From Prauserella isguenensis (lineage in GTDB: Bacteria > Actinomycetota > Actinomycetes > Mycobacteriales > Pseudonocardiaceae), in NCBI RefSeq assembly GCF_014191605.1, contig NZ_JACHWU010000004.1, positions 124,001 through 188,000 on the forward strand: DNA of 64,000 nucleotides. The letters run 5' to 3'. Positions 1 to 64,000 of this stretch are shown one piece after another. The position numbers were made by a program, and so were the translations under genes. The stretch's first letter is position 1. The number at the start of each line of letters is the position of its first letter. The notes under the pieces were generated by a model. That model ran no database searches. It was not told where the DNA came from and saw nothing but the letters and a program-made list of their open reading frames with translations.

Positions 1-562
1 GATGTCCTCGCAGCGCTGGAGCAGTTCCTGCGCAGCCATCAGCGCCGGCGGACATCGAGTGGGTGCACGCCGACTGATCCGAATGGCAGGGACTCGACTC
101 CACCGGCGAAACGTCTCCCACAGGTACGCCGGCGCTGTGAGAGGCGTGGAAAAGGTCGTCCTGGACCCCGCGCCGTGCAGCTCGGAGCCGGGTCAGACGA
201 GCGGCTGTCACGAGTACCTACCCGTATCCTCCCGGCCGGTTCTCGCTGGCGGTGTTCGGCACGGACGCGGCCGGTCCGAGGGACACGCGGCACGAGGGTT
301 GAGCTCGAGTTCGGGCCCAACACCGAGCCCGGGGAAGGGGACCGAGACGCTCATCGGCAACTGTGCGGACGTCGGTGTGGTACACGCTTCCGGCGACTGT
401 ACTCCTGGAGTTGTTGATATCTCCTGGGTTCATGCGTAGCCGTAGTGGCGAGTCGTTCAGTCGCGCCGTAGGTACTACGGTTAGGATGATCGACCGAAAT
501 CGCGGCCCGACGGGCACCGAAGTATCGCTTCGTCGCTGCCCCCACCCGCGCGTGGATCACGC
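1..562. other. Left-edge region without a convincing gene
   Basis: No frame carries a persuasive protein through this stretch. The best coding hint is on the minus strand at 1..39: an ATG (complement of 37-39) begins a GC3-rich reading (MAAQELLQRCEDI) that leaves the window to the left and could be the first 13 codons of a gene, but no clear ribosome binding site precedes it. The rest, up to the GTG at 563, shows no RNA gene or repeat that I can recognise and may hold the promoter of the DUF2075 gene. Confidence 0.3.
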
Positions 563-2479
563 GTGTCCAGTGGGGGTTCAGACGTGGCGCTCGTCCGTCG
601 AAGTGCGGCAGACCTGCTCGAGGAAGCGAAGGCCGACCGACTGCATCAACTGCTTTCGGAACAGGCGAAGTTCCAGCTCGAAAGCCGCGCCGGAACCGGC
701 GAGGTTCGATCGTGGCGACGCAGCCTTCCCGTGCTCCTCCGTGATCTCACGGATGCAGGCCTCGGCCACGTGGAAGTCCTGTTGGAGCACAAGCTGCCGC
801 ACAGTCCCAAACGGGTCGACGCGGTGCTGTGCGGAACGCACCCGCGGACCCGCGAACCGAGCTACGTCCTCGTCGAACTCAAGCAGTGGTCGGAGGCCGA
901 GCTCGTTCTTGCCGACCTGGTGCGTGTCGCAGCGTACGGGAAGGAGCCCGTGCTCCACCCGGTCGACCAGGTCCGGCAGTACTGCGAGTACCTGGTCGAC
1001 TCGACCCCGTCACTGGCGGCGCAGCCGCATGTGGTGCACGGCGTCGCCTACCTGCACAATGCGCAGACCTCGGGGATCGCGTCCTTGAAGCAGTACACGC
1101 CGGACGAGTACGGCCGCATGTTCACGTTGGACGACAAACAGGAGTTCGTCGAGTATCTGCGCGGTAAGCTGGATCCGCACGGTGATCGACAGACTGCACG
1201 CACCGCCGCCGACGACTTCCTGAACTGCCACCACGCACCGTCGAAGCCACTGCTCAAGCTGGCCGCGCGCGAGATTCAAGAGCGTGACCAGTTCGTCCTT
1301 CTCGACGAACAAAAGGTCGCCTACGAGCAGGTCATGCACGCGGTGGACCGTGCGCGTACCGCCAACACGCGAACGGCCGTCGTCGTTCTCGGGGGGCCTG
1401 GATCCGGCAAGAGCGTCATCGCGCTCAACTTGATGGGCAACCTGGCTCGACGGGGACGGACGGTGCACCATGCGACGGGTTCCAGCGCCTTCACGAGGAC
1501 CATGCGCAAGACCGCGGGTAAACATGCGCCTCGGGTGCAGAGTCTTTTCAAGTACTTCAACAACTACACCGCGTCCGAACCTCGCGAGCTCGATGTGCTC
1601 ATCTGCGACGAGGCGCATCGCATCCGCGAGACCAGCGTAAATCGGTACACCAGGAAGGAGGTTCGTGCCCAGGCGGGCAGGCAGATCGACGAACTGATCG
1701 ACGTGGCCTGGGTGCCTGTGTTCCTGTTGGACGAAAACCAGATCGTGCGGCCCGGGGAGATGGGTTCGTTGGACGAGATCACGACGGCGGCTCGGGCCAA
1801 AGGCTGCGACGTGGAAATCGTTCACTTGAAAGGCCAGTTCCGCTGCGGTGGGTCGGCGGCATTCGACACCTGGGTCGAACGGCTAGTCGGACTGGACCGG
1901 CTTCCTCCGACGTCGTGGAGCAACGTGGCTTCCGCACTTGACGACGACTTCGAACTCGCCGACGTGGCGTCACCGGAGGCCATGGAATCATGGCTCTTGG
2001 CGAAACAGGCTGATCATGCCGGCACCACGGCACGCCTCGCGGCAGGCTATTGCTGGCGCTGGAGCGACCCGGTCGCGACCGAGGACGGGAAACACCTCGT
2101 TGACGACGTGACGATCGGCGAGTGGGCGAGACCGTGGAACGCCAAACCGGGGAAGCGAGTTCCGGACGCACCCGAGTCGTACTACTGGGCCTCTGACGAA
2201 CGGGGCTTCGGGCAGGTCGGCTGCATCTACACCGCACAAGGATTCGAATACGACTGGGCGGGCGTGATCTTCGGGCCCGACTTTGTCCGTCGCAACGGGC
2301 AGTGGGTAGCCCGCCGCGAGTACTCCCACGACCCTGCGGTGAAAAAGGCCGATGACCTGCATTTCGGGGCCCTGATCCGCAACACCTACAAGGTTCTGCT
2401 CACGCGCGGCATGGCCGGGGCGTGCGTGTACTCGACCGATCCGGAGACTCAAGCATTTCTTGAGCAGATGAGCCGCTGA
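563..2479 (+). CDS. DUF2075-family P-loop NTPase/helicase with nuclease-like N-terminus
   Basis: 638-residue protein. Residues 277-284 form a Walker A loop (GGPGSGKS, Lys283) and residues 345-351 a Walker B/DEAH-like segment (Asp349, Glu350), followed by superfamily-1-type helicase motifs; this layout matches the DUF2075 family of predicted DNA/RNA helicases. The first 200 residues look like a PD-(D/E)XK nuclease fold: Asp86 in VDAVL, Glu105-Leu-Lys107 in VELKQW, and a RecB-like QxxxY at Gln136/Tyr140. That nuclease reading is inference from motif spacing. GTG at 563 is used as the start; GTG at 584 is an alternative. It stands alone, with no methylase or partner gene visible, so a role in phage defence or DNA repair is possible but unproven. 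Confidence 0.8.
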   Translation: MSSGGSDVALVRRSAADLLEEAKADRLHQLLSEQAKFQLESRAGTGEVRSWRRSLPVLLRDLTDAGLGHVEVLLEHKLPHSPKRVDAVLCGTHPRTREPSYVLVELKQWSEAELVLADLVRVAAYGKEPVLHPVDQVRQYCEYLVDSTPSLAAQPHVVHGVAYLHNAQTSGIASLKQYTPDEYGRMFTLDDKQEFVEYLRGKLDPHGDRQTARTAADDFLNCHHAPSKPLLKLAAREIQERDQFVLLDEQKVAYEQVMHAVDRARTANTRTAVVVLGGPGSGKSVIALNLMGNLARRGRTVHHATGSSAFTRTMRKTAGKHAPRVQSLFKYFNNYTASEPRELDVLICDEAHRIRETSVNRYTRKEVRAQAGRQIDELIDVAWVPVFLLDENQIVRPGEMGSLDEITTAARAKGCDVEIVHLKGQFRCGGSAAFDTWVERLVGLDRLPPTSWSNVASALDDDFELADVASPEAMESWLLAKQADHAGTTARLAAGYCWRWSDPVATEDGKHLVDDVTIGEWARPWNAKPGKRVPDAPESYYWASDERGFGQVGCIYTAQGFEYDWAGVIFGPDFVRRNGQWVARREYSHDPAVKKADDLHFGALIRNTYKVLLTRGMAGACVYSTDPETQAFLEQMSR

Positions 2480-2518
2480 TCCCGACCGCTGCACAGTCGG
2501 AGATTCCGTCGTGGAGCG

Positions 2519-2779
2519 TTGTTGAAGGTTCAGCTCGACGGCAATCGTGGTGCCTCTAACGTGCCGTTCAGCTTCGTCGAGATCGGCGCCGACGGCCTGT
2601 CGCATCCGGCGGAGATCGGGTCGTGCACCGACTACGAGGACGAGCTCTCGTCCAACTTCGGCGTGAACCAGAAGTACAGCGGCACCATCGAGATCGTCGT
2701 CCCCGAGGCGAGCGGCACGCTCGCACTCGACCCGGGAGCGATGGCCGACAGACCGTCGGGCTGGGAGTGGACGTACTGA
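2519..2779 (+). CDS. Small uncharacterised ORF, possible remnant of a secreted protein
   Basis: 86 residues from a TTG start, beginning 39 bases after the DUF2075 gene. I do not recognise it firmly. The C-terminal half, with a hydrophobic beta-strand pattern (YSGTIEIVVPEASGTLALDP) ending in WEWTY, resembles the last strands of DUF4352-type immunoglobulin-like domains of actinobacterial lipoproteins, but there is no signal peptide or membrane segment. It may therefore be the surviving 3' end of a longer gene, or a small intracellular protein. The weak start codon and lack of a clear Shine-Dalgarno sequence favour a remnant. Confidence 0.4.
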   Translation: MLKVQLDGNRGASNVPFSFVEIGADGLSHPAEIGSCTDYEDELSSNFGVNQKYSGTIEIVVPEASGTLALDPGAMADRPSGWEWTY

Positions 2780-3168
2780 TGGACGCCGTGTCCAGCATGT
2801 CTCGTCGCGAGTTTCCGGTTCCGCCCGGTTAGGTTTCGTTCGCATGGTTGCCGTTTCGCCGCGGTGGTCCCGAATTCGTGAATTATTTCGTTCGCCCTGG
2901 GTCACAGAACCATAAATGTGTGTTGCGTTTCGCGGTGCTCGAGCGATGAACGGGTACGCGCCGAGGTGATCCATCGGGCCCGATGCTGGTTCCGGGCCGT
3001 TTTCGCTGGGGCGCAGTATGGCAGGCATTCAAGGGAACCGGCGGCGGTGGAAGGTCTCGCTGGGCTGCTCGGCCGCTTCGAGATGGCGGTACAGGCCGCG
3101 GCGCTGACGGCGGCGCCATACCACCGAAGTAACCGGTGAAATTCGTCGCCGGGCGAGGGGGAACGACC
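2780..3168. other. Intergenic stretch, nothing recognised
   Basis: About 390 bases without a convincing gene. It contains a locally AT-rich patch around 2868-2915 (unusual for this chromosome) that could hold a promoter for the membrane protein gene at 3169. No RNA gene, repeat or transposon end is evident. Confidence 0.4.
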
Positions 3169-3720
3169 ATGAATGTGTACTCAAGTGATGCGACGCCGCG
3201 GCGTAGGCGGTGGCCGATGGTGGTCGCGGTGGTTGCGGCTTTGCTGGTCGGTACGGTGATCGGTGCAGGGTCGGCCGGTCTTGCACATGAGGAGCAAGCC
3301 ACTGCGGCAGCACAACCCACGAAGACGGTCGCCAAACCCGCTCCGCCGCCGAAAACCGAGACGGTCACCGAGTCGGCCGCGCCGATCACCGAGACGGAGA
3401 CGGAGACGGTGATCGAGTCTGATCTCGCCGAGTCGGCCCCGGTAGAGCCTGCGCCGGACGAGTCTGCGGGTGAGAATGAGGCGGGCGGTCTGACGATGGG
3501 CATGTACCAGGTGGGTGTCGACGCGCCGCCGGGCCGGTATGTGACCGATGGTCCGACGCCGGACGACCCGATGGGCTGCTACTGGGAGCGCACCAGTGAC
3601 GACTCCGGGGAATTCGACTCGCTTATCACGAACGGGATGCCGATGGGTAAAGCGTCGGTGACTGTGGAGGAGGGCGAGTTCTTCAGCGTCGAGGGCTCGT
3701 GTGTGTGGTTTCAGGAATGA
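3169..3720 (+). CDS. Single-pass membrane-anchored extracytoplasmic protein
   Basis: 183 residues. ATG at 3169 is chosen over the upstream GTG at 3136 because GAGGGGG precedes it at good spacing. A basic stretch (RRRR) leads into one membrane segment (about residues 17-37), then a Thr/Glu/Pro-rich linker with ETET repeats, then an outer domain of about 70 residues (MYQVGVDAPPGRYVTDG ... CYWERTSD ... GSCVWFQ). That outer domain resembles small secreted or lipoprotein domains widespread in Streptomyces and relatives in which two Cys probably pair. Function is unknown. The strong hairpin at 3736-3760 ends the transcript, so the gene is probably monocistronic. Confidence 0.75.
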   Translation: MNVYSSDATPRRRRWPMVVAVVAALLVGTVIGAGSAGLAHEEQATAAAQPTKTVAKPAPPPKTETVTESAAPITETETETVIESDLAESAPVEPAPDESAGENEAGGLTMGMYQVGVDAPPGRYVTDGPTPDDPMGCYWERTSDDSGEFDSLITNGMPMGKASVTVEEGEFFSVEGSCVWFQE

Positions 3721-3735
3721 TCTTGGGGTGTCGGT

Positions 3736-3760
3736 GTTCGTCCGTCTGTCACGGACGAAC
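3736..3760 (+). terminator. Hairpin terminator after the membrane-anchored protein
   Basis: Perfect 10-bp inverted repeat GTTCGTCCGT / ACGGACGAAC with a five-base loop, 15 bases after the stop codon. There is no long T tract, as is common in actinobacteria. Confidence 0.7.
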
Positions 3761-3891
3761 GGCTCACTGTCAGGATCATATCTGAGAGTGGTTCGAAGAT
3801 CACCCGTTCAAAAAATCGTCAAGGATATGTCCTGCTCGAGATCTGTATCGGATCGACGGCTCTGTCAGCGAACGACGAAAGAAGTGTCGTC

Positions 3892-4515
3892 ATGTCAAAT
3901 CCCACTCCGCACTCAATGTCGCCCGGTTCGGTAAGCCCGTCTCCCGTAGTACCCCGTAACGGGCTCGGGACCGCCGGTTTCGTCCTGGGCCTGATCGGCC
4001 TGATCTTCTCGCTGATACCACTGATCGGTGTGATCGCTTGGCCGCTGGTGATCCTGGGGCTCGTCTTCTCGCTGATCGGGTTCTTCCGCGCGCGAGGTGG
4101 GAAAGCGACCAACAAGGGAATGTCCATCGCGGGAATCGTGGTGTCGGCCGTCGGCCTCGTCATGTGCATTCTTTGGCTCGGCGCCTTCGGTAACGCGGCC
4201 AATGAGGTCGACAAAGAGGCCAACCGCGAGACGGCCATCCGTTACGAGGTCACGGGCGACGCGCGGAATGCGTCGGTCAGCTACACGACGTTCGGTGACG
4301 GAACTACGTCGACGAGCGAGGAGACGGTCGCTGAGCTGCCGTGGTCGAAGGATCTTACGACGAAGGGGCTGTTCTCGGGTGGCAGTCTCACCGTGAGTAC
4401 CGGCGCCGAGGGTGGCAGCGTGACGTGCACTGTGACGGTCGACGGGCAGGATGCCAAGTCGAGCACCGCCACGGGTCAGTTCGCAACGGCCTCTTGTGAC
4501 GGGTTCGGCGGCTGA
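3892..4515 (+). CDS. DUF4190-type membrane protein with C-terminal MmpS-like domain
   Basis: 207 residues. A Pro/Ser-rich N-terminus is followed by two to three membrane segments (about residues 25-60 and 80-102, GLGTAGFVLGLIGLIFSLIP... and GMSIAGIVVSAVGLVMCILWLG) typical of DUF4190. The outer domain (about residues 120-207) reads IRYEVTGDARNASVSYTTF, then a strand-rich region ending in a Cys pair, as in MmpS-like accessory domains. Such proteins are abundant in Pseudonocardiaceae and their role is unknown; MmpS homologues in mycobacteria assist MmpL lipid exporters, but no MmpL gene is nearby. The gene converges on aconitase. Confidence 0.75.
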   Translation: MSNPTPHSMSPGSVSPSPVVPRNGLGTAGFVLGLIGLIFSLIPLIGVIAWPLVILGLVFSLIGFFRARGGKATNKGMSIAGIVVSAVGLVMCILWLGAFGNAANEVDKEANRETAIRYEVTGDARNASVSYTTFGDGTTSTSEETVAELPWSKDLTTKGLFSGGSLTVSTGAEGGSVTCTVTVDGQDAKSSTATGQFATASCDGFGG

Positions 4516-4604
4516 GCGACGTGAAGGAGAGCCACGCCGCGCTCGGTGAGGCGACGCGGTTCTCCTGCCGCGCACATTGTCGGGGCGCGTCGGCTCCGTG
4601 GGCG

Positions 4605-4640
4605 TTCGAAGCCCCTGGGTTCCGCACTCCGGGGTTCGAA
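4605..4640. terminator. Bidirectional hairpin between convergent genes
   Basis: Imperfect inverted repeat TTCGAAGCCCCTGG / CCGGGGTTCGAA lies between the DUF4190 gene and the end of the aconitase gene. Its position suits termination of both convergent transcripts. Confidence 0.5.
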
Positions 4641-4666
4641 ACACGGGCCACTCACGACCCAGCCAC

Positions 4667-6625
4667 TCACGACACCGGGGCCGAACTCTGTGCCAGCAAC
4701 GGGATCTTCCCGCCGGCGAGCACGGCGTCGCGTTGCCGCTGCGACAGGGTGTGCCGCACTTCGTAGCTCCGGTCCTGCGTGGCGTTGTACACCGACAGGC
4801 GCGCGTCCGGCTCGCTCAGCAGCCGGCGCAGGTCCTCGACCACGAGTGTGTCGTCGGCGTCGATGCGGGCGTAGTCCTCCGGATCGGAGAACTCGAGCGG
4901 CAGGATCCCGAAGTTCGCCAGGTTCTGCCAGTGGATCCGCGCGAACGACACCGCGATCACCATCCGCAACCCGAGGTGTCGCGGCGTGATCGCCGCGTGC
5001 TCGCGCGACGAACCCTGCCCGTAGTTGCGCCCGCCGACGATCACGTGCCCCGAACCGCCGGCCGTCTCCTGCGCCCGCGCCGGGTAGTCCGGGTCGATCC
5101 GCGTGAACGTGAATTCCGCCAGCGCGGGCACGTTCGACCGGTACGGCAACGCGGCGGCGCCCGCGGGGGAGATCTCGTCGGTCGACACGTCGTCGCCCAC
5201 CTTCAGCAGCACCGGCGCCTCGATCCGGTCCGGCAACGGCGGGAAATCCGGCAGCGACGAGATGTTCGGACCCTTCGTTAGCTCCACGTGGCGCGACTCC
5301 TCGGGCTCAGGCGGTGCCTCCAGCATGTCCGGGTTGACCGTCGCCTGCTCGGGAAGCTCCAGTGTCGGCTCCTCGATCCCCAGGTCCCGCGGGTCGGTGA
5401 TCACGCCCTCGAGGGCGCTGGCCGCGGCCGTCTCCGGCGAGCACAACCACACCGAATCCTCCGGCGTGCCCGACCGGCCGGGGAAGTTGCGCGGGAACGT
5501 GCGCAGCGAGTTGTGCCCCACGGCGGGCGCCTGGCCCATGCCGATGCACCCCATGCACCCCGCCTGGTGGATCCGCGCACCCGCCGACACCAGGTCGACC
5601 GTGGCGCCCATCTTCGTCAGGTCGGCGAAGATCTCCCGCGAGGTCGGGTTGATGTCGAAACTGACACCGCCCGCGGTCTGCCTGCCGCGGACCATCGCGG
5701 CGGCGATCGCGAAATCCCGCAGCCCCGGGTTGGCCGACGAGCCGATGATTGCCTGCCCCAACGGCGTACCGGCCACCTCGCGCACCTCGACGACGTTGTC
5801 CGGCGCAGACGGCTTCGCGATCAGCGGCACCAATGTCGACAGGTCGATCTCGTCGGTCACGTCGTACTCGGCACCGTCGTCGGCGGTGATCTCCACGAAG
5901 TCCTGTTCCCTGCCCTCGGTGCGCAGGAACCGCCGCACCGCGTCGTCCGAGGGGAACACCGTCGTCGTGGCACCCAGCTCGGCGCCCATGTTCGCGATGA
6001 CGTGGCGGTCCATCGCCGACAACGTGTCCACGCCGGGTCCGTGGTACTCGATGATCCGGTTCACCGCACCGGACACCGTGTGCCTGCGCAGCATCTCCAG
6101 GATCACGTCCTTGGCCGACACCCACGGCGGCAGCTCACCGGTCAGCCGCACGCCCCAGACCTCCGGCATCCGCACGTACAACGGCTCGCCCGCGATCGCG
6201 GTCGCCACGTCCAGTCCGCCGACACCGATCGCCAGCATCCCCAGCGACCCGGCCGCCGGGGTGTGGGAGTCGGAACCGACCATGCTCGTGCCCGGCACGC
6301 CGAACCGCTGCATGTGTGTCGGGTGCGAGACGCCGTTGCCGGGCTTGGAGTACCACAGGCCGTACCGGCGGCACGCCGAACGGAGGAACGCGTGGTCCTC
6401 GGCGTTGCGCTCGTCGGCCTGCAGCAGGTTGTGGTCGACGTACTGGACGCTGACGTCGGCGCGGGTGCGCTCGAGGTCGAGCGCCTCCAACTCCTGCATC
6501 ACCAGCGTGCCGGTGGCGTCCTGGGTCAGCGTCTGATCGATGCGGATCCCGATCTCCTCACCCGGCGTCATCGTGCCGCTCACCAGGTGGTCGGCGATCA
6601 GCTTCTGTGCGACGTTGCGAGGCAT
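4667..6625 (-). CDS. Aconitate hydratase (monomeric, Aquifex-type)
   Basis: 652 residues; converts citrate to isocitrate in the TCA cycle with a [4Fe-4S] cluster. The ATG at 6625 follows GGAGGACGC, fixing the start. The length fits the short 'Aquifex-type' aconitase family rather than the ~900-residue AcnA. Cluster ligands are Cys357 and Cys360 in AGCMGCIG and Cys395 in VWLCSPE. The N-terminal part has the dehydratase signatures VQYVDHN and MVGSDSHTPAAGSLGMLA; the C-terminal swivel domain has GGRNYGQGSSREHAA with the catalytic SSRE loop. It may be a second aconitase beside a conventional AcnA elsewhere in the genome, which this window cannot show. It is transcribed alone, divergent from the riboswitch-controlled transporter. 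Confidence 0.93.
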   Translation of the reverse strand: MPRNVAQKLIADHLVSGTMTPGEEIGIRIDQTLTQDATGTLVMQELEALDLERTRADVSVQYVDHNLLQADERNAEDHAFLRSACRRYGLWYSKPGNGVSHPTHMQRFGVPGTSMVGSDSHTPAAGSLGMLAIGVGGLDVATAIAGEPLYVRMPEVWGVRLTGELPPWVSAKDVILEMLRRHTVSGAVNRIIEYHGPGVDTLSAMDRHVIANMGAELGATTTVFPSDDAVRRFLRTEGREQDFVEITADDGAEYDVTDEIDLSTLVPLIAKPSAPDNVVEVREVAGTPLGQAIIGSSANPGLRDFAIAAAMVRGRQTAGGVSFDINPTSREIFADLTKMGATVDLVSAGARIHQAGCMGCIGMGQAPAVGHNSLRTFPRNFPGRSGTPEDSVWLCSPETAAASALEGVITDPRDLGIEEPTLELPEQATVNPDMLEAPPEPEESRHVELTKGPNISSLPDFPPLPDRIEAPVLLKVGDDVSTDEISPAGAAALPYRSNVPALAEFTFTRIDPDYPARAQETAGGSGHVIVGGRNYGQGSSREHAAITPRHLGLRMVIAVSFARIHWQNLANFGILPLEFSDPEDYARIDADDTLVVEDLRRLLSEPDARLSVYNATQDRSYEVRHTLSQRQRDAVLAGGKIPLLAQSSAPVS

Positions 6626-6765
6626 GCGTCCTCCTTCGCCCGGGGGAGTCCGCAGGGTGGAGTTGCCACAGCGGCGCCTGCCGAAACGTTCACACCGATC
6701 TCGCCGCCCGCCCGTGTGAGGGCCGCCACGGCATGCGCCGCCGGTGCGCCTGTAAGGTCCATACC

Positions 6766-6922
6766 GCCGTGGTGCACGGGAATCCGGTGGAAAACCGGAG
6801 CGGCCCTCGCCACTGTGATTCGGGAAGTGCTGCGCCGTTCGACGATCGGGCCACTGGAACGCCACGTTCCGGGAAGGCAGGCGCAGCGCGTACGACCCGT
6901 CAGCCAGGAGACCGGCCACGGC
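6766..6922 (+). ncRNA. Cobalamin (adenosylcobalamin) riboswitch
   Basis: The stretch reproduces the conserved cobalamin-riboswitch landmarks in order: a P1 stem GCCGTGG (6766-6772) pairing with CCACGGC (6916-6922); GGGAATCCGGTG plus a CCGG arm (6778-6798); GCCACTG at 6809-6815 and again at 6850-6856; GGGAAGGC (6871-6878); and the B12 box GTCAGCCAGGAGACCGGCC at 6899-6917. It sits 66 bases upstream of the ABC-transporter lipoprotein gene on the same strand, so cobalamin should switch the importer off. No separate terminator is obvious; control is likely by occlusion of the GGAGGGG ribosome binding site at 6971. Confidence 0.9.
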
Positions 6923-6987
6923 ACCGTGCGATGCGATCGCACACACCGATGACCCGATCCACGAGGAACTGGAGGGGCGGGCTGACG

Positions 6988-8112
6988 ATGTCATTGCCGC
7001 TGCGCCGGAGGCGCTCTGCCACCCTGCGCCGGAGGCGCAACTCTGCCACGACCACTTCTCGACGTGCCGCAACCCCGCGTGCCGTCACCCGGCGAGCCGC
7101 GGCGGTGGGCGTCGCGGCCCTGACCGCGGTGGCGACGGCGTGCGCGCCACCGCCGCCGCAGGCCGCGTCGACGTCGGGGGAGGCGATCAGCAGGGACAAC
7201 TGCGGGATCGACGTCGCCGTCGGCGGCCCGCCGGAGCGCGTCTACGCGGCCTACCAGCCGGGTATCGAGATCGCCCACGCGCTCGGCATCACCGACCGGC
7301 TGGTCGGGACGGCGTTCCTCGACGCGCAGGTCCTGCCGGAGTACGTCGACCAGCAGGCGAGCGTCGAGTACGTGCCGAGCCTGCCGAGCAGGGAGGCGCT
7401 GCTGGAGACGAAGCCGGACTTCGTGTTGTCCGGTTTCAACGGGTTCTTCGCCGAACAGAGCGCGGACAGCTCGGTCGGCACCCGCGCGAGCCTGCGCGAA
7501 CTCGGCGTGCAGAGCTGGATCCTCTCACCGCTGTGCCCGAGCGAGGACGGCCTGACCGACCGGTCCATCGATCCGGCCACGGTGACGGTCGAGAGCATCT
7601 TCCGGGACCTGCGTGATCTCGGTGCGCTGTTCGAGGTCGAGGACACCGCGGAGACGGTCATCACCGACATGCGCAGGCGCATCGGCGACGTCGAGAAGCG
7701 CGTCTCCGGTGCCGAGCGGCCGTCGGTCGCCATCGTGTCGCCCAACGACGACGGCAGCTACGGCGTCGCCAGCGGCATCGACTTCGGCTCGCACATCATC
7801 GAACGGGCGGGCGGCACGAACGCCTTCGCCGACCTGTCGGACAAGCGCAACGTCGACATCGGCGCCGAGGAACTGGTCGAGCGCGACCCGGACGTCATCC
7901 TGACCGACGCGTGCTGCAACGCCGACATGACCAGGCGGGACGCGCAATCGGAGGTCGACGCCATCCTCCGCGACCCGGCGTTGGCCGACGTCACCGCCGT
8001 GGCGGACAGGGCCGTGCACCCGTTCCTGTTCGCCGACCGCTCCGCGGGCGTGCGCGCCGCCCACAGCATCGAGCTGGTCGCCTCCATCCTCCACCCGAAC
8101 CGCGTTGACTGA
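6988..8112 (+). CDS. Substrate-binding lipoprotein of a B12-type ABC importer (BtuF-like)
   Basis: 374 residues from the ATG at 6988, with GGAGGGG 10 bases upstream. A long, very Arg-rich N-terminal region (RRRR clusters) precedes a hydrophobic stretch and a lipobox ending TAVATAC, so the mature protein is lipid-anchored outside the membrane. The rest is a periplasmic-binding-protein fold of the FecB/FepB/BtuF class (AYQPGIEIAHALGITDRLVG; later LVERDPDVILTDACC). By family alone it could bind a ferric siderophore; the cobalamin riboswitch upstream argues for cobalamin or another corrinoid. The stop overlaps the first permease start by 8 bases, indicating one four-gene operon. Confidence 0.85.
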   Translation: MSLPLRRRRSATLRRRRNSATTTSRRAATPRAVTRRAAAVGVAALTAVATACAPPPPQAASTSGEAISRDNCGIDVAVGGPPERVYAAYQPGIEIAHALGITDRLVGTAFLDAQVLPEYVDQQASVEYVPSLPSREALLETKPDFVLSGFNGFFAEQSADSSVGTRASLRELGVQSWILSPLCPSEDGLTDRSIDPATVTVESIFRDLRDLGALFEVEDTAETVITDMRRRIGDVEKRVSGAERPSVAIVSPNDDGSYGVASGIDFGSHIIERAGGTNAFADLSDKRNVDIGAEELVERDPDVILTDACCNADMTRRDAQSEVDAILRDPALADVTAVADRAVHPFLFADRSAGVRAAHSIELVASILHPNRVD

Positions 8113-9166
8113 GGGCGGCTCGTCGACCGTCGCCGAAGCCCAGCGCATCCTCACCGAGCCCGCGGTCGGCGCTCGCCGGCCGTCGACAGTGGCCCGGTCG
8201 GTGTCGGTGGTGGCGGTGCTCGTCGTCGCCTGCGGACTGTCCCTTGTGGTCGGAAGCTATCCGATCCCGCTGTCCGATGTGCTGTCGGCGATCGTCTCAC
8301 CGGGTACCGGCGCCGTGGATACGATCGTCCGCCACGTGCGCATCCCGAGGACGATCTCCGGACTGTTGGCGGGCAGCGCGCTGGGCGTGGCCGGCGCGGT
8401 GATGCAGGGGCTCACCCGCAACCCGTTGGCGGGACCGGGCATCCTCGGCATCAACGCCGGCGCGTCGCTGGCCGTGGTGACGGCGATCGCGCTCGGCGTG
8501 ACCACGGCGGGCGGTTATCTGTGGTTCGCCTTCGCCGGGGCCGGTGCGGCAGCGCTGCTGGTCTACGTGCTCGGCTCGCTCGGCCGCGGCGGCGCGACAC
8601 CGGTCAAACTGGCGCTGGCCGGGGCGGCCCTGAGCGCGATGGTCGGGTCGATGACCACCGTCGTCACCCTGCTCGACGCGGCCACCCTGGACCAGTACCG
8701 GTTCTGGGCCGTCGGCTCGCTCACGCGGTCCGGAGCCGATGCCGCAGCCGCCGTCGGACCGTTCCTGGCGATCGGGTTCGTCCTGGCGGTCGCGGTCGGC
8801 GGCAGTCTCAACACACTCGCCCTGGGCGAGGACGTCGCCAGGAGCTTGGGAACACGGCTGGTGGTGGTGCGCGTGTTCGCGGCGTCGTCGGTGTTGCTGC
8901 TCGCCGGTGCGGCGACCGTCATCGCGGGCCCCGTCGCGTTCGTCGGCCTCGCGGTGCCGCACATCGCGCGCATCCTGGCAGGTCCCGACTACCGGTGGAT
9001 CATGCCGTTGTCCGCGCTGCTGGGCCCGGCCCTGCTGCTCCTCGCCGACGTCGCCGGTCGACTGCTCGTGCAGCCTGAGCAGCTGCAGGTCGGCATCGTC
9101 ACGGGACTCGCAGGCGGGCCGTTCTTCCTCTACTTGGTGCGTCGGCGGAAGGTGGCGCAGCTGTGA
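8105..9166 (+). CDS. FecCD-family permease, first subunit
   Basis: 353 residues with about nine to ten membrane helices typical of FecCD/BtuC permeases; GSALGVAGAVMQGLTRNPLAGPGILGINAG is the family signature region. It forms the membrane channel with the second permease. The start is uncertain: TTG at 8105 overlaps the end of the lipoprotein gene, and a GTG at 8189 just before the first membrane helix is an alternative. Unlike E. coli BtuC, which works as a homodimer, two different permeases are encoded here, as in siderophore importers. Confidence 0.88.
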   Translation: MTEGGSSTVAEAQRILTEPAVGARRPSTVARSVSVVAVLVVACGLSLVVGSYPIPLSDVLSAIVSPGTGAVDTIVRHVRIPRTISGLLAGSALGVAGAVMQGLTRNPLAGPGILGINAGASLAVVTAIALGVTTAGGYLWFAFAGAGAAALLVYVLGSLGRGGATPVKLALAGAALSAMVGSMTTVVTLLDAATLDQYRFWAVGSLTRSGADAAAAVGPFLAIGFVLAVAVGGSLNTLALGEDVARSLGTRLVVVRVFAASSVLLLAGAATVIAGPVAFVGLAVPHIARILAGPDYRWIMPLSALLGPALLLLADVAGRLLVQPEQLQVGIVTGLAGGPFFLYLVRRRKVAQL

Positions 9167-10215
9167 CGGCCCGGCGGGACACACTGCTCCTCCACCCGGC
9201 AGGCCGCGGGGTCGCGTTCCGCGTGAGCAAGCGTTCGGTGGTGCTGACGGCCGCGCTCGGACTCTGCGCCGGGGCCGTGGCCGTGCTGTCGCTCGGCCTG
9301 GGGGAGTTCGACCTGCGCCCCGCCGACACGCTGCGCGTACTCGGCGGGGGAGGCACGCTCATCGAGTACGACGTCGTCGTCCGGGACAGGCTGCCCCGCG
9401 CGGTGACCGGCCTCGGCGTCGGTGCGGCCTTCGGGCTGTCGGGCGCGATCCTGCAGCGCATCGCCGCGAACCCGCTGGTCAGCCCGGACGTGATCGGGGT
9501 GAACGCGGGCGCCTCGTTCGGCGCGCTGCTCGTGATCACGGTGTTCGGCGGCGCCGGAGCGGCCCTTGTGCTCGGCGGGCTCGCCGGCGCCTTGCTGACG
9601 GCCGCGGCGATCGTCGTCCTCGCACTCGGCCACGGCCACGGCGGTTATCGGCTCGTGCTGGTGGGCATCGGGATCGCGGCGATGCTCTCCTCCGCGATCT
9701 CCTTCCTGCTCGTGCGGGCCGAGTACCGGCAGGTGCTCAGCGCCGCGTCGTGGCTCACCGGCAGTCTCGCCAACCGCGGAGCGCTGCACGTCACCATCAT
9801 CGCCGTCACCCTGGCCGCGGCCGTGGCAGTGCTGCTGGTGTTCGGCAGGCACCTGCGCGTCCTCGAACTCGGCGACGACGTGGCCAGCACCCTCACCGGC
9901 GGGGCCGGCAGGGTCCGGCCGGTCCTCATCACGACCGCCGTGGTCCTCGCGGCCATGGCGACCGCGGCCGCGGGGCCGATCGGGTTCGTCGCCCTCGTCG
10001 CACCGCAGATCACGCGGCGGCTGCTGCCGGGCGGCCCGGCCCGGCTCGCCCCGGCCGCCGCGACGGGTGCCCTGCTCGTGATCGCTGCCGACCTCGCGGC
10101 CCGCCTCCTGTTCGCACCCACCGAACTGCCCGTCGGCGCCGTGACGGGAGTGCTCGGTGCGCCCGTGCTCCTGTACCTGCTCGCTCGTGCCAACCGGATC
10201 GGACACACCGGATGA
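9163..10215 (+). CDS. FecCD-family permease, second subunit
   Basis: 350 residues; the GTG start overlaps the previous stop by four bases (GTGA), implying translational coupling. The protein has the FecCD signature (GVGAAFGLSGAILQRIAANPLVSPDVIGVNAG) and multiple Ala/Leu/Val-rich membrane helices. It should pair with the preceding permease as a heterodimeric channel. Confidence 0.88.
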   Translation: MTARRDTLLLHPAGRGVAFRVSKRSVVLTAALGLCAGAVAVLSLGLGEFDLRPADTLRVLGGGGTLIEYDVVVRDRLPRAVTGLGVGAAFGLSGAILQRIAANPLVSPDVIGVNAGASFGALLVITVFGGAGAALVLGGLAGALLTAAAIVVLALGHGHGGYRLVLVGIGIAAMLSSAISFLLVRAEYRQVLSAASWLTGSLANRGALHVTIIAVTLAAAVAVLLVFGRHLRVLELGDDVASTLTGGAGRVRPVLITTAVVLAAMATAAAGPIGFVALVAPQITRRLLPGGPARLAPAAATGALLVIAADLAARLLFAPTELPVGAVTGVLGAPVLLYLLARANRIGHTG

Positions 10216-11048
10216 CTGCTGACCCGAACCCGACCACGACGCCGTCGGCCATCGAGCTGTCGGCCACCGGCCTCACCCTCGGCTACCACGCCCGGTCCGT
10301 GGTGCGCGACGTCTCCGTCACCGTGCCGCCCGGGCGGATCACGGCCATCGTCGGCGCCAACGGCAGCGGCAAGTCCACGCTGCTGCGCGGCCTCGCGCGG
10401 CTGATGACCCCGCGCCGGGGAGCCGTGTTGCTCGACGGCCGCGACATCGCGGGGATGGCCGCGAAAACGCTTGCGCAGCGCCTCGGACTGTTGCCGCAGC
10501 AGCCCCTCGCTCCGGACGGCATCACCGTGTCCGACCTCGTCGGACGCGGGCGACACCCGCACCAGCGCTGGTTCCGCCATCACAGCGACGCCGACGGCGC
10601 CGCCATCGCGAGCGCCATGGAGGCCACCGGCATCGCCCACCTCGCCGACGAGCCGGTCGACGAACTGTCCGGTGGTCAGCGGCAACGGGTCTGGTTGGCG
10701 CTCGCGCTGGCCCAGGACCCCGACGTGATGCTGCTCGACGAACCCACGACCCACCTCGACCTGGCGCACCAGATCGACCTGCTCGAGCTCCTCGCCGACC
10801 TGAACGCCCGGCTCGGGCGCACCACGGTGCTCGTCCTGCACGACCTGAACCTCGCGGGGCGCTACGCCCACCACCTCGTCGCCGTCACGGACGGCCGCAT
10901 CGCCGCCGAAGGGGCGCCGGCCGAGGTGCTCCAGCCCGACACCGTCGCATCGGTGTTCGGATTGACCTGCGAGGTGATCGACGACCCGCTCACCGGAACC
11001 CCGATCGTGCTGCCCCGCCCACCGGCGGACTCCCGTCGCAGCACGTGA
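10212..11048 (+). CDS. ABC transporter ATP-binding protein of the B12-type importer (BtuD/FecE-like)
   Basis: 278 residues; the ATG overlaps the permease stop by four bases. It has Walker A GANGSGKST near residue 47, Q-loop PQQPL, signature LSGGQRQR, Walker B VMLLDEPTTHLDL and the H-loop VLHDLNLAGRYAHH. This is the cytoplasmic ATPase powering import through the two upstream permeases. The C-terminal coding end forms half of the terminator hairpin that closes the operon. Confidence 0.92.
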   Translation: MTADPNPTTTPSAIELSATGLTLGYHARSVVRDVSVTVPPGRITAIVGANGSGKSTLLRGLARLMTPRRGAVLLDGRDIAGMAAKTLAQRLGLLPQQPLAPDGITVSDLVGRGRHPHQRWFRHHSDADGAAIASAMEATGIAHLADEPVDELSGGQRQRVWLALALAQDPDVMLLDEPTTHLDLAHQIDLLELLADLNARLGRTTVLVLHDLNLAGRYAHHLVAVTDGRIAAEGAPAEVLQPDTVASVFGLTCEVIDDPLTGTPIVLPRPPADSRRST

Positions 11049-11065
11049 CGCGAGTCCGCCGGTGG
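11019..11065. terminator. Bidirectional terminator between importer operon and alcohol dehydrogenase
   Basis: Perfect 14-bp inverted repeat CCACCGGCGGACTC / GAGTCCGCCGGTGG with a 19-base loop. The left arm lies inside the last codons of the ATPase gene, and the right arm ends nine bases before the stop of the convergent dehydrogenase gene. Confidence 0.75.
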
Positions 11066-11074
11066 CCGTCGGGG

Positions 11075-12211
11075 TCAGCCGGTTGGTTGCAGCAGCACCT
11101 TGGAGTAGCCCTCCTCGCGCTTGTCGAACCGGGCGTAGGCGTCCGGCGCCTCGGCGAGCGGGAGCTGCTTCGACACCACGAAACTCGGCTCGGCCCTGCC
11201 CGCGACGATCAAGTCACGGAGTTCGTGGGCGTAGGCCTTGGCATCCGCCTGGCCGGTCCCCATCCGCAGGCCCTTCTCGAAGAACTTGCCGACCTGGAAC
11301 AGCAGGATGCCCTGCGCGGCGTTGTCGTCGGGCGCGCCCGGATCGGACGGGAGATACAGCCCGACGACGCCGAGCGACCCGGTCGGGCGCACCGTGTCGA
11401 CCAGCTGATTGAGCACGAACGCAGGCTGTTCCTCACCTTCGGGCGCCGTCGCCTGGTACCCGACCGCGTCGATTCCCCGGTCCACGCCGTCGGCGCGGAC
11501 GGCGTCGGAGATCTGCTCCGCCGGATCGCCCCGGGTGAAGTCGATCGGCTCGGCCCCGATCCGCTCGGCCAGCTGCAGCCGGTCGGCGACCTTGTCCACC
11601 GTGAACACCCGGCTCGCACCCTTGAGCAGGGCCGAGTAGGCGGCCATCAGCCCGACCGGGCCGGCCCCGTAGACGGCGACCGTGTCACCAGGACGGACCC
11701 CCGCCAGCTCGGTGGCGTGGTATCCGGTGGGGAAGATGTCGGCCAGCAGCGCGAAGTCGTCCTCGTGCTCGCTGCCCTCCGGCAGCGGCACGCAGTTGAA
11801 GTCGGCGAACGGAACCCGCAGATACTCGGCCTGTCCGCCGCGGTAGGGGCCCATGCCGACGTACCCGTAGGCGCCGCCTGCGCCCGGCGGATTCACGGTC
11901 AGGCAGAACGCCGACTTGCCCGCCCGGCAGTTCGTGCAGAAACCGCAGGCGACGTTGAACGGGAGGACGACCCGCTGTCCACGTCGGACACTCGTCACCC
12001 CGTCGCCGACCTCCTCGACCACGCCCATGTTCTCGTGGCCGAACACCGTGCCCGCCTCGGCGTCGGTGCGGCCCTCGTACATGTGCAGATCGGAGCCGCA
12101 GATCGCCGTCGTCGTGATCCGGACGATCACGTCGGTCGGCTGTTCGAGGCGCGGGTCGTCGACGTCGGACACCGACAGGTCGTAGGGACCCTGGTACACG
12201 ACCGCCTTCAT
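11075..12211 (-). CDS. Zinc-dependent alcohol dehydrogenase, formaldehyde-dehydrogenase-like
   Basis: 378 residues from the ATG at 12211 (GGGAGGT upstream). It is a medium-chain dehydrogenase: catalytic zinc site CGSDLH and GHE (about residues 38-62), structural zinc site CGFCTNCRAGKSAFC (about residues 91-105) and NAD-binding YGAGPVGLMA. Length and the long insertion after the structural zinc site fit the glutathione-independent formaldehyde dehydrogenase (PDH-like) subfamily, so an NAD-linked aldehyde dismutase or dehydrogenase role is likely. The exact substrate cannot be read from sequence. Transcribed alone. Confidence 0.85.
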   Translation of the reverse strand: MKAVVYQGPYDLSVSDVDDPRLEQPTDVIVRITTTAICGSDLHMYEGRTDAEAGTVFGHENMGVVEEVGDGVTSVRRGQRVVLPFNVACGFCTNCRAGKSAFCLTVNPPGAGGAYGYVGMGPYRGGQAEYLRVPFADFNCVPLPEGSEHEDDFALLADIFPTGYHATELAGVRPGDTVAVYGAGPVGLMAAYSALLKGASRVFTVDKVADRLQLAERIGAEPIDFTRGDPAEQISDAVRADGVDRGIDAVGYQATAPEGEEQPAFVLNQLVDTVRPTGSLGVVGLYLPSDPGAPDDNAAQGILLFQVGKFFEKGLRMGTGQADAKAYAHELRDLIVAGRAEPSFVVSKQLPLAEAPDAYARFDKREEGYSKVLLQPTG

Positions 12212-12464
12212 GGCCACCTCCCGGTAAGTAGGGAATCGAACGGACATTCCCGGCCTACCCGGAGGGCCGTCGTCGGTAACGGGACCGGCGCGGGACGACT
12301 GTGTGCGCACGACCGGGCCCTTCGGCGCCGCGACCGCCTGTCCCGGCCGCGGCCGGTTCCGTTTCGGGCGGCGCCGATCGCGGGTACTCGGCCGGGTGAT
12401 CGAGCGTCGGCGCGGCTGGATCGCGCGGACGTCCCGAGTCCCGGCCGAATTGCGAGGCACGTCG

Positions 12465-12692
12465 ATGACCGCTCAACCCCCGGACCCGGCACCGGAGGAG
12501 ACCCCGGGTCTCGAACCCGGCGGGAGCGTCCGGCCCGGCGACACTCCGCCGGAGTCGGGTCAGACGTCCGGACTGTCGCACCGCGAACCCGAGCCACCCC
12601 GGGTACTGCCGGTACTGACGATCGTCCTGACCGTGCTGGCGGCCCTGCTCGTCGCGGGCATCTTCGTGGTGATGATCTTCCAGATTTGGTGA
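12465..12692 (+). CDS. Small single-pass membrane protein
   Basis: 75 residues from the ATG at 12465. A Pro/Glu/Gly-rich hydrophilic N-terminus (residues 1-45) is followed by one C-terminal membrane segment (VLPVLTIVLTVLAALLVAGI and onwards, about residues 49-72) ending FQIW. The tail-anchor arrangement places the disordered part in the cytoplasm. I do not recognise a family. The ribosome binding site (GCGAGGC) is weak. Confidence 0.55.
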   Translation: MTAQPPDPAPEETPGLEPGGSVRPGDTPPESGQTSGLSHREPEPPRVLPVLTIVLTVLAALLVAGIFVVMIFQIW

Positions 12693-12726
12693 TCGCGGGT
12701 TCGTGCCGCGCCCGCTCCGACGCGGT

Positions 12727-13167
12727 TCACTCCGGTGCGAGCCGTTGCCAGATGCGTGCCAGATCGTGCAGATCGTCGTCGTCGAGGCGGTCGAAGAAGA
12801 GCGTCCGCAGCTCGGTGTACTGCCGTTTCCACGCCTTGCGCAGCAGCGACCGGCCGGCGGTCGTCAGCACGACGTCGACCGCGCGGCCGTCGGTGCCCGA
12901 CCGGGTGCGTTCGATCAGGCCGCGGCGTTCCAGCCGGTCGGCCAGCCGCGTGAAGCCTCCCGTCGACATCAGTCGTTCCCGCGCGAGGTCCGACATCCGC
13001 ATGCCGTTCCGTCCCGCCTCGCCCAGCCGGGCCAGCACGCTGTACTCGGCCATCGACACGTCGAGCGGTGCGAGCGCGGCCTCGATGTCACGCCAGATTC
13101 GGTCGTGGGTGTGCAGGAAACCGCGCCAGGCGTCGTCCTCGAGTTCGCTGAGTCGCGGGGTCGTCAT
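12727..13167 (-). CDS. MarR-family transcriptional regulator
   Basis: 146 residues from ATG 13167, the standard MarR length. The winged-helix core is clear: SMAEYSVLARLGEAG, MSDLARERLMSTGGFTRLADRLERRGLIER (recognition helix) and the wing GTDGRAVDVVLTTAGR. It is divergent from the LLM-monooxygenase/flavin-reductase pair and probably represses them and itself through the palindrome at 13265-13284. No Cys suited to OhrR-type peroxide sensing is present, so a small-molecule ligand is more likely. Confidence 0.88.
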   Translation of the reverse strand: MTTPRLSELEDDAWRGFLHTHDRIWRDIEAALAPLDVSMAEYSVLARLGEAGRNGMRMSDLARERLMSTGGFTRLADRLERRGLIERTRSGTDGRAVDVVLTTAGRSLLRKAWKRQYTELRTLFFDRLDDDDLHDLARIWQRLAPE

Positions 13168-13264
13168 GGCAGGCACGGTACTCGGCGGCGGGTGCGTGCT
13201 CACGTGGAGTGGCAGTCCGTGCGCTGGGAGGTCGGTGAGCACGTGGTCCCGCCTGTCCGGAATA

Positions 13265-13284
13265 AGTTGTCTGCGCAGGCAGTT
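13265..13284. promoter_or_regulatory. Candidate MarR operator palindrome
   Basis: AGTTGTCTGCGCAGGCAGTT is an imperfect palindrome (7 of 10 arm positions match, core CTGCGCAG perfect) in the divergent promoter region between the MarR gene and the LLM oxidoreductase. Size and position fit a MarR dimer site; binding is inference. Confidence 0.5.
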
Positions 13285-13331
13285 ATCTCGAGTGTGGGCG
13301 CGACCGCGCCACGCGAAACGGAGGCATCGAG

Positions 13332-14396
13332 ATGGCGTTCGAGATCGGGATTCTGACGTTCGGAGAGGTCACCGAGGACCCGACCACCGGCGACCTGCCG
13401 AGCCCGCGGGAGCGGATGCGGGAGACCGTCGAACTGGCCGAGGTCGCCGACCAGGTGGGGCTCGACGTGTTCGCGGTCGGGGAGCACCACCGCACGGACT
13501 TCGTGGCCTCGGCACCGCCGGTCATCCTCGCCGCGGCGGCGCAGGCGACCCGCGACATCCGGCTGAGCAGCGGCGTCACGGTGCTGAGTTCCGACGACCC
13601 GGTGCGGGTGTGGGAGCAGTTCGCGACCGTCGACCTGATCTCGGGCGGCCGCGCCGAGATCATCGCAGGCCGCGGTTCCTACACCGAGTCGTTTCCGCTG
13701 TTCGGCTACGACCTCGCCGACTACTCGGATCTGTTCGGCGAGAAGCTCGACCTGCTGTTGCGTATCCGGGAGGAGAACCCGATCACGTGGTCAGGACGGT
13801 TGCGGCCCTCCCTCGACCACGCCGACATCGCGCCCCGCGCCGACGGCGACACACTGCCGATCTGGGTCGGCGTCGGTGGCACACCGGCGTCGGCGGTCCG
13901 CGCGGGTCAGCTGGGTGTGCCGATGATGCTGGCCCTGCTGCTGGGGCCGATCGGCTTCCACGAGGAATCCGTGCGCCTGTATCGCCAGGCCGCGGCCGAG
14001 GCGGGGCACGACCCGGACGCGCTGCGGATCGGCCTCACCGCGCACGGTTACGTCGGCCGCACCAGCCGGCACGCCAGGGACACCATGTACCCGTACTTCG
14101 CCAAGGGGATGGCTGACAACAATCACCAACGCGGGCGCGGATTCCGCATCCCGCGGCAGGCGTTCGAGGCACACACCGCGCCGGGCGCAGGCCTGCTCAC
14201 CGGTAGTCCGCAGGAAGTGATCGACAAACTCCTCGCCTACCACGAGCTGTACGGGCTGGACCGTGTCCTGCTGCAGCCCGGTTTCGGGGGCATGCCGCAG
14301 AAAGAGGTTCTCGACGGCATCGAACGCCTGGGCAGCGAGGTCGCTCCCGTGGTGCGCCGCGAGGCGGCCGGAGGGCCGGCCGGAGGCATCTCATGA
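13332..14396 (+). CDS. LLM-class flavin-dependent oxidoreductase
   Basis: 354 residues, the usual length for luciferase-like monooxygenases that use reduced FMN. Family marks are the FEIGILTFGE first strand, VGEHHRTDFVASAPPVILAAAA, TRDIRLSSGVTVLSSDDPVRVWEQFATVDLISGGRAEIIAGRGS and LPIWVGVGGTP. The substrate is unknown. The stop overlaps the start of a flavin reductase gene by four bases (ATGA), so reduced FMN can be supplied by the coupled product. Control by the divergent MarR protein is likely. Confidence 0.9.
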   Translation: MAFEIGILTFGEVTEDPTTGDLPSPRERMRETVELAEVADQVGLDVFAVGEHHRTDFVASAPPVILAAAAQATRDIRLSSGVTVLSSDDPVRVWEQFATVDLISGGRAEIIAGRGSYTESFPLFGYDLADYSDLFGEKLDLLLRIREENPITWSGRLRPSLDHADIAPRADGDTLPIWVGVGGTPASAVRAGQLGVPMMLALLLGPIGFHEESVRLYRQAAAEAGHDPDALRIGLTAHGYVGRTSRHARDTMYPYFAKGMADNNHQRGRGFRIPRQAFEAHTAPGAGLLTGSPQEVIDKLLAYHELYGLDRVLLQPGFGGMPQKEVLDGIERLGSEVAPVVRREAAGGPAGGIS

Positions 14397-15031
14397 GCTC
14401 GGCTGCGGCCACGGGGGCTGCGGCCACGGGAGCGACCGGACGGGCTGGAGCGGAACCGGCCGGGGCCACGCTCACCGTGGCTGTCGTCAACGGGAGTCCG
14501 AGCGAACGGTCCAAGACCTCGGCACTGGTCGACGTCGTCGTGACGACGTTGCGTGACCTGCTGGAACCCGACGGCGTCGACGTCGAGGTTCGCCGCATCG
14601 ACGTCTACCGGCTGGGTGCGGGATTCACCGGAGCGCTCGGCCGCGACGACGTGTCGGCCGAGGTTCAGGAGGCGCTGGACACCGCCGAACACGCCGACCT
14701 GCTGATCGCGGCCACGCCCGTGTTCCGCGGTTCCTACACCGCGATGTTCAAGCATTTCTTCGATCTCGTCGGCCAGTACGCGTTGACGAACAAGCCCGTC
14801 TTCCTGGCGGCGACCGGGGGCGGGGACCATCACGCCCTCGTGCTGGAGCACGCGCTGCGGCCGTTGTTCGGGTTCTTCCAAGCGATGACAGTGCCCGTCG
14901 CGGTGTTCGCCTCGTCGGGCGACTTCGACGGCACCACGTTGCTGAATCCGCGCGTCTACAGCCGTATCGAGGTGGCGCTCGACGATGTCCGCGCGGTCCT
15001 GCGGTCGCGTGCGGTCACGCGCGAGTCGTGA
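14393..15031 (+). CDS. NADPH-dependent FMN reductase
   Basis: 212 residues. After an Ala/Gly/Thr-rich leader of about 25 residues comes the flavodoxin-like fold of the SsuE/MsuE class: VAVVNGSPSERSKTSALV (FMN phosphate loop), ATPVFRGSYTAMFKHFFDLV and LAATGGGDHHALVLEHALRPLF. It reduces free FMN for the upstream monooxygenase, with which it is translationally coupled. This is the SsuD/SsuE-like two-component arrangement. Confidence 0.9.
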   Translation: MSSAAATGAAATGATGRAGAEPAGATLTVAVVNGSPSERSKTSALVDVVVTTLRDLLEPDGVDVEVRRIDVYRLGAGFTGALGRDDVSAEVQEALDTAEHADLLIAATPVFRGSYTAMFKHFFDLVGQYALTNKPVFLAATGGGDHHALVLEHALRPLFGFFQAMTVPVAVFASSGDFDGTTLLNPRVYSRIEVALDDVRAVLRSRAVTRES

Positions 15032-15061
15032 CGGCTACAGCGGTCGTGACGGCCGCTGGTG

Positions 15062-15457
15062 TCAGGAGCGTCCGCCGTCGGCGTCCTTCTCCGCGTCCTT
15101 CTTCTTGGCTGCCGCTTCCTTCTTCACCTCGGCGTGGGTGGCGCGTTCGCGCTGGAGCCAGTCCGGGTTCTCGTCCTTGATCGCGTTGATCTGCTCGGTC
15201 GTGAGCGGATCCATCAGGCCCGCGCGGGCGAGGCCGCCGATCGAGATGCCGAGTTTCGCGGCCACGACCGGGCGTGGGTGCGGGCCGTTGCGGCGCAGGT
15301 TGCGCAGCCACTCCGGTGGCGAAGTCTGCAGCTCGTTCAGCTCGTCGCGGGAGACCACGCCCTCCTGGAACTCGGCGGGGGTGGCTTCGAGGTAGACGCC
15401 CAGCTTCTTGGCCGCGGTGGCGGGCTTCATCGTCTGGGTGGTCTTACGCGACGTCAT
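15062..15457 (-). CDS. DUF5997 family protein
   Basis: 131 residues, small and basic, conserved in actinobacteria without a known role. The C-terminus is a Lys/Ala/Glu-rich tail (KKEAAAKKKDAEKDADG). The central part (EWLRNLRRNGPHPRPVVAAKLGISIGGLARAG) looks like a helical DNA- or nucleic-acid-binding module, but that is only an impression. It is divergent from the LysR-like gene at 15514; the two probably share a promoter region of 56 bases. Confidence 0.75.
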   Translation of the reverse strand: MTSRKTTQTMKPATAAKKLGVYLEATPAEFQEGVVSRDELNELQTSPPEWLRNLRRNGPHPRPVVAAKLGISIGGLARAGLMDPLTTEQINAIKDENPDWLQRERATHAEVKKEAAAKKKDAEKDADGGRS

Positions 15458-15513
15458 GGTCCCAGCGTATCCGCTGGTGCGGCGCCGCCGACCACGCCCG
15501 GTAATCTGGCCCG

Positions 15514-16335
15514 GTGACCACCCCAGACGAGCGCGACGAGTCCCGGGCGTTCCGGCTCGCCCATGTCCCGGGGGTGATCCCGGACAAGTGGGTCCGGAAG
15601 TGGGGCGAACGGGTGCCCGACGTCCCGCTGCAACTCGTCCGCGTCTCGGCGGCCGAGGCGGCCGAGCACGTGCGCGACGGGCACGTCGACGCGGTGCTCC
15701 TGCGCCTGCCGACCGACGGCACCGGCCTGCACGCCATCCCGCTCTACACGGAGGCGACCGTGGTGGTCGTCGAGAAGGAGCATCTGCTCACGGTGGCCGA
15801 CGAGGTCTCGGTCGACGACCTCGCCGACGACGTCGTGCTGCATCCCCACGACGACACCCTGCCGTGGGAACGGTTGCCCGGGCAGCCGGCGATCGCCCGT
15901 CCCGACACCACGGCGGGTGCGATCGAACTGGTAGCGGCGGGCGTGGGCGTGCTGGTCGTGCCCCAGTCACTGGCGCGGTTGCACCACCGCAAGAGCCTCA
16001 CGTACCGGCCGTTGATCGGCACCGAGGGGCTCCCGGTGCCGCAGTCGCAGGTCGCGCTGGCCTGGCCGGAAGGCGAGACGACCGACCTGATGGAGGAGTT
16101 CATCGGCATCGTCCGCGGCCGCACCGTCAACAGCACCCGGGGCCGCGGGCCGACGCCGAAGCAGCAGAAGTCGTCGACGTCCGCGCGTGAGCAGTCGGCG
16201 TCGACCGGTGGTAAGCAGCGGAGCCGTTCCGGACGGCCGGGCAAGCCCGGAAGGCCCGGTAGACCCGGCAAACCGGGGAGGCGCGGCAAGGGCGGCAGTG
16301 GTGGCAAAGGCGGTGGCAAGGGACGTCGCCCGTAA
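15514..16335 (+). CDS. LysR-type effector-binding domain protein lacking the DNA-binding domain
   Basis: 273 residues from GTG 15514. Residues 10-205 match the LysR substrate-binding fold (FRLAHVPGVIPDKWVRKW; GHVDAVLLRLPTDGTGLHAIPLYTEATVVVV; GVGVLVVPQSLARLHHR), but the usual N-terminal winged helix (about 60-90 residues) is absent and no HTH precedes it in another frame. The last 70 residues form a Lys/Arg/Gly/Pro-rich, collagen-like tail (GRPGKPGRPGRPGKPGRRGK then GSGGKGGGKG). That basic tail could bind nucleic acid or a polyanion. Homologous HTH-less proteins occur in mycobacteria; the function is unknown. Confidence 0.75.
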   Translation: MTTPDERDESRAFRLAHVPGVIPDKWVRKWGERVPDVPLQLVRVSAAEAAEHVRDGHVDAVLLRLPTDGTGLHAIPLYTEATVVVVEKEHLLTVADEVSVDDLADDVVLHPHDDTLPWERLPGQPAIARPDTTAGAIELVAAGVGVLVVPQSLARLHHRKSLTYRPLIGTEGLPVPQSQVALAWPEGETTDLMEEFIGIVRGRTVNSTRGRGPTPKQQKSSTSAREQSASTGGKQRSRSGRPGKPGRPGRPGKPGRRGKGGSGGKGGGKGRRP

Positions 16336-16352
16336 CCGGCAGACCTGCGGCG

Positions 16353-17045
16353 TCAGGCCGCGCCGTGATAGACGAAGCGGCCCAGGCCGACCGTGAACAG
16401 CAGGAAGCCGTAGAGGCCGTGTTCGATCGACACGGCCAGCAGCGAGCGACTGCGCGCGTACCGCCACGCGAACAACACCCCGCCCGCCGTCGTCGCGAGC
16501 ACGGCGAACAGGTTCCCGAAGATGATGTGGGCGAATCCGAACGCGGCCGCGCTCGCGAGGATCATCCCGGCTCCGGAGCCGAACACCGGCGCGTACCGGC
16601 GGAACAGGAACGAGCGGAAGATCAGCTCCTGCGGATACACGCTCAGCACCGGGTAGCCGACGGCGACGATCGCCCACACGACGGGCTCCTCGCGCGGCAT
16701 GGCGAAGAGATCGCCCGGCAGGAACACCGAGACGCCGGCCACCGCCACGACGCACGCCGCCGCCCACAGCCCGAGGATCGACCGGAGCTGCCCGCGGACC
16801 GCTGACGCCCGCCACAGGTCGCGGCGGTCGAAATCGCCGACGCGCAGCAGGTACACCACGCTGGCCAACCCCAGCACCACGAGGAACGGGACGGGGCTGA
16901 CGCCGTCGGCGAGCACGGAGAACACCGTGATCACACCGAAGAACAGCGCCAGGAACTCCACCGCCAGACCTGCCCGCTGCGCGATGGACGGCGTGTCCCG
17001 GCGGGCGACCGGCACCGCGTCGTCGGTCAACACGCCACCGAGCAT
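16353..17045 (-). CDS. CPBP-family intramembrane protein (Abi/Rce1-like)
   Basis: 230 residues with about seven membrane helices. The CPBP motifs are present: PQELIFRSFLFRR (motif 1, with Gln in place of the first Glu of EExxxR), AAAFGFAHIIFGN (motif 2, His) and SIEHGLYG (motif 3, His). The Glu-to-Gln change may alter proteolytic activity. ATG at 17045 is used; a TTG at 17078 overlapping the eda stop would add 11 residues and would make this the third gene of the edd-eda operon. Role unknown: protein processing or bacteriocin immunity are family possibilities. Confidence 0.75.
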   Translation of the reverse strand: MLGGVLTDDAVPVARRDTPSIAQRAGLAVEFLALFFGVITVFSVLADGVSPVPFLVVLGLASVVYLLRVGDFDRRDLWRASAVRGQLRSILGLWAAACVVAVAGVSVFLPGDLFAMPREEPVVWAIVAVGYPVLSVYPQELIFRSFLFRRYAPVFGSGAGMILASAAAFGFAHIIFGNLFAVLATTAGGVLFAWRYARSRSLLAVSIEHGLYGFLLFTVGLGRFVYHGAA

Positions 17046-17074
17046 ACGTGGGCTACGGTCGTGAGCCGCACCGC

Positions 17075-17701
17075 TCAACCGCCGAGGGTGGCGGCTTCCT
17101 TCGCCAGGGTCTCGATCGTCGCGAAGTCGCGCGCCACCACCGCCTCCTTCGGCGTGAGCCAGCTGCCGCCGACACAGCCCACACTGGACAGTGCGAGGTA
17201 CTCCGGTGCGTTGGTGACGCTGATGCCGCCCGTGGGGCAGAACGTCAGGTGCGGCAGGGGACCGGCGAACGCCTTCAGCGCGGCCGAACCACCGCTGGCC
17301 TCGGCGGGGAAGAACTTCAGCGTGTCGATCCCGCGTTCGGCCAGCCGCATCGCCTCGGACACCGTCGCGGCGCCCGGCAAGAACGGCAGTCCGGTGCCGG
17401 TGACCGCGTCGAGCAGCGCGTCGGTGGTCCCGGGGGTGACCAGGAACGCCGCACCCGCGTCGACAGCCTGCGCGGCCTGCTCGGGAGTGGTCACCGTGCC
17501 CGCGCCGACGACGATGTCGGGCACCTGTGTGGCCACCTTCTCGATGGCCGCCAACGCTGCAGGGGTGCGCAGGGTCAGCTCGATCGTCCGGATCCCGCCC
17601 GCCAGCAGGGCACGGGCGACGTCCGGCGCGGCCTCCGCCTCGTCGAGCACCACGACCGGCATGACCGGCGACAGGTCGAGCAGTTCCGAGCTTGTTGTCA
17701 C
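17075..17701 (-). CDS. eda: KDPG aldolase (2-keto-3-deoxy-6-phosphogluconate aldolase)
   Basis: 208 residues; cleaves KDPG to pyruvate and glyceraldehyde 3-phosphate, the last step of the Entner-Doudoroff pathway. Class I aldolase marks: [13 protein letters not shown] with catalytic Glu, [14 protein letters not shown], and the Schiff-base Lys in [11 protein letters not shown], then FCPTGGIS. The GTG start overlaps the edd stop by four bases, so the pair is translationally coupled. Confidence 0.95.
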
Positions 17702-19602
17702 GACGTTCCTCCCACGCGGGCCTCGGGTTTCGTTGCGGTCATGCCGAAGTGCCCGGGCGTCACCGGGCCGAAGACGCTCGCCCCGGCGTCGGCGGGTCCG
17801 ACGTTGCGGCGCAGCGCCGCGAACAGTTCACGGCCCGTCCCGGTCCACTGAGCGTCGTCCGGCGCCGCGTCGACCGGCTCCCTGGCGTCGAACTCCACCG
17901 GGTCGACCTGCACGTCCAACGTGCCGGACTCGGTGTCCAGCCGGACCACGTCACCGTCGGCGATGCGCGCGAGCGGCCCGCCGGCGGCGGCCTCGGGAGT
18001 GAGGTGAATGGCCGCGGGGATTTTCCCTGACGCACCGGACATCCGGCCGTCGGTGAGCAGCGCGACCCGGTACCCACGGTCCATGAGGACGCCGAGAGCC
18101 GGCGTGAGCCCGTGCAGTTCGGGCATGCCGTTGGCGTGCGGGCCCTGGTTGCGGAACACCACGACGACGTCGCGCTCCAGCTCGCCCGCCTTGAACGCCG
18201 TGTCGAACTCGGCCTGGGTGCTGAACACCCGTGCGGGCGCCTCCACGAGACGATTCTCGTGGGCGACCGCGGACACCTTGATCACGGCCCGGCCGAGGTT
18301 GCCTGCGACCATGCGCAACCCGCCGTTGTCGGCCATCGGCCGGTCCACCGGGCGCAACACCGATTCGTCCAGGCTCTGGTTCGTCGCGTCACGCCAGGTG
18401 AGGCGGTCGCCGTCGAGGATCGGTTCCCGGCGGTAGTGGTCGAGTCCACGGCCCGCGACAGTGCGCACGTCGCGGTGCAGCAGGCCCGCGTCGAGCAGCG
18501 TGCCGACGAGGAACTGCACACCGCCCGCCGCGTGGAAGTGGTTGATGTCGGCGCTGCCGTTGGGGTAGACGCTGGCCAACAGCGGCACGATCGCGGACAG
18601 GTCGGCGAAGTCGTCCCACGTCAGCTGGATCCCGGCCGCCGCGGCGATGGCGACGAGGTGCAGCGTGTGGTTGGTCGACCCGCCCGTGGCCAGCAGCGCG
18701 ATCAGCCCGTTCACGACGGAACGTTCGTCGACGACCTCGCCGAGCGGGGTGTACTCCTCGCCGTGCGAGATCTCGACGATGCGGCGACCCGCCTCCTCGG
18801 TGAGGGCCTTGCGCAGCGGGGTACCGGGGTGCACGAAGCTGGCTCCCGGCAGGTGCAGCCCCATGACCTCGACGACGAGCTGGTTGGAGTTCGCCGTGCC
18901 GTAGAAGGTGCAGGTGCCGGCCGAGTGGTACGACGCGGACTCGGCCTCCAGCAGGTCCTCCCTGGTCGCCTTGCCCTCCGCGTAGAGCTGGCGGATGCGT
19001 GCCTTCTCCTTGTTGGGAAGGCCGGACGTCATGGGGCCCGCCGGCACGAGCATCGCGGGCAGGTGGCCGAACGACAGGGCCCCGATGAGCAGCCCGGGCA
19101 CGATCTTGTCGCAGACGCCGAGCAGCAGGGTGCCGTCGAACATGTCGTGCGAGAGCGCGACGCCGGTGGCCATGGCGATCACGTCGCGGCTGAACAGCGA
19201 CAGTTCCATGCCGGTGCGGCCCTGCGTGATGCCGTCGCACATGGCGGGCACGCCGCCGGCGAACTGGGCGACGCCTCCTGCCTCACGTGCCGCGTCCTTG
19301 ATCCACTCGGGGAACTCGTGGAGCGGCTGATGTGCCGAGAGCAGGTCGTTGTAGGCGGACACGATCGCGATGCCGGGCTTGCGGACTCCGCGCATCGCGA
19401 GCCGGTCGTCGCCCGCGCAGGCGGCGAAGCCGTGCGCGAGGTTGCCGCAGCCCATGGCGGCGCGGGCGGGAGACCCGGACGCGGCCGACGTGGCGGCCGA
19501 GATGCGAGCGAGGTACGCGGCCCGGCTCTCGCGGCTGCGCTGCGCGATGCGGTCGGTGACCTCGGCGATGACGGGGTGGACGTGGTGTGGCGCTTGATTC
19601 AC
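17698..19602 (-). CDS. edd: Phosphogluconate dehydratase
   Basis: 634 residues; dehydrates 6-phosphogluconate to KDPG. It has the IlvD/Edd family hallmarks: a [4Fe-4S] site built from Cys in the [20 protein letters not shown] and [13 protein letters not shown] segments, and a C-terminal [20 protein letters not shown]. Length and the N-terminal [13 protein letters not shown] fit Edd rather than IlvD. GTG at 19602 is the start. With eda it makes a complete Entner-Doudoroff bypass. An inverted repeat at 19669-19684 may be its operator. Confidence 0.95.
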
Positions 19603-19668
19603 GAGCGTCTCCGGTCGGTTGGGCGCTGTCCTCCGTGGAAACTGACACGATACAGAAGCGCAGCCCTG

Positions 19669-19684
19669 GAATCAAAATCGATTC
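19669..19684. promoter_or_regulatory. Candidate operator upstream of edd
   Basis: GAATC-N6-GATTC, a perfect 5-bp inverted repeat in an AT-rich patch 67 bases upstream of the edd start. A repressor of sugar catabolism (LacI, GntR or RpiR family) could bind here; none is encoded next door. Confidence 0.35.
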
Positions 19685-19734
19685 AGTTACGGCGTGAATC
19701 CCCTGGTGAGGACGGGTCGGGCGCTCAGATTCGC

Positions 19735-19779
19735 GTGATCCACATCACGAGAACACATCACAGTGTGGTAGTTGTCACA
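19735..19779 (+). promoter_or_regulatory. Two Crp/GlxR-type binding sites upstream of the sdh operon
   Basis: GTGATCCACATCAC (19735-19748) and TGTGGTAGTTGTCACA (19764-19779) both match the actinobacterial Crp/GlxR consensus TGTGA-N6-TCACA, the first exactly in its GTGA-N6-TCAC core. They lie 92-136 bases before the first gene of the sdh operon. Crp/GlxR control of sdhCAB is known in corynebacteria, so the inference is well grounded. Confidence 0.65.
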
Positions 19780-19870
19780 GTGAACATCGACAGGGCAGAG
19801 TTGGCGGTGCGTCACCACGGCAGCACCACACGGCAGCGCCGCCGACCGAACCGATCCGGAGGGTGCGCAG

Positions 19871-20173
19871 ATGTCCAACAGAGAGATGAGTGAGCTCCGC
19901 AGCACGATCAGCCGGCTCAAGCAGTGCGTCGGCGACCTGCGTACGCGCTACGGCGAGACGCCGGCCGTACACCGGCTGGCCAACGACGTCGAACGGCTCG
20001 ATATCGACGCCGTGGAGTTGGACGAGTGTGCAGCCGTGCCCGCACAGGGGCGCGGTGCGCCGATCATCGACCGGAGCGAGGTCGTGCCCGTGCCCGACAC
20101 CCCGTACGACCCGTCGTTGTGGGACGACGCCGACGACGAGGGCGTGGGCGGCTACCACGGCCACCGGCTCTGA
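19871..20173 (+). CDS. Small acidic protein of unknown function leading the sdh operon
   Basis: 100 residues from ATG 19871, with GGAGGGTGC upstream. The N-terminal half is helical (MSELRSTISRLKQCVGDLRTRY, heptad-like) and the C-terminal half is acidic and rich in Pro (VVPVPDTPYDPSLWDDADDEG). No membrane segment or known domain is seen. It ends 18 bases before sdhC, so it is probably co-transcribed with the succinate dehydrogenase genes and may be a regulatory or assembly partner; that is inference from position only. Confidence 0.65.
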   Translation: MSNREMSELRSTISRLKQCVGDLRTRYGETPAVHRLANDVERLDIDAVELDECAAVPAQGRGAPIIDRSEVVPVPDTPYDPSLWDDADDEGVGGYHGHRL

Positions 20174-20191
20174 GGGGTCGGTGGCTTCGAC

Positions 20192-21010
20192 GTGGCAAGT
20201 CCTGCCGGCACTTCTCCCACCGACAGCCCGGCCCCTGTCCGAGCGAATACCGCGCCACGAACCCGCCGCACCGACCGCTGGTGGCTACCGCCGCTGCTGA
20301 CCACCCTCGGGCTGGCGACCTTCGTCATCTACGCGACGGTGCGCTCGTTCATGCGCACCGACTACTGGGCTGCCGAGCACCACTACCTGACGCCGTTCTA
20401 CTCCCCGTGCCTCAGCGATTCCTGCGTGGCGGGGTCGAGCCACTTCGGCACACCGATCGGCGAACTACCGGTATTCATCCCGCTGGCGTTCCTGTCGCTG
20501 CCGTTCCTGCTCGGATTCCGGCTGACCTGCTACTACTACCGCAAGGCCTACTACCGGTCGATCTGGATGGCGCCGCCCGCCTGCGCCGTCGGCGAACCGC
20601 ACGAGCGCTACACCGGCGAGACGCGCCTGCCGTTGATCCTGCAGAACGTGCACCGGTACTTCTTCTACGTCGCGCTGGTGATCACGCTCATCAACACCTA
20701 CGACGCGATCCTCGCGTTCGGTGGGGAGAACGGCTTCGGTATCGGGCTCGGCAACGTGGTCCTGTTGCTCAACGTCGTGTTGCTGTGGTGCTACACGCTG
20801 TCCTGCCACTCGTGCAGGCACGTCACCGGCGGGCGGCTCAAACACTTCTCGCGCAACCCGGTGCGGTATCGGCTCTGGACGCAGGTGAGCAAGCTCAACA
20901 CCCGGCACATGGAATTCGCGTGGCTGACCCTGGGCACGCTCGTGCTCACCGATCTGTACGTGTGGCTCGTTTCCAGCGGTGCCATCGCCGATCTGCGCTT
21001 CATCAACTGA
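20192..21010 (+). CDS. sdhC: Succinate dehydrogenase membrane anchor (Sdh1-type, SdhC)
   Basis: 272 residues from GTG 20192. After a Pro/Thr-rich leader come five membrane helices (for example PPLLTTLGLATFVIYATV, FIPLAFLSLPFLLGF, YFFYVALVITLINTYDAI, NVVLLLNVVLLWCYTL). Conserved His residues (NVHRYFF, SCHSCRHVTGG) are candidate haem ligands. It resembles the single large anchor of mycobacterial Sdh1 rather than the separate SdhC/SdhD pair of E. coli. It anchors the flavoprotein and iron-sulfur subunits and passes electrons to menaquinone. Confidence 0.9.
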   Translation: MASPAGTSPTDSPAPVRANTAPRTRRTDRWWLPPLLTTLGLATFVIYATVRSFMRTDYWAAEHHYLTPFYSPCLSDSCVAGSSHFGTPIGELPVFIPLAFLSLPFLLGFRLTCYYYRKAYYRSIWMAPPACAVGEPHERYTGETRLPLILQNVHRYFFYVALVITLINTYDAILAFGGENGFGIGLGNVVLLLNVVLLWCYTLSCHSCRHVTGGRLKHFSRNPVRYRLWTQVSKLNTRHMEFAWLTLGTLVLTDLYVWLVSSGAIADLRFIN

Positions 21011-21033
21011 ACAATCTCGAAGGTGGCAATCAC

Positions 21034-22947
21034 ATGACCGAGGTCGAACGGCACAACTACGACGTGGTGGTGATCGGTGCCGGCGGCGCCGGTCTGCGTG
21101 CCGTGATCGAGGCGCGGCAGCGCGGCCTGAGCGTCGCGGTGGTGTGCAAGTCGCTGTTCGGCAAGGCGCACACCGTGATGGCCGAGGGTGGATGTGCGGC
21201 CTCGATGGGCAACGCGAACTCCCACGACAACTGGCAGGTGCACTTCCGCGACACCATGCGCGGTGGAAAGTTCCTCAACAACTGGCGGATGGCCGAGCTG
21301 CACGCCAAGGAGGCTCCCGATCGCGTGTGGGAGCTGGAGACCTACGGTGCGCTGTTCGACCGCACTGCCGACGGCAGGATCAGCCAGCGCAACTTCGGCG
21401 GGCACACCTACCCGCGGCTCGCGCACGTCGGCGACCGCACCGGCCTCGAGCTGATCCGCACCATGCAGCAGAAGATCGTGTCGCTGCAACAGGAGGATTT
21501 CACGAGCTACGGCGACTACGAGGCCAAGCTCAAGGTCTTCGCCGAGTGCACCGTGACCGAACTGGTCAAAGAGGACGGGCGCATCGCAGGGGCGTTCGGT
21601 TACTGGCGCGAGAGCGGCCGGTTCGTGCTGTTCGAGACGCCTGCCGTGGTGCTCGCGACGGGCGGTATCGGCAAGTCGTTCAAGGTCACGTCCAACTCGT
21701 GGGAGTACACCGGGGACGGCCACGCGTTGGCGCTGCGTGCCGGCGCAGGACTGATCAACATGGAGTTCGTCCAGTTCCACCCCACGGGCATGGTGTGGCC
21801 GCCGAGCGTGAAGGGCATCCTCGTCACCGAGGGCGTGCGGGGCGACGGCGGTGTCCTGAAGAACGCCGAGGGGGAGCGGTTCATGTTCCGCTACATCCCG
21901 GACGTGTTCAAAGGACAGTACGCCGATAGCGAGGAAGAGGCCGACCGCTGGTACACCGACCAGGAGGGGAACCGGCGCACCCCGGACCTGTTGCCGCGTG
22001 ACGAGGTGGCCAGGGCGATCAACACCGAGGTCAAGGAAGGCCGGGGATCGCAGCACGGAGGCATGTTCCTCGACATCGCGAGCAGGCTGCCGACCGAGGA
22101 GATCCGCAAACGCTTGCCGTCCATGTACCACCAGTTCCGGGAACTGGCCGATGTGGACATCACCGCCGAGCCGATGGAGGTAGGCCCGACGTGCCACTAC
22201 GTGATGGGCGGCATCGAGGTCGACCCGGACACGGCGGCATCGGCGGTGCCCGGACTCTTCGCCGCGGGCGAATGTTCCGGTGGGATGCACGGATCGAACC
22301 GGCTCGGCGGCAACTCGCTGTCGGACCTGCTGGTGTTCGGCCGTCGCGCGGGCCTGGGTGCCGCGGAGTACGTGGAGTCGCTCGACGCGCGGCCGTCGGT
22401 GTCGGACGCCGACGTCACCGCAGCGGCGAAACATGCGCTCGCCCCGTTCGGCGGCCCGGACGACGGGGGTAGCGAGGAGAACCCGTACACGCTGCACACC
22501 GAGCTGCAGCAGACGATGAACGAGCTGGTCGGCATCATCCGCAAGGCCGACGAGATCGAGAAAGCCATCGACAAGCTCGCCGAGATCCGCGCCCGTATCG
22601 GCCGGGTGACGGTCGAGGGGAACCGGCAGTACAACCCCGGTTGGCACCTGGCCGTCGACCTGCGCAACATGCTGCTGGTCAGCGAATGCGTCGCGCGGGC
22701 GGCGCTGCGCCGCACGGAGAGCCGGGGTGGGCACACCCGCGACGACTTCCCGCAGTTGGACGCGCAGTGGCGTAACCGGTTGCTCGTGTGCGCGGCGACC
22801 GGCGATCAGCCGGTGCCGGCGGTCGACGTCGAGGTGAAGGAGCAACTACCGATGCGCGGTGACCTGCTGGAGCTGTTCGAACTGTCCGAATTGGAGAAGT
22901 ACTACACCGAGGACGAACTCGCCGGCCACCCGGAAAGGACCGCGTGA
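21034..22947 (+). CDS. sdhA: Succinate dehydrogenase flavoprotein subunit
   Basis: 637 residues from ATG 21034. The FAD-binding GAGGAGLRAVIEA sits near residue 15, HTVMAEGG carries the flavin-linking His, the active-site stretch is QFHPTGM, and RLGGNSLSDLLVFG closes the FAD domain. The C-terminal helical domain contains RGGHTRDDFP. It oxidises succinate to fumarate. The end of the gene is one base before the sdhB start, indicating tight coupling. Confidence 0.96.
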   Translation: MTEVERHNYDVVVIGAGGAGLRAVIEARQRGLSVAVVCKSLFGKAHTVMAEGGCAASMGNANSHDNWQVHFRDTMRGGKFLNNWRMAELHAKEAPDRVWELETYGALFDRTADGRISQRNFGGHTYPRLAHVGDRTGLELIRTMQQKIVSLQQEDFTSYGDYEAKLKVFAECTVTELVKEDGRIAGAFGYWRESGRFVLFETPAVVLATGGIGKSFKVTSNSWEYTGDGHALALRAGAGLINMEFVQFHPTGMVWPPSVKGILVTEGVRGDGGVLKNAEGERFMFRYIPDVFKGQYADSEEEADRWYTDQEGNRRTPDLLPRDEVARAINTEVKEGRGSQHGGMFLDIASRLPTEEIRKRLPSMYHQFRELADVDITAEPMEVGPTCHYVMGGIEVDPDTAASAVPGLFAAGECSGGMHGSNRLGGNSLSDLLVFGRRAGLGAAEYVESLDARPSVSDADVTAAAKHALAPFGGPDDGGSEENPYTLHTELQQTMNELVGIIRKADEIEKAIDKLAEIRARIGRVTVEGNRQYNPGWHLAVDLRNMLLVSECVARAALRRTESRGGHTRDDFPQLDAQWRNRLLVCAATGDQPVPAVDVEVKEQLPMRGDLLELFELSELEKYYTEDELAGHPERTA

Positions 22948-22948
22948 G

Positions 22949-23704
22949 ATGGCATATCCCGCGAAGCTGCGCGTATGGCGTGGAGACACGACGTCCGGTG
23001 AACTGCAGGACTTCGAGGTCGAGGCCAACGAGGGGGAGGTGGTCCTCGATCTGATCCACCGGTTGCAGGCCACCCAGACTCCGGACCTCGCGGTGCGCTG
23101 GAACTGCAAGGCGGGCAAGTGCGGTTCGTGTTCGGCGGAGGTCAACGGCAGGCCGAGGCTGTTGTGCATGACCCGGATGTCGATCTTCGACGAGGACGAG
23201 GTCATCACCGTCACGCCGATGCGCACGTTCCCCGTGATCCGCGACCTCGTGACGGACGTGTCGTACAACTACGAGAAGGCGCGGGAGATTCCCTCGTTCA
23301 CGCCGCCCGAGGGGCTCGAGCCCGGCGAGTACCGGATGCAGCAGGTCGACGTGGAGCGCTCGCAGGAGTTCCGCAAGTGCATCGAGTGCTTCCTGTGTCA
23401 GGACACCTGCCACGTGATCCGCGACCACGAGGAGAACAAGCAGTCCTTCGCCGGTCCGCGATACCTGATGCGGGTGGCGGAACTGGAGATGCACCCGCTC
23501 GACGTGGCCGACCGGGTCGGCGATGCGCAGGACGTGCACGGGCTGGGCTACTGCAACATCACGAAGTGCTGCACGGAGGTGTGCCCCGAGGGCATCCACA
23601 TCACCGACAACGCGCTCATCCCCATGAAGGAGCGCGTCGCCGACCGCCGCTACGACCCGATCGTCTGGCTGGGCAACAAGATCTTCAAACGCGACGGTGC
23701 CTGA
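22949..23704 (+). CDS. sdhB: Succinate dehydrogenase iron-sulfur subunit
   Basis: 251 residues from ATG 22949. The N-terminal ferredoxin domain has CKAGKCGSC plus a distal Cys (LLCM) for [2Fe-2S]; the C-terminal domain has CIECFLCQDTC and CCTEVCPEGI for the [4Fe-4S] and [3Fe-4S] clusters. It carries electrons from the flavin to the membrane anchor. This is the last gene of the operon. Confidence 0.96.
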   Translation: MAYPAKLRVWRGDTTSGELQDFEVEANEGEVVLDLIHRLQATQTPDLAVRWNCKAGKCGSCSAEVNGRPRLLCMTRMSIFDEDEVITVTPMRTFPVIRDLVTDVSYNYEKAREIPSFTPPEGLEPGEYRMQQVDVERSQEFRKCIECFLCQDTCHVIRDHEENKQSFAGPRYLMRVAELEMHPLDVADRVGDAQDVHGLGYCNITKCCTEVCPEGIHITDNALIPMKERVADRRYDPIVWLGNKIFKRDGA

Positions 23705-23856
23705 ACGCGGTGGGCGCATGACCGCCCGGCATCCTGGGCCGGCGACCTACGGCCAGCAGGGTCGTGGAGCCGAGGATCGCCGCGCGCCTGCAGGCCGCTC
23801 GCTCCACGCCGATGGACTAGAGTCACCGGCTGCGGGAACCGAAGCGGGGGTGTTGC

Positions 23857-24612
23857 GTGCGATCGGTGGAGCGGACTCTGGCCGTGCTGCGGGCGTTCTC
23901 GGCCGAGCAGCCCGAGCTGACGCTGACCGAGGTCGCGCGGGCCAGCGGCCTGGACAGAGCAGGCGCGCGCCGGATCCTGTTGGCGCTGGTCGAGTTGGGC
24001 TACGTGCGTCATGAACAGCGTCGGTTCGCGCTGACGCCGCAGGTGCTGGAGTTCGGTCACGCCTACCTCTCGAGCCGGTCGTTGCCGCAGATCGCCGAGC
24101 CGCACCTACGGCGGCTGACCGCCGAGGTGCGCGAGATGACCGCGCTCGCGGTGCTCGAGGACACCGAGATCCGCTATGTCGCCCAAGTGCCCAGTCCGAA
24201 GTTGCTGGGTGTGGAGATCCCCGTAGGCACCCGGCTGCCCGCGCACGCGACCTCCATGGGCAAGGTGTTGTTGGCCGCGGTGGCTCCCGAACGTTTGGAG
24301 GCGGGGTTGCGTGCGGTGGAGCTGCCGGCCCTCACGCCCCACACGGTCAATAGCCGTGGCGAGCTGCTGGCCGAGCTGGCCGAGATCCGCAAGCAGGGCT
24401 ACGTGATCGCCGACGACGAGCTCGAGGAAGGCCTGCGCGGGGTCGCGGTGCCCGTGCACGACGCCGACGGCAGGGTGTGCGCGGCGGCGAACGTGTCCCT
24501 CGATGTGCATTCCTCCACCGAGGAGGGAGTGCGACGGGAGATCGTCCCGATGTTGGCGCGGACCGCGGCCCGCATCGAGGCCGATCTGCAGCTGAAGCCG
24601 CGGCGCCGGTGA
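23857..24612 (+). CDS. IclR-family transcriptional regulator
   Basis: 251 residues from GTG 23857. The N-terminal winged helix reads LTLTEVARASGLDRAGARRILLALVELGYV; the C-terminal effector domain has THAT-type sequences (PAHATSMGKVLLA, LEEGLRGVAVPV). It is closest in style to PcaR/PobR-like regulators of aromatic-acid catabolism. Its target is not evident: it ends convergent with the methyltransferase gene, and no aromatic-degradation genes are adjacent; the CoA transferase at 26054 is a possible target. Confidence 0.88.
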   Translation: MRSVERTLAVLRAFSAEQPELTLTEVARASGLDRAGARRILLALVELGYVRHEQRRFALTPQVLEFGHAYLSSRSLPQIAEPHLRRLTAEVREMTALAVLEDTEIRYVAQVPSPKLLGVEIPVGTRLPAHATSMGKVLLAAVAPERLEAGLRAVELPALTPHTVNSRGELLAELAEIRKQGYVIADDELEEGLRGVAVPVHDADGRVCAAANVSLDVHSSTEEGVRREIVPMLARTAARIEADLQLKPRRR

Positions 24613-24630
24613 GGCCGCCGGCGCCGCGGC
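24597..24630. terminator. Bidirectional terminator between IclR and methyltransferase genes
   Basis: Perfect 13-bp inverted repeat GCCGCGGCGCCGG / CCGGCGCCGCGGC with an 8-base loop, overlapping the end of the IclR gene and abutting the convergent methyltransferase stop. Confidence 0.75.
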
Positions 24631-24637
24631 CGAGCCG

Positions 24638-25489
24638 TCAGTCGGCGAGTTCGGCGAGGTAGCTCTTCTCGGCGACGTGGATGTAGAAGTCCGGCTCGTG
24701 GTCCCCGGCCTTCTCCTGGAAGTCGCCGTAGGTGTCGATCTTCTGGAACCCGACGTCGCGCAGCAGCCCGCGCACGTACTCCCGCCGCAGCGGGTACATG
24801 TTCAGGAAGTACTCGCCGCCGTCGTCGAACGTGTACTTGTAGCGGGCGAGCCCTTCGTCGACGTGGTCGGGCACGGCGTCGACCTCGTCGCCGCAGTAGT
24901 AGTAACTGCTCTTTCCGGTGGATGTGCCGTCGAGCAGAGCGTCGTAGTTGCGTTGGTCGATGATCAGCACGCCGTCGTGTTTGAGCACGGAGTAGAACTC
25001 GGCGAGCGCCTTACGCCGATCGTGCTCGGAGAACAGATGGGTGAACGAGTTACCCAGGCAGATCACCGCGTCGAATTCGCCGTGCACGTCGCCCTTGAGC
25101 GTCCGCCAGTCGGCGTGGACCAGTTCCAGCAGATGCCCGCCGCCGGCCAGGCCGTTGCGGAACGCCTTGGCCAACATCTGAGGACTGCCGTCGGCGCTGA
25201 CCGTGTCGAATCCCGCTTCGGCCAGCTGTACCGAGTGGAATCCCGTGCCCGTTGCCGCATCGAGTACCCGCTGGGCACCGCGTGCCTTGAGCTGGTCGAC
25301 GAAGAAGCGCCCCTCACCTTCGGCGCGCCGCGGCCAGTCGATCAGGTCGTCCCACTTGTCGACGATGCCGCCCACGTACTCCTGGGCGTAATGGTCGCTC
25401 TCCCGGACGGCGATGGGGTTGTCACCGAATTCCTGTTCTCCCGCCCGGAAGAACTCGCTCGTGCTGTCGACCTGAATGTCTTTGGACAT
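24638..25489 (-). CDS. Glycine/sarcosine N-methyltransferase (GSMT)
   Basis: 283 residues from ATG 25489 (AAGGGA upstream). The whole protein resembles the GSMT of halophilic Actinopolyspora: FGDNPIAVRESDHYAQEYV, GGIVDKWDDLIDW, the SAM loop VLDAATGTGFHSV, ICLGNSFTHLF, KHDGVLIIDQRNYD and DFQEKAGDHEPDFYIHVAEKSY. The enzyme methylates glycine to sarcosine and dimethylglycine using SAM, the first two steps of de novo betaine synthesis for osmoprotection. The dimethylglycine methyltransferase that completes the pathway, fused or adjacent in Actinopolyspora, is not next to it here. Transcribed alone. Confidence 0.9.
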   Translation of the reverse strand: MSKDIQVDSTSEFFRAGEQEFGDNPIAVRESDHYAQEYVGGIVDKWDDLIDWPRRAEGEGRFFVDQLKARGAQRVLDAATGTGFHSVQLAEAGFDTVSADGSPQMLAKAFRNGLAGGGHLLELVHADWRTLKGDVHGEFDAVICLGNSFTHLFSEHDRRKALAEFYSVLKHDGVLIIDQRNYDALLDGTSTGKSSYYYCGDEVDAVPDHVDEGLARYKYTFDDGGEYFLNMYPLRREYVRGLLRDVGFQKIDTYGDFQEKAGDHEPDFYIHVAEKSYLAELAD

Positions 25490-26053
25490 TGTCCCTTTCC
25501 TCGAATCGTTGAAGGCGACTGCGCGCGTCGGCAAAGGTGCCGATCCGGAATTCCGACGTCGACGCCGACACTAATGACGGTCGAGATCGGGACAAGACCT
25601 CGAAGTGTCCCGCAGGGCTCGCCCGCACCTGTTGAGCAGGCGTTGTCGGGGCGTGGGAAAGCATGGTTGACCAGTGGTTACACGGCCACGGCCTGCAGCC
25701 CTGGAGCGCGCCGGAAATCCGATTCCGCCGTTGTTCTCCCAGCGACCCCGGGTGTCACCGAGCGAACACCCCGAAGGGGAGGCCGCCACCACACACCGGA
25801 CCTGCGTTCGCTGGGCGATCGTGACGTTCGCCGAGCGAACTCGGCACTCGGGGTGCGGATCGCCCGGAGTGACCGCGGTCCGGCTCGGTGACCAGCGCGT
25901 TTCACGGAGGCAACGAGCGCCTGACGGGAGGTGGTGGTTCGCGTCACAGCGAGTGGTGCGCGTGGGTGCGCCTACGCTCCGGGCCGATCCGGACGCACCA
26001 TGGCCGGGTCCCTCTCACTTCGGTTCGACCTCACTGTGGCGGAAGGACGCTGT
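25490..26053. other. Divergent intergenic region of 564 bases
   Basis: Separates the methyltransferase gene from the CoA-transferase gene. No persuasive ORF, RNA or transposon end is visible. It contains small inverted repeats such as GGGTGT...ACACCC near 25750-25771 and must hold both promoters; salt or carbon-source control cannot be read from it. Confidence 0.4.
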
Positions 26054-27565
26054 ATGACCGGGCGCATTCGGAATCGCGAGCTGGCGGCCATGGTGATGGA
26101 CGCCGATGCGGCGGCATCTCTGATCGGCAGCGGCGACAACGTCGGCATGAGCGGTTTCACGGGGGCCGGGTACCCCAAGGAGGTGCCGGGGGCGCTGGCC
26201 AAGCGGGTGGCGATGGCGGAGGCGCGCGGCGAGCCGATGAAGGTGGGGCTGTGGACCGGGGCGTCGACCGCACCCGAACTCGACGGTGTGCTTGCGGAGG
26301 TCGAGGGCGTCGAGATGCGCCTGCCTTACCAGTCCGACCCCGTCACGCGCGCCAAGATCAACGACGGCCGGATGGACTACACCGACATCCACCTTTCGCA
26401 CGTCGCGCAACAGGTGTGGCAGGGCGTGTTCGGCGAGCTCGACGTCGCGGTGGTCGAGGTCAGCGGTGTCACCGAGGACGGCAGGTTGATTCCCTCGTCG
26501 TCGATCGGCAACAACAAGACCTGGCTGGAGCAGGCCGACCGCGTGATCCTCGAGGTCAACTCGTGGCAGAGCGAGCACCTCGAGGGCATGCACGACGTCT
26601 ACTACGGCACCGCACTGCCGCCGAACCGTGTCCCGGTGCCGATCACGCGTACGGAAGATCGCATCGGAGTGCCCTATTTGGAATGCCCGGTGGAGAAGGT
26701 GATCGCGGTGGTGCCCACCGAGGCGCCCGACCGCAACTCGGCGTTCGCGCCGGTCGACGAGACAGCGGAGCGGATCGCCGCGCACGTCCTGGACTTCTTC
26801 GACGTCGAGGTTCGTGGGGGCCGGTTGCCGAACGAGCTGCTGCCGTTGCAGTCCGGCGTGGGCAACGTGGCCAATGCGGTGCTCGCCGGGTTGCGTGACG
26901 CGCCATTCGACGGCATGACGGCCTACACCGAGGTGATTCAGGATGGCATGCTCGACCTTCTCGAGTCGGGAAAACTCCGGATGGCGTCGGCGACCGCGTT
27001 CTCGTTGAGTTCGGCGACGGTGGACCGGTTCAACCGGAACGCCGGGCAGTTCCGCGACCGGATCCTGCTTCGGCCCCAGGAGATCAGCAACCACCCGGAG
27101 GTCGTGCGCAGGCTGGGCTGCCTGGCGATGAACGGCATCGTCGAGGCCGATCTCTACGGCAACATCAACTCCACGCACTTGATGGGTAGTCGCATTCAGA
27201 ACGGCATCGGCGGTTCGGGCGACTTCGCGCGCAACGCGCACGTGTCGATCTTCGTGACGCCGTCGGTGGCGAAGGGAGGGGCGATCTCGGCGATCGTGCC
27301 GATGGTCTCGCACGTTGACCACACCGAGCACGACGTGGACGTGATCGTCACCGAGCAGGGGCTGGCCGACCTACGCGGGCTCTCGCCGCGGCGCCGGGCC
27401 GAGTTGGTCATCGAGCGGTGCGCGCACCCGGATTTCCGGCCCATGCTGCGGGACTACGTCGGCCGGGCGATGGAGTCCGCCTTCGGGAAGCACACGCCGC
27501 ACCTGCTCGGTGAGGCGTTGTCCTGGCACCAGCGATTCGTGGACACCGGCACGATGCGCCGGTGA
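26054..27565 (+). CDS. Acetyl-CoA hydrolase/CoA-transferase family protein (succinate:acetate CoA-transferase-like)
   Basis: 503 residues from ATG 26054 (GGAAGGA upstream). The family marks are GMSGFTGAGYPKEVPGALA at the N-terminus, LPLQSGVGNVANAVL, YTEVIQDGMLDLL with the catalytic Glu, GSRIQNGIGGSGDFARNA and VTEQGLADLRGLSPRRRA. Enzymes of this Cat1/SCACT group move CoA between acetate and succinate (or related acids), which fits a TCA-linked role close to sdh and aconitase; substrate choice is inferred. Transcribed alone. Confidence 0.88.
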   Translation: MTGRIRNRELAAMVMDADAAASLIGSGDNVGMSGFTGAGYPKEVPGALAKRVAMAEARGEPMKVGLWTGASTAPELDGVLAEVEGVEMRLPYQSDPVTRAKINDGRMDYTDIHLSHVAQQVWQGVFGELDVAVVEVSGVTEDGRLIPSSSIGNNKTWLEQADRVILEVNSWQSEHLEGMHDVYYGTALPPNRVPVPITRTEDRIGVPYLECPVEKVIAVVPTEAPDRNSAFAPVDETAERIAAHVLDFFDVEVRGGRLPNELLPLQSGVGNVANAVLAGLRDAPFDGMTAYTEVIQDGMLDLLESGKLRMASATAFSLSSATVDRFNRNAGQFRDRILLRPQEISNHPEVVRRLGCLAMNGIVEADLYGNINSTHLMGSRIQNGIGGSGDFARNAHVSIFVTPSVAKGGAISAIVPMVSHVDHTEHDVDVIVTEQGLADLRGLSPRRRAELVIERCAHPDFRPMLRDYVGRAMESAFGKHTPHLLGEALSWHQRFVDTGTMRR

Positions 27566-27748
27566 TCGCTCGGCTGTGGCGCGACCGGTCCTGCCGGCGG
27601 CGATCGCCGGGCCGGGCGGTGGTCCTTCAGTGAGGCGTCGACGGCACTCGGGCATGCGGGCTGAGCCACGGCGAGGCTTTGTCCACGCATTGTTCACGGC
27701 TCCCCGTATGAGCCCGGGGTTCGCCGGGGCCCGCCGGGTGGCATGCGA

Positions 27749-27786
27749 ACGGCCCGTGACTGGCATTTCTGCTGGTCACGGGCCGT
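27749..27786 (-). terminator. Original tRNA-Arg terminator hairpin, outside the integrated element
   Basis: Perfect 12-bp inverted repeat ACGGCCCGTGAC / GTCACGGGCCGT. Bases 27762-27788 recur exactly at 32526-32552, where the 5' arm has diverged to ACGGCCCG only. Read leftwards it would have ended the tRNA-Arg transcript before the element inserted. Confidence 0.6.
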
Positions 27787-27803
27787 TTTCGCGCGTCTTC
27801 GAT

Positions 27804-27850
27804 GGGCGCCCTCGGCAGGATTCGAACCTGCGACACCTGCCTCCGGAGGG
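27804..27850 (-). repeat. Left attachment-site repeat (3' fragment of tRNA-Arg)
   Basis: Identical over 47 bases to 32557-32603. It contains the anticodon loop, T arm and acceptor 3' strand of tRNA-Arg(CCG) in leftward orientation, then departs from tRNA sequence at 27851 (aactcatcc), so it is not a functional tRNA. Confidence 0.9.
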
Positions 27851-27942
27851 AACTCATCCGGCGTGTCACCGGTTTTTACGTGGGGTTTTGTTGTCAGTGG
27901 TCTCGCACCACGGCCTTCTGGAGCCGCTGTTGCCATCAGTTC

Positions 27943-27963
27943 GCACCACGACCCGCACCACGC
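27943..27963 (+). repeat. Candidate integrase arm-type site, left
   Basis: Two GCACCAC copies seven bases apart, plus a lone GCACCAC at 27905-27911. The 21-base unit differs by a single base from that at 32469-32489. Both lie inside the element about 70-95 bases from the core repeats, as integrase arm sites do. Confidence 0.5.
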
Positions 27964-28103
27964 AAGGCTTGGTTGCCGTGCCGATGTAGCGCCTCGTGGG
28001 AGCTCGTCTCCGCGACTCAACGTCGTAGCTCAAAGGTGGGGCTGGGCGCGCTGGCGCGGCCGTACTCGGGTCGGCCATGTGTCACGTTCAGCCAGACGCC
28101 GCG

Positions 28104-28673
28104 CTAGTTTCCGGAACGCAGCTCAAGTCCCGCAGACCTCGCGAGGCTGGCCGCAGCCTCAACCTTCCAGTAGTTGCTCGCCGTGCTGGCCTTGTAACCG
28201 GAGCCGGCGAGGATGGTGACGATCGTGTCGTCGGGGCTGAGCTGGCCGTCGCGAGCGAACTGCTCGACGGCGGGTACCACCTGTGCGCTGGTGGGTTCCG
28301 TGTAGAGGCCCGTCTTGGCCAGCTCGAGGGTCGCCGGGCGCAGCTTCTCCTCGGGCACAGCGCTCATCGCGCCTGCGCTGTCGCGGACCGCGCGCAGTAC
28401 CTCGCGGTCGCGGACCGGACGCGCGATGGAGGTTCCCTCGGCGACCGTCGGCCGCCGTTCGGCGAATTCGACTGCATCCGCGCCCGAGGCGAAGGCCTGC
28501 ACCAGTGGGCTGCAGTGCTCGGGCTGGGCGACCAGCAAGCGCGGAAGGCGCGTGATTTCCCCGGCCCGGTGCAACTCGGCGAAGTCGGTGGCGCAACCGA
28601 GCACGAGGCTGCCGGCACCGGCCGAGATGACCACGGCGGTCGGAGCTTCGAAGCCCAGGTCTTCCCAGATCTA
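28104..28673 (-). pseudogene. C-terminal fragment of a fold-type II PLP enzyme (threonine-synthase-like)
   Basis: The reading from about 28673 to the stop at 28104 gives some 190 residues: EDLGFEAPTAVVISAGAGSLVLG, later EGTSIARPVRD and VTILAGSGYKAS, which match the C-terminal half of threonine-synthase/cysteate-synthase-like PLP enzymes. The catalytic Lys and N-terminal half are missing; a stop codon precedes it and the upstream DNA switches to transposase-like sequence at about 28671. It is therefore a truncated, non-functional remnant within the integrated element. Confidence 0.7.
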
Positions 28674-28764
28674 GGATGCGAAAGCGGCGCTCGTCCTTGG
28701 GCAACAGAGGCTCGATCCGTTCCCGCAGCTCGTCCTCGACCTCCCACGGCCTGCGCTGGGCCAC
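28671..28764 (-). pseudogene. Fragment of an IS5-type transposase N-terminus
   Basis: From a GTG at 28764 the translation begins VAQRRPWEVEDELRERIEPL and continues to RRFRIL, close to the first 30 residues of IS5-family (DUF4096) transposases. It ends at the junction with the PLP-enzyme fragment; nothing else of the transposase is present. Confidence 0.65.
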
Positions 28765-28951
28765 ACCAACCTCCTGCCAGCTGATCAACAACCAGCAAGA
28801 TCGAACCACATGCACAAGATCATTCTGTTAGGATTTCTTAAGGGAAAATCAGGTTGTACGATGTCGGCCTGCATCGTCGGATTCGGCGTATGCGTTCGTG
28901 GCCATGGCGACGCGATCACCATTGTCCAATCTGGCCTGCTAGCCTGCCGCC

Positions 28952-30028
28952 ATGAGGGACAGTCAACTCACGAATTCCTACGACAGTCGGCGCATCTCGG
29001 GCGGGTCTCACAACGTACGGATCGATGAGCTTGACGTCCTCCGTGGATTCGCGCTGTGCGGCATCCTGGTCGTCAACATCTACCAACAAGTGGTCTTCGC
29101 CGAGGCGTATCGGCCGGCCGACATGCCGTTGGGTGTGCAGTTGCTGTTCTACGAACGGTTCCTACCGATCTTCGCCGTCCTGTTCGGAGTAGGGTTCGGT
29201 ATCTTCTTCGCCCGAGCGGCGGCTCGTACCGACCGACCGAGATTGGTGCTGGCGCGCCGCCTCTTGGTGCTTTTCGTGATGGGCGCGGTGCACTTCGCGT
29301 TCCACCCCGGTGAGGTACTGACCGCCTACGGCGCCCTCGGACTCGTGGTTCTGTTGCCGATGAGCTACCTGCGAGGGCGTACGGCGCTGGTCGTCGCGAT
29401 TGTGCTGCTCTTCCTCGGATCCCAGCTCATCCTCGGCTACGGACCGATACCCGGCCTGCTGACACTCGGGTACGCCCTGGCGATGCTCGGCGCACCCGAG
29501 GCCCTTGCCGCCCGAACGGGCCGGATAGCCGTCGGATTCGGGGTTTTCGGGTGCCTGGCAGGACTCTACGCATACCTCGATCTGACGGGCGTGGACCTGC
29601 CGTACGTCAACCTCATCGGCGGCCCGGGAGGCGGCGTGGATCTCTTGCCCGTCGCTGCGGCGATCGCCACCGCGTTGGCGTACTGCTGCGGCCTTCTCCT
29701 GTTGCTCCGCACCCCTGCCGCCGCCGCCATCACCGCGGTGTTCGCACCCATGGGCAGAATGGCCCTGACTAACTACCTGACCCAGACGGCCCTGTTCCTC
29801 CTGATCAGCCCGCTACTCGGGATCGACGACGGCGCCGACGTCACGCAGATTGTCGGCCTCACGGTCACGATCCTGATCGTGCAGGCCGTGTGGAGCACAC
29901 TGTGGCTGCGCTCCTTCCGGTACGGACCGGCCGAATGGCTCTGGCGGCGCCTGACGTGGTGGCAGAGCACCCCGCTTCGCCGCACACACCAACACGCCGT
30001 GCCACCCGCCCAACAAGCCGATTCTTGA
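28952..30028 (+). CDS. DUF418 domain-containing membrane protein
   Basis: 358 residues from ATG 28952. The N-terminus RIDELDVLRGFALCGILVVN is the classic DUF418/YeiB opening, followed by about nine membrane helices, FGVGFGIFF and the C-terminal DUF418 region (GRMALTNYLTQTALF ... YGPAEWLWRRLTWW). The family is thought to act in transport or acyl transfer but has no firm function. It is the only intact non-transposase gene in the integrated element, so it may be passenger cargo. Confidence 0.85.
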   Translation: MRDSQLTNSYDSRRISGGSHNVRIDELDVLRGFALCGILVVNIYQQVVFAEAYRPADMPLGVQLLFYERFLPIFAVLFGVGFGIFFARAAARTDRPRLVLARRLLVLFVMGAVHFAFHPGEVLTAYGALGLVVLLPMSYLRGRTALVVAIVLLFLGSQLILGYGPIPGLLTLGYALAMLGAPEALAARTGRIAVGFGVFGCLAGLYAYLDLTGVDLPYVNLIGGPGGGVDLLPVAAAIATALAYCCGLLLLLRTPAAAAITAVFAPMGRMALTNYLTQTALFLLISPLLGIDDGADVTQIVGLTVTILIVQAVWSTLWLRSFRYGPAEWLWRRLTWWQSTPLRRTHQHAVPPAQQADS

Positions 30029-30332
30029 GGACCGTCGCCAACGCAACGCTCGGCCGCATAACCCTTGCCTGCCGAGCAACGATCCCCGCAGACGGCGAAC
30101 GACATGGCAACCTTGACGATGACCCGCCGCGGCCCGCGAGGCATCGCCTCGCCCGGGAGCGACGTCCCCGTCGCGCCCAGGGCAGAGTAAGCGCCGGCTA
30201 CGTTCGTGGCCGCTCGAGGATCACACCCACCTCGATCATCTGCCCCCCCGCACCGAAGCTCGGAACTACCGTACCCACGGTTTCCCATCCCCTAGCTGGC
30301 CAGGAAGTGCCGGCCCGGCGTACGTCTGGATC
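30029..30332. other. Gap between DUF418 gene and IS3 element
   Basis: About 300 bases with no recognisable gene. A short minus-strand open reading (ending ERPRT, 30207-30332) looks weakly coding but is interrupted at the IS end and matches nothing I know. The missing C-terminal part of the integrase is not here, so the IS insertion was accompanied by loss or rearrangement of the flank. Confidence 0.45.
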
Positions 30333-30362
30333 GGAGCTGCTGCAGGAAATTGTGACAGTGGT

Positions 30363-31223
30363 TTAGGCCGCCTGGCTGGCGGTGTGGCTCATGATGGTTT
30401 CGTACTCGGTGGGGGTCAAGCGGCCGAGGCGGGTTTGGCGTCGGCGGCGGTGGTATGTGCGTTCGATCCAGGTGACGATCGCGATCCGGAGCTCTTCCCG
30501 GGTGGCCCACCTGCGGCGGTCGAGCACATTGCGTTGCAGGAGACTGAAGAAGCTCTCCATTGCGGCGTTGTCACCGGCTGAGCCGACCTGGCCCATTGAG
30601 CCGCGCATGTGGTGGCGCCACAACGCTTGCTGCAACTTCTTGCTGCGAAACTGACCTCCGCGATCGCTGTGCGGCGTGCAGCCGGCAACGTGCCGATCGC
30701 GTCGGGCGGCGGCCGATTCCAACGCGTCGAGGGCGAGTTGGGACGTCATCCGGTCGGCGATGGAGTAGCCCACGACGCGGTTCGACCACGTGTCCTTGAC
30801 CGCGCACAGGTATACCTTGCCCTCGCCGGCGGGATGTTCCGAGATGTCGGATAACCACAGCTGGTTTGGTTTGGTGGCGGTGAACTCGCGACGCACCAGA
30901 TCCTCGTGCGCCGGCGCGGCGGGCCGCGCCTTGCGGGGACGGTGTTTCGTGCCGAACACGCACCACCACTCGTTGTCCGAGCAGATCTTCCACACCGTGC
31001 GCTCTGACACCGTGTACCCGGTGGCGGTGATCTCGTCGTGCAACAAGCGGTAGCCGAACTCGGGATCCTCACGGTGGGCCTCGAACAGCGCGTTCGCCAG
31101 GTAGGCCTCGTCGAGTTCGGCGTCGGTGACCGACTGGGCGAGCCAGGCATAGTAGTGCTGGCGATGGAGCTTCAACACCCGGCACGCCACCGCCACCCGA
31201 ATCCGGGCGTCAGGGGCGGCCAA
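30363..31223 (-). CDS. IS3-family transposase OrfB (integrase catalytic domain)
   Basis: 286 residues as an isolated frame. After an HTH_21-type region (YLANALFEAHREDPEFGYRL) comes the rve core with an intact DDE triad: Asp in QLWLSDISEH, Asp in PHSDRGGQF, Glu in DNAAMESFFSLLQ. It has no good start of its own; it is expected to be made as an OrfAB fusion by -1 frameshifting at 31247-31253, which would add the segment beginning KRLYPFVREL. Confidence 0.92.
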   Translation of the reverse strand: MAAPDARIRVAVACRVLKLHRQHYYAWLAQSVTDAELDEAYLANALFEAHREDPEFGYRLLHDEITATGYTVSERTVWKICSDNEWWCVFGTKHRPRKARPAAPAHEDLVRREFTATKPNQLWLSDISEHPAGEGKVYLCAVKDTWSNRVVGYSIADRMTSQLALDALESAAARRDRHVAGCTPHSDRGGQFRSKKLQQALWRHHMRGSMGQVGSAGDNAAMESFFSLLQRNVLDRRRWATREELRIAIVTWIERTYHRRRRQTRLGRLTPTEYETIMSHTASQAA

Positions 31224-31228
31224 CTCCC

Positions 31229-31537
31229 TTACGAACGGGTAGAGCCTTTTCCCGGCAGATTGGCCTGCGACAGATACGCCGCAGCCCGGCGCAACACCTC
31301 GTTCTCCTGCTCCAACAGCCGATTCTGCCGCTTGAGCTCCCGCAACTCAGCCGCCGCGCCGGAGGACAGATCCGGCTTGGTGCTGGCCTCGACATCGGCC
31401 GCGCGCAGCCACTTCTGCAACGTCATCGGATGAACACCGAAGTCGCTGGCGACCTGCTCGATCGTCACACCAGGCTCGCGGTTACGCACGACCCGGACCA
31501 CGTCCTCACGGAACTCACGGGGATACGGCTTCGGCAC
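31229..31537 (-). CDS. IS3-family transposase OrfA (HTH_Tnp_1)
   Basis: 102 residues from ATG 31537. The N-terminal helix-turn-helix is KPYPREFREDVVRVVRNREPG then TIEQVASDFGVHPMTLQKWL; a Leu-zipper-like helix follows (ELRELKRQNRLLEQENEVLR). It binds the IS ends and alone usually represses transposition. The slippery G GGA AAA near its end allows the frame change into OrfB. Confidence 0.92.
   Translation of the reverse strand: MPKPYPREFREDVVRVVRNREPGVTIEQVASDFGVHPMTLQKWLRAADVEASTKPDLSSGAAAELRELKRQNRLLEQENEVLRRAAAYLSQANLPGKGSTRS
31247..31253 (-). promoter_or_regulatory. Programmed -1 frameshift heptamer in the IS3 transposase
   Basis: On the minus strand the OrfA frame reads CCG GGA AAA GGC, containing the canonical slippery heptamer G GGA AAA. 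A -1 slip enters the frame GGG AAA AGG CTC TAC, which runs open into OrfB. Confidence 0.65.
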
Positions 31538-31605
31538 AGTGGCATCCTTCCGCGCCCACCTCTCGGCAAGCGAACTCAGATGTCACAGAACCCTGCAGCA
31601 GCCCC

Positions 31606-32447
31606 GTGGGTCTTCGTGTCCTTCTCCCACGTGTGCCCGTTTTCTTGGGCGATGCTGGTGCGGACGGCCATGCTCGCGTTGTCGAGATCGAGATAGTCCC
31701 AACGCAGCGCGCAGAGTTCGCCTCGACGCGCTCCCGTTGTCATCGCGACCCACACGAGCATTCCCCACGGCAGGTCCTTGAACGCTTCATTGATGATCGC
31801 GGTCGCCTGCTCGAGCGTCGGTGGGTGTGGATTGGACGGCGGTCGTTTCGGGGGCTGCGCCTGTTCGAGCGGGTTGACCGTAATCCACTGCCACCGGATG
31901 GCGGCCTTCATCGCGCCGCTGAGGCAAGTGTGGATCTTGCGAATCGACGCAGGTGCGAGCGGCTTGCAGGTGTGCGGTCGGCATGACGCATCGCAGGTGT
32001 GAGGCCCGTCAGTCGTGTGTTCGACGAACGGCTTCCCGCCGCAGTGATCGCGGCACGTTCGGAGAGTCCGGTAGAAGGAGTCCAGGACCTCGCCGTTCAG
32101 ACGCGCCAGCGGTGTGACCCCGAGCAACGGCTTGATATGGGTGTGTCGATCGCGATGCGATAGCGCGTCCGCGTGCTCTGGTCGACGTCCACGTACTCGA
32201 GGTATCGGTCCATCAGCTGGCCGACTGTCGCGTTGGTCCGAGGGTTCCGGCTTTCGTTGACCTCGTTGACCAGACGCGTCAGGACCTTCTGGGCTTCCTT
32301 GTCCGCCTTTGGCCCAGCGGGAACGGTTTCACGGAGGTAGTGACGCTTCCCACTGAGTGGGTCGATGCCGGCGTAGACCTTCACCCGCAGTGCGCCACTG
32401 CTGAGTTGCTCGATCGAGCCCCGGGAGCGCCCCTCACGCTGCTTCAT
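31606..32447 (-). pseudogene. Tyrosine-type site-specific integrase, broken
   Basis: The reading starts MKQREGRSRGSIEQL at 32447 with an N-terminal AP2-like arm-binding and SAM-like core-binding domain. The frame breaks near 32139-32141, where a CCC run appears to have lost one base; the other frame continues HIKPLLGVTPLARLNG. It keeps catalytic Arg I in TTGARRGELCALRW but stops after KDTKTH where the IS3 element begins, so the His-x-x-Arg and catalytic Tyr are gone. It lies next to the intact tRNA, as expected for the integrase of this element. Two separate lesions make it inactive. Confidence 0.88.
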
Positions 32448-32468
32448 GGTGCGAGAGTAACGCGACTC

Positions 32469-32489
32469 GCACCACAACCCGCACCACGC
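32469..32489 (+). repeat. Candidate integrase arm-type site, right
   Basis: Pair of GCACCAC motifs seven bases apart, one mismatch from the unit at 27943-27963, located between the integrase start and the tRNA repeat. Confidence 0.5.
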
Positions 32490-32559
32490 GAATCCGGTCG
32501 CGATCATGAAAAACGGCCCGCGTCCGGCATTTCTGCTGGTCACGGGCCGTTTGATCGGG

Positions 32560-32632
32560 CGCCCTCGGCAGGATTCGAACCTGCGACACCTGCCTCCGGA
32601 GGGCAGTGCTCTATCCACTGAGCTACGAGGGC
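32560..32632 (-). tRNA. tRNA-Arg (CCG anticodon)
   Basis: Complete 73-base cloverleaf read leftwards. Acceptor GCCCTCG pairs with CGAGGGC, the D arm contains AGCTC...GAGC, the anticodon stem CTGCC/GGCAG encloses loop CTCCGGA with anticodon CCG, and the T loop is GTTCGAATC. The discriminator is G and no CCA is encoded. Its 3' half is the attachment site of the integrated element to the left, which restored the gene on insertion. Confidence 0.95.
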
Positions 32633-32881
32633 CCGCCACCTTGCGGCGACATCCAGAAGCCTATCGCATCCCGTTCACAGCCTGTACGCGTGGTCCCCGA
32701 GCTTCGACATGTGAGGTCCGCCGCGGCGGTGTACCTTCCTCGGCGCCAGTGAGTTAGGGTTACCTGTGTTGCACTCATGCGCATGTCGCTATATGTTCGC
32801 GATGCGTGGCCGCAACCACCGCCGAGAACATCCGCGAGCGACTGCCTGCGGGTGAGCACCGCCGACGAGAGAGGGACCGAC

Positions 32882-33796
32882 ATGGGCCACGGACACGGCC
32901 ATGGTCACGCCGACCTCTCGGCATCCGGCGCCCACCAGGGCAGGCTCGCCGCCGCCCTCGTGATCAGCGGCGCGTTCATGGTCCTCGAGTTCGTCGTCGG
33001 CTTCGCGACCGCCTCGCTGGCCCTGCTCTCCGACGCCGCGCACATGTTCACCGACGTCCTCGGACTCGGTATGGCGCTCGCGGCCGTCGTGCTCGCGCGC
33101 CGCAGCGGTCCCACCTACACACGCACCTTCGGCCTCTACCGTTCCGAAGTACTCGCCGCGCTCGCCAACGCGTTCCTGCTGTTCGGCGTCGGCGGCTACG
33201 TCCTCTACGAGGCCGTCGACCGCATCGGGGACGCCCCAGCGGTACCGGGCCTTCCCGTGCTGCTCGCCGCCACCGCGGGACTCGTCGCCAACATCGTCGC
33301 GTTCCTGCTCCTGCGCTCCGGTGCCAAGGAGAGCCTCAACATCCGCGGCGCCTACCTCGAAGTGCTCGCCGACCTCGTGGGTTCCGTCGCGGTGCTCATC
33401 AGCGCCTCGATCACGCTTCTGACCGGCTGGCGCTACGCCGACCCCATCGCGGGCGTCGCCATCGGCGTGTGGATCCTCCCGCGCACCGCCGTGCTCGCCG
33501 CCCGCTCGCTGCGCATCCTCTTCCAACACGCCCCCCGCGGCGTGGACGTCGCCGCTCTGGAATCCGACCTCGCCACACTCGACAGCGTCGAAGATGTGCA
33601 CGACCTCCACGTCTGGACTCTCACCTCGGGCATGGAGGTCGCCTCCGCACACCTGACGATCGGCCCCCACGGCGACACCTCGGCCGTCCTCGCCGCCGCC
33701 CAGGACCTGCTCTCGGCCCGCTACGGCATCGAACACGCCACCCTGCAGGTCGAACCCCGCGAACACGCCCAGCGCTGCGTCGAACTCAGCTGGTGA
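32882..33796 (+). CDS. Cation diffusion facilitator (zinc/divalent metal exporter)
   Basis: 304 residues from ATG 32882 (GAGAGGGACC upstream), opening with a His-rich stretch GHGHGHGHAD. Six membrane helices follow; metal-site motifs are LLSDAAHMFTDVLG (helix II) and EVLADLVGSVAVL (helix V). The C-terminal cytoplasmic domain contains DVHDLHVWTLTSG. It exports Zn2+ or similar metals against protons, in the CzcD/ZitB subgroup. A 10-bp palindrome CATGCGCATG at 32776-32785 in the leader may be a metal-regulator site, weak evidence. Transcribed alone. Confidence 0.92.
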   Translation: MGHGHGHGHADLSASGAHQGRLAAALVISGAFMVLEFVVGFATASLALLSDAAHMFTDVLGLGMALAAVVLARRSGPTYTRTFGLYRSEVLAALANAFLLFGVGGYVLYEAVDRIGDAPAVPGLPVLLAATAGLVANIVAFLLLRSGAKESLNIRGAYLEVLADLVGSVAVLISASITLLTGWRYADPIAGVAIGVWILPRTAVLAARSLRILFQHAPRGVDVAALESDLATLDSVEDVHDLHVWTLTSGMEVASAHLTIGPHGDTSAVLAAAQDLLSARYGIEHATLQVEPREHAQRCVELSW

Positions 33797-33804
33797 ACCG
33801 AGTC

Positions 33805-34770
33805 TCAGGGGAAGGGCAGCGGCTTCGCGTCCCGCTCGGACAACATGTTCCGCATCAGGTCGGACTCGGGCACCTGCGAGGCGAGCATGCTCGTGGCCAG
33901 GGTGCTCACCGCGCTGATGCGGGCGTGCTCGCGAGCGTAGGTGGCCATGTCGACGCCGCCCTGGTGGTGGCGCAGCATCAACTGCAGGAAGTACACGTCC
34001 AGGCGTTCACCGCCGAGGGAGCGCATCTTCGAGAGCTCCTGCTCGGTCGCCATGCCCGGCATCGCCCTGCTGCCGCCGACCTGGCCTCCCGACGGACCCG
34101 ACGGTGCCCGCTCGCTCGTCTTCGACTCCGAGGACGCCGACTCGCTCTCCTCGCCGTGGTTGTGCCCCATCGGCTCGGACATCCACGTCATGTACTCGCC
34201 CGCGGGCTCCTCCGGCTTGCCCCACAGCATCAGCCAGCCCTTCATGCGGCCGACCTGCTCGTTCTGGGTGCTCGCGATGTCGAACGCCAGCTGTTTGACA
34301 GCCGGGTCGGAGCTGTGGTCACGCGCCCAGTTCGCCATCGTCACGGCCTGCAGGTGATGTACCGACATGTCCTGCGCGAACCCGACGTCCACCGGGCCGG
34401 GGCGCGTCGCCGGTTCACTGTCCGTGCCGCGCGCCACCAGTAGTCCCACGGTCGCACCGACCAGCAGCAGCGCCAGCGCCGCGGCGCCGAAGATGACGTA
34501 GCGCGGCCACTCGCGCTCGCGCGGCGGCCGCGTCCCGTCGACGTCGGCACCATCAACGCCTGCACCCTCGGACTCGGCGTTGCCTGCGTGGACACCGCCT
34601 GCCCCGGAAGCCGCCCGGTCGGCGTCGCCCGCGGTGTCCGAGCCTGCGCCGCCGGTCGACCCGGCCTGCTCCGAACCTGTCGTGGCGGTCGACTCGTTCG
34701 GTCCGACCTCGGGATCGCCGGACGAGCCTGCCGGTTCGGTGGTGCGTGCTTCGTCAGGAGTGTCGTTCAT
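33805..34770 (-). CDS. DUF305 family membrane-anchored protein
   Basis: 321 residues. A long Ser/Thr/Gly/Glu-rich, probably disordered cytoplasmic N-terminus (residues 1-90) leads to one membrane segment (YVIFGAAALALLLVGATVGLL) and an outer DUF305 domain. That domain has two His-rich four-helix motifs, DMSVHHLQAVTMANWA and LMLRHHQGGVDMATYA, plus Met/His clusters (EPMGHNHGEE, AMPGMATEQE) that suggest copper or another soft-metal binding. It precedes nothing in the same operon except possibly by read-through from the DUF3105 gene (55-base gap). Confidence 0.88.
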   Translation of the reverse strand: MNDTPDEARTTEPAGSSGDPEVGPNESTATTGSEQAGSTGGAGSDTAGDADRAASGAGGVHAGNAESEGAGVDGADVDGTRPPREREWPRYVIFGAAALALLLVGATVGLLVARGTDSEPATRPGPVDVGFAQDMSVHHLQAVTMANWARDHSSDPAVKQLAFDIASTQNEQVGRMKGWLMLWGKPEEPAGEYMTWMSEPMGHNHGEESESASSESKTSERAPSGPSGGQVGGSRAMPGMATEQELSKMRSLGGERLDVYFLQLMLRHHQGGVDMATYAREHARISAVSTLATSMLASQVPESDLMRNMLSERDAKPLPFP

Positions 34771-34824
34771 GACCTGCGGAGTCCCTGGAGTGCGGTCGTC
34801 GGCGGGTGGGGAGTAGCCGGAAGG

Positions 34825-35634
34825 TTACTGTCCGCCACCCATCGACTCGTCGGCCGCTCCCGCCGAACCCTGGTAGTCCATCGGCTTGGCGTCCGGGCCC
34901 GGCTCCTTCGGGTTGAACGGCGGCGGGTTGTCCGGGTCGAACTGACCCGGGCCCAGCGCGTCGCAGGAGGCGCCGACCTCGGGGTAGGTGTTCGAGTTGC
35001 GCTTCAGCGCGGCGATGAACTGGTCGATGCGCTCGTCGGTGACGTCGTCGACCTTCAGCTGGTGGCCCCAGGACTGCAGCGAGACCGGCGAGTCGAGACC
35101 CGGGTACGGCGACAGCATCATGAACGGCTTGTTCTCGACGCGGACCTTCAATGTCTCGAGGTCCTCGCCGGAGACCCGCTCCGGGTCGTAGGCGATCCAG
35201 ATCGCGCCGTGCTCGAGCGAGTGGACCATGTTCTCGTTCCGCACGGCCTGCTCGTACACGGTGCCCGTGCACGAGGCCCAGAAGCCGTCGTGCGGACCGC
35301 CGAACGGCGGAGACTGGTCGTAGGCCACCCGCTCGTTCGGGCGCACGTGGGCGCCGCCCCGGTACTCCTTGGTCGTGACGCCGTCGATCTTCTCGGACGG
35401 GTCCGGGTTGTTCCGGTCGGGAGTGAAGTTCTCGGCCGCTACCTCCTCGCGCTGCCGCTGCTCCCGCGTGTCACTCGAAGCGACGTAGTAGTAGCCGAAG
35501 ACCCCGGCCGCCAGCAGCACGATGGCCACGACCGCGGTGATCGTGCCCCACGGCACGTTCTTCTGGCCGACCGTGGATCCGCGGGCGGCCTGCACCGCGC
35601 TCGGCGCCTTCTTGCCCTTCTTGCCGCTGGCCAT
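34825..35634 (-). CDS. DUF3105 family membrane-anchored protein
   Basis: 269 residues from ATG 35634. A basic N-terminus (GKKGKKAP) precedes a single membrane helix ([20 protein letters not shown]), then the DUF3105 outer domain with [20 protein letters not shown] and [17 protein letters not shown]. The paired His and Cys suggest a metal-dependent or redox role, but the family has none assigned. It is very often found next to DUF305 in actinobacteria, as here, so the two may act together at the cell surface. Confidence 0.88.
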
Positions 35635-35797
35635 GGCTGCAGATGTCTCCTTCGGCGAGAGTCGGGTACCCCGACCGAGCAGTGTAGGGACGCCGCGCCG
35701 AGCGCCGGGCGTCGGCTCGCGGATCCGGTATGCGACCGCGCACACCCGGGGTGAGCCGGTGACCGAGCGTCGCCCCCTCCGAACGTACACTCGCCGG

Positions 35798-37453
35798 GTG
35801 ACTCCCTCCGCCCTTGCTGACCTCGTGCGTTCGTCTGCCGTCACGGTTCTCGAGGCCCGCGGCCTCGACACCGACGTGCTTCCTGAGCAGGTGACGGTGG
35901 AGCGACCCCGCAACCCCGAACACGGCGACTACGCCACCAACGTGGCGCTGCAAGTCGCGAAGAAAGTAGGTATGGCTCCCCGCGAGCTGGCCGATGCGCT
36001 CGCCACCGAGCTGTCCGCCGCCGACGGTGTCGACACCGCCGAGGTCGCGGGCCCCGGCTTTCTCAACCTCCGCCTGGCGGCCGACGCGCAGGGCGAGATC
36101 GTCCGCCGCGTGCTCAGCGCGGGCGACGCCTACGGCCGCGGTGACACGCTCGCGGGCCGGAAGATCAACCTCGAGTTCGTCTCCGCCAACCCGACCGGCC
36201 CGATCCACCTGGGCGGCACCCGCTGGGCCGCCGTCGGTGACGCGCTGGGCCGCGTGCTGAGCTCCCAGGGCGCCGAGGTGACGCGCGAATACTATTTCAA
36301 CGACGCCGGCGCGCAGATCGACCGGTTCGTGAACTCGCTGCTGGCCGCGGCGCACGGCGAGCCCGCACCCGAGGACGGCTACGCCGGTGCTTACATCGAC
36401 GACATCGCCACCGCGGTCCTGAGCAAGGAACCCGGCGCGCTGTCGCAGCCCGAGGCCGAGCGCCACGAGACGTTCCGCAAGATCGGCGTCGGGCTCATGT
36501 TCGAGGAGATCAAGCAGAGCCTCCACGACTTCGGCACCGACTTCGACGTCTTCTTCCACGAGGACTCCCTGCACGCGGGCGGCGCCGTGGCGCAGGTCGT
36601 CGGCGAACTCAAGGAATCCGGCACCCTCTACGAGGCAGACGGCGCGTGGTGGATGCGCACCACCGACCAGGGCGACGACAAGGACCGCGTGGTCCTCAAG
36701 AGCGACGGCGACCCGGCCTACATCGCGGGCGACATCGCCTACCTGCGTGACAAGGTGCAGCGCGGCTTCGACCTGTGCATCTACATGCTGGGTGCCGACC
36801 ACCACGGCTACATCGGCCGACTCAAGGCCACAGCCGTGGCGCTCGGCTACGACCCCGAGGTCGTCGAGGTGCTCATCGGCCAGATGGTCAACCTCGTCAG
36901 CGGCGGCAAGCCCGTGAAGATGAGCAAGCGCGCGGGCACGGTCGTCACGTTGGAAGACCTCGTCGAGGCGGTGGGCGTCGATGCCGCGCGCTACGAGCTG
37001 ACGCGCTACTCGGTCGACTCGGGTATCGACATCGACCTCGACCTGCTGCGCAAGCACACCAACGAGAACCCCGTGTTCTACGTGCAGTACGCGCACGCCC
37101 GGCTGGCCTCGCTGCAGCGAGGCGCGGCCGAGCTGAAGATCGAGCTGCGTCCGGACGCCGACTTCAGCCTCCTGACCCATCCCCGTGAAGGGGACCTCAT
37201 CCGCACGATCGGCGAGTTTCCGAGCGTGCTCACCAAGGCGGCCGAGCTGCGCGAACCGCACCGCGTCGCCCGTTATCTCGAGTCGCTGGCGTCGGCGTAC
37301 CACAAGTTCTACGACGTCGCGCGCGTGCTTCCCCAGGGTGACGAGGCCCCGACCGACCTCACCCACGCGCGCCTGGCGCTGTGCGAAGCCGCACGCCAGG
37401 TACTCGCCAACGGACTGTCCCTGCTCGGGGTATCTGCCCCGGAACGGATGTAA
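35798..37453 (+). CDS. argS: Arginyl-tRNA synthetase
   Basis: 551 residues from GTG 35798. Class I signatures: [20 protein letters not shown] (HIGH-type, here HLGG) and [10 protein letters not shown] (KMSKS-type). The N-terminal Arg-tRNA-specific domain ([15 protein letters not shown]) and the C-terminal DALR anticodon domain ([16 protein letters not shown]) are present. It charges tRNA-Arg and opens the argS-lysA-hom-thrC-thrB run. Confidence 0.97.
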
Positions 37454-37456
37454 TGA

Positions 37457-38896
37457 ATGTGTGCACACCCCGCGGGGCCCCGCCACGCTGAGGTCTACCC
37501 GCACGCCGATCAGGCGGGTTTCCCACCGTCCACCTCGGGCGAGCTCGACCGGCTGCACGCGAAGGTGTGGCCGCGCAACACGTTCCGCGCGGGCGACGGC
37601 GTCGTGCGCATCGCGGGCGTCGACGTCCGCGAGCTCGCGCGCACGTACGGAACGCCACTGTTCGTGATCGACGAGGCCGATTTCAAGTTCCGTTGCGCCG
37701 AGTACGCCGCCGCGTTCGAGGACCCCAGCCTGGTCCACTACGCGGGCAAGGCGTTCCTCTGCACCGAGATCGCCCGGTGGGTGGCAGGCCAGGGCCTGAG
37801 CCTCGATGTCTGCAGCGGCGGTGAGCTGGCGATCGCCCAGCGCGCCGAGTTCCCGCCCGAGCGGATCACGTTCCACGGCAACAACAAGTCCGTCGAGGAA
37901 CTCGAGGCCGCCGTCGAGGCGGGCGTCGGCACGATCGTGCTCGACTCGTACTACGAGATCGCCCGCCTCGCCGACGTCGCCGCGCGCCACGATGTCGTCC
38001 AGCAGGTGCTGGTGCGCGTGACGGTCGGCGTGGAGGCCCACACCCACGAGTTCATCGCCACGGCGCACGAGGACCAGAAGTTCGGGTTCTCGCTGGCCTC
38101 GGGCGAGGCCGCCGAAGCGGTCCGCCGCGTGCTCAACGCCCCGTCGTTGCAGCTCGTCGGCCTGCACAGCCACATCGGGTCGCAGATCTTCGACGCCGAC
38201 GGGTTCGAGGTCGCCGCGCGGCGCGTCGTCGGCCTGCTCGCCGACCTGCGCAAGGAGCACGGCCCGGAGGCACTCGAGAGCCTGACGGTCGTCGACCTGG
38301 GCGGCGGGTTCGGCATCGCCTACACCGACAAGGACAACCCGCCTCCGCCCGCACAGCTGGTCACCCAGATCCGCGACATCGTCCGCAAGGAGTGCGCGTT
38401 CGCCGACATCCCGGTGCCGCGGATCGCGGGCGAGCCGGGCCGTGCGATCGCGGGTCCCGGCACCGTGACGCTGTACGAGGCCGGCACCATCAAGGACGTC
38501 GTGCTCGGCGACGAAGGCGTGCGGCGGTACGTGAGCGTCGACGGCGGCATGAGCGACAACATCCGCACCGCCCTGTACGACGCCGCCTACGACGTCCGGC
38601 TCGTCTCCAGGGCCAGCGACGACGGCCAGCCCGAGCCCGTGGCCGCCATGCTGTCCCGCGTGGTGGGAAAGCACTGTGAGTCCGGTGACATCGTCGTCCG
38701 CGACTGCTGGTTGCCGGAGACCCTGGCACCCGGCGACCTGCTCGCGGTCGCCGCCACGGGTGCGTACTGCTACTCGATGGCCAGCAACTACAACCGGCAG
38801 CCGCGGCCCGCGGTGGTCGCCGTGCGCAACGGTGAGCACCGGCTGCTGCTGCGCAGGGAGACGTACGACGACATGCTGCGACTGGAGGCGTCGTGA
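37457..38896 (+). CDS. lysA: Diaminopimelate decarboxylase
   Basis: 479 residues from ATG 37457, three bases after the argS stop. It is a fold-type III PLP enzyme: PLP Lys in [42 protein letters not shown] and [12 protein letters not shown]. Converts meso-diaminopimelate to lysine. The N-terminal extension with [15 protein letters not shown] is usual for actinobacterial LysA. Confidence 0.96.
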
Positions 38897-38954
38897 GCGC
38901 CGGCACGAGCTACGACGTGAACTGTGGCCAGCTGCCTGTAGGGGAGGGGCGTGA

Positions 38955-40250
38955 ATGACTGAGCCGGTCAAGGTGGCCCTGCTCGGCTGCGGGACCGTCG
39001 GCAGCGAGGTGACCCGCATGCTGCTGGACGACCCCGGCGAGCTGGCCGCGCGGGTCGGAGCGCCGGTCGAGCTCGCGGGCATCGCCGTCCGCAGGCCGGA
39101 CAAGCACCCGGAACTGCCGCAGCATCTCATCACCTCGGACGCGACCGCGCTGATCGACTCCGATGTGGACATCGTCGTCGAACTCATCGGCGGTATCGAC
39201 CCGGTGCGCGGCTGGCTGCTGTCGGCGCTGCGCAAGGGCAAATCGGTCGTGACGGGCAACAAGGCGCTGTTGTCGGAACACGCGAGCGAGCTGGCCGAGG
39301 CGGCGGACGAGTCGGGCGCGGACCTGTACTACGAGGCCGCGGTGGCCGGTGCTATCCCGCTGCTGCGCCCGGTACGCGAGTCGCTGGCCGGTGACCGCAT
39401 CACCCGGGTGATGGGCATCGTCAACGGCACGACCAACTTCATCCTGTCAGCGATGGACTCCACGGGCGCCGGCTACGCCGAGACGCTCGACGAGGCGACC
39501 CGGCTGGGCTACGCCGAGGCCGACCCGACGGCCGATGTGGACGGTTACGACGCGGCGTCGAAGGCGGCGATCATCGCGTCGCTGGCGTTCCACAGCCGCG
39601 TGACCGCGGCGGACGTCCACCGCGAGGGAATCGCCGGCATCAGCTCGTCGGACATCACGGCTGCGAAGTCGTTGGGCCGCACGGTGAAACTGCTGTCCAT
39701 CTGCGAGCGGGTGACCGAAGAGGACGGTTCCGAGTCGGTGTCCGCGCGGGTGCACCCGGTGATGATCCCGAAGTCGCACCAGCTGGCAGGTGTCGGCGGT
39801 GCGTTCAACGCCGTGTACGTCGAGGCCGAGGCCGCCGGGCAGCTCATGTTCTACGGCCAGGGTGCGGGAGGCGCGCCCACGGCGAGTGCCGTCCTGGGCG
39901 ACCTGGTCTCGGCCGCCCGCAACAAGGTCGCGGGCGGCCGCGGTCCCCGCGAGTCGGCCCACGCCGCACTGCCGGTGCGCCCGATGGGGCAGACGCCGAC
40001 GCGCTACCACGTGAGCCTGGACGTGGCCGACAAACCCGGTGTGCTCGCACAGGTCGCGCAGGTGTTCGCGGCTCACGGCGTCAGCATTTCCACGGTGCGG
40101 CAACGGGATCGGCGGTCCACGGCGAGTCTCGTCGTCGTGACCCATCAGGCTCCCGACGCCGCGTTGCGGTCCACTGTGGACGAGATCGACAAGCTGGACG
40201 TCGTTCGTGAGGTCATCAGCGTGATGCGGGTGGAAGGCGAGGCGGAGTGA
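38955..40250 (+). CDS. hom: Homoserine dehydrogenase
   Basis: 431 residues from ATG 38955 (GGGGAGGGGC upstream). NAD(P)-binding [11 protein letters not shown] at the N-terminus, [24 protein letters not shown] and the catalytic-domain stretch [23 protein letters not shown]-terminal ACT domain ([23 protein letters not shown], about residues 355-431) marks threonine feedback control. Forms the common precursor of threonine and methionine. Confidence 0.97.
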
Positions 40251-41341
40251 GTACCGACAACGCGGCGGGTGCCGGCGGCGACGTGAAGGCGGGCTGGCCC
40301 GGGATCATCAACGCGTACTCCTCGCGGATCCCGATCCCCGAGGGTGCTGAGGTCGTGACGCTGGGCGAGGGCAACACGCCGTTGCTCGCCGCGCCGCATC
40401 TGTCCGAGCTGACCGGCGCGACGGTGCACCTCAAGGTCGAGGGCGCGAACCCGACCGGTTCGTTCAAGGACCGCGGCATGACCGTGGCCATGACGCACGC
40501 CCGCGCGAGCGGGCTGAAGGCCGTGATCTGCGCGTCCACGGGCAACACGTCGGCGTCTGCGTCGGCCTACGCCGCGCGCGCCGGGCTCGCGACGGCCGTG
40601 CTCGTGCCGCAGGGCAAGATCGCGCTCGGCAAGATGGCACAGGCGGTGCTGCACGGTGCGCGGATCCTGCAGATCGACGGCAACTTCGACGACTGCCTCG
40701 AACTCGCACGCAAGACGGCCGCCGACTACCCGGTGACGCTCGTCAACTCGGTGAATCCGGTGCGGCTCGTCGGGCAGAAGAGCGCGGCGTGGGAGATCTG
40801 CGACACGCTCGGCACGGCGCCGGACATCCACTGCCTTCCGGTCGGCAACGCAGGCAACATCACCGCCTACTGGGCGGGCTACACCGAGTACGCCGCCGAC
40901 GGGCTCGTCGAGAACACGCCGCGCATGTTCGGGTTCCAGGCCGCGGGCGCGGCGCCGCTCGTGCACGGTGAGCCGGTGAAGACCCCGGAGACCGTGGCGA
41001 CGGCCATCCGGGTCGGCAGTCCGGCTTCCTGGGACAGCGCGGTGAAGGCCCAGCGGGCCAGTGGCGGCCTGTTCGACGCCGTCGGCGACGACAAGATCCT
41101 CGCCGCGTACCGCCTGCTCGCGAGCAAGGAGGGCGTGTTCGTCGAACCGGCGTCCGCCACGAGTGTCGCCGGGCTGCTCGCGGCGGCGGAGGACGGCAGG
41201 ATCCCGCGCGGGTCGACCGTCGTGTGCACCGTCACCGGTCACGGACTGAAGGACCCGGGCACCGCCCTCGAAGGCAACGTCGAGGTCGAGCCGCTCGCCG
41301 TCGATCCGCGTGCGGTCGCGGCGGCGCTGGAGCTCTCGTGA
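40247..41341 (+). CDS. thrC: Threonine synthase
   Basis: 364 residues from GTG 40247, overlapping the hom stop by four bases. The PLP Lys lies in [34 protein letters not shown] binds the phosphate and [12 protein letters not shown] holds the cofactor. Converts phosphohomoserine to threonine. It is the short class of threonine synthase usual in actinobacteria. Confidence 0.96.
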
Positions 41342-42231
41342 GGTTCACGGTCCGGGTGCCCGCGTCGACCGCGAACCTCGGCCCGGGGTTCGACACGTTC
41401 GGGCTTTCCCTGGCGCTGCACGACGTCGTGGAGTTCGAGACCGCCGGGTCCGGTGTGGACATCGAGGTGCTCGACGCCGGTGCGGGCGACATGGGTCGCG
41501 TGCCGCGCACCGGCAGGCACCTCGTCGTGCGCGCGCTGCGGGCGGCCTGCAGCCGGCTCGGCACGACCCCGCCGGGTCTGCGGCTCCGGTGCCACAACGC
41601 GATCCCGCACTCCCGCGGGCTCGGTTCGTCGGCGGCGGCGATCGTCACCGGCATCGTCGCGGCGTACACGCTCGCCGAGCGGGAACTCGACGCCGACGCG
41701 CTGCACCTGGCCGCCGACTTCGAGGGCCACGCCGACAACGTCGCGGCCAGCCTGTACGGCGGATTCGTCGTCGCCTGGGAGTCCGGCGGCCGGTTCCACG
41801 CCGAGCGGCTCACCCCGCACGAGGCGATCCGGCCGGTCGTGGCCGTGCCGCCGACGCAGTCGTCGACCCACCAGACCCGTGGTCTGCTGCCCGACGAGGT
41901 GCCGCTGGCCGACGCCGTGTTCACCGGCGGCCGCACCGCGCTGGCCGTGCACGCCATGACCAGCAGGCCGGACCTGCTGCTCGAGGCGACCGACGATCGG
42001 CTGCACCAGGGTTATCGCCGACCCGCCTACCCTGCGACGATGCGGCTGGTCGACGAGTTGCGCTCCCGCGGCGTCGCGGCGGCGGTGTCCGGAGCGGGCC
42101 CGACCGTGCTGGCGCTCCCGTACGGCGACACGGGCGGCCGGGGAATAATTCCACCGGACGTCGACGTTGACGGTTACGACATCCTCGAGCCGGCGATAGA
42201 CCTCGACGGAGTGCAGGTGACCGAGGCCTGA
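41338..42231 (+). CDS. thrB: Homoserine kinase
   Basis: 297 residues from GTG 41338, overlapping thrC by four bases; the overlap places it firmly in the hom-thrC-thrB operon. GHMP-kinase motifs: [36 protein letters not shown] (ATP loop) and [13 protein letters not shown]. Phosphorylates homoserine for ThrC. Confidence 0.95.
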
Positions 42232-42611
42232 CAGGCTCCGGGCGCCGCAGCGGGCGGGGTTCACCCGTCGGCGACCGTCCGGTCGTCCGGAGTGAGGCAC
42301 GCCACTGGGCGGGGTGGTTGTTGCACCCGCAGGGTGGGCGGTCTACGCTCGGGGGCGTTCGGTCACCGTGCTCATTCCGCACCCGGCGATGGTCACGGGA
42401 ACTCCTCCCGGTCGCATCTTCCGTTTTCTCGACGGGGGTAACCGGTCTCGCGGTGGTCGACCCCATCTCTTGCAGGCGGCCCGCGCCGCTGCGACTCCCA
42501 CGTCTCAGCGCAGGCCGCTCGGAGGGAGCCGAAACGCCGTCTCGCAATTCGGACGCGGGCGGCGGTCCGCTGGTCCAACGACAAGGAGTGGACCGGTCAG
42601 GAAGGACATGT
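42232..42611 (+). other. Long leader upstream of rho
   Basis: 380 bases between thrB and rho. A promoter-like TTGCAC-N17-TACGCT at 42321-42349 would give a 5' untranslated region of about 255 bases. Long rho leaders mediate autogenous attenuation in other bacteria; no clear terminator hairpin or leader peptide is evident here, so that role is inferred. Confidence 0.45.
42321..42349 (+). promoter_or_regulatory. Candidate housekeeping promoter for rho
   Basis: -35 TTGCAC (42321-42326) and -10 TACGCT (42344-42349) with the ideal 17-base spacer, upstream of rho and after the threonine operon. Confidence 0.5.
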
Positions 42612-44639
42612 GTGAGCAACACCGATCTTTTGAGCGGCGACGCGAGTGCCCAGGCAGCAGCGCCGGGTGACGGGGAGTCGCAAACGGGCGGCGCGGCGTC
42701 GACGCCGAAGCGGCGTCCCGGCGGGCTTTCCGGCATGGTCATCGCCGATCTTCGTGCCCTCGCCACCGAACTCGGTATCGGTGACACCACGGGCATGCGC
42801 AAGGGGGACCTGATCGCAGCCATTCGTGAACGCCAGGGCAAGAGCAAGAAGCCGCGTGGCTCGGAGTCGTCGGACGACAACGGAGCCACCGAGGCGACGC
42901 TGCCGCTCGGCGACACCAACGGCAAGGCGAGCACCTCGGAGCAGAAGGTCCAGACCGCACCCGAAGGCGACGCCGACAAGCCCGTCGACAAGGCCGCGGG
43001 GAAGGCCGCCGACAAGCCGGCGAAGAACGCCAAGGCCGAGCCGACCGCCAAGGCCGAGCAGGCCGACAAGAGCGAGAAGCCCGAGAAGGGCGGCGGCTCG
43101 AAGCCGAAGGCCGACGGCGACGGGGAGTCCGGTCAGCAGAGCGAGGGTGGCGGACGTCGCCGTCGCCGTGGCGGTTCCGGCCGCAACGCCGACGGCCGTG
43201 GTGACAACTCGCGTGGTGACAACGCCCGTGACGGCGGCCAGGACAAGTCCGACGACGAGTCCGGCGACCAGCGCAAATCCGGGGGCCGTGGCGACAACAA
43301 GGGCGAGAACCGCGGCAACCGCGGTGACGGCAACCGCGGTGACAACCGGGGCGACGCCAACCGGGGCGACAAGGGAGACAACCGGGGCGACGACAACCGG
43401 GACGACGACGAGCGCGGCGGGCGCCGTGGCCGCCGGTACCGCGACCGTCGCCGTCGTGGCGGCCGCGGTGAGGGCGAGACGGAGATCCGCGAGGACGACG
43501 TCCTGCTGCCCGTCGCCGGTATCCTCGACGTGCTCGACAACTACGCGTTCGTCCGCACCTCCGGCTACCTGCCTGGGCCGAACGACGTGTACGTGTCGCT
43601 GTCGTTGGTGCGTAAGCACGGGCTGCGCCGCGGTGACGCGATCACCGGTGTCGTGCGCCAGCCGCGTGAAGGCGAGCAGCAGCGGCAGAAGTTCAACCCG
43701 CTGGTGCGCGTCGACTCGGTCAACGGACTCGAGTCCGAGGTCGCCAAGAAGCGCCCCGAGTTCACGAAGCTGACGCCGCTGTACCCGAACGAGCGGCTGC
43801 GGCTCGAAACGCAGCCGAACAAGCTCACGACCCGCGTCATCGACCTGGTGATGCCGGTCGGCAAGGGGCAGCGTGCCCTGATCGTCTCGCCGCCGAAGGC
43901 CGGCAAGACGACGATCATGCAGGACGTCGCGAACGCCATCACGACGAACAACCCCGAGTGCCACCTCATGGTCGTGCTCGTGGACGAGCGCCCCGAAGAG
44001 GTCACCGACATGCAGCGGTCGGTGAACGGCGAGGTCATCGCCTCGACGTTCGACCGCCCGCCGTCGGACCACACGACGGTCGCCGAGCTGTCCATCGAGC
44101 GGGCCAAGCGTCTCGTCGAGATGGGCCACGACGTGGTCGTGCTGCTCGACTCGATCACCCGCCTCGGCCGCGCCTACAACCTGGCGGCCCCGGCGTCCGG
44201 CCGGATCCTCTCCGGTGGTGTCGACTCGACGGCGCTGTTCCCGCCGAAGCGTTTCCTCGGCGCGGCACGCAACATCGAGGACGGCGGCTCGCTGACCATC
44301 TTCGCCACGGCGATGGTGGAGACGGGCTCCACCGGCGACACGGTCATCTTCGAGGAGTTCAAGGGCACCGGTAACGCCGAGCTCAAGCTCGACCGGAAGA
44401 TCGCCGAGCGCCGCGTGTTCCCGGCGGTCGACGTCAACCCGTCCGGCACCCGCAAGGAGGAGCTGCTGCTCTCGCCGGACGAGCTGGCCGTCACGCACAA
44501 GCTGCACCGGGTGCTGCACGCGCTCGACTCGCAGCAGGCGATCGACCTGCTCATCGACCGGTTGAAGAAGACGAAGACGAACATCGAGTTCCTGATGCAG
44601 ATCTCGAAGAGCGCCCCGGGTACGGAGGAACAGCAGTAA
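42612..44639 (+). CDS. rho: Transcription termination factor Rho with extended basic insertion
   Basis: 675 residues from GTG 42612. An N-terminal Rho_N domain (LSGMVIADLRALATELGI...MRKGDLIAAIRERQ) is followed by about 240 low-complexity residues: Lys/Ala/Asp-rich, then Arg/Gly/Asp/Asn repeats (NRGDNRGDANRGDKGDNRG). The RNA-binding cold-shock domain and the ATPase core follow (Walker A SPPKAGKTTI, MVVLVDERPEEVTDMQRSV, DSITRLGRAYN, GTGNAELKLDR). The insertion is typical of high-GC actinobacteria and probably aids RNA binding on structured GC-rich transcripts. A strong hairpin follows the stop. Confidence 0.97.
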   Translation: MSNTDLLSGDASAQAAAPGDGESQTGGAASTPKRRPGGLSGMVIADLRALATELGIGDTTGMRKGDLIAAIRERQGKSKKPRGSESSDDNGATEATLPLGDTNGKASTSEQKVQTAPEGDADKPVDKAAGKAADKPAKNAKAEPTAKAEQADKSEKPEKGGGSKPKADGDGESGQQSEGGGRRRRRGGSGRNADGRGDNSRGDNARDGGQDKSDDESGDQRKSGGRGDNKGENRGNRGDGNRGDNRGDANRGDKGDNRGDDNRDDDERGGRRGRRYRDRRRRGGRGEGETEIREDDVLLPVAGILDVLDNYAFVRTSGYLPGPNDVYVSLSLVRKHGLRRGDAITGVVRQPREGEQQRQKFNPLVRVDSVNGLESEVAKKRPEFTKLTPLYPNERLRLETQPNKLTTRVIDLVMPVGKGQRALIVSPPKAGKTTIMQDVANAITTNNPECHLMVVLVDERPEEVTDMQRSVNGEVIASTFDRPPSDHTTVAELSIERAKRLVEMGHDVVVLLDSITRLGRAYNLAAPASGRILSGGVDSTALFPPKRFLGAARNIEDGGSLTIFATAMVETGSTGDTVIFEEFKGTGNAELKLDRKIAERRVFPAVDVNPSGTRKEELLLSPDELAVTHKLHRVLHALDSQQAIDLLIDRLKKTKTNIEFLMQISKSAPGTEEQQ

Positions 44640-44660
44640 CGCGCCCGCGGATCGCAAGCG

Positions 44661-44692
44661 AACGGCCCCTCGCCACCCGGCGAGGGGCCGTT
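44661..44692 (+). terminator. Terminator after rho
   Basis: Perfect 14-bp inverted repeat AACGGCCCCTCGCC / GGCGAGGGGCCGTT with a 4-base loop, 21 bases after the rho stop. Confidence 0.8.
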
Positions 44693-44724
44693 GCGCTGTC
44701 CACGGTCGATACGTCCGCCGATGC

Positions 44725-44754
44725 CCATGCCCCCAGGGCACGTCGGGGGCATGG
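44725..44754. terminator. Second hairpin between rho and the convergent GntR gene
   Basis: CCATGCCCCC / GGGGGCATGG perfect 10-bp stem, positioned to end the leftward GntR transcript; a further GC-rich palindrome follows at about 44757-44777. Confidence 0.5.
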
Positions 44755-44790
44755 AACGCCCCTGAGGTGCCCGTGGGGGCCGATACGGCG

Positions 44791-45417
44791 TCAGTCGGCG
44801 GAGGGGAGGCGGCTGAGGTAGGCGTCGCGGGAGGGGAGCAGGTGCGCGCGGCACGTCTCGGCCAGCGTGTCGGTGTCCCCGCCGCGTAGTGCATCGATCA
44901 TCGCCCAGTGCTCGCGCCTGCTCTGTTCGAGATACTCGGGAGAGGTCACGGTCACCGACCTGATCGCGTGCGCCATCTGCGCGTGCCTGCGGATGGCGTC
45001 CACCAGCACCGTGTTGTCGGACAGGCCGAACAGAGCTCGGTGGAACTCCATGTTGGCCTTCGTCACCTCGCGCAGCTCCCCGGCGTCGATCCCCTCGTCG
45101 TGACGGCGCTGGATGGCCACGAGCTCGTCGAGCCGCTCGTCCGGCACCGGCACGGGGATCAGCCTCGCGCAGTGGACCTCCAGTAGCTCGCGCACCGCGT
45201 AGAGATCACGCACCTCCTGCGCCGTGTAGGCCTTGACGAACGCGCCCACGTTCGGCTTCCGCTCCACCAGTCCCCGGTTCTCGAGTTCCTGCAACGCGCT
45301 GCGCACGACGTGGCGCTTCGCGGAGAAGGCCCGCATCAGCTCGTCCTCCACGAGCCGCTCCCTCGGGTAGCGCAGTCCGAGGACGATCTGCTCCTCGAGT
45401 TCTTCGAGCAGGGACAA
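44791..45417 (-). CDS. GntR-family regulator (FadR subfamily)
   Basis: 208 residues from TTG 45417, preceded by GGAGGT nine bases upstream. The winged helix reads RYPRERLVEDELMRAFSAKRHVVRSALQELENRGLVERKPNVGAFV; the all-helical FCD effector domain follows (VRDLYAVRELLEVHCARL; FHRALFGLSDN; REHWAMIDALRGGD) with His residues suited to metal-assisted acid binding. It is divergent from the sugar-acid dehydratase and permease, which it most likely represses until a sugar acid is present. Confidence 0.88.
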   Translation of the reverse strand: MSLLEELEEQIVLGLRYPRERLVEDELMRAFSAKRHVVRSALQELENRGLVERKPNVGAFVKAYTAQEVRDLYAVRELLEVHCARLIPVPVPDERLDELVAIQRRHDEGIDAGELREVTKANMEFHRALFGLSDNTVLVDAIRRHAQMAHAIRSVTVTSPEYLEQSRREHWAMIDALRGGDTDTLAETCRAHLLPSRDAYLSRLPSAD

Positions 45418-45520
45418 CGCGTCTCTACCTCCATCACGTACCGGGGCCGGCGGGTCAGTTTCCCACGGCTGTTGCGCCCGTTCCAGGACCGTGGTTAGAT
45501 GTCGCCGTTTTCATTGAACA

Positions 45521-45543
45521 GATTATTGATAATGAGGTCGATA
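45521..45543. promoter_or_regulatory. AT-rich candidate operator/promoter before the dehydratase gene
   Basis: GATTATTGATAATGAGG contains TTAT-TG-ATAA symmetry and a repeated GATAATG (45528-45534 and 45540-45546). Its AT richness stands out in this region and it lies between the divergent GntR and dehydratase genes. Confidence 0.4.
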
Positions 45544-47295
45544 ATGACGGACGGCACGCGCGATGCGGGAGACCCCACGCAGGGCATGACGCGGGGACTG
45601 CCGAACTACGGCGATCCCGGGTTCTCGCTGTTCCTGCGCAAGGCGTTCATCAAGGGCGCGGGGTACACCGACGACGCGCTGGACCGCACCGTCGTCGGCA
45701 TCGTCAACACGGGTAGCGGCTTCAACCCTTGCCACGGCAACATGCCGCAGCTCATCGAGGCGGTGAAGCGGGGCGTGATGCTCGCGGGCGGACTGCCCGT
45801 CGACTTCCCGACGATCTCGCTGCACGAGAGCTTCTCGAACCCGACGAGCATGTACCTGCGCAACCTCATGTCCATGGACACCGAGGAGATGATCAAGGCG
45901 CTGCCGCTCGACGCGGTCGTGCTCATCGGTGGCTGCGACAAGACCGTCCCCGCACAGCTGATGGGTGCCGCTTCCGCGGGAATCCCCGCGATCCAGCTCG
46001 TCACCGGCTCCATGCTGACCGGCGGGCACCGCGGCGAGCGGGTGGGCGCCTGCACCGACTGCCGCGCCTTCTGGGGCAAGTACCGCGGCGACGAGATCGA
46101 CGATCAGGAGATCTCCGACGTCAACTCCAGCCTCGTCGGCAGCGTCGGCACCTGCTCGGTGATGGGCACAGCCAGCACCATGGCCGGCATCGCCGAGGCG
46201 ATGGGCATCGCCCTGCCCGGCAGTGCGACGCCACCCGCCGTCACCGCCGATCGCATGCGCATCGCCGAGCAGACGGGCACGCGCGCCGTCGGCATCGCCC
46301 GCGAACGGCTCACGATCGACAAGATCCTCACCGAGTCGTCGTTCGAGAACGCTCTGCGTGTGTTGCTGGCCCTCGGCGGGTCGACCAACGGCATCGTCCA
46401 CCTCGCCGCCGTAGCCGGACGGCTCGGGTTCGACCTCGATCTCGAGACGTTCGACCAGCTCAGCCGCGAGACGCCGGTACTGGTCAACCTCAAGCCCGCC
46501 GGGTCGCACTACATGGAGGACCTGCACCGGGCCGGCGGTATCCCGATGCTGCTCGACCGGCTGCGCGACCTCGTCGACCTGGATGCGCTCACCATCACGG
46601 GCCGCACCCTCGGGGAGGAGCTCGCCGACCGCGACACGTCGTTCACCCAGGAGGTCGTCCGGCCGCGCGAGGACCCGATCTACCCCGCGGGCAGCATCGC
46701 CGTGCTGCGCGGCAACCTCGCCCCGGCCGGTGCGATCGTCAAGCAGGCGGCCGCCACGCCGGAACTGCTGGAGCACACCGGCCGCGCCGTCGTGTTCGAG
46801 AACTCCGCCGACATGGCCGAGCGCATCGACGACGAGGACCTCGACGTGCGCGCCGACGACGTGCTCGTGCTCAAGAACATCGGCCCGCTCGGCGCTCCCG
46901 GGATGCCCGAGGCCGGCTACATCCCCATCCCGAAGAAGCTCGCCCGGCAGGGCGTCAAGGACATGGTCCGCATCTCCGACGGGCGCATGTCCGGCACCGC
47001 GCGGGGCACGATCGTCCTGCACGTGTCCCCGGAATCGGCGGTCGGTGGTCCGCTCGCGTATGTGCGCGACGGCGACACCGTGCGGCTCAGCGTGGCCGAC
47101 CGCGTGCTGTCGCTCGAGGTCTCCGACTCCGAGCTCGCCACCCGCCGCGAGCAGCACCCCGTGACACCGCCGGAGACCCCGGCGCGCGGTTACCGCAAGC
47201 TGTTCGTCGATCAGGTCACCCAGGCCGAGGACGGCGCCGATTTCCGGTTCCTGCAGGCCGAACAGAAGCGGGCGTCGGTGCCGCGCGCTCGCTGA
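45544..47295 (+). CDS. IlvD/Edd-family sugar-acid dehydratase
   Basis: 583 residues from ATG 45544, with TGAGG just upstream. It has the IlvD/Edd Fe-S Cys residues in GFNPCHGNMPQL, LIGGCDKTVPAQL and SVGTCSVMGTAST, and the C-terminal ISDGRMSGTARGTIVLHVSPE. Sequence flavour and context (FadR-type regulator plus GntP permease) fit a D-xylonate, L-arabonate or related aldonate dehydratase making a 2-keto-3-deoxy acid, rather than biosynthetic dihydroxy-acid dehydratase. The exact substrate is inferred. Co-transcribed with the permease 77 bases downstream. Confidence 0.88.
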   Translation: MTDGTRDAGDPTQGMTRGLPNYGDPGFSLFLRKAFIKGAGYTDDALDRTVVGIVNTGSGFNPCHGNMPQLIEAVKRGVMLAGGLPVDFPTISLHESFSNPTSMYLRNLMSMDTEEMIKALPLDAVVLIGGCDKTVPAQLMGAASAGIPAIQLVTGSMLTGGHRGERVGACTDCRAFWGKYRGDEIDDQEISDVNSSLVGSVGTCSVMGTASTMAGIAEAMGIALPGSATPPAVTADRMRIAEQTGTRAVGIARERLTIDKILTESSFENALRVLLALGGSTNGIVHLAAVAGRLGFDLDLETFDQLSRETPVLVNLKPAGSHYMEDLHRAGGIPMLLDRLRDLVDLDALTITGRTLGEELADRDTSFTQEVVRPREDPIYPAGSIAVLRGNLAPAGAIVKQAAATPELLEHTGRAVVFENSADMAERIDDEDLDVRADDVLVLKNIGPLGAPGMPEAGYIPIPKKLARQGVKDMVRISDGRMSGTARGTIVLHVSPESAVGGPLAYVRDGDTVRLSVADRVLSLEVSDSELATRREQHPVTPPETPARGYRKLFVDQVTQAEDGADFRFLQAEQKRASVPRAR

Positions 47296-47372
47296 GCGCG
47301 GGCCGCCCCCGTTTCCACGGCAGGCATTCTCCCCAACCCACCCGTCCCTTTTAGACAATCAATGGTGATGTC

Positions 47373-48728
47373 ATGACATCCACGACGTGGACCCTCATCG
47401 CAGCGGTCCTCGCCATCGCTCTGCTCCTCGGCCTGGTCATCTGGGTCCGGTTGCAGGCCTTCATCGCACTGCTGATCGCGAGCATCGGGTTCGGCCTCGC
47501 CACCGGTACCAGTCCCGGTGACCTCGTCGAGCTCATCGTCGAGGAGATGGGCGGCGGCCTCGGCCAGGTCGCGCTCGTCGTCGGCCTGGGTGCCGTGTTC
47601 GGGCACGTGCTGCAACGCGCCGGTGCCGCTGAACGGCTCGCCTCCACGCTGATCGACCGGTTCTCCGAGAAACACGTCGCCTGGGGCCTCGGGTTCGCGG
47701 GCTTCCTGGTGTCGATCGCGGTGTTCATCGACGTCGCGATCGTGATTCTCGTGCCGATGCTGTACACGATCGCGAAGCGCACCGGGAAGTCGCTGCTGTT
47801 CTACGGCATCCCGCTGTGCGCGGGCGTGAGCGTCACGCACACGTTCATCCCGCCGACGCCGGGGCCGATCGCCACGGCCGGCATCATGAACGCCGACCTC
47901 GGCCTGGTGATTCTCTTCGGTGTGATCTGCGGTCTGCCCGCCATGGCGATTGCCGGGCCGATCTTCGGTCGCTGGATCTCGAAGCGGATCTTCGTGCCCG
48001 TGCCCGCAGAGCTCGACGCCGCTCGTGGCGAGGCAGACGAACGCGACCCGGACACGCTGCCGCGGTTCGGTGCCGTCGTCGGTGCCCTGCTGCTGCCGCT
48101 GGTGCTGATCCTCGCCGGCACGACGAGTGAGGCCGTGCTGCCCGAGGACAACGCAGTCCGCACCACCCTGGCGTTCATCGGACATCCCGTGATCGCCCTG
48201 CTGCTGACCTGCCTGTACACGCTGTACTTCTTCGGTATCCGGCGCGGTGCGAGCAGGGACGACCTGCAGCAGATGACGACCTCGGCCCTCGGCCCGGCGG
48301 GCGTCATCATCCTCATCACGGGTGCGGGCAGCGTGTTCGGCGGCCTGCTCGTCGACTCCGGTATCGGCGATGTGCTCGCCGACTGGATGAGCGACATGAA
48401 CATGCCGCTCGTGCTGTTCGGGTTCGTGACCGCGTCGATCATCCGCATCTCGCAGGGCTCGGGCACGGTCGCGATGATCACGGGCGCCACGCTCACGGCC
48501 CCGCTGGCCACGACGATGGGTGCCAGCGACGCGGTGGTGGCCCTGACCTGCATCGCGATCGCCAGCGGTGCCGCAGCGTTCTCCCACGTGAACGACTCCG
48601 GCTTCTGGATGGCGAACCGCTACTTCGGCATGTCGGTCGCCGACACGCTGAAGTCGTGGACCGTGATGAAGACGATCGTCGGTGTCACCGGCTGTGTCGT
48701 CGCGACCACGCTGAGTTTCTTCGTCTGA
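47373..48728 (+). CDS. GntP-family gluconate/sugar-acid permease
   Basis: 451 residues with about 12-14 membrane helices, as in the GntP family. Family marks: LQAFIALLIASIGFGLATG, GLGAVFGHVLQRAGAAERLA, PLCAGVSVTHTFIPPTPGPIATAGI and the C-terminal SHVNDSGFWMANRYFGMSVADTLKSW. Imports gluconate-like acids by proton symport for the upstream dehydratase. A large hairpin follows the stop. Confidence 0.93.
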   Translation: MTSTTWTLIAAVLAIALLLGLVIWVRLQAFIALLIASIGFGLATGTSPGDLVELIVEEMGGGLGQVALVVGLGAVFGHVLQRAGAAERLASTLIDRFSEKHVAWGLGFAGFLVSIAVFIDVAIVILVPMLYTIAKRTGKSLLFYGIPLCAGVSVTHTFIPPTPGPIATAGIMNADLGLVILFGVICGLPAMAIAGPIFGRWISKRIFVPVPAELDAARGEADERDPDTLPRFGAVVGALLLPLVLILAGTTSEAVLPEDNAVRTTLAFIGHPVIALLLTCLYTLYFFGIRRGASRDDLQQMTTSALGPAGVIILITGAGSVFGGLLVDSGIGDVLADWMSDMNMPLVLFGFVTASIIRISQGSGTVAMITGATLTAPLATTMGASDAVVALTCIAIASGAAAFSHVNDSGFWMANRYFGMSVADTLKSWTVMKTIVGVTGCVVATTLSFFV

Positions 48729-48748
48729 CGTGTCGCAAGCGCTCGCGG

Positions 48749-48801
48749 GCCCCCAGGGGCACCTTGGTTGCATTCAACGCGACCAAAGTGCCCTTGGGGG
48801 C
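48749..48801. terminator. Large GC-rich hairpin after the permease gene
   Basis: About 20-bp near-perfect stem (GCCCCCAGGGGCACCTTGGT against ACCAAAGTGCCCTTGGGGGC) with a short loop, 20 bases after the stop. It looks like a dispersed palindromic element acting as terminator. Confidence 0.7.
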
Positions 48802-48946
48802 GTCACCGTGGCGGGAATGCGGGCGGCTCGGACCGCGTTGCAGGTGGTGACGGGCCGTCTGGCAGAATCGACCCGCTGACGTCCGGTTCCGGTTCACCTT
48901 TCCCGCACCGGCGGGCCAGGACCCGGGGCCACGAAGAGAGGACACC

Positions 48947-49174
48947 ATGAAGAGCGGTATTCACCCCGATTACGTCGTGACCGAGGTCGTCTGCGGCTGC
49001 GGCAACACCTTCACCACGCGCAGCACGCGTGAGTCCGGCCACATCTACGTCGAGATCTGCTCGGCGTGCCACCCGTTCTACACCGGCAAGCAGAAGATTC
49101 TGGACACCGGTGGCCGCGTCGCCCGCTTCGAGGCGCGCTACGGCAAGCGGGGCAAGAAGGCCGACGCCAAGTAG
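48947..49174 (+). CDS. rpmE: 50S ribosomal protein L31 (zinc-binding form)
   Basis: 75 residues from ATG 48947 (AGAGAGGAC upstream). The CxC...CxxC zinc ribbon is present (VCGCG and [12 protein letters not shown]), so this is the primary, zinc-dependent L31 rather than the Zur-regulated paralogue. Located between rho and prfA as in most actinobacteria. Confidence 0.97.
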
Positions 49175-49182
49175 CTTCACCG

Positions 49183-49224
49183 ACGGCGCCCGTACCTGCT
49201 CGAACGGCGGGTACGGGCGCCGTT
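49183..49224 (+). terminator. Terminator after rpmE
   Basis: Perfect 14-bp inverted repeat ACGGCGCCCGTACC / GGTACGGGCGCCGT followed by TT, nine bases after the stop. Confidence 0.75.
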
Positions 49225-49337
49225 TCGTGTTTCCGGGGTCCGGCCGTCCGCCGGCCCCGCGCCCCGGTGAGCCCGCGATTCGCCGACCTGCGGCGGGGCC
49301 GTTCGCCCGGCGAGGTGATCGACGAAGGAGCAGTGCA

Positions 49338-50408
<1,071 letters not shown>

Positions 50409-50756
50409 CGCGACGAAAGTAGGGTTGACGAATTCGAACTACCCTACATTTTTCCCGCATATTCAGGTTCCTCGGCTGACGCCGTCGAGCGCGCCGGTCT
50501 CCCCGTTTGTCGATGCGGGTGCGTACGTCGCGGCGACGTTCGATTCGTCCCCGTGGTGGCGATGTTCACCGAGTCGCCGGTTTCGTGACACGTGGCGAAC
50601 ATGCCGATCACGAATTGGTCTTGATGACGGCGAAACTGCCCGTTTTCGAAGTTTTTCGCCGCGAGGTCGGGCATCATTTGCGCCGAATCGGACGTCGCAC
50701 GTGATGCGTTTGCGGGTGTTGCGTGGAGCCCTACGTGGGAAGGGGCGTGAGCAGTT
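50409..50756. other. Boundary region between prfA and the biosynthetic cluster
   Basis: 348 bases holding the prfA terminator and then an unassigned, less GC-rich stretch up to the LAL regulator start. No direct repeat, tRNA or integrase marks it as an insertion site. It must contain the LAL promoter. Confidence 0.5.
50420..50454 (+). terminator. Intrinsic terminator after prfA
   Basis: GTAGGGT / ACCCTAC 7-bp stem with a 15-base loop followed by ATTTTT, one of the few hairpins here with a real T tract. Confidence 0.75.
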
Positions 50757-53429
50757 GTGCGGGACCGCCGGGCGGAGCTCGACGAACTCGCCGGTCTGCT
50801 GTCGGACTGCGCTGCGGGTACCGGCGCTCTGTCGGTGATCACCGGCGGCCTCGGAAGTGGGAAGACCGACCTGGTGCAGCGCTTCGTCGGTGAGGCCGCA
50901 CGCAGCGGTGCCGTCACTCTCGTCGCCACGGCCGTCCGCAGCGAACAGCCGCTGGAGGGAGGAGTTCTCGACCAGCTCTTCCGCGGGGCGAAGATCCTGC
51001 CGGGCCCCGCCGAGCGGATCGCCCGCCTGGTGACCGGATACCTCGAACGGCAGGACGCCGGCACGTCGGCACGTGGCGTGAACGCCGAGACGCGGTTCTT
51101 CCGTGAACTGACCGGGATCCTGATCGAACTGTCACGTGACGCGCCCGTGGTGCTGGCCGTCGACGACCTGCAGTTCGCCGATGGGCTGTCCCAGCGCTTC
51201 GTCCTCCACTTGAGACGGTGGCTCTCGTCGGCGCGACTGCTGCTCGTCCTGGGTGAGTGGGACCGACCGTACGAGCTGTCACCACGACTCCATTCGCACG
51301 CAGGAGCCACTGCCGGTACGCGCATCCACCTGGGACTGCTGAGCGTGAGCGACATTGCGGAGCAACTGGCCGAGAACCGTTCCGAGCAGTCGGCGCAGCA
51401 ACACGCGCCGGAATGGCATCGCGTCACCGGAGGAAACCCGGCCCTGGTTCGCGCGCTGCTCGACGACCTGCAGGAGTCGTGCCCGGACGAGTCCCCTCGC
51501 CCCGGCCCCGCGACGGCTGCGCTGGCGCTGACGGCGTTTCAGCATGTCGACCCGGTCACCCAACGGGTCGTGAAGGCGATGGCGGTGCTGGACGAGAACT
51601 GCGATGCCGAAGTGGTCGATCCCGAGCTCGTCGCGCGGCTCTGCGGAATTCGGACCCATCAGGTCCGGCAGGTCCAGGAGTTCCTCCGCGAATCGGGGAT
51701 CGTGGAGAAGGGCCGGTTCCGACATCCTGCCGTGGCCGCCGTCGCCGCCGACGCGATGGGTGCCGTTGAACGGGCAGGCTGGCATCGGCGGGCCGCCGAG
51801 GAGCTCCATCGCCGCGGAGCCGCCGCGGCCGACGTGGCGCGGCAGCTCCGCGCGCTCGACGAACCTGCTCTGGCCGAACTGCCGTGGGCGGTGACTGTGC
51901 TGCGCACCGCGGGCGAGCAGGCCTTGCGCGCCGGCCGAGTGAGCACGGCGGTCTCCTCGTTCGAACTTGTCAGGATGCTCGCCGACGAGTCGGAGGTGCT
52001 CGACGTGACGCGCCAGCTCGTCCGTGCGCTGTGGTTGACCAACCCTTCGGCTTCGACGGCGCTGGTCCAGCCCGTACGTACGGAGTTGTGCGACGGTGCG
52101 CGCTGCGGTCGTGATCTGCTGGTCCTCCTCTGGCTCGCCTTCGGGATGGGAGACGGCGAGTTGGTCGACCGGGTTCTGACGCGATGCCGGGAGAATTCGG
52201 ACGTGTTCGACCCGCAGGCTCTTGCCGAGCTGCGGGTACTGTGCCGGTTCCACGGAGTGGATGCGGCGGTGGATTCGCCCTCCGAACCGGGCGGCACGGA
52301 CCTTCCCGCCGACCCGTGGATCGATGTGGCGGAGGCTCTCGGCGGGTTCTGGACCGGCGTGTTCGATTCCCGCTCCGTCCACGCCGCCGAGCACGTGTTG
52401 CGAAGTACCCGGCCGGGGGAGACGGCCCCCGAGGTGTCAGCGACGGCGTTGCTGGTTCTGGCGTACGCCGGGGAGCCGGCGTCGCCGGCGGACGAGTGGT
52501 GCGCGCGTGTGATCGACGACGCCCGGAGCCGGGGCGCCGTGACGTGGCAGGCGCTGTTCGAGGTGGTCAGGGCACAGCTGGTGCTGCGGCGTGGCGACGC
52601 GGTGACGGCGTCCCGGCTCGTGGAGTCAGCCCTGGGCCTGCTGCCTGCGCAGAGCTGGGGAGCGTCGATCGCTTACCCCGCCGGCGTGTTGCTGATGGCG
52701 GCGTCCCTGCTCGGCGACCACGAGGCGCTGGATGAGGCGCTCCGGATGTCCGTTCCGGACGCCGTGTTCGACAACGTCATGTCGTTGTTCCATCTGCGGG
52801 CGCGCGGGCACGCCCACCTCGCACAGGGACGAGTGCTGGCTGCCGTCAGCGATTTTCGCGAATGCGGGGCACGGATGGAGTGGCACGGGGCCGACGTTCC
52901 GCTCGTGGCGCCGTGGCGGCTCGACCTCGCCGAGGCCAGTGTCGCGCTCGGGCGTTACGACACCGCACGCGACCTCGTGACCGATCAGCTCGAACGTCCG
53001 GGGACCGACGGGCGTACGCGGGGCATCGCACTGAGGATCCTGGCCGAGGTGAGTCCCGTCGACGATCGTCGGGTGATGCTGGCCGAATCGACTGCGCTGC
53101 TGTCCGCGGTGGGTGACGGGTTCGAACTGGCGAAAACCCGTAAGCGGTGCGCCCGCGGCGGCCCGGTCCAGTACGCGATCGAGGGCGTGGAAGTGGGCGG
53201 TGGTGTCCACGGCTCGCCGACGTTGAGCGACTCCGAACGCAAGGTCGTGGAACTGGCGATCGCAGGCAGGACCAACCGGGAGATCAGCCGCACGCTGTAC
53301 ATCACCGTCAGCACGGTCGAGCAGCATCTGACCCGCGTCTACCGCAAGTTCGGGATCTCCGGCCGAGCCCGCCTCCGCGAGGTGTTGGATCGGAAAACCG
53401 GGACCGGCGGCATGCCGGTGGGGACGTGA
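50757..53429 (+). CDS. LAL-type LuxR-family transcriptional activator
   Basis: 890 residues from GTG 50757 (GGGAAGGGG upstream). N-terminal AAA+ ATPase with Walker A GGLGSGKT at residues 30-37 and Walker B VVLAVDDLQFAD; a long helical middle of TPR-like repeats; C-terminal LuxR HTH (LSDSERKVVELAIAGRTNREISRTLYITVSTVEQHLTRVYRKFG). Large ATP-binding LuxR proteins are pathway-specific activators of antibiotic clusters, fitting its place at the cluster edge, directly upstream of the sugar genes. Confidence 0.92.
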   Translation: MRDRRAELDELAGLLSDCAAGTGALSVITGGLGSGKTDLVQRFVGEAARSGAVTLVATAVRSEQPLEGGVLDQLFRGAKILPGPAERIARLVTGYLERQDAGTSARGVNAETRFFRELTGILIELSRDAPVVLAVDDLQFADGLSQRFVLHLRRWLSSARLLLVLGEWDRPYELSPRLHSHAGATAGTRIHLGLLSVSDIAEQLAENRSEQSAQQHAPEWHRVTGGNPALVRALLDDLQESCPDESPRPGPATAALALTAFQHVDPVTQRVVKAMAVLDENCDAEVVDPELVARLCGIRTHQVRQVQEFLRESGIVEKGRFRHPAVAAVAADAMGAVERAGWHRRAAEELHRRGAAAADVARQLRALDEPALAELPWAVTVLRTAGEQALRAGRVSTAVSSFELVRMLADESEVLDVTRQLVRALWLTNPSASTALVQPVRTELCDGARCGRDLLVLLWLAFGMGDGELVDRVLTRCRENSDVFDPQALAELRVLCRFHGVDAAVDSPSEPGGTDLPADPWIDVAEALGGFWTGVFDSRSVHAAEHVLRSTRPGETAPEVSATALLVLAYAGEPASPADEWCARVIDDARSRGAVTWQALFEVVRAQLVLRRGDAVTASRLVESALGLLPAQSWGASIAYPAGVLLMAASLLGDHEALDEALRMSVPDAVFDNVMSLFHLRARGHAHLAQGRVLAAVSDFRECGARMEWHGADVPLVAPWRLDLAEASVALGRYDTARDLVTDQLERPGTDGRTRGIALRILAEVSPVDDRRVMLAESTALLSAVGDGFELAKTRKRCARGGPVQYAIEGVEVGGGVHGSPTLSDSERKVVELAIAGRTNREISRTLYITVSTVEQHLTRVYRKFGISGRARLREVLDRKTGTGGMPVGT

Positions 53430-53478
53430 CCGCCGCGACGTGCCGGTCACAGATGGAAGCACACAGAAGGAGTTAGGC

Positions 53479-54705
53479 GTGACATCCGAGTCCAGCTGTC
53501 GCATCTGTGGCGACACGGTGTCCGAGTTCCTCGATTTCGGAACCCAGCCGTTGTCGGATGCGTTCCGCGATCCGTCCGACACCACCGAGGAGTTCAGTTA
53601 CCGGCTTGCGGTGGGCAAGTGCGGCACGTGCGCGATGGTGCAGCTCATGAACGAGGTGCCCAGGGAGGCGATGTTCCACGACGACTATCCGTACGTCTCG
53701 CGCGGCTCGTCCGTCATGCGGGAGCATTTCCGCTCGCTCGCACACGGATTCCTGTCTACCGAGCTGTCCGGGGACGACCCGTTCATCGTCGAACTGGGAT
53801 CGAACGACGGGACGATGCTCGCGACCGTCGCCGAGGCGGGCGTCCGCCACCTCGGCGTGGAACCGTCGGGAGACGTCGCCGATCTCTCCGCGGCCGCCGG
53901 GGTGCGGGTGAGGAAGGACTTCTTCGAGGAGCCGACCGCGCTGGAGATCGCGGAAACCGACGGCCGGGCCGACGTGATCTACGCCGCCAACACGTTGTGT
54001 CACATCCCGTACATGGATTCGATCCTCGCGGGCGTTCGGGCGCTGCTCCAGCCGCGCGGCGTGTTCGTGTTCGAGGACCCGTATCTCGGCGACATCGTCG
54101 AACGCACCTCGTTCGATCAGATCTACGACGAGCACTTCTTCCTGTTCAGCGCGCAGAGTGTCGACGAGATGGCCCGCAGGCACGGCCTCGAACTCGTCGA
54201 CGTCGAACGACTGGCCGTGCACGGGGGCGAACTGCGGTACACGCTCGCGCTCCCGGGAGCCAGGCAGCGCGGTGCCGCCGTCGCACAGTTCCTCGAGCAG
54301 GAGAGGACCGCGCGCCTGGGGGAACAGGAGGTACTGGAGCAGTTCGCCGCGAACGTTCACGCCGTCCGTGACGACCTGGTGGCGCTGCTCACGCGACTGC
54401 GGGAGGAAGGACACCGTGTCGTCGGGTACGGCGCGACCGCCAAGAGCGCGACGGTCACCAACTTCTGCGGCATCGGACCCGAACTGATCGATTTCGTCTG
54501 CGACACGACGCCCGCGAAGCAGGGCAAGCTGACCCCGGGTTCGCACATCCCGGTGCGGCCGCCGGAATGGTTCAGCGACGACTATCCGCCGTACGCGCTG
54601 CTGTTCGCGTGGAACCACGCCGAGGAGATCATGGCGAAGGAACAGGCGTTCCGCGATGCGGGCGGCTCGTGGATCCTGTACGTGCCGACGGTGCGTGTCG
54701 TGTGA
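53479..54705 (+). CDS. NDP-hexose C-methyltransferase (EvaC/TylC3-like)
   Basis: 408 residues from GTG 53479 (AAGGAG upstream). The zinc-binding N-terminal domain has Cys7/Cys10 and Cys48/Cys51; a SAM-binding Rossmann domain follows (FIVELGSNDGTMLA) and the C-terminal domain is characteristic of sugar C-methyltransferases. The YDEH motif at residues 216-219 and the VHGGELRYT segment match the active site of 3-C-methyltransferases of the TcaB9/EvaC group. It should add the C-3 methyl branch to a 3-amino (or 3-keto) NDP-deoxyhexose. Overlaps the ketoreductase start by four bases. Confidence 0.9.
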   Translation: MTSESSCRICGDTVSEFLDFGTQPLSDAFRDPSDTTEEFSYRLAVGKCGTCAMVQLMNEVPREAMFHDDYPYVSRGSSVMREHFRSLAHGFLSTELSGDDPFIVELGSNDGTMLATVAEAGVRHLGVEPSGDVADLSAAAGVRVRKDFFEEPTALEIAETDGRADVIYAANTLCHIPYMDSILAGVRALLQPRGVFVFEDPYLGDIVERTSFDQIYDEHFFLFSAQSVDEMARRHGLELVDVERLAVHGGELRYTLALPGARQRGAAVAQFLEQERTARLGEQEVLEQFAANVHAVRDDLVALLTRLREEGHRVVGYGATAKSATVTNFCGIGPELIDFVCDTTPAKQGKLTPGSHIPVRPPEWFSDDYPPYALLFAWNHAEEIMAKEQAFRDAGGSWILYVPTVRVV

Positions 54706-55682
54706 GCGCGGAAGGGCTGTCCGGACGGCGGGTCGTGGTGCTCGGCGGGTCGGGCTTCGTCGGGTCCGCGGTGGCTGCCCGGTTCCTGGCAGAGGGGGCG
54801 CGCGTGCGGTCCGTGTCGCGCAGTGGCGGGAATCCGGTGTCCGGAGTGGACGCCGTCGGAGCGGATCTGACACGGCCGGGCGTGGTCGCCGAGGCCGTTG
54901 CCGGTGCCGACGTGGTGGTGGTCCTCGTGCTGTACACCGGCAGCGGCGGTTACCGGGTCGGCCCGGACCGAGCACGGGAAGCGGCCGAGGTGAACGTCGG
55001 CGTGGCCGAAGCCGTCGCCGCCGCGGCCCGTGACCGGATCCTGCTGTTCGCCGGGTCGACGTCCCAGGTCGGCGTGGTCGATCACGATCGGATCGACGGC
55101 ACCGAGACCGACGCACCCGTCACCGAGTACGACCGGCAGAAGTGCGAAGCCGAACGGGTCGTCTCCGAGGCGGGCGGGATCACGCTGAGACTGCCGACCG
55201 TGTACGGCTGCGGCCCCGCGGGGCTCGATCGCGGCGTGGTCACGGCCATGACGCGCAGAGCTCTCGCGGGCGAACCCCTGACCGTGTGGGGGGACGGTGG
55301 TATGCAACGGGATCTGCTGCACGTCGACGACGTGTCGCGTGCCTTCGCGGCGGCCGCCGGGGGCGCCCGGCAGCTCACGGGACGGCACTGGCTGCTGGGC
55401 AGCGGCGCCGGCGTGAGCGTGCGCGAACTGTTCGTGCGCGTGGCGCGCGTGGTGGCCCGGCGCAGCGGCGCAGCGCCGGTGCCGGTCGTGTCCGTGGCCC
55501 CGCCTGCGCACGCGACTGCGATGGACATGCGCGGTCTCGTCGCCGATCCCGCCGCTTTTCGGGATTCGACCGGCTGGGAGGCACGAGTGGGCCTGGACGA
55601 CGGTATCGAGACGACGGTCGCGGCGGTGGCAGGCCGAACGCGGCAGGGAGGTCGGTACGAGTACCCCTATTCCGCGGATTAG
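54702..55682 (+). CDS. NDP-hexose 4-ketoreductase (EvaE-like SDR)
   Basis: 326 residues from GTG 54702, overlapping the methyltransferase stop. An extended SDR: GGSGFVGSAVAARF binds NAD(P)H and the catalytic YxxxK is Tyr143-Lys147 in EYDRQK; LPTVYGCGP follows. It most likely reduces the C-4 keto group as the last step of deoxysugar assembly before transfer, as EvaE and TylCIV do. The stereochemical outcome cannot be read from sequence. Confidence 0.82.
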   Translation: MSAEGLSGRRVVVLGGSGFVGSAVAARFLAEGARVRSVSRSGGNPVSGVDAVGADLTRPGVVAEAVAGADVVVVLVLYTGSGGYRVGPDRAREAAEVNVGVAEAVAAAARDRILLFAGSTSQVGVVDHDRIDGTETDAPVTEYDRQKCEAERVVSEAGGITLRLPTVYGCGPAGLDRGVVTAMTRRALAGEPLTVWGDGGMQRDLLHVDDVSRAFAAAAGGARQLTGRHWLLGSGAGVSVRELFVRVARVVARRSGAAPVPVVSVAPPAHATAMDMRGLVADPAAFRDSTGWEARVGLDDGIETTVAAVAGRTRQGGRYEYPYSAD

Positions 55683-55796
55683 GGGCAAGCGCCGATTGAC
55701 CGGCCCGTGGGTGCGTCGTGAAGCTGAGACGTGCCGTCGCCTGCATTCTCCGCGTGACCGCCACCGGACTGGCCGACTCGGCTGAGGAGTTGTTCT

Positions 55797-57236
55797 GTGG
55801 TCGCCCCATCCCGCGTTCCGGCACGCAGTGCGGCCGAGGCCAGGGTCGTGACGTCGCTGTTGTCGCGGCACGGCGTGCTCGGCGGGCTCGACGCGGTGCA
55901 CTCGTGGCTTGCGGATGCCGCGCGCGGACGATGGATGGAGACGACACGCATCCCGCTGGACGAGCTGGCCGGATGGCACCGGGACGAGGACACGGGCTAC
56001 CTGTGGCACGAGACGGGACGGTTCTTCAGCGTCGAATCGGTCAACGTGGAACTGGGCGGCGGTGCGGTGTCGCGCTGGTGCCAGCCGATCATCAACCAGC
56101 CGGAGATCGGCATCCTGGGGATTCTCGTCCGGGAGTTCGACGGGGTCCTGCACTTTCTCATGCAGGCCAAGCAGGAGCCCGGTAACCCCGGCGGTGCGGT
56201 GCAGCTGTCCCCGACGGTGCAGGCGACGCGCAGCAACTACACGGGAGTCCACAGGGGCCGCCCGATTCCCTATCTGGAACATTTCCGCGACCCCGTGTCC
56301 CGGGCGATCGTCGACATCCGGCAATCCGAGCAGGGCGCGTGGTTCTACCGGAAGCGCAACCGCAACATGGTCGTCGAGGCCGGGGCGGAGGTGGAGGCCG
56401 CGGAAGGGTTCTGCTGGCTGACGCTCGGCCAGATCGCCGCCGTGCTCGAGATCCCCGACCTGGTTAACATGGACACGCGGACGGTGCTGGCCTGCTTGCC
56501 GGGCGGCGGCGCGGCGTTCGCACGGGCCGTGCCGCAGCACCCGGTGGACGGCTTCGCCGGCGCTCTCGCCCGTTCGGGCGATCCGACGTCCCCGGCGGTG
56601 CACACGACGGACGAGGTGCTGAGCTGGATCACCGCTGCCCGGACCCGCACCGAGCTGCGGGTCGCGTCGCGTCCGCTGCGGCAACTGCCGGGCTGGCGCG
56701 AGGCCGACGGCGCGATCTCGCACCACAGTGGACGGTTCTTCTCCGTCGTCGGTGTGCAGGTGCGGGCGGAGGGTCGCGAGGTCGGTGACTGGTCGCAGCC
56801 CATGATCGAACCCGCGGGACCGGGAATCATCGCCTTCGTGCTGAAGCGCATCCGCGGCGTGCTGCACGTACTCGTCCACGCGAGAAGCGAACCCGGCTAC
56901 GCCGACGTGGTGGAGCTGGCGCCCACCGTCCAGTGCGCCCCTGGCAACTACGAGGTACTCCCGGAGGAGGCGCGGCCGCGCTACCTCGACACCGTGCTCT
57001 CGCCCGCCGCCCGCGTCCGGTTCGATACCGTGCTGTCCGAGGAGGGCGGCCGTTTCCTGGAAGCCCGCAATCGGTATCTCGTCGTGGAGGCCGACGTCGA
57101 GGTCGCCGACGACGATCCGGAGTACCGGTGGCTGACCCTCGCACAGTTCGACGACCTGCTGCGGCACAGCTTCTACGTGAACATCCAGGCCCGCACCCTG
57201 GTGCTGTGCCTGCGCGGGCTCGCGGCCCGGCAATAG
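55797..57236 (+). CDS. NDP-hexose 2,3-dehydratase (EvaA/TylCVI-like)
   Basis: 479 residues from GTG 55797 (GAGGAG upstream). It is built of two tandem copies of one domain, visible as paired segments: ETGRFFSVESVNVE ... VSRWCQPIINQPEIGILG ... HFLMQAKQEPG and HSGRFFSVVGVQVR ... VGDWSQPMIEPAGPGIIA ... HVLVHARSEPG. That internal duplication is typical of the family. It removes the 2-OH from NDP-4-keto-6-deoxyglucose, the committed step to 2-deoxy- and 2,3-dideoxyhexoses. Convergent with the aminotransferase, 16 bases apart. Confidence 0.93.
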   Translation: MVAPSRVPARSAAEARVVTSLLSRHGVLGGLDAVHSWLADAARGRWMETTRIPLDELAGWHRDEDTGYLWHETGRFFSVESVNVELGGGAVSRWCQPIINQPEIGILGILVREFDGVLHFLMQAKQEPGNPGGAVQLSPTVQATRSNYTGVHRGRPIPYLEHFRDPVSRAIVDIRQSEQGAWFYRKRNRNMVVEAGAEVEAAEGFCWLTLGQIAAVLEIPDLVNMDTRTVLACLPGGGAAFARAVPQHPVDGFAGALARSGDPTSPAVHTTDEVLSWITAARTRTELRVASRPLRQLPGWREADGAISHHSGRFFSVVGVQVRAEGREVGDWSQPMIEPAGPGIIAFVLKRIRGVLHVLVHARSEPGYADVVELAPTVQCAPGNYEVLPEEARPRYLDTVLSPAARVRFDTVLSEEGGRFLEARNRYLVVEADVEVADDDPEYRWLTLAQFDDLLRHSFYVNIQARTLVLCLRGLAARQ

Positions 57237-57252
57237 CCGCAGGCGGCGAGCG

Positions 57253-58362
57253 TTACAGGGACCCCAGCACCGACCGCAGCGTGTCGATGACGTGGTCCTG
57301 CGTGTCCCGCGGCAGCGACGGGTACATGGGCAGGGAGAAGATCTCGCCCGCGAGACGTTCCGTCACGGGCAGCGAACCCTCGCTGTAGCCGAGATGGGCG
57401 AATCCCTTCATCGTGTGCACCGGCCACGGGTAACTGACGTTCAGCCTGATGTCGTGTTCCGCGAGGGCGGCGAGGATGTCGTCGCGCCGGGGGTGGCGTG
57501 CCACATAGAGGTAGTACACGTGACTGTTGCCCGTGGCCGCGGCGGGGAGGGTGAGGTCGGTGTCCGACAACGCTTCGGCGTAGCGGTCGGCGACCGCCTG
57601 CCTGCGGGCGATGTACTCGTCGAGCCGTCCCAACTTCCTGCGCAGGATCTCGGCCTGTACCTCGTCGAGCCTGCTGTTGTGGCCGGGCGTGTCGACCACG
57701 TAGTACGTCTTCTCCATGCCGTAGTACCGGAGCCGCCGGAGATTGGCATCGACCTCGGCGGACGAGGTGATGACCGCTCCGCCGTCGCCGTAGGCGCCGA
57801 GGACCTTCGTGGGATAGAACGAGAAGGCGGCCGCGTCACCGAGCGAGCCCGCGGGCGCGCCGTGCGTTCGCGCGCCGTGGGCCTGCGCGCAGTCCTCGAG
57901 GACGACCAGCCCGTGCCGGTCCGCGACCTCCCGCAGCGGCCGCGGGTCGACGCACTGGCCGTACAGGTGCACGGGCAGCAGGCAGCGGGTCCGCGGTGTG
58001 ATCGCGGCCTCGAGCAGGTCGAGGTCCATGAGGTACGTCGCGGGGTCGATGTCGACGAACACGGGAACAGCTCCGACGGCGTCGATGGCCACGACGGTCG
58101 GGGCGGCCGTGTTGGCCACCGTGATCACCTCGTCGCCGGGACCGACGCCGAGTGCCTGGAGACCGAGCGCGACCGCGTTGGTGCCGTTGTCGACCCCGAC
58201 GCAGTGGGAAACACCGTGGTAGGCCGCGAACTCCGATTCGAACGACGACACGCTCTCGCCGAGCACGAGCCTGCCCGACGAGAACACCGTCTCGACCGCG
58301 TCGAGAATGTCATCACGCTCTGCGTGGTACTCGTTCAGGTAATCCCAGACCAGCGTTGCCAT
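57253..58362 (-). CDS. NDP-hexose 3-aminotransferase (DegT/DnrJ/EryC1 family, EvaB-like)
   Basis: 369 residues from ATG 58362 (GTGAGGAC upstream). PLP Lys186 in [41 protein letters not shown] and [15 protein letters not shown] are DegT signatures. In cluster context it should aminate C-3 of the 2-deoxy-3,4-diketo intermediate, as EvaB does before C-methylation; C-4 amination is the alternative. Transcribed divergently from the glycosyltransferase. Confidence 0.9.
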
Positions 58363-58426
58363 CGTCGTCCTCACGTGCTCGCGCGCGGTGCGGCGTCAGC
58401 CTAGGAGCGTCCGGGGGATCGGGGAA

Positions 58427-58536
58427 CCCCTAACCCGTCGCGGCGGGGTCCCGTCCGGGATCGGTCCGGACGGTTCAGCCCGTTAGGCCGGTTCGACCAG
58501 TCCGGAATGCTCGGGAGCCCCGGGCCCGGTTAGGGG
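58427..58536. promoter_or_regulatory. Inverted-repeat regulatory elements between aminotransferase and glycosyltransferase
   Basis: CCCCTAACC at 58427-58435 and its exact complement GGTTAGGGG at 58528-58536 flank the divergent promoter region; a related CGTTAGGCCGG lies at 58481. These could be sites for the cluster's SARP or LAL regulator. Confidence 0.45.
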
Positions 58537-58635
58537 TGTTCGCCTTCTCGGCGTGACTTCTAACGTGACGGAACCGCTCGTGGTGAATCCGCATCCGGTC
58601 CCCGACCACCCGAGCCGAGCTGAGGGCGTTTCCGC

Positions 58636-59844
58636 ATGACTCGCACGTTTCTGTTTCTCTGCCATCCGGATCACGGGCACGTCGTGCCGACACTGGCGAT
58701 CGCCGCGGAACTGGTGCGGCGCGGGCACGACGTGACATACCTGACGGCCCCGGTGATGCGGGAGATCGTCGCCGGAACCGGCGCCGGGGTGGCGACCTAC
58801 CGGTCCCGCTACCGGGATGCCGACTTCGCCGAACTGGAGAACGATCCGGGCTATCTCATGTCGGTGCTGCTCGACGAGAGCGAGGCGATGCTCGACGCCG
58901 CGGTGTCCGAACTGGACCCGGTCGACTGCGTGGTGTACGACACGTCGGTGCTCTACGCGGGACGGATCCTCGCGCGCCGCTGGGACTGTGCCTCGGCGCA
59001 GACCGTGCCGTTCTTCGCGTCGAACGAGCACTTCTCGTACCTGAATGCGATGTACAACGACGAGGGTGGTGAGCGCCCCGCGGAGGCCACGCCCGCCGAA
59101 CTGCCGGAATGGGTGGGCACCACGATGGCCCGGATCGGTGCCCTGAGCGCACAGCACGGCGTCGACGTCGCGCCGGACGAGCTGTGGTTCGAGATCCCCG
59201 CCCGCAGCATCGTGACGGTCCCGAGGGAATTCCAGTACGCGGGCGAGTCGTTCGACGACCGGTTCGTGTTCACCGGCCCCTGCATCGGCGAACGCGGGTT
59301 CCTCGGCGACTGGAGCCCGCCAGGGGGATCGGCCCCGGTCGTGCTGGTGTCGCTCGGGGCCGTGTTCAACGCGCACAAGGACATCTTCGCCACCTGCGTC
59401 GAGGCCTTCCGCGGACGGGACTGGCACGCGGTCGTGACGGTGGGGGACGGGATCGACCCCGCCGAGCTCGGCGAGCTCCCACCGAACGTCGAGGTTCACC
59501 GCTGGGTTCCGCACGTCACGGTGCTGCGGGAGGCGGCCCTGTGCGTGACCCACGGTGGGATGGGCACCGTCATGGAAGCGCTGAGCACGGGAACGCCCCT
59601 GGTGTGCGTGCCGACGTCGGCGCTGGACAGGCCGACCGGGTGGCGGGTTCGCGATCTCGGACTCGGCGCGCTGCTGAACCCCGGGGACGTCGAACCGGAA
59701 GTGCTGGCCGACACCGTCGACGGTGTGCTGGCCGATCCGGCGGTGACAGCGGCGGCCCGGCGGATGGCCACGGCCGTGGCCGATGCGGGCGGGGCGTCGC
59801 GCGCAGCGGACGTGATCGAAGCCGCGCCGGACGGGACACGCTGA
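58636..59844 (+). CDS. GT1-family glycosyltransferase (antibiotic type)
   Basis: 402 residues from ATG 58636. The opening FLFLCHPDHGHVVPTLAIAAELVRRGH is the acceptor-side loop of macrolide and aromatic-polyketide glycosyltransferases; the NDP-sugar site is CVTHGGMGTVMEALSTGTPLVCVP, followed by DRPTGWRV. It should attach the aminosugar made by the neighbouring enzymes. No EryCII-type helper protein is present. The stop overlaps the SARP start by one base. Confidence 0.92.
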   Translation: MTRTFLFLCHPDHGHVVPTLAIAAELVRRGHDVTYLTAPVMREIVAGTGAGVATYRSRYRDADFAELENDPGYLMSVLLDESEAMLDAAVSELDPVDCVVYDTSVLYAGRILARRWDCASAQTVPFFASNEHFSYLNAMYNDEGGERPAEATPAELPEWVGTTMARIGALSAQHGVDVAPDELWFEIPARSIVTVPREFQYAGESFDDRFVFTGPCIGERGFLGDWSPPGGSAPVVLVSLGAVFNAHKDIFATCVEAFRGRDWHAVVTVGDGIDPAELGELPPNVEVHRWVPHVTVLREAALCVTHGGMGTVMEALSTGTPLVCVPTSALDRPTGWRVRDLGLGALLNPGDVEPEVLADTVDGVLADPAVTAAARRMATAVADAGGASRAADVIEAAPDGTR

Positions 59845-61355
59845 TGCCGGCGGCGCAGATCCGCATCATGGGCCCGGTGCGTGTCCTCCGGGGGAACGAG
59901 GAGATCCGGGTCGGTGGGACCAGGGAGAAGGCCGTGCTGGCCAGCCTCGTACTCGAGGCGAACCGGGTCGTCAGCGTCGACCGGCTCATCGGCGCGCTCT
60001 GGGGCGGGGACCCTCCGTCGAGCGCGAGAACCCAGGTCGCGATCTGCGTGTCCCGGTTGCGCCGGGCCCTCAGGGAGGCCGGGCTCGACACCGCGGTCAC
60101 CACGGCGAGCCCCGGATACCTCCTCCGGATCGAGGACGACACGGCCGACTGGCTGCGGTTCGGGTCGTTGACGGCACGGGCGGCGGCCAAGACCACCGCG
60201 GGCGACCGGCTCGCAGCCGTGGCCCTGTTGCGTGAGGCCTTGAGCCTGTGGGAGGGCATGCCTTTCGACGACCTTCCCGGTCTGCGCATCGATGCCCACC
60301 GGCTGCACGAGGCGCGGCTCGACGCGACGGAGGCGTGTGCCGAACTGGAACTGGAACTCGGCAGGCACGATCGGGTCGTCGCCGACCTCGCCGCTGTGGT
60401 GGAGGACCAGCCGTTGCGCGAACGCGCCAGGGGACAGCTCATGCTCGCGCAGTACCGCTCCGGCCGCAGGGCCGAGGCGTTGCGCACCTACCAGGACGCG
60501 CGCCGTGTCCTCGTCGAGCAGATCGGGTTGGAGCCGGGGCCCCAGTTGCGCGAACTGCACGAGCGCATCCTGCGTGACGAGCCCACGCTGGCCCGGCCCG
60601 CGAACGCCGGTGCGCAGAGCCGTGCGGCGGCCCGCGGCCGGCGCACGGACGGTGCGGTCCCGGCACGGACATCGCGGGCCGCCGGTCCGGTTCCGTCGCA
60701 GCTGCCACGGTGTCCCGCGCCGTTCGCGGGTCGTGGTGCGGAGCTGCACGAGGTGGACCGTGCACTGTGCGGGTCCGCGGACTCGTCCGGAACTGTGGTG
60801 CTCACCGGCCCCGCCGACGTCGGCAAGACCGCACTGGCCCTGAATTGGGCGCACAGCCGGGCCGACCGCTTCCCGGGAGGGCAGCTGTTCGCGTCGCTGC
60901 GCGACGAACAGGGTGAACCGGTGGCGACCGGCCGGATCCTGGAGCGATTCCTGCGGGCGATGGGGGTCGCCGAGGACGAGATCCCGTCCGACCCGCACGA
61001 ACGGATCGCGCTGTACCGCAGTGCCGCGGCCCGCAGGGAGATGCTCGTCGTGCTCGACGACGCGGCAGACGAACGTCAGGTGCTGCCATTGCTGCCCGGC
61101 TGTTCCGCCTGCCGGGTACTCGTGACGAGCCGGGGCGGGCTCGACGAACTCGCGGTGCGCCAGGGCGCCACCCGGTTGCCCGTCGGGCCGCTGCCGCCCG
61201 CCGAATCGCGGGAGCTGCTCTCGCTGCTGCTCGGCAGGAGCTGGGTGGACAGCAGCCCGCGCGCGGCGGGGCGCATCGCCGGGATGTCCGGAGGGAATCC
61301 CCTGTCGCTGCGCCGAGCGGCGGCCGGGATGTCGTCGCTCAGCCCGCGCGGTTGA
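59844..61355 (+). CDS. SARP-family activator with truncated NB-ARC domain
   Basis: 503 residues from ATG 59844. The N-terminal OmpR-like winged helix (RVLRGNEEIRVGGTREKAVLASLVLEANRVVSVDRLIGALWG) and the bacterial transcriptional activation domain (about residues 95-250, DLPGLRIDAHRLHEARLDATE) are complete. The following P-loop ATPase (LTGPADVGKTALALNWA; VVLDDAADERQVLPLL) ends at about residue 500, so the TPR region of full AfsR proteins is missing. A pathway activator. Its last 17 bases overlap the convergent FAD hydroxylase gene. Confidence 0.9.
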   Translation: MPAAQIRIMGPVRVLRGNEEIRVGGTREKAVLASLVLEANRVVSVDRLIGALWGGDPPSSARTQVAICVSRLRRALREAGLDTAVTTASPGYLLRIEDDTADWLRFGSLTARAAAKTTAGDRLAAVALLREALSLWEGMPFDDLPGLRIDAHRLHEARLDATEACAELELELGRHDRVVADLAAVVEDQPLRERARGQLMLAQYRSGRRAEALRTYQDARRVLVEQIGLEPGPQLRELHERILRDEPTLARPANAGAQSRAAARGRRTDGAVPARTSRAAGPVPSQLPRCPAPFAGRGAELHEVDRALCGSADSSGTVVLTGPADVGKTALALNWAHSRADRFPGGQLFASLRDEQGEPVATGRILERFLRAMGVAEDEIPSDPHERIALYRSAAARREMLVVLDDAADERQVLPLLPGCSACRVLVTSRGGLDELAVRQGATRLPVGPLPPAESRELLSLLLGRSWVDSSPRAAGRIAGMSGGNPLSLRRAAAGMSSLSPRG

Positions 61356-62961
61356 GGACCGTGTCGAGGGCGGCCGTCAGCCGGTGATGCCCGTCGGCCG
61401 CGTCGGTGGTGCGCCACGCGACGTGACCGTCGGGGCGGACGAGCACAGCACCGGACCGGCCGACGCCGTACGTGTCGGACCAGCCGGGGGCACTGAGGCC
61501 TGCGCCGGTGGGCTCGGCGGGGTCGAGTTCGATGGGCACCAGGTGGTCGCCCGTCCGCGCCGCGACGTCGCCGGCGATGCCGGCCCAGTCACTGCCGGGT
61601 GAGGTGAACAGGGTGAAGCCGGTGCCGAGCAGATCCAGTGTGGACATTCGTGCGCCGGCCCGGTGCACCGTCACGTGCGGCGCGCGGTGTCCCGGGCGCG
61701 CGGTTGCGACGTACGTCCGGTACGGATCGGCAGGTGCAGGTGCGGCGGAGCCGTCCGGCACGACCGCGGTCGACTCGTAGTGGAAGCCCAGTACCAGTCC
61801 CTCGCTGCTACGCCTGCCCGCCTGCAGCGAGATGGCCTCCTTCATCGTGAGCTCACCCTCCATCATGCGGAAGGTGATCAGCGCGTTGGTCAGGCTCTCC
61901 GACACCGTCCGCTCGCCGATCGGCCTGCGCTCGGCGTCGTAGGTCGCGAGCAGCCCGGGACCCGCCAGTCCCTTGTGGACGGCAGCGAGCTTCCACACGA
62001 GATTGTGGGTGTCCTGGATGCCACAGTTCATCCCGAACCCGCCCTGCGGGGTGCTGACGTGTGCGGAATCGCCCGCGAGGAAGACCCGGCGATCCCGGAA
62101 CGTGCCGGCCGTGACGGCCTGCTGCAGCCACGGCATCGTCGCGACGAGTTTCACGTCCAGTTCCGGGATGCCGACGGCCTCCCGGACGATCCGGGTGCAC
62201 AGCTCCGGCGTGAAGTCGTCCGGGCTGCCGCCCTCGGCCGGGTCGTATCCGGTTTGGACGATCCACCTGCGGTCGTTGTCGACCGCTTCGACGGCACACG
62301 GGATGGTGCTGCGGAGGAAGTACAGGGCGCACATCCGGTCGCGGAGTGCATCGGCGATGTCGGCCTCGAACATGATGCTGATCATGTGGCCGATCGGGGG
62401 AGGGCCTTCGACGTCGATGCCGAGCTGCCCACGGATGCCGCTGCGTGCACCGTCCGCGGCGATCGCGTAGGAGGCGTGGACCTGTGCCACGGCGTCCTCC
62501 GACTCGATCTCCGCCGTCACGCCGCCGTCGCGTTGCGTCAGGGACGTCATCGTCGTGCCGAACCGGACGTCGCACCCCGGGAGTGTCTCCGCGGTGCGCT
62601 TGAGGATCACCTCGAGCACGTCCTGGGCACAGATGTAGGCGTACGTCGGGCTCTGGGCCGCGTCCTCCTCGATCGGTGCGACCTCGCGGTGGAGGTCCCC
62701 GGAGGTGAGGGACGTGCCCACCCCGACGGCGAGGCTGTCCTCCCGCGGCAGGCCGGCACGTTCGACCTCCTCCTGAAGTCCCCACGCCCGTAGGAGTTCC
62801 ATTGTGCGGGTGGACACCAGCCGGGCCTTCGGGAAGATGGAGGTCCCTGCGTGCCGCTCGACCAGCAACGAGGTCAGCCCGTGCCGGGAGCATTCCAGCG
62901 CTGCGCTGAGCCCGACCGGGCCTCCGCCCACGATGAGGACGTCCACCTCGATGTCAGCCAT
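61339..62961 (-). CDS. FAD-dependent aromatic hydroxylase (PgaE/OxyS-like)
   Basis: 540 residues from ATG 62961. FAD sites: DVLIVGGGPVGLSAALECSRHG at the N-terminus, the DG stretch AIAADGARSGIRGQL, and GDSAHVSTPQGGFGMNCGIQD. The C-terminal thioredoxin-like domain (SPGSDWAGIAG... YGVGRSGAVLVRPDGHVAW) is typical of polyketide tailoring hydroxylases of the PgaE/OxyS/RdmE class. It implies that the cluster product has, or passes through, a phenol or polyketide-derived aromatic ring that is hydroxylated. Confidence 0.9.
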   Translation of the reverse strand: MADIEVDVLIVGGGPVGLSAALECSRHGLTSLLVERHAGTSIFPKARLVSTRTMELLRAWGLQEEVERAGLPREDSLAVGVGTSLTSGDLHREVAPIEEDAAQSPTYAYICAQDVLEVILKRTAETLPGCDVRFGTTMTSLTQRDGGVTAEIESEDAVAQVHASYAIAADGARSGIRGQLGIDVEGPPPIGHMISIMFEADIADALRDRMCALYFLRSTIPCAVEAVDNDRRWIVQTGYDPAEGGSPDDFTPELCTRIVREAVGIPELDVKLVATMPWLQQAVTAGTFRDRRVFLAGDSAHVSTPQGGFGMNCGIQDTHNLVWKLAAVHKGLAGPGLLATYDAERRPIGERTVSESLTNALITFRMMEGELTMKEAISLQAGRRSSEGLVLGFHYESTAVVPDGSAAPAPADPYRTYVATARPGHRAPHVTVHRAGARMSTLDLLGTGFTLFTSPGSDWAGIAGDVAARTGDHLVPIELDPAEPTGAGLSAPGWSDTYGVGRSGAVLVRPDGHVAWRTTDAADGHHRLTAALDTVLNRAG

Positions 62962-63102
62962 GAGGCGAGCCTGTCGGAGGCGCATCGACGGGGTCAAGAC
63001 GCTGATATTCGCGTGATAACGCGGTGAAAACCGGGCGCAGTACGTTGGCCGTGCACATCGGGAAGAGGTACGTCCGGTACCGGGTGACCCGTGGAGACGT
63101 GA

Positions 63103-63849
63103 ATGTTCGCAGCTGGTTCGGTGGCACTCGTCACCGGAGGTTCCCGCGGGCTGGGCAAGGCGGTCGCCTTGGACCTGGCAGCGCACGGGAATCACGTGGT
63201 GATCAACTACTCGCGATCGGAGGAGGCGGCGCAGGAGCTGGTCTCCCGGATCGAGCAGGACGGTGGTTCGGCGTCGGCCGTGCAGGCCGATGTCACGGAC
63301 GAAAGCGCCGTGCGTGAGATGTTCCGCTCCGTGCGTTCGGAACACGGGCGGCTCGACGTCTTGGTGACCAGTGCGGGAGTCACGCGCGATCGGCACCTCG
63401 TCGCGATGAGCGGTGAGATGTTCGACGAGACGATGGACATCAACATGAAGGGCACGTTCCACGCGTGCCGCGAAGCGATGCGCATCATGCAGCATCAGCG
63501 GAGCGGGTCCATCGTCACGCTCAGTTCGGCCAGCGGACTCGACGGCGGCTTTCCCGGTCAGACCAATTACGTCGCCTCGAAAGGCGCCATCATCGCGTTC
63601 AGCAAGGCGCTGTCGTACGAGGCCGCGCCGTACGGCGTGCGGGTCAACGCGGTCGCGCCCGGATTCGTCGAGACCGACATGACGAAGGCCATCCCCGCGA
63701 AACTCAGGGAAACCTACGCCTCGCGGATCCGGCTCGGCCGGATGGGCAAGCCGGAGGAGATCGCCAACGTGGTGACGTTCCTGGCGTCCGAGCGGGCTTC
63801 GTACATCACCAGCGAGACCTTCATCGCCAACGGTGGGGGACTCGGCTGA
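63103..63849 (+). CDS. FabG-like 3-oxoacyl-ACP reductase (SDR)
   Basis: 248 residues from ATG 63103. Classical SDR: VTGGSRGLGKAVAL for NADPH, then SSASG, NYVASKGA with the Tyr-x3-Lys pair, and the tail GFVETDMTKAI. The sequence is of FabG type rather than the C-9 ketoreductase type of actinorhodin clusters. Placed right before an acyl carrier protein gene, it presumably reduces beta-keto acyl-ACP intermediates during polyketide assembly. Divergent from the hydroxylase. Confidence 0.9.
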   Translation: MFAAGSVALVTGGSRGLGKAVALDLAAHGNHVVINYSRSEEAAQELVSRIEQDGGSASAVQADVTDESAVREMFRSVRSEHGRLDVLVTSAGVTRDRHLVAMSGEMFDETMDINMKGTFHACREAMRIMQHQRSGSIVTLSSASGLDGGFPGQTNYVASKGAIIAFSKALSYEAAPYGVRVNAVAPGFVETDMTKAIPAKLRETYASRIRLGRMGKPEEIANVVTFLASERASYITSETFIANGGGLG

Positions 63850-63890
63850 GTACCTCGGTATCCGATCAGCTCGCACCTTCGGAGGAGATT

Positions 63891-64000
63891 GTGACCATCG
63901 ACGAACTCCGTGCCGCCGCGGCCGCACGGCAGCAGACGTGCTCGCGGATCAAGAAGATGATCGTCTCGCGACTCGACCTGCCCATCGAGCCGGACTGGAT
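63891..64000 (+). CDS. Acyl carrier protein, N-terminal part (continues beyond window)
   Basis: From GTG 63891, with GGAGGAG just upstream, 36 codons are seen: TIDELRAAAAARQQTCSRIK and KMIVSRLDLPIEPDWI. The pattern and its place after a FabG-like gene match discrete acyl carrier proteins of type II systems; the phosphopantetheine Ser (DSL motif) would lie just beyond the window edge, so identity is probable but not proven. Confidence 0.7.
   Translation, partial: MTIDELRAAAAARQQTCSRIKKMIVSRLDLPIEPDW

Follow-up and report, generated by a model that had tools for sequence, protein, structure and literature searches.

A relic, very probably of a tRNA-targeted integrative element, at the tRNA-Arg(CCG) gene of Prauserella isguenensis

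How did 4.8 kb of DNA in Prauserella isguenensis come to lie between two copies of the 3' part of a tRNA gene, and what is left of whatever brought it there? The window that we analysed, 64,000 nucleotides in all (positions 124,001 to 188,000 of contig NZ_JACHWU010000004.1), contains a single tRNA gene, for tRNA-Arg(CCG), which ARAGORN places at 32558–32632 on the minus strand. The part of this gene that runs from the anticodon loop to the 3' end is one copy of a 47-bp direct repeat (32557–32603); the distal copy (27804–27850), 4,753 bp away, is exactly identical. The window contains just these two matches when up to three mismatches are allowed—none occurred in 100 dinucleotide-preserving shuffles—and a search of the 4.95-Mb genome with the first 38 bp of the repeat, at up to two mismatches, gives no third place. 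A perfect 47-bp repeat of the tRNA 3' end bracketing 4.8 kb is what the initial annotation had described, and that description is accurate, but the true repeat is longer: the same terminator-like hairpin stands behind both copies. That annotation also correctly listed the integrase gene and a DUF418 gene, and overlooked the hairpin copy, a doubled motif at the ends, an insertion sequence of the IS3 family (30333–31605) and a truncated gene for a pyridoxal-phosphate (PLP) enzyme.

Sites without the element, which the initial annotation had proposed to look for, are found in relatives. In two other genomes of the genus, G005 and G006, the tRNA runs directly into the sequence that flanks the distal repeat in our window, with 85.4% identity over 481 positions in G005 and 79.4% over 500 in G006; G001 aligns only up to the hairpin. 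The distal repeat is thus the displaced, original 3' part of the tRNA gene. The match to the empty sites extends only to about 27650–27669, and the acetyl-CoA hydrolase gene to the left of the element is absent near the tRNA in the stretches from G005 and G006. Because G005 carries a 29-bp piece of the att repeat about 4 kb from its tRNA, its tRNA may have been visited by an element before, and G006 is the cleaner empty site. Twelve of the 16 loci in the junction survey span the junction; of these twelve, two are G005 and G006 again, and five belong to other genera, where the match covers the tRNA or the tRNA plus hairpin only and is uninformative about the flank. Relatives that lack the element yet carry the same fragments between the repeats, the observation named at the outset as one that would speak against insertion, were looked for in G001, G005 and G006, and none was seen: the interior of the element has no match (E ≤1e-4) in the 14–16 kb around the tRNA in any of the three.

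The same tRNA appears to have been used more than once. A second att copy at least 45 bp long is present in four of seven Prauserella genomes, in G002 and G003 on a different contig from the tRNA, and one further genome has a 29-bp piece, which points to tRNA-Arg(CCG) as a repeated landing site in the genus. Two candidates in G001 were not counted as second sites: an inverted 32-bp match of 87.5% about 270 bp from the tRNA (L075, 3745–3776), and contig C66 (L076/L118), which, as judged by eye, is where a different element has its left end, with a fragment resembling tRNA-Arg(CCT).

Next to the tRNA-side repeat lies what remains of an integrase gene (31606–32447, minus strand): codons 1–281 of 516, interrupted by a frameshift of 2 nt at about codon 101, with the rest missing. 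The piece matches the Pfam Phage_integrase profile at E 0.00098, below the curated cut-off, and its 3' end has been cut off by the IS3-family element, with the loss of most of the catalytic domain. In P. rugosa, the corresponding tRNA is accompanied by an intact gene of the same family, which scores 65.5 bits against Phage_integrase (cut-off 27.1) and encodes a GntR domain in addition; an excisionase-type gene follows 2.6 kb beyond it. It is comparison with this gene that reveals the frameshift and the truncation, and bears out the earlier description of a broken integrase at the tRNA end. The two are identical at 804 of 840 aligned bases (95.7%), against 84.9, 86.7 and 87.9% for the three chromosomal genes that were compared. 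Among 25 loci with related integrase genes, 24 show a co-directional tRNA immediately upstream of the integrase, and 11 show an FtsK/TraB-like gene within the 10 kb or less of sequence examined (eight at 70–77% identity, three at only 28–37%). A second att copy occurs close by in three of 24 such loci, about 3.7 kb away in L057, about 5.4 kb in L044 (Amycolatopsis deserti, at the same tRNA-Arg(CCG)) and about 7.4 kb in L049 (Micromonospora), and in none of the sequence examined for the other 21; in L044 and L049, a second doubled motif lies just inside this copy. Plasmid and phage records yielded only distant integrases, below 60% identity and 80% coverage (53 plasmid and 159 phage records matched).

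The doubled motif of our element, CGCACCACnnCYCGCACCACG, occurs twice in the window with up to two mismatches, where 0.01 matches would be expected, once near each end (27942–27962 and 32468–32488). Both occurrences have the same orientation and lie about 70–110 bp inside the repeats, a position that suggests that they are arm sites, bound by the arm domain of the integrase. The left one falls at the edge of a presumptive left attP arm (27851–27963) that is also present in P. rugosa and at the end of the other element, on C66, in G001, and the match stops at 27963 in all three copies. Identity of this arm to that of P. rugosa is 87.6% (99/113), no higher than that of the chromosomes, and this counts against the explanation that we favor.

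That explanation, which we hold with little doubt, is that the 4.8-kb stretch is what remains of an integrative element whose own tyrosine integrase brought it in, recombining its attP site-specifically with the 3' part of tRNA-Arg(CCG). The initial annotation had read the locus in the same way, and the empty sites, the intact relative in P. rugosa and the shared left end all support it. The end of the element carries a new tRNA 3' part, from the anticodon loop onward, together with a replacement hairpin, which leaves the tRNA unit whole; the original 3' part and its hairpin sit displaced at a distance of 4.75 kb, next to the flank that in relatives borders the tRNA itself. That a tRNA fragment was simply duplicated along with a segment of chromosome, with no integrase involved, would account for the bare repeat, but hardly for the presence of an integrase gene, for a doubled motif at either end or for a left arm that recurs in two other genomes; it is contradicted, too, by the relatives that lack the insertion, and we regard it as extremely improbable.

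The hairpins deserve a closer look. The one borne by the element (32512–32552, minus strand; fold –28.7 kcal/mol) directly follows the tRNA and has a T run; the displaced native one (27748–27788, minus strand), recognized by comparison and fold, has homologs behind the tRNA in G001, G005 and G006. The two are identical at 38 of 41 bases, and no other place in the genome matches their 19-base core with zero or one mismatch. The element's hairpin matches the post-tRNA hairpin of G005 at all 41 bases and shares its spacer with G006, and its terminal T run is absent from the native copies. Possibly, though we would put the chances somewhat under even, the element carries the terminator of this very tRNA, copied from a Prauserella host, and recombination between the ends of an integrated copy could keep this repair patch matched to the host. 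If so, the matched patch would keep the tRNA unit and the integrase gene just downstream of it properly insulated. Either way, the locus is a clear case of an element that renews not only the 3' end of a tRNA but also the terminator-like hairpin behind it—a small addition to what is known.

The related loci do not support the idea that elements with integrases of this family copy the terminator as a rule. In ten of 24 folded loci (L043, L044, L056–L058, L060–L063 and L066), the strongest fold between tRNA and integrase is a long hairpin that starts within 10 bases of the tRNA. Comparison with a displaced hairpin is possible in the three of 24 that have a second att copy; the hairpins differ in L044 and L057, and L049 has no such hairpin after its tRNA. 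The hairpin of L052 also starts within 10 bases of the tRNA, but its fold is weak, and several other loci have shorter hairpins, as judged by eye.

The insertion sequence that truncates the integrase gene is 1,273 bp long (30333–31605), with imperfect terminal inverted repeats and ends that were set against a second copy in the genome. It encodes orfA (31229–31537) and orfB, the transposase with its rve integrase core (30363–31223; NF033516, 254.2 bits, cut-off 160), both on the minus strand and both identified by profile searches. IS3-family elements typically duplicate a short target of 3–4 bp. The other genomic copy has CTA on both flanks; the copy in the window has none, with ATC on one side and GTG on the other. 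Because these flanks do not match, we infer that the insertion sequence entered the integrase gene and that an adjacent deletion, or recombination between two insertion sequences, then removed the 3' end of the gene and whatever followed it. The relic is presumably unable to excise alone; a related integrase acting in trans, or recombination between the repeats of 92–103 bp, might still remove it.

Apart from the insertion sequence and the integrase remnant, the interior holds an open gene for a DUF418 (YeiB-like) protein of 358 aa (28952–30028, plus strand), the 3' part of a gene for a threonine-synthase-like PLP enzyme (28104–28672, minus strand; profile and sequence searches), and stretches of 140–304 bp without assignment. 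The DUF418 gene, reported earlier, is confirmed at E 5.6e-30, with a YeiB match in NCBIfam that falls under the curated cut-off. A peptide encoded at about 28690–28780 (minus strand) bears some likeness to the start of an IS5-type transposase, but neither Pfam (which was also run on the surrounding ORF) nor NCBIfam gave a match, and we leave it unassigned. Seven interior ORFs or pieces contain no Rep or Prim-pol gene according to Pfam, nor do the four of them also run against NCBIfam, and the window has no match (E ≤1e-4) to the TraB-like query that found FtsK/TraB translocase genes at 11 of the 25 related loci. GC content is slightly lower inside (0.60–0.70, against 0.63–0.72 outside), as is GC3 (0.79–0.85, against 0.88–0.89 in two neighboring genes, argS left out), but in both GC content and codon use, the comparisons proposed at the outset, the contrast is too weak to serve as proof of foreign origin.

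Was the cargo once larger? The initial annotation called it nearly gone; decay is plain, but the phrase presumes a larger ancestor, and the same family includes loci elsewhere in which the two att copies are only about 3.7, 5.4 and 7.4 kb apart. The element might always have been a non-conjugative one of about 5–6 kb, an integrase gene with a few cargo genes such as those for DUF418 and the PLP enzyme, that lost the integrase 3' end and gained the insertion sequence. L057, L044 and L049 speak for this, as do the doubled motifs inside the second att copies of the latter two; the 21 of 24 loci without a second copy in the sequence examined, and the FtsK/TraB-like genes near 11 of 25 integrases, speak against it, and since the insertion sequence lacks a target duplication, some DNA must have been lost, though perhaps little. 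We consider an always-small element a sizable possibility, somewhat short of an even chance. Closer still to even, in our estimation, is that the DUF418 gene and the PLP fragment entered the dead element later. A close DUF418 homolog, the one close copy of any interior gene seen in the genus, exists in only one other of the seven Prauserella genomes, G005 (79% aa identity, broken), on another contig and at an unrelated spot whose neighbors adjoin without DUF418 in G000, G003, G004 and G006, and the PLP fragment has no close homolog in the genus, the best among 60 genomes being 57% (G010); no repeat or insertion-sequence end that would mark a separate entry was seen, however.

Site-specific integration remains the reading we prefer for the stretch as a whole, and on that reading the stretch is a genomic fossil of a common sort; nothing here changes what is known of such elements. 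Helper-embedded satellites of the PICI type (PMC10111431) have a motif that is doubled, in one orientation, to either side of the crossover, and att identity blocks that extend past the core and, at fis, can enter a terminator. The likeness to our element, in doubled motifs and long att blocks, is one of architecture only; their integrase clade, hosts, motif and target are different. Much closer is the element of P. rugosa NRRL B-2295 (L043/G002), which has the same tRNA, a similar hairpin after it and the same doubled motif, and whose distal att copy, on another contig, carries the left arm of ours; its ends, on contigs C22 and C11, probably belong to one element. It differs in that its integrase gene is open and in the genes behind it. 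Among known kinds, the actinomycete integrative and conjugative element (AICE) comes nearest, because 24 of 25 related integrases lie beside a tRNA and FtsK/TraB-like genes stand near 11 of the 25. Our element differs from AICEs in its broken integrase and in having no detected rep, tra or xis gene. With those of the pSAM2, pSE211 and SLP1 types it shares these features: a tyrosine integrase, insertion at the 3' end of a tRNA gene, an integrase gene adjoining the tRNA-side att and, among the relatives of that integrase, some with FtsK/TraB-like genes nearby.

The sole tRNA in the window, a minus-strand tRNA-Arg(CCG) at 32558–32632, was taken by the initial annotation to be the target of a small, decayed integrative element (27804–32603), and the att repeat, the doubled motifs at the ends, the integrase remnant and the empty sites in relatives bear this out. 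The perfect 47-bp repeat of the tRNA 3′ end that was held to bracket the element is confirmed: the distal copy (27804–27850) is exact, 4,753 bp off, and the window holds two copies at up to three mismatches versus none in 100 shuffles. The true repeat is longer. Read in the tRNA direction, each att copy is followed by a hairpin, and 38 of 41 bases are the same between the two, both of which fold. The 19-base hairpin core occurs in the window genome (4.95 Mb, 15 contigs) at these two sites only at 0–1 mismatches, with one further site at three. Among the seven Prauserella genomes compared (G000–G006; G000 is the window genome and G002 is P. rugosa NRRL B-2295), a homologous hairpin stands after the tRNA in G001, G005 and G006. 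The window's tRNA-side hairpin equals that of G005 over 41 bases without a difference and shares its short spacer with that of G006; it is closed by a T run, which the native copies do not have. The element thus supplied both a new 3′ part for the tRNA and a new hairpin. This terminator replacement is neat, with precedent: the part of PMC10111431 that deals with fis-inserted elements already notes that the att identity block may extend into the terminator, and the principle was therefore known before.

Of the seven genomes, the window's among them, four (G000, G002, G003 and G004) have a second att copy 45 bp or more in length, which in G002 and G003 is on a contig other than the tRNA's. In G005, a 29-bp att piece lies some 4 kb away from the tRNA; the stretch fetched around the G006 tRNA has no second copy, and in that of G001 the one match is inverted, 32 bp long and 87.5% identical. 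When the two window flanks are joined, they align through the junction in one piece with G005 (85.4% over 481) and G006 (79.4% over 500), as far as 27669 and 27650, respectively, in the window, so that in both the tRNA joins the far flank, as expected of empty sites; the G001 alignment ends at the hairpin. G002 and G003 span the junction, yet were left out of the empty sites because they have a second att copy and tRNA-side sequence resembling the native one. The case named as refuting, relatives without the element but with its interior fragments, did not appear: the G001, G005 and G006 stretches contain no interior pieces. A second, different hairpin type follows att copies in G003 (L068 5853–6049, tRNA side), G002 (L074 261–457, distal side) and G005 (L071 7061–7253, the 29-bp piece), the latter two 84–87% alike to the first; this hints at an older element at the same tRNA.

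Both ends of the window element have the appearance of genuine element ends. A doubled motif, CGCACCACnnCYCGCACCACG, presumed to be the integrase arm site, lies at 27942–27962 and 32468–32488, with no third site in the window at up to two mismatches (0.01 expected). The 113 bp that adjoin the left repeat on its inner side (27851–27963) recur in the same place at an att copy of P. rugosa (C11) and one of G001 (C66), and the match ends at one point, 27963, in all three. The motif recurs in the window genome at C4:311890–311910 (L113 7891–7911), in the downstream flank of tRNA-Arg(TCT) and about 300 bp from it, perhaps as a trace of another element.

The integrase at the tRNA end is broken, as annotated: the remnant (31606–32447) aligns with codons 1–281, out of 516, of the open P. 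rugosa gene at the same tRNA, with 804 of 840 bases identical and one 2-nt frameshift, and the 3′ part is gone. In the intact protein, a Phage_integrase domain spans residues 224–388 and a GntR helix-turn-helix forms the C-terminal part; a gene of excisionase type follows at a distance of 2.6 kb. Most of the catalytic domain falls in the portion missing from the window. The integrase is closer than three chromosomal genes of the two species (cation efflux, 84.9%; argS, 86.7%; acetyl-CoA hydrolase, 87.9%), which fits an element that arrived separately; identity in the left arm (99/113) adds no support. The 3′ loss begins precisely at the end of an IS3-family element (30333–31605, its ends set by comparison with a second genomic copy, 87% identical), and so an IS-adjacent deletion or IS–IS recombination is the likely cause. 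The second copy is flanked by CTA/CTA, the window copy by ATC/GTG.

Elsewhere the interior holds a threonine-synthase-like PLP-enzyme fragment without its 5′ part, unassigned stretches (27964–28103, 28673–28951 and 30029–30332), and the DUF418 gene noted as cargo, which is open (28952–30028). Over 344 codons' length of aligned bases, its differences from the G005 copy number 50, 26 and 113 at the first, second and third codon positions, as expected under protein constraint, but the G005 copy is itself broken, by two stops and gaps, and so the window gene is only possibly in use today. The G005 copy (L112 6982–8354, C3) lies on a contig other than the tRNA's, within roughly 1.4 kb of additional sequence, whose bordering sequences adjoin without it in G000, G003, G004 and G006; in G001 and G002 one side only was matched.

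A contig scan with the first 97 integrase residues gave 25 loci. In 24 of them, a tRNA ends 85–161 bp ahead of the match in the same direction—Thr(CGT) in eight, Arg(CCT) in six, Met in five, Arg(TCT) in three and Arg(CCG) in two; in the other, L046, the match starts 174 bases from the contig end. The doubled motif, at up to three mismatches, lies between tRNA and integrase in 11 of the 25 (L046, with the motif directly before the integrase, is counted here), exactly in P. rugosa only and with two or three mismatches elsewhere. At one locus (L044 9809–15250, Amycolatopsis deserti), the same tRNA-Arg(CCG) as in the window is occupied by an element some 5.4 kb long that looks complete; its integrase is split across two reading frames, and cargo genes are present, three without a PADLOC match. 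Another (L049 4986–10776, Micromonospora sp. BL4), at tRNA-Met, where about 7.4 kb separates the att copies, encodes an AAA ATPase whose top PADLOC match is AriA (5.4e-25). Its neighbours, a further gene and a protein of 998 aa, had no such match, and the cargo is possibly a PARIS-like defence.

An FtsK-like protein encoded in G005, 2.3 kb from a doubled-motif copy (PF01580, 25.1 bits; cut-off 24), has matches at 11 of the 25 loci—eight at 70–77% identity and three at 28–37%—with the window and P. rugosa (L043) outside these 11. The integrase family is therefore tied to actinomycete integrative and conjugative elements (AICEs). In the relic itself neither rep nor tra was found, and it should not be claimed as an AICE; it is the dead representative of a type of element that is well known.
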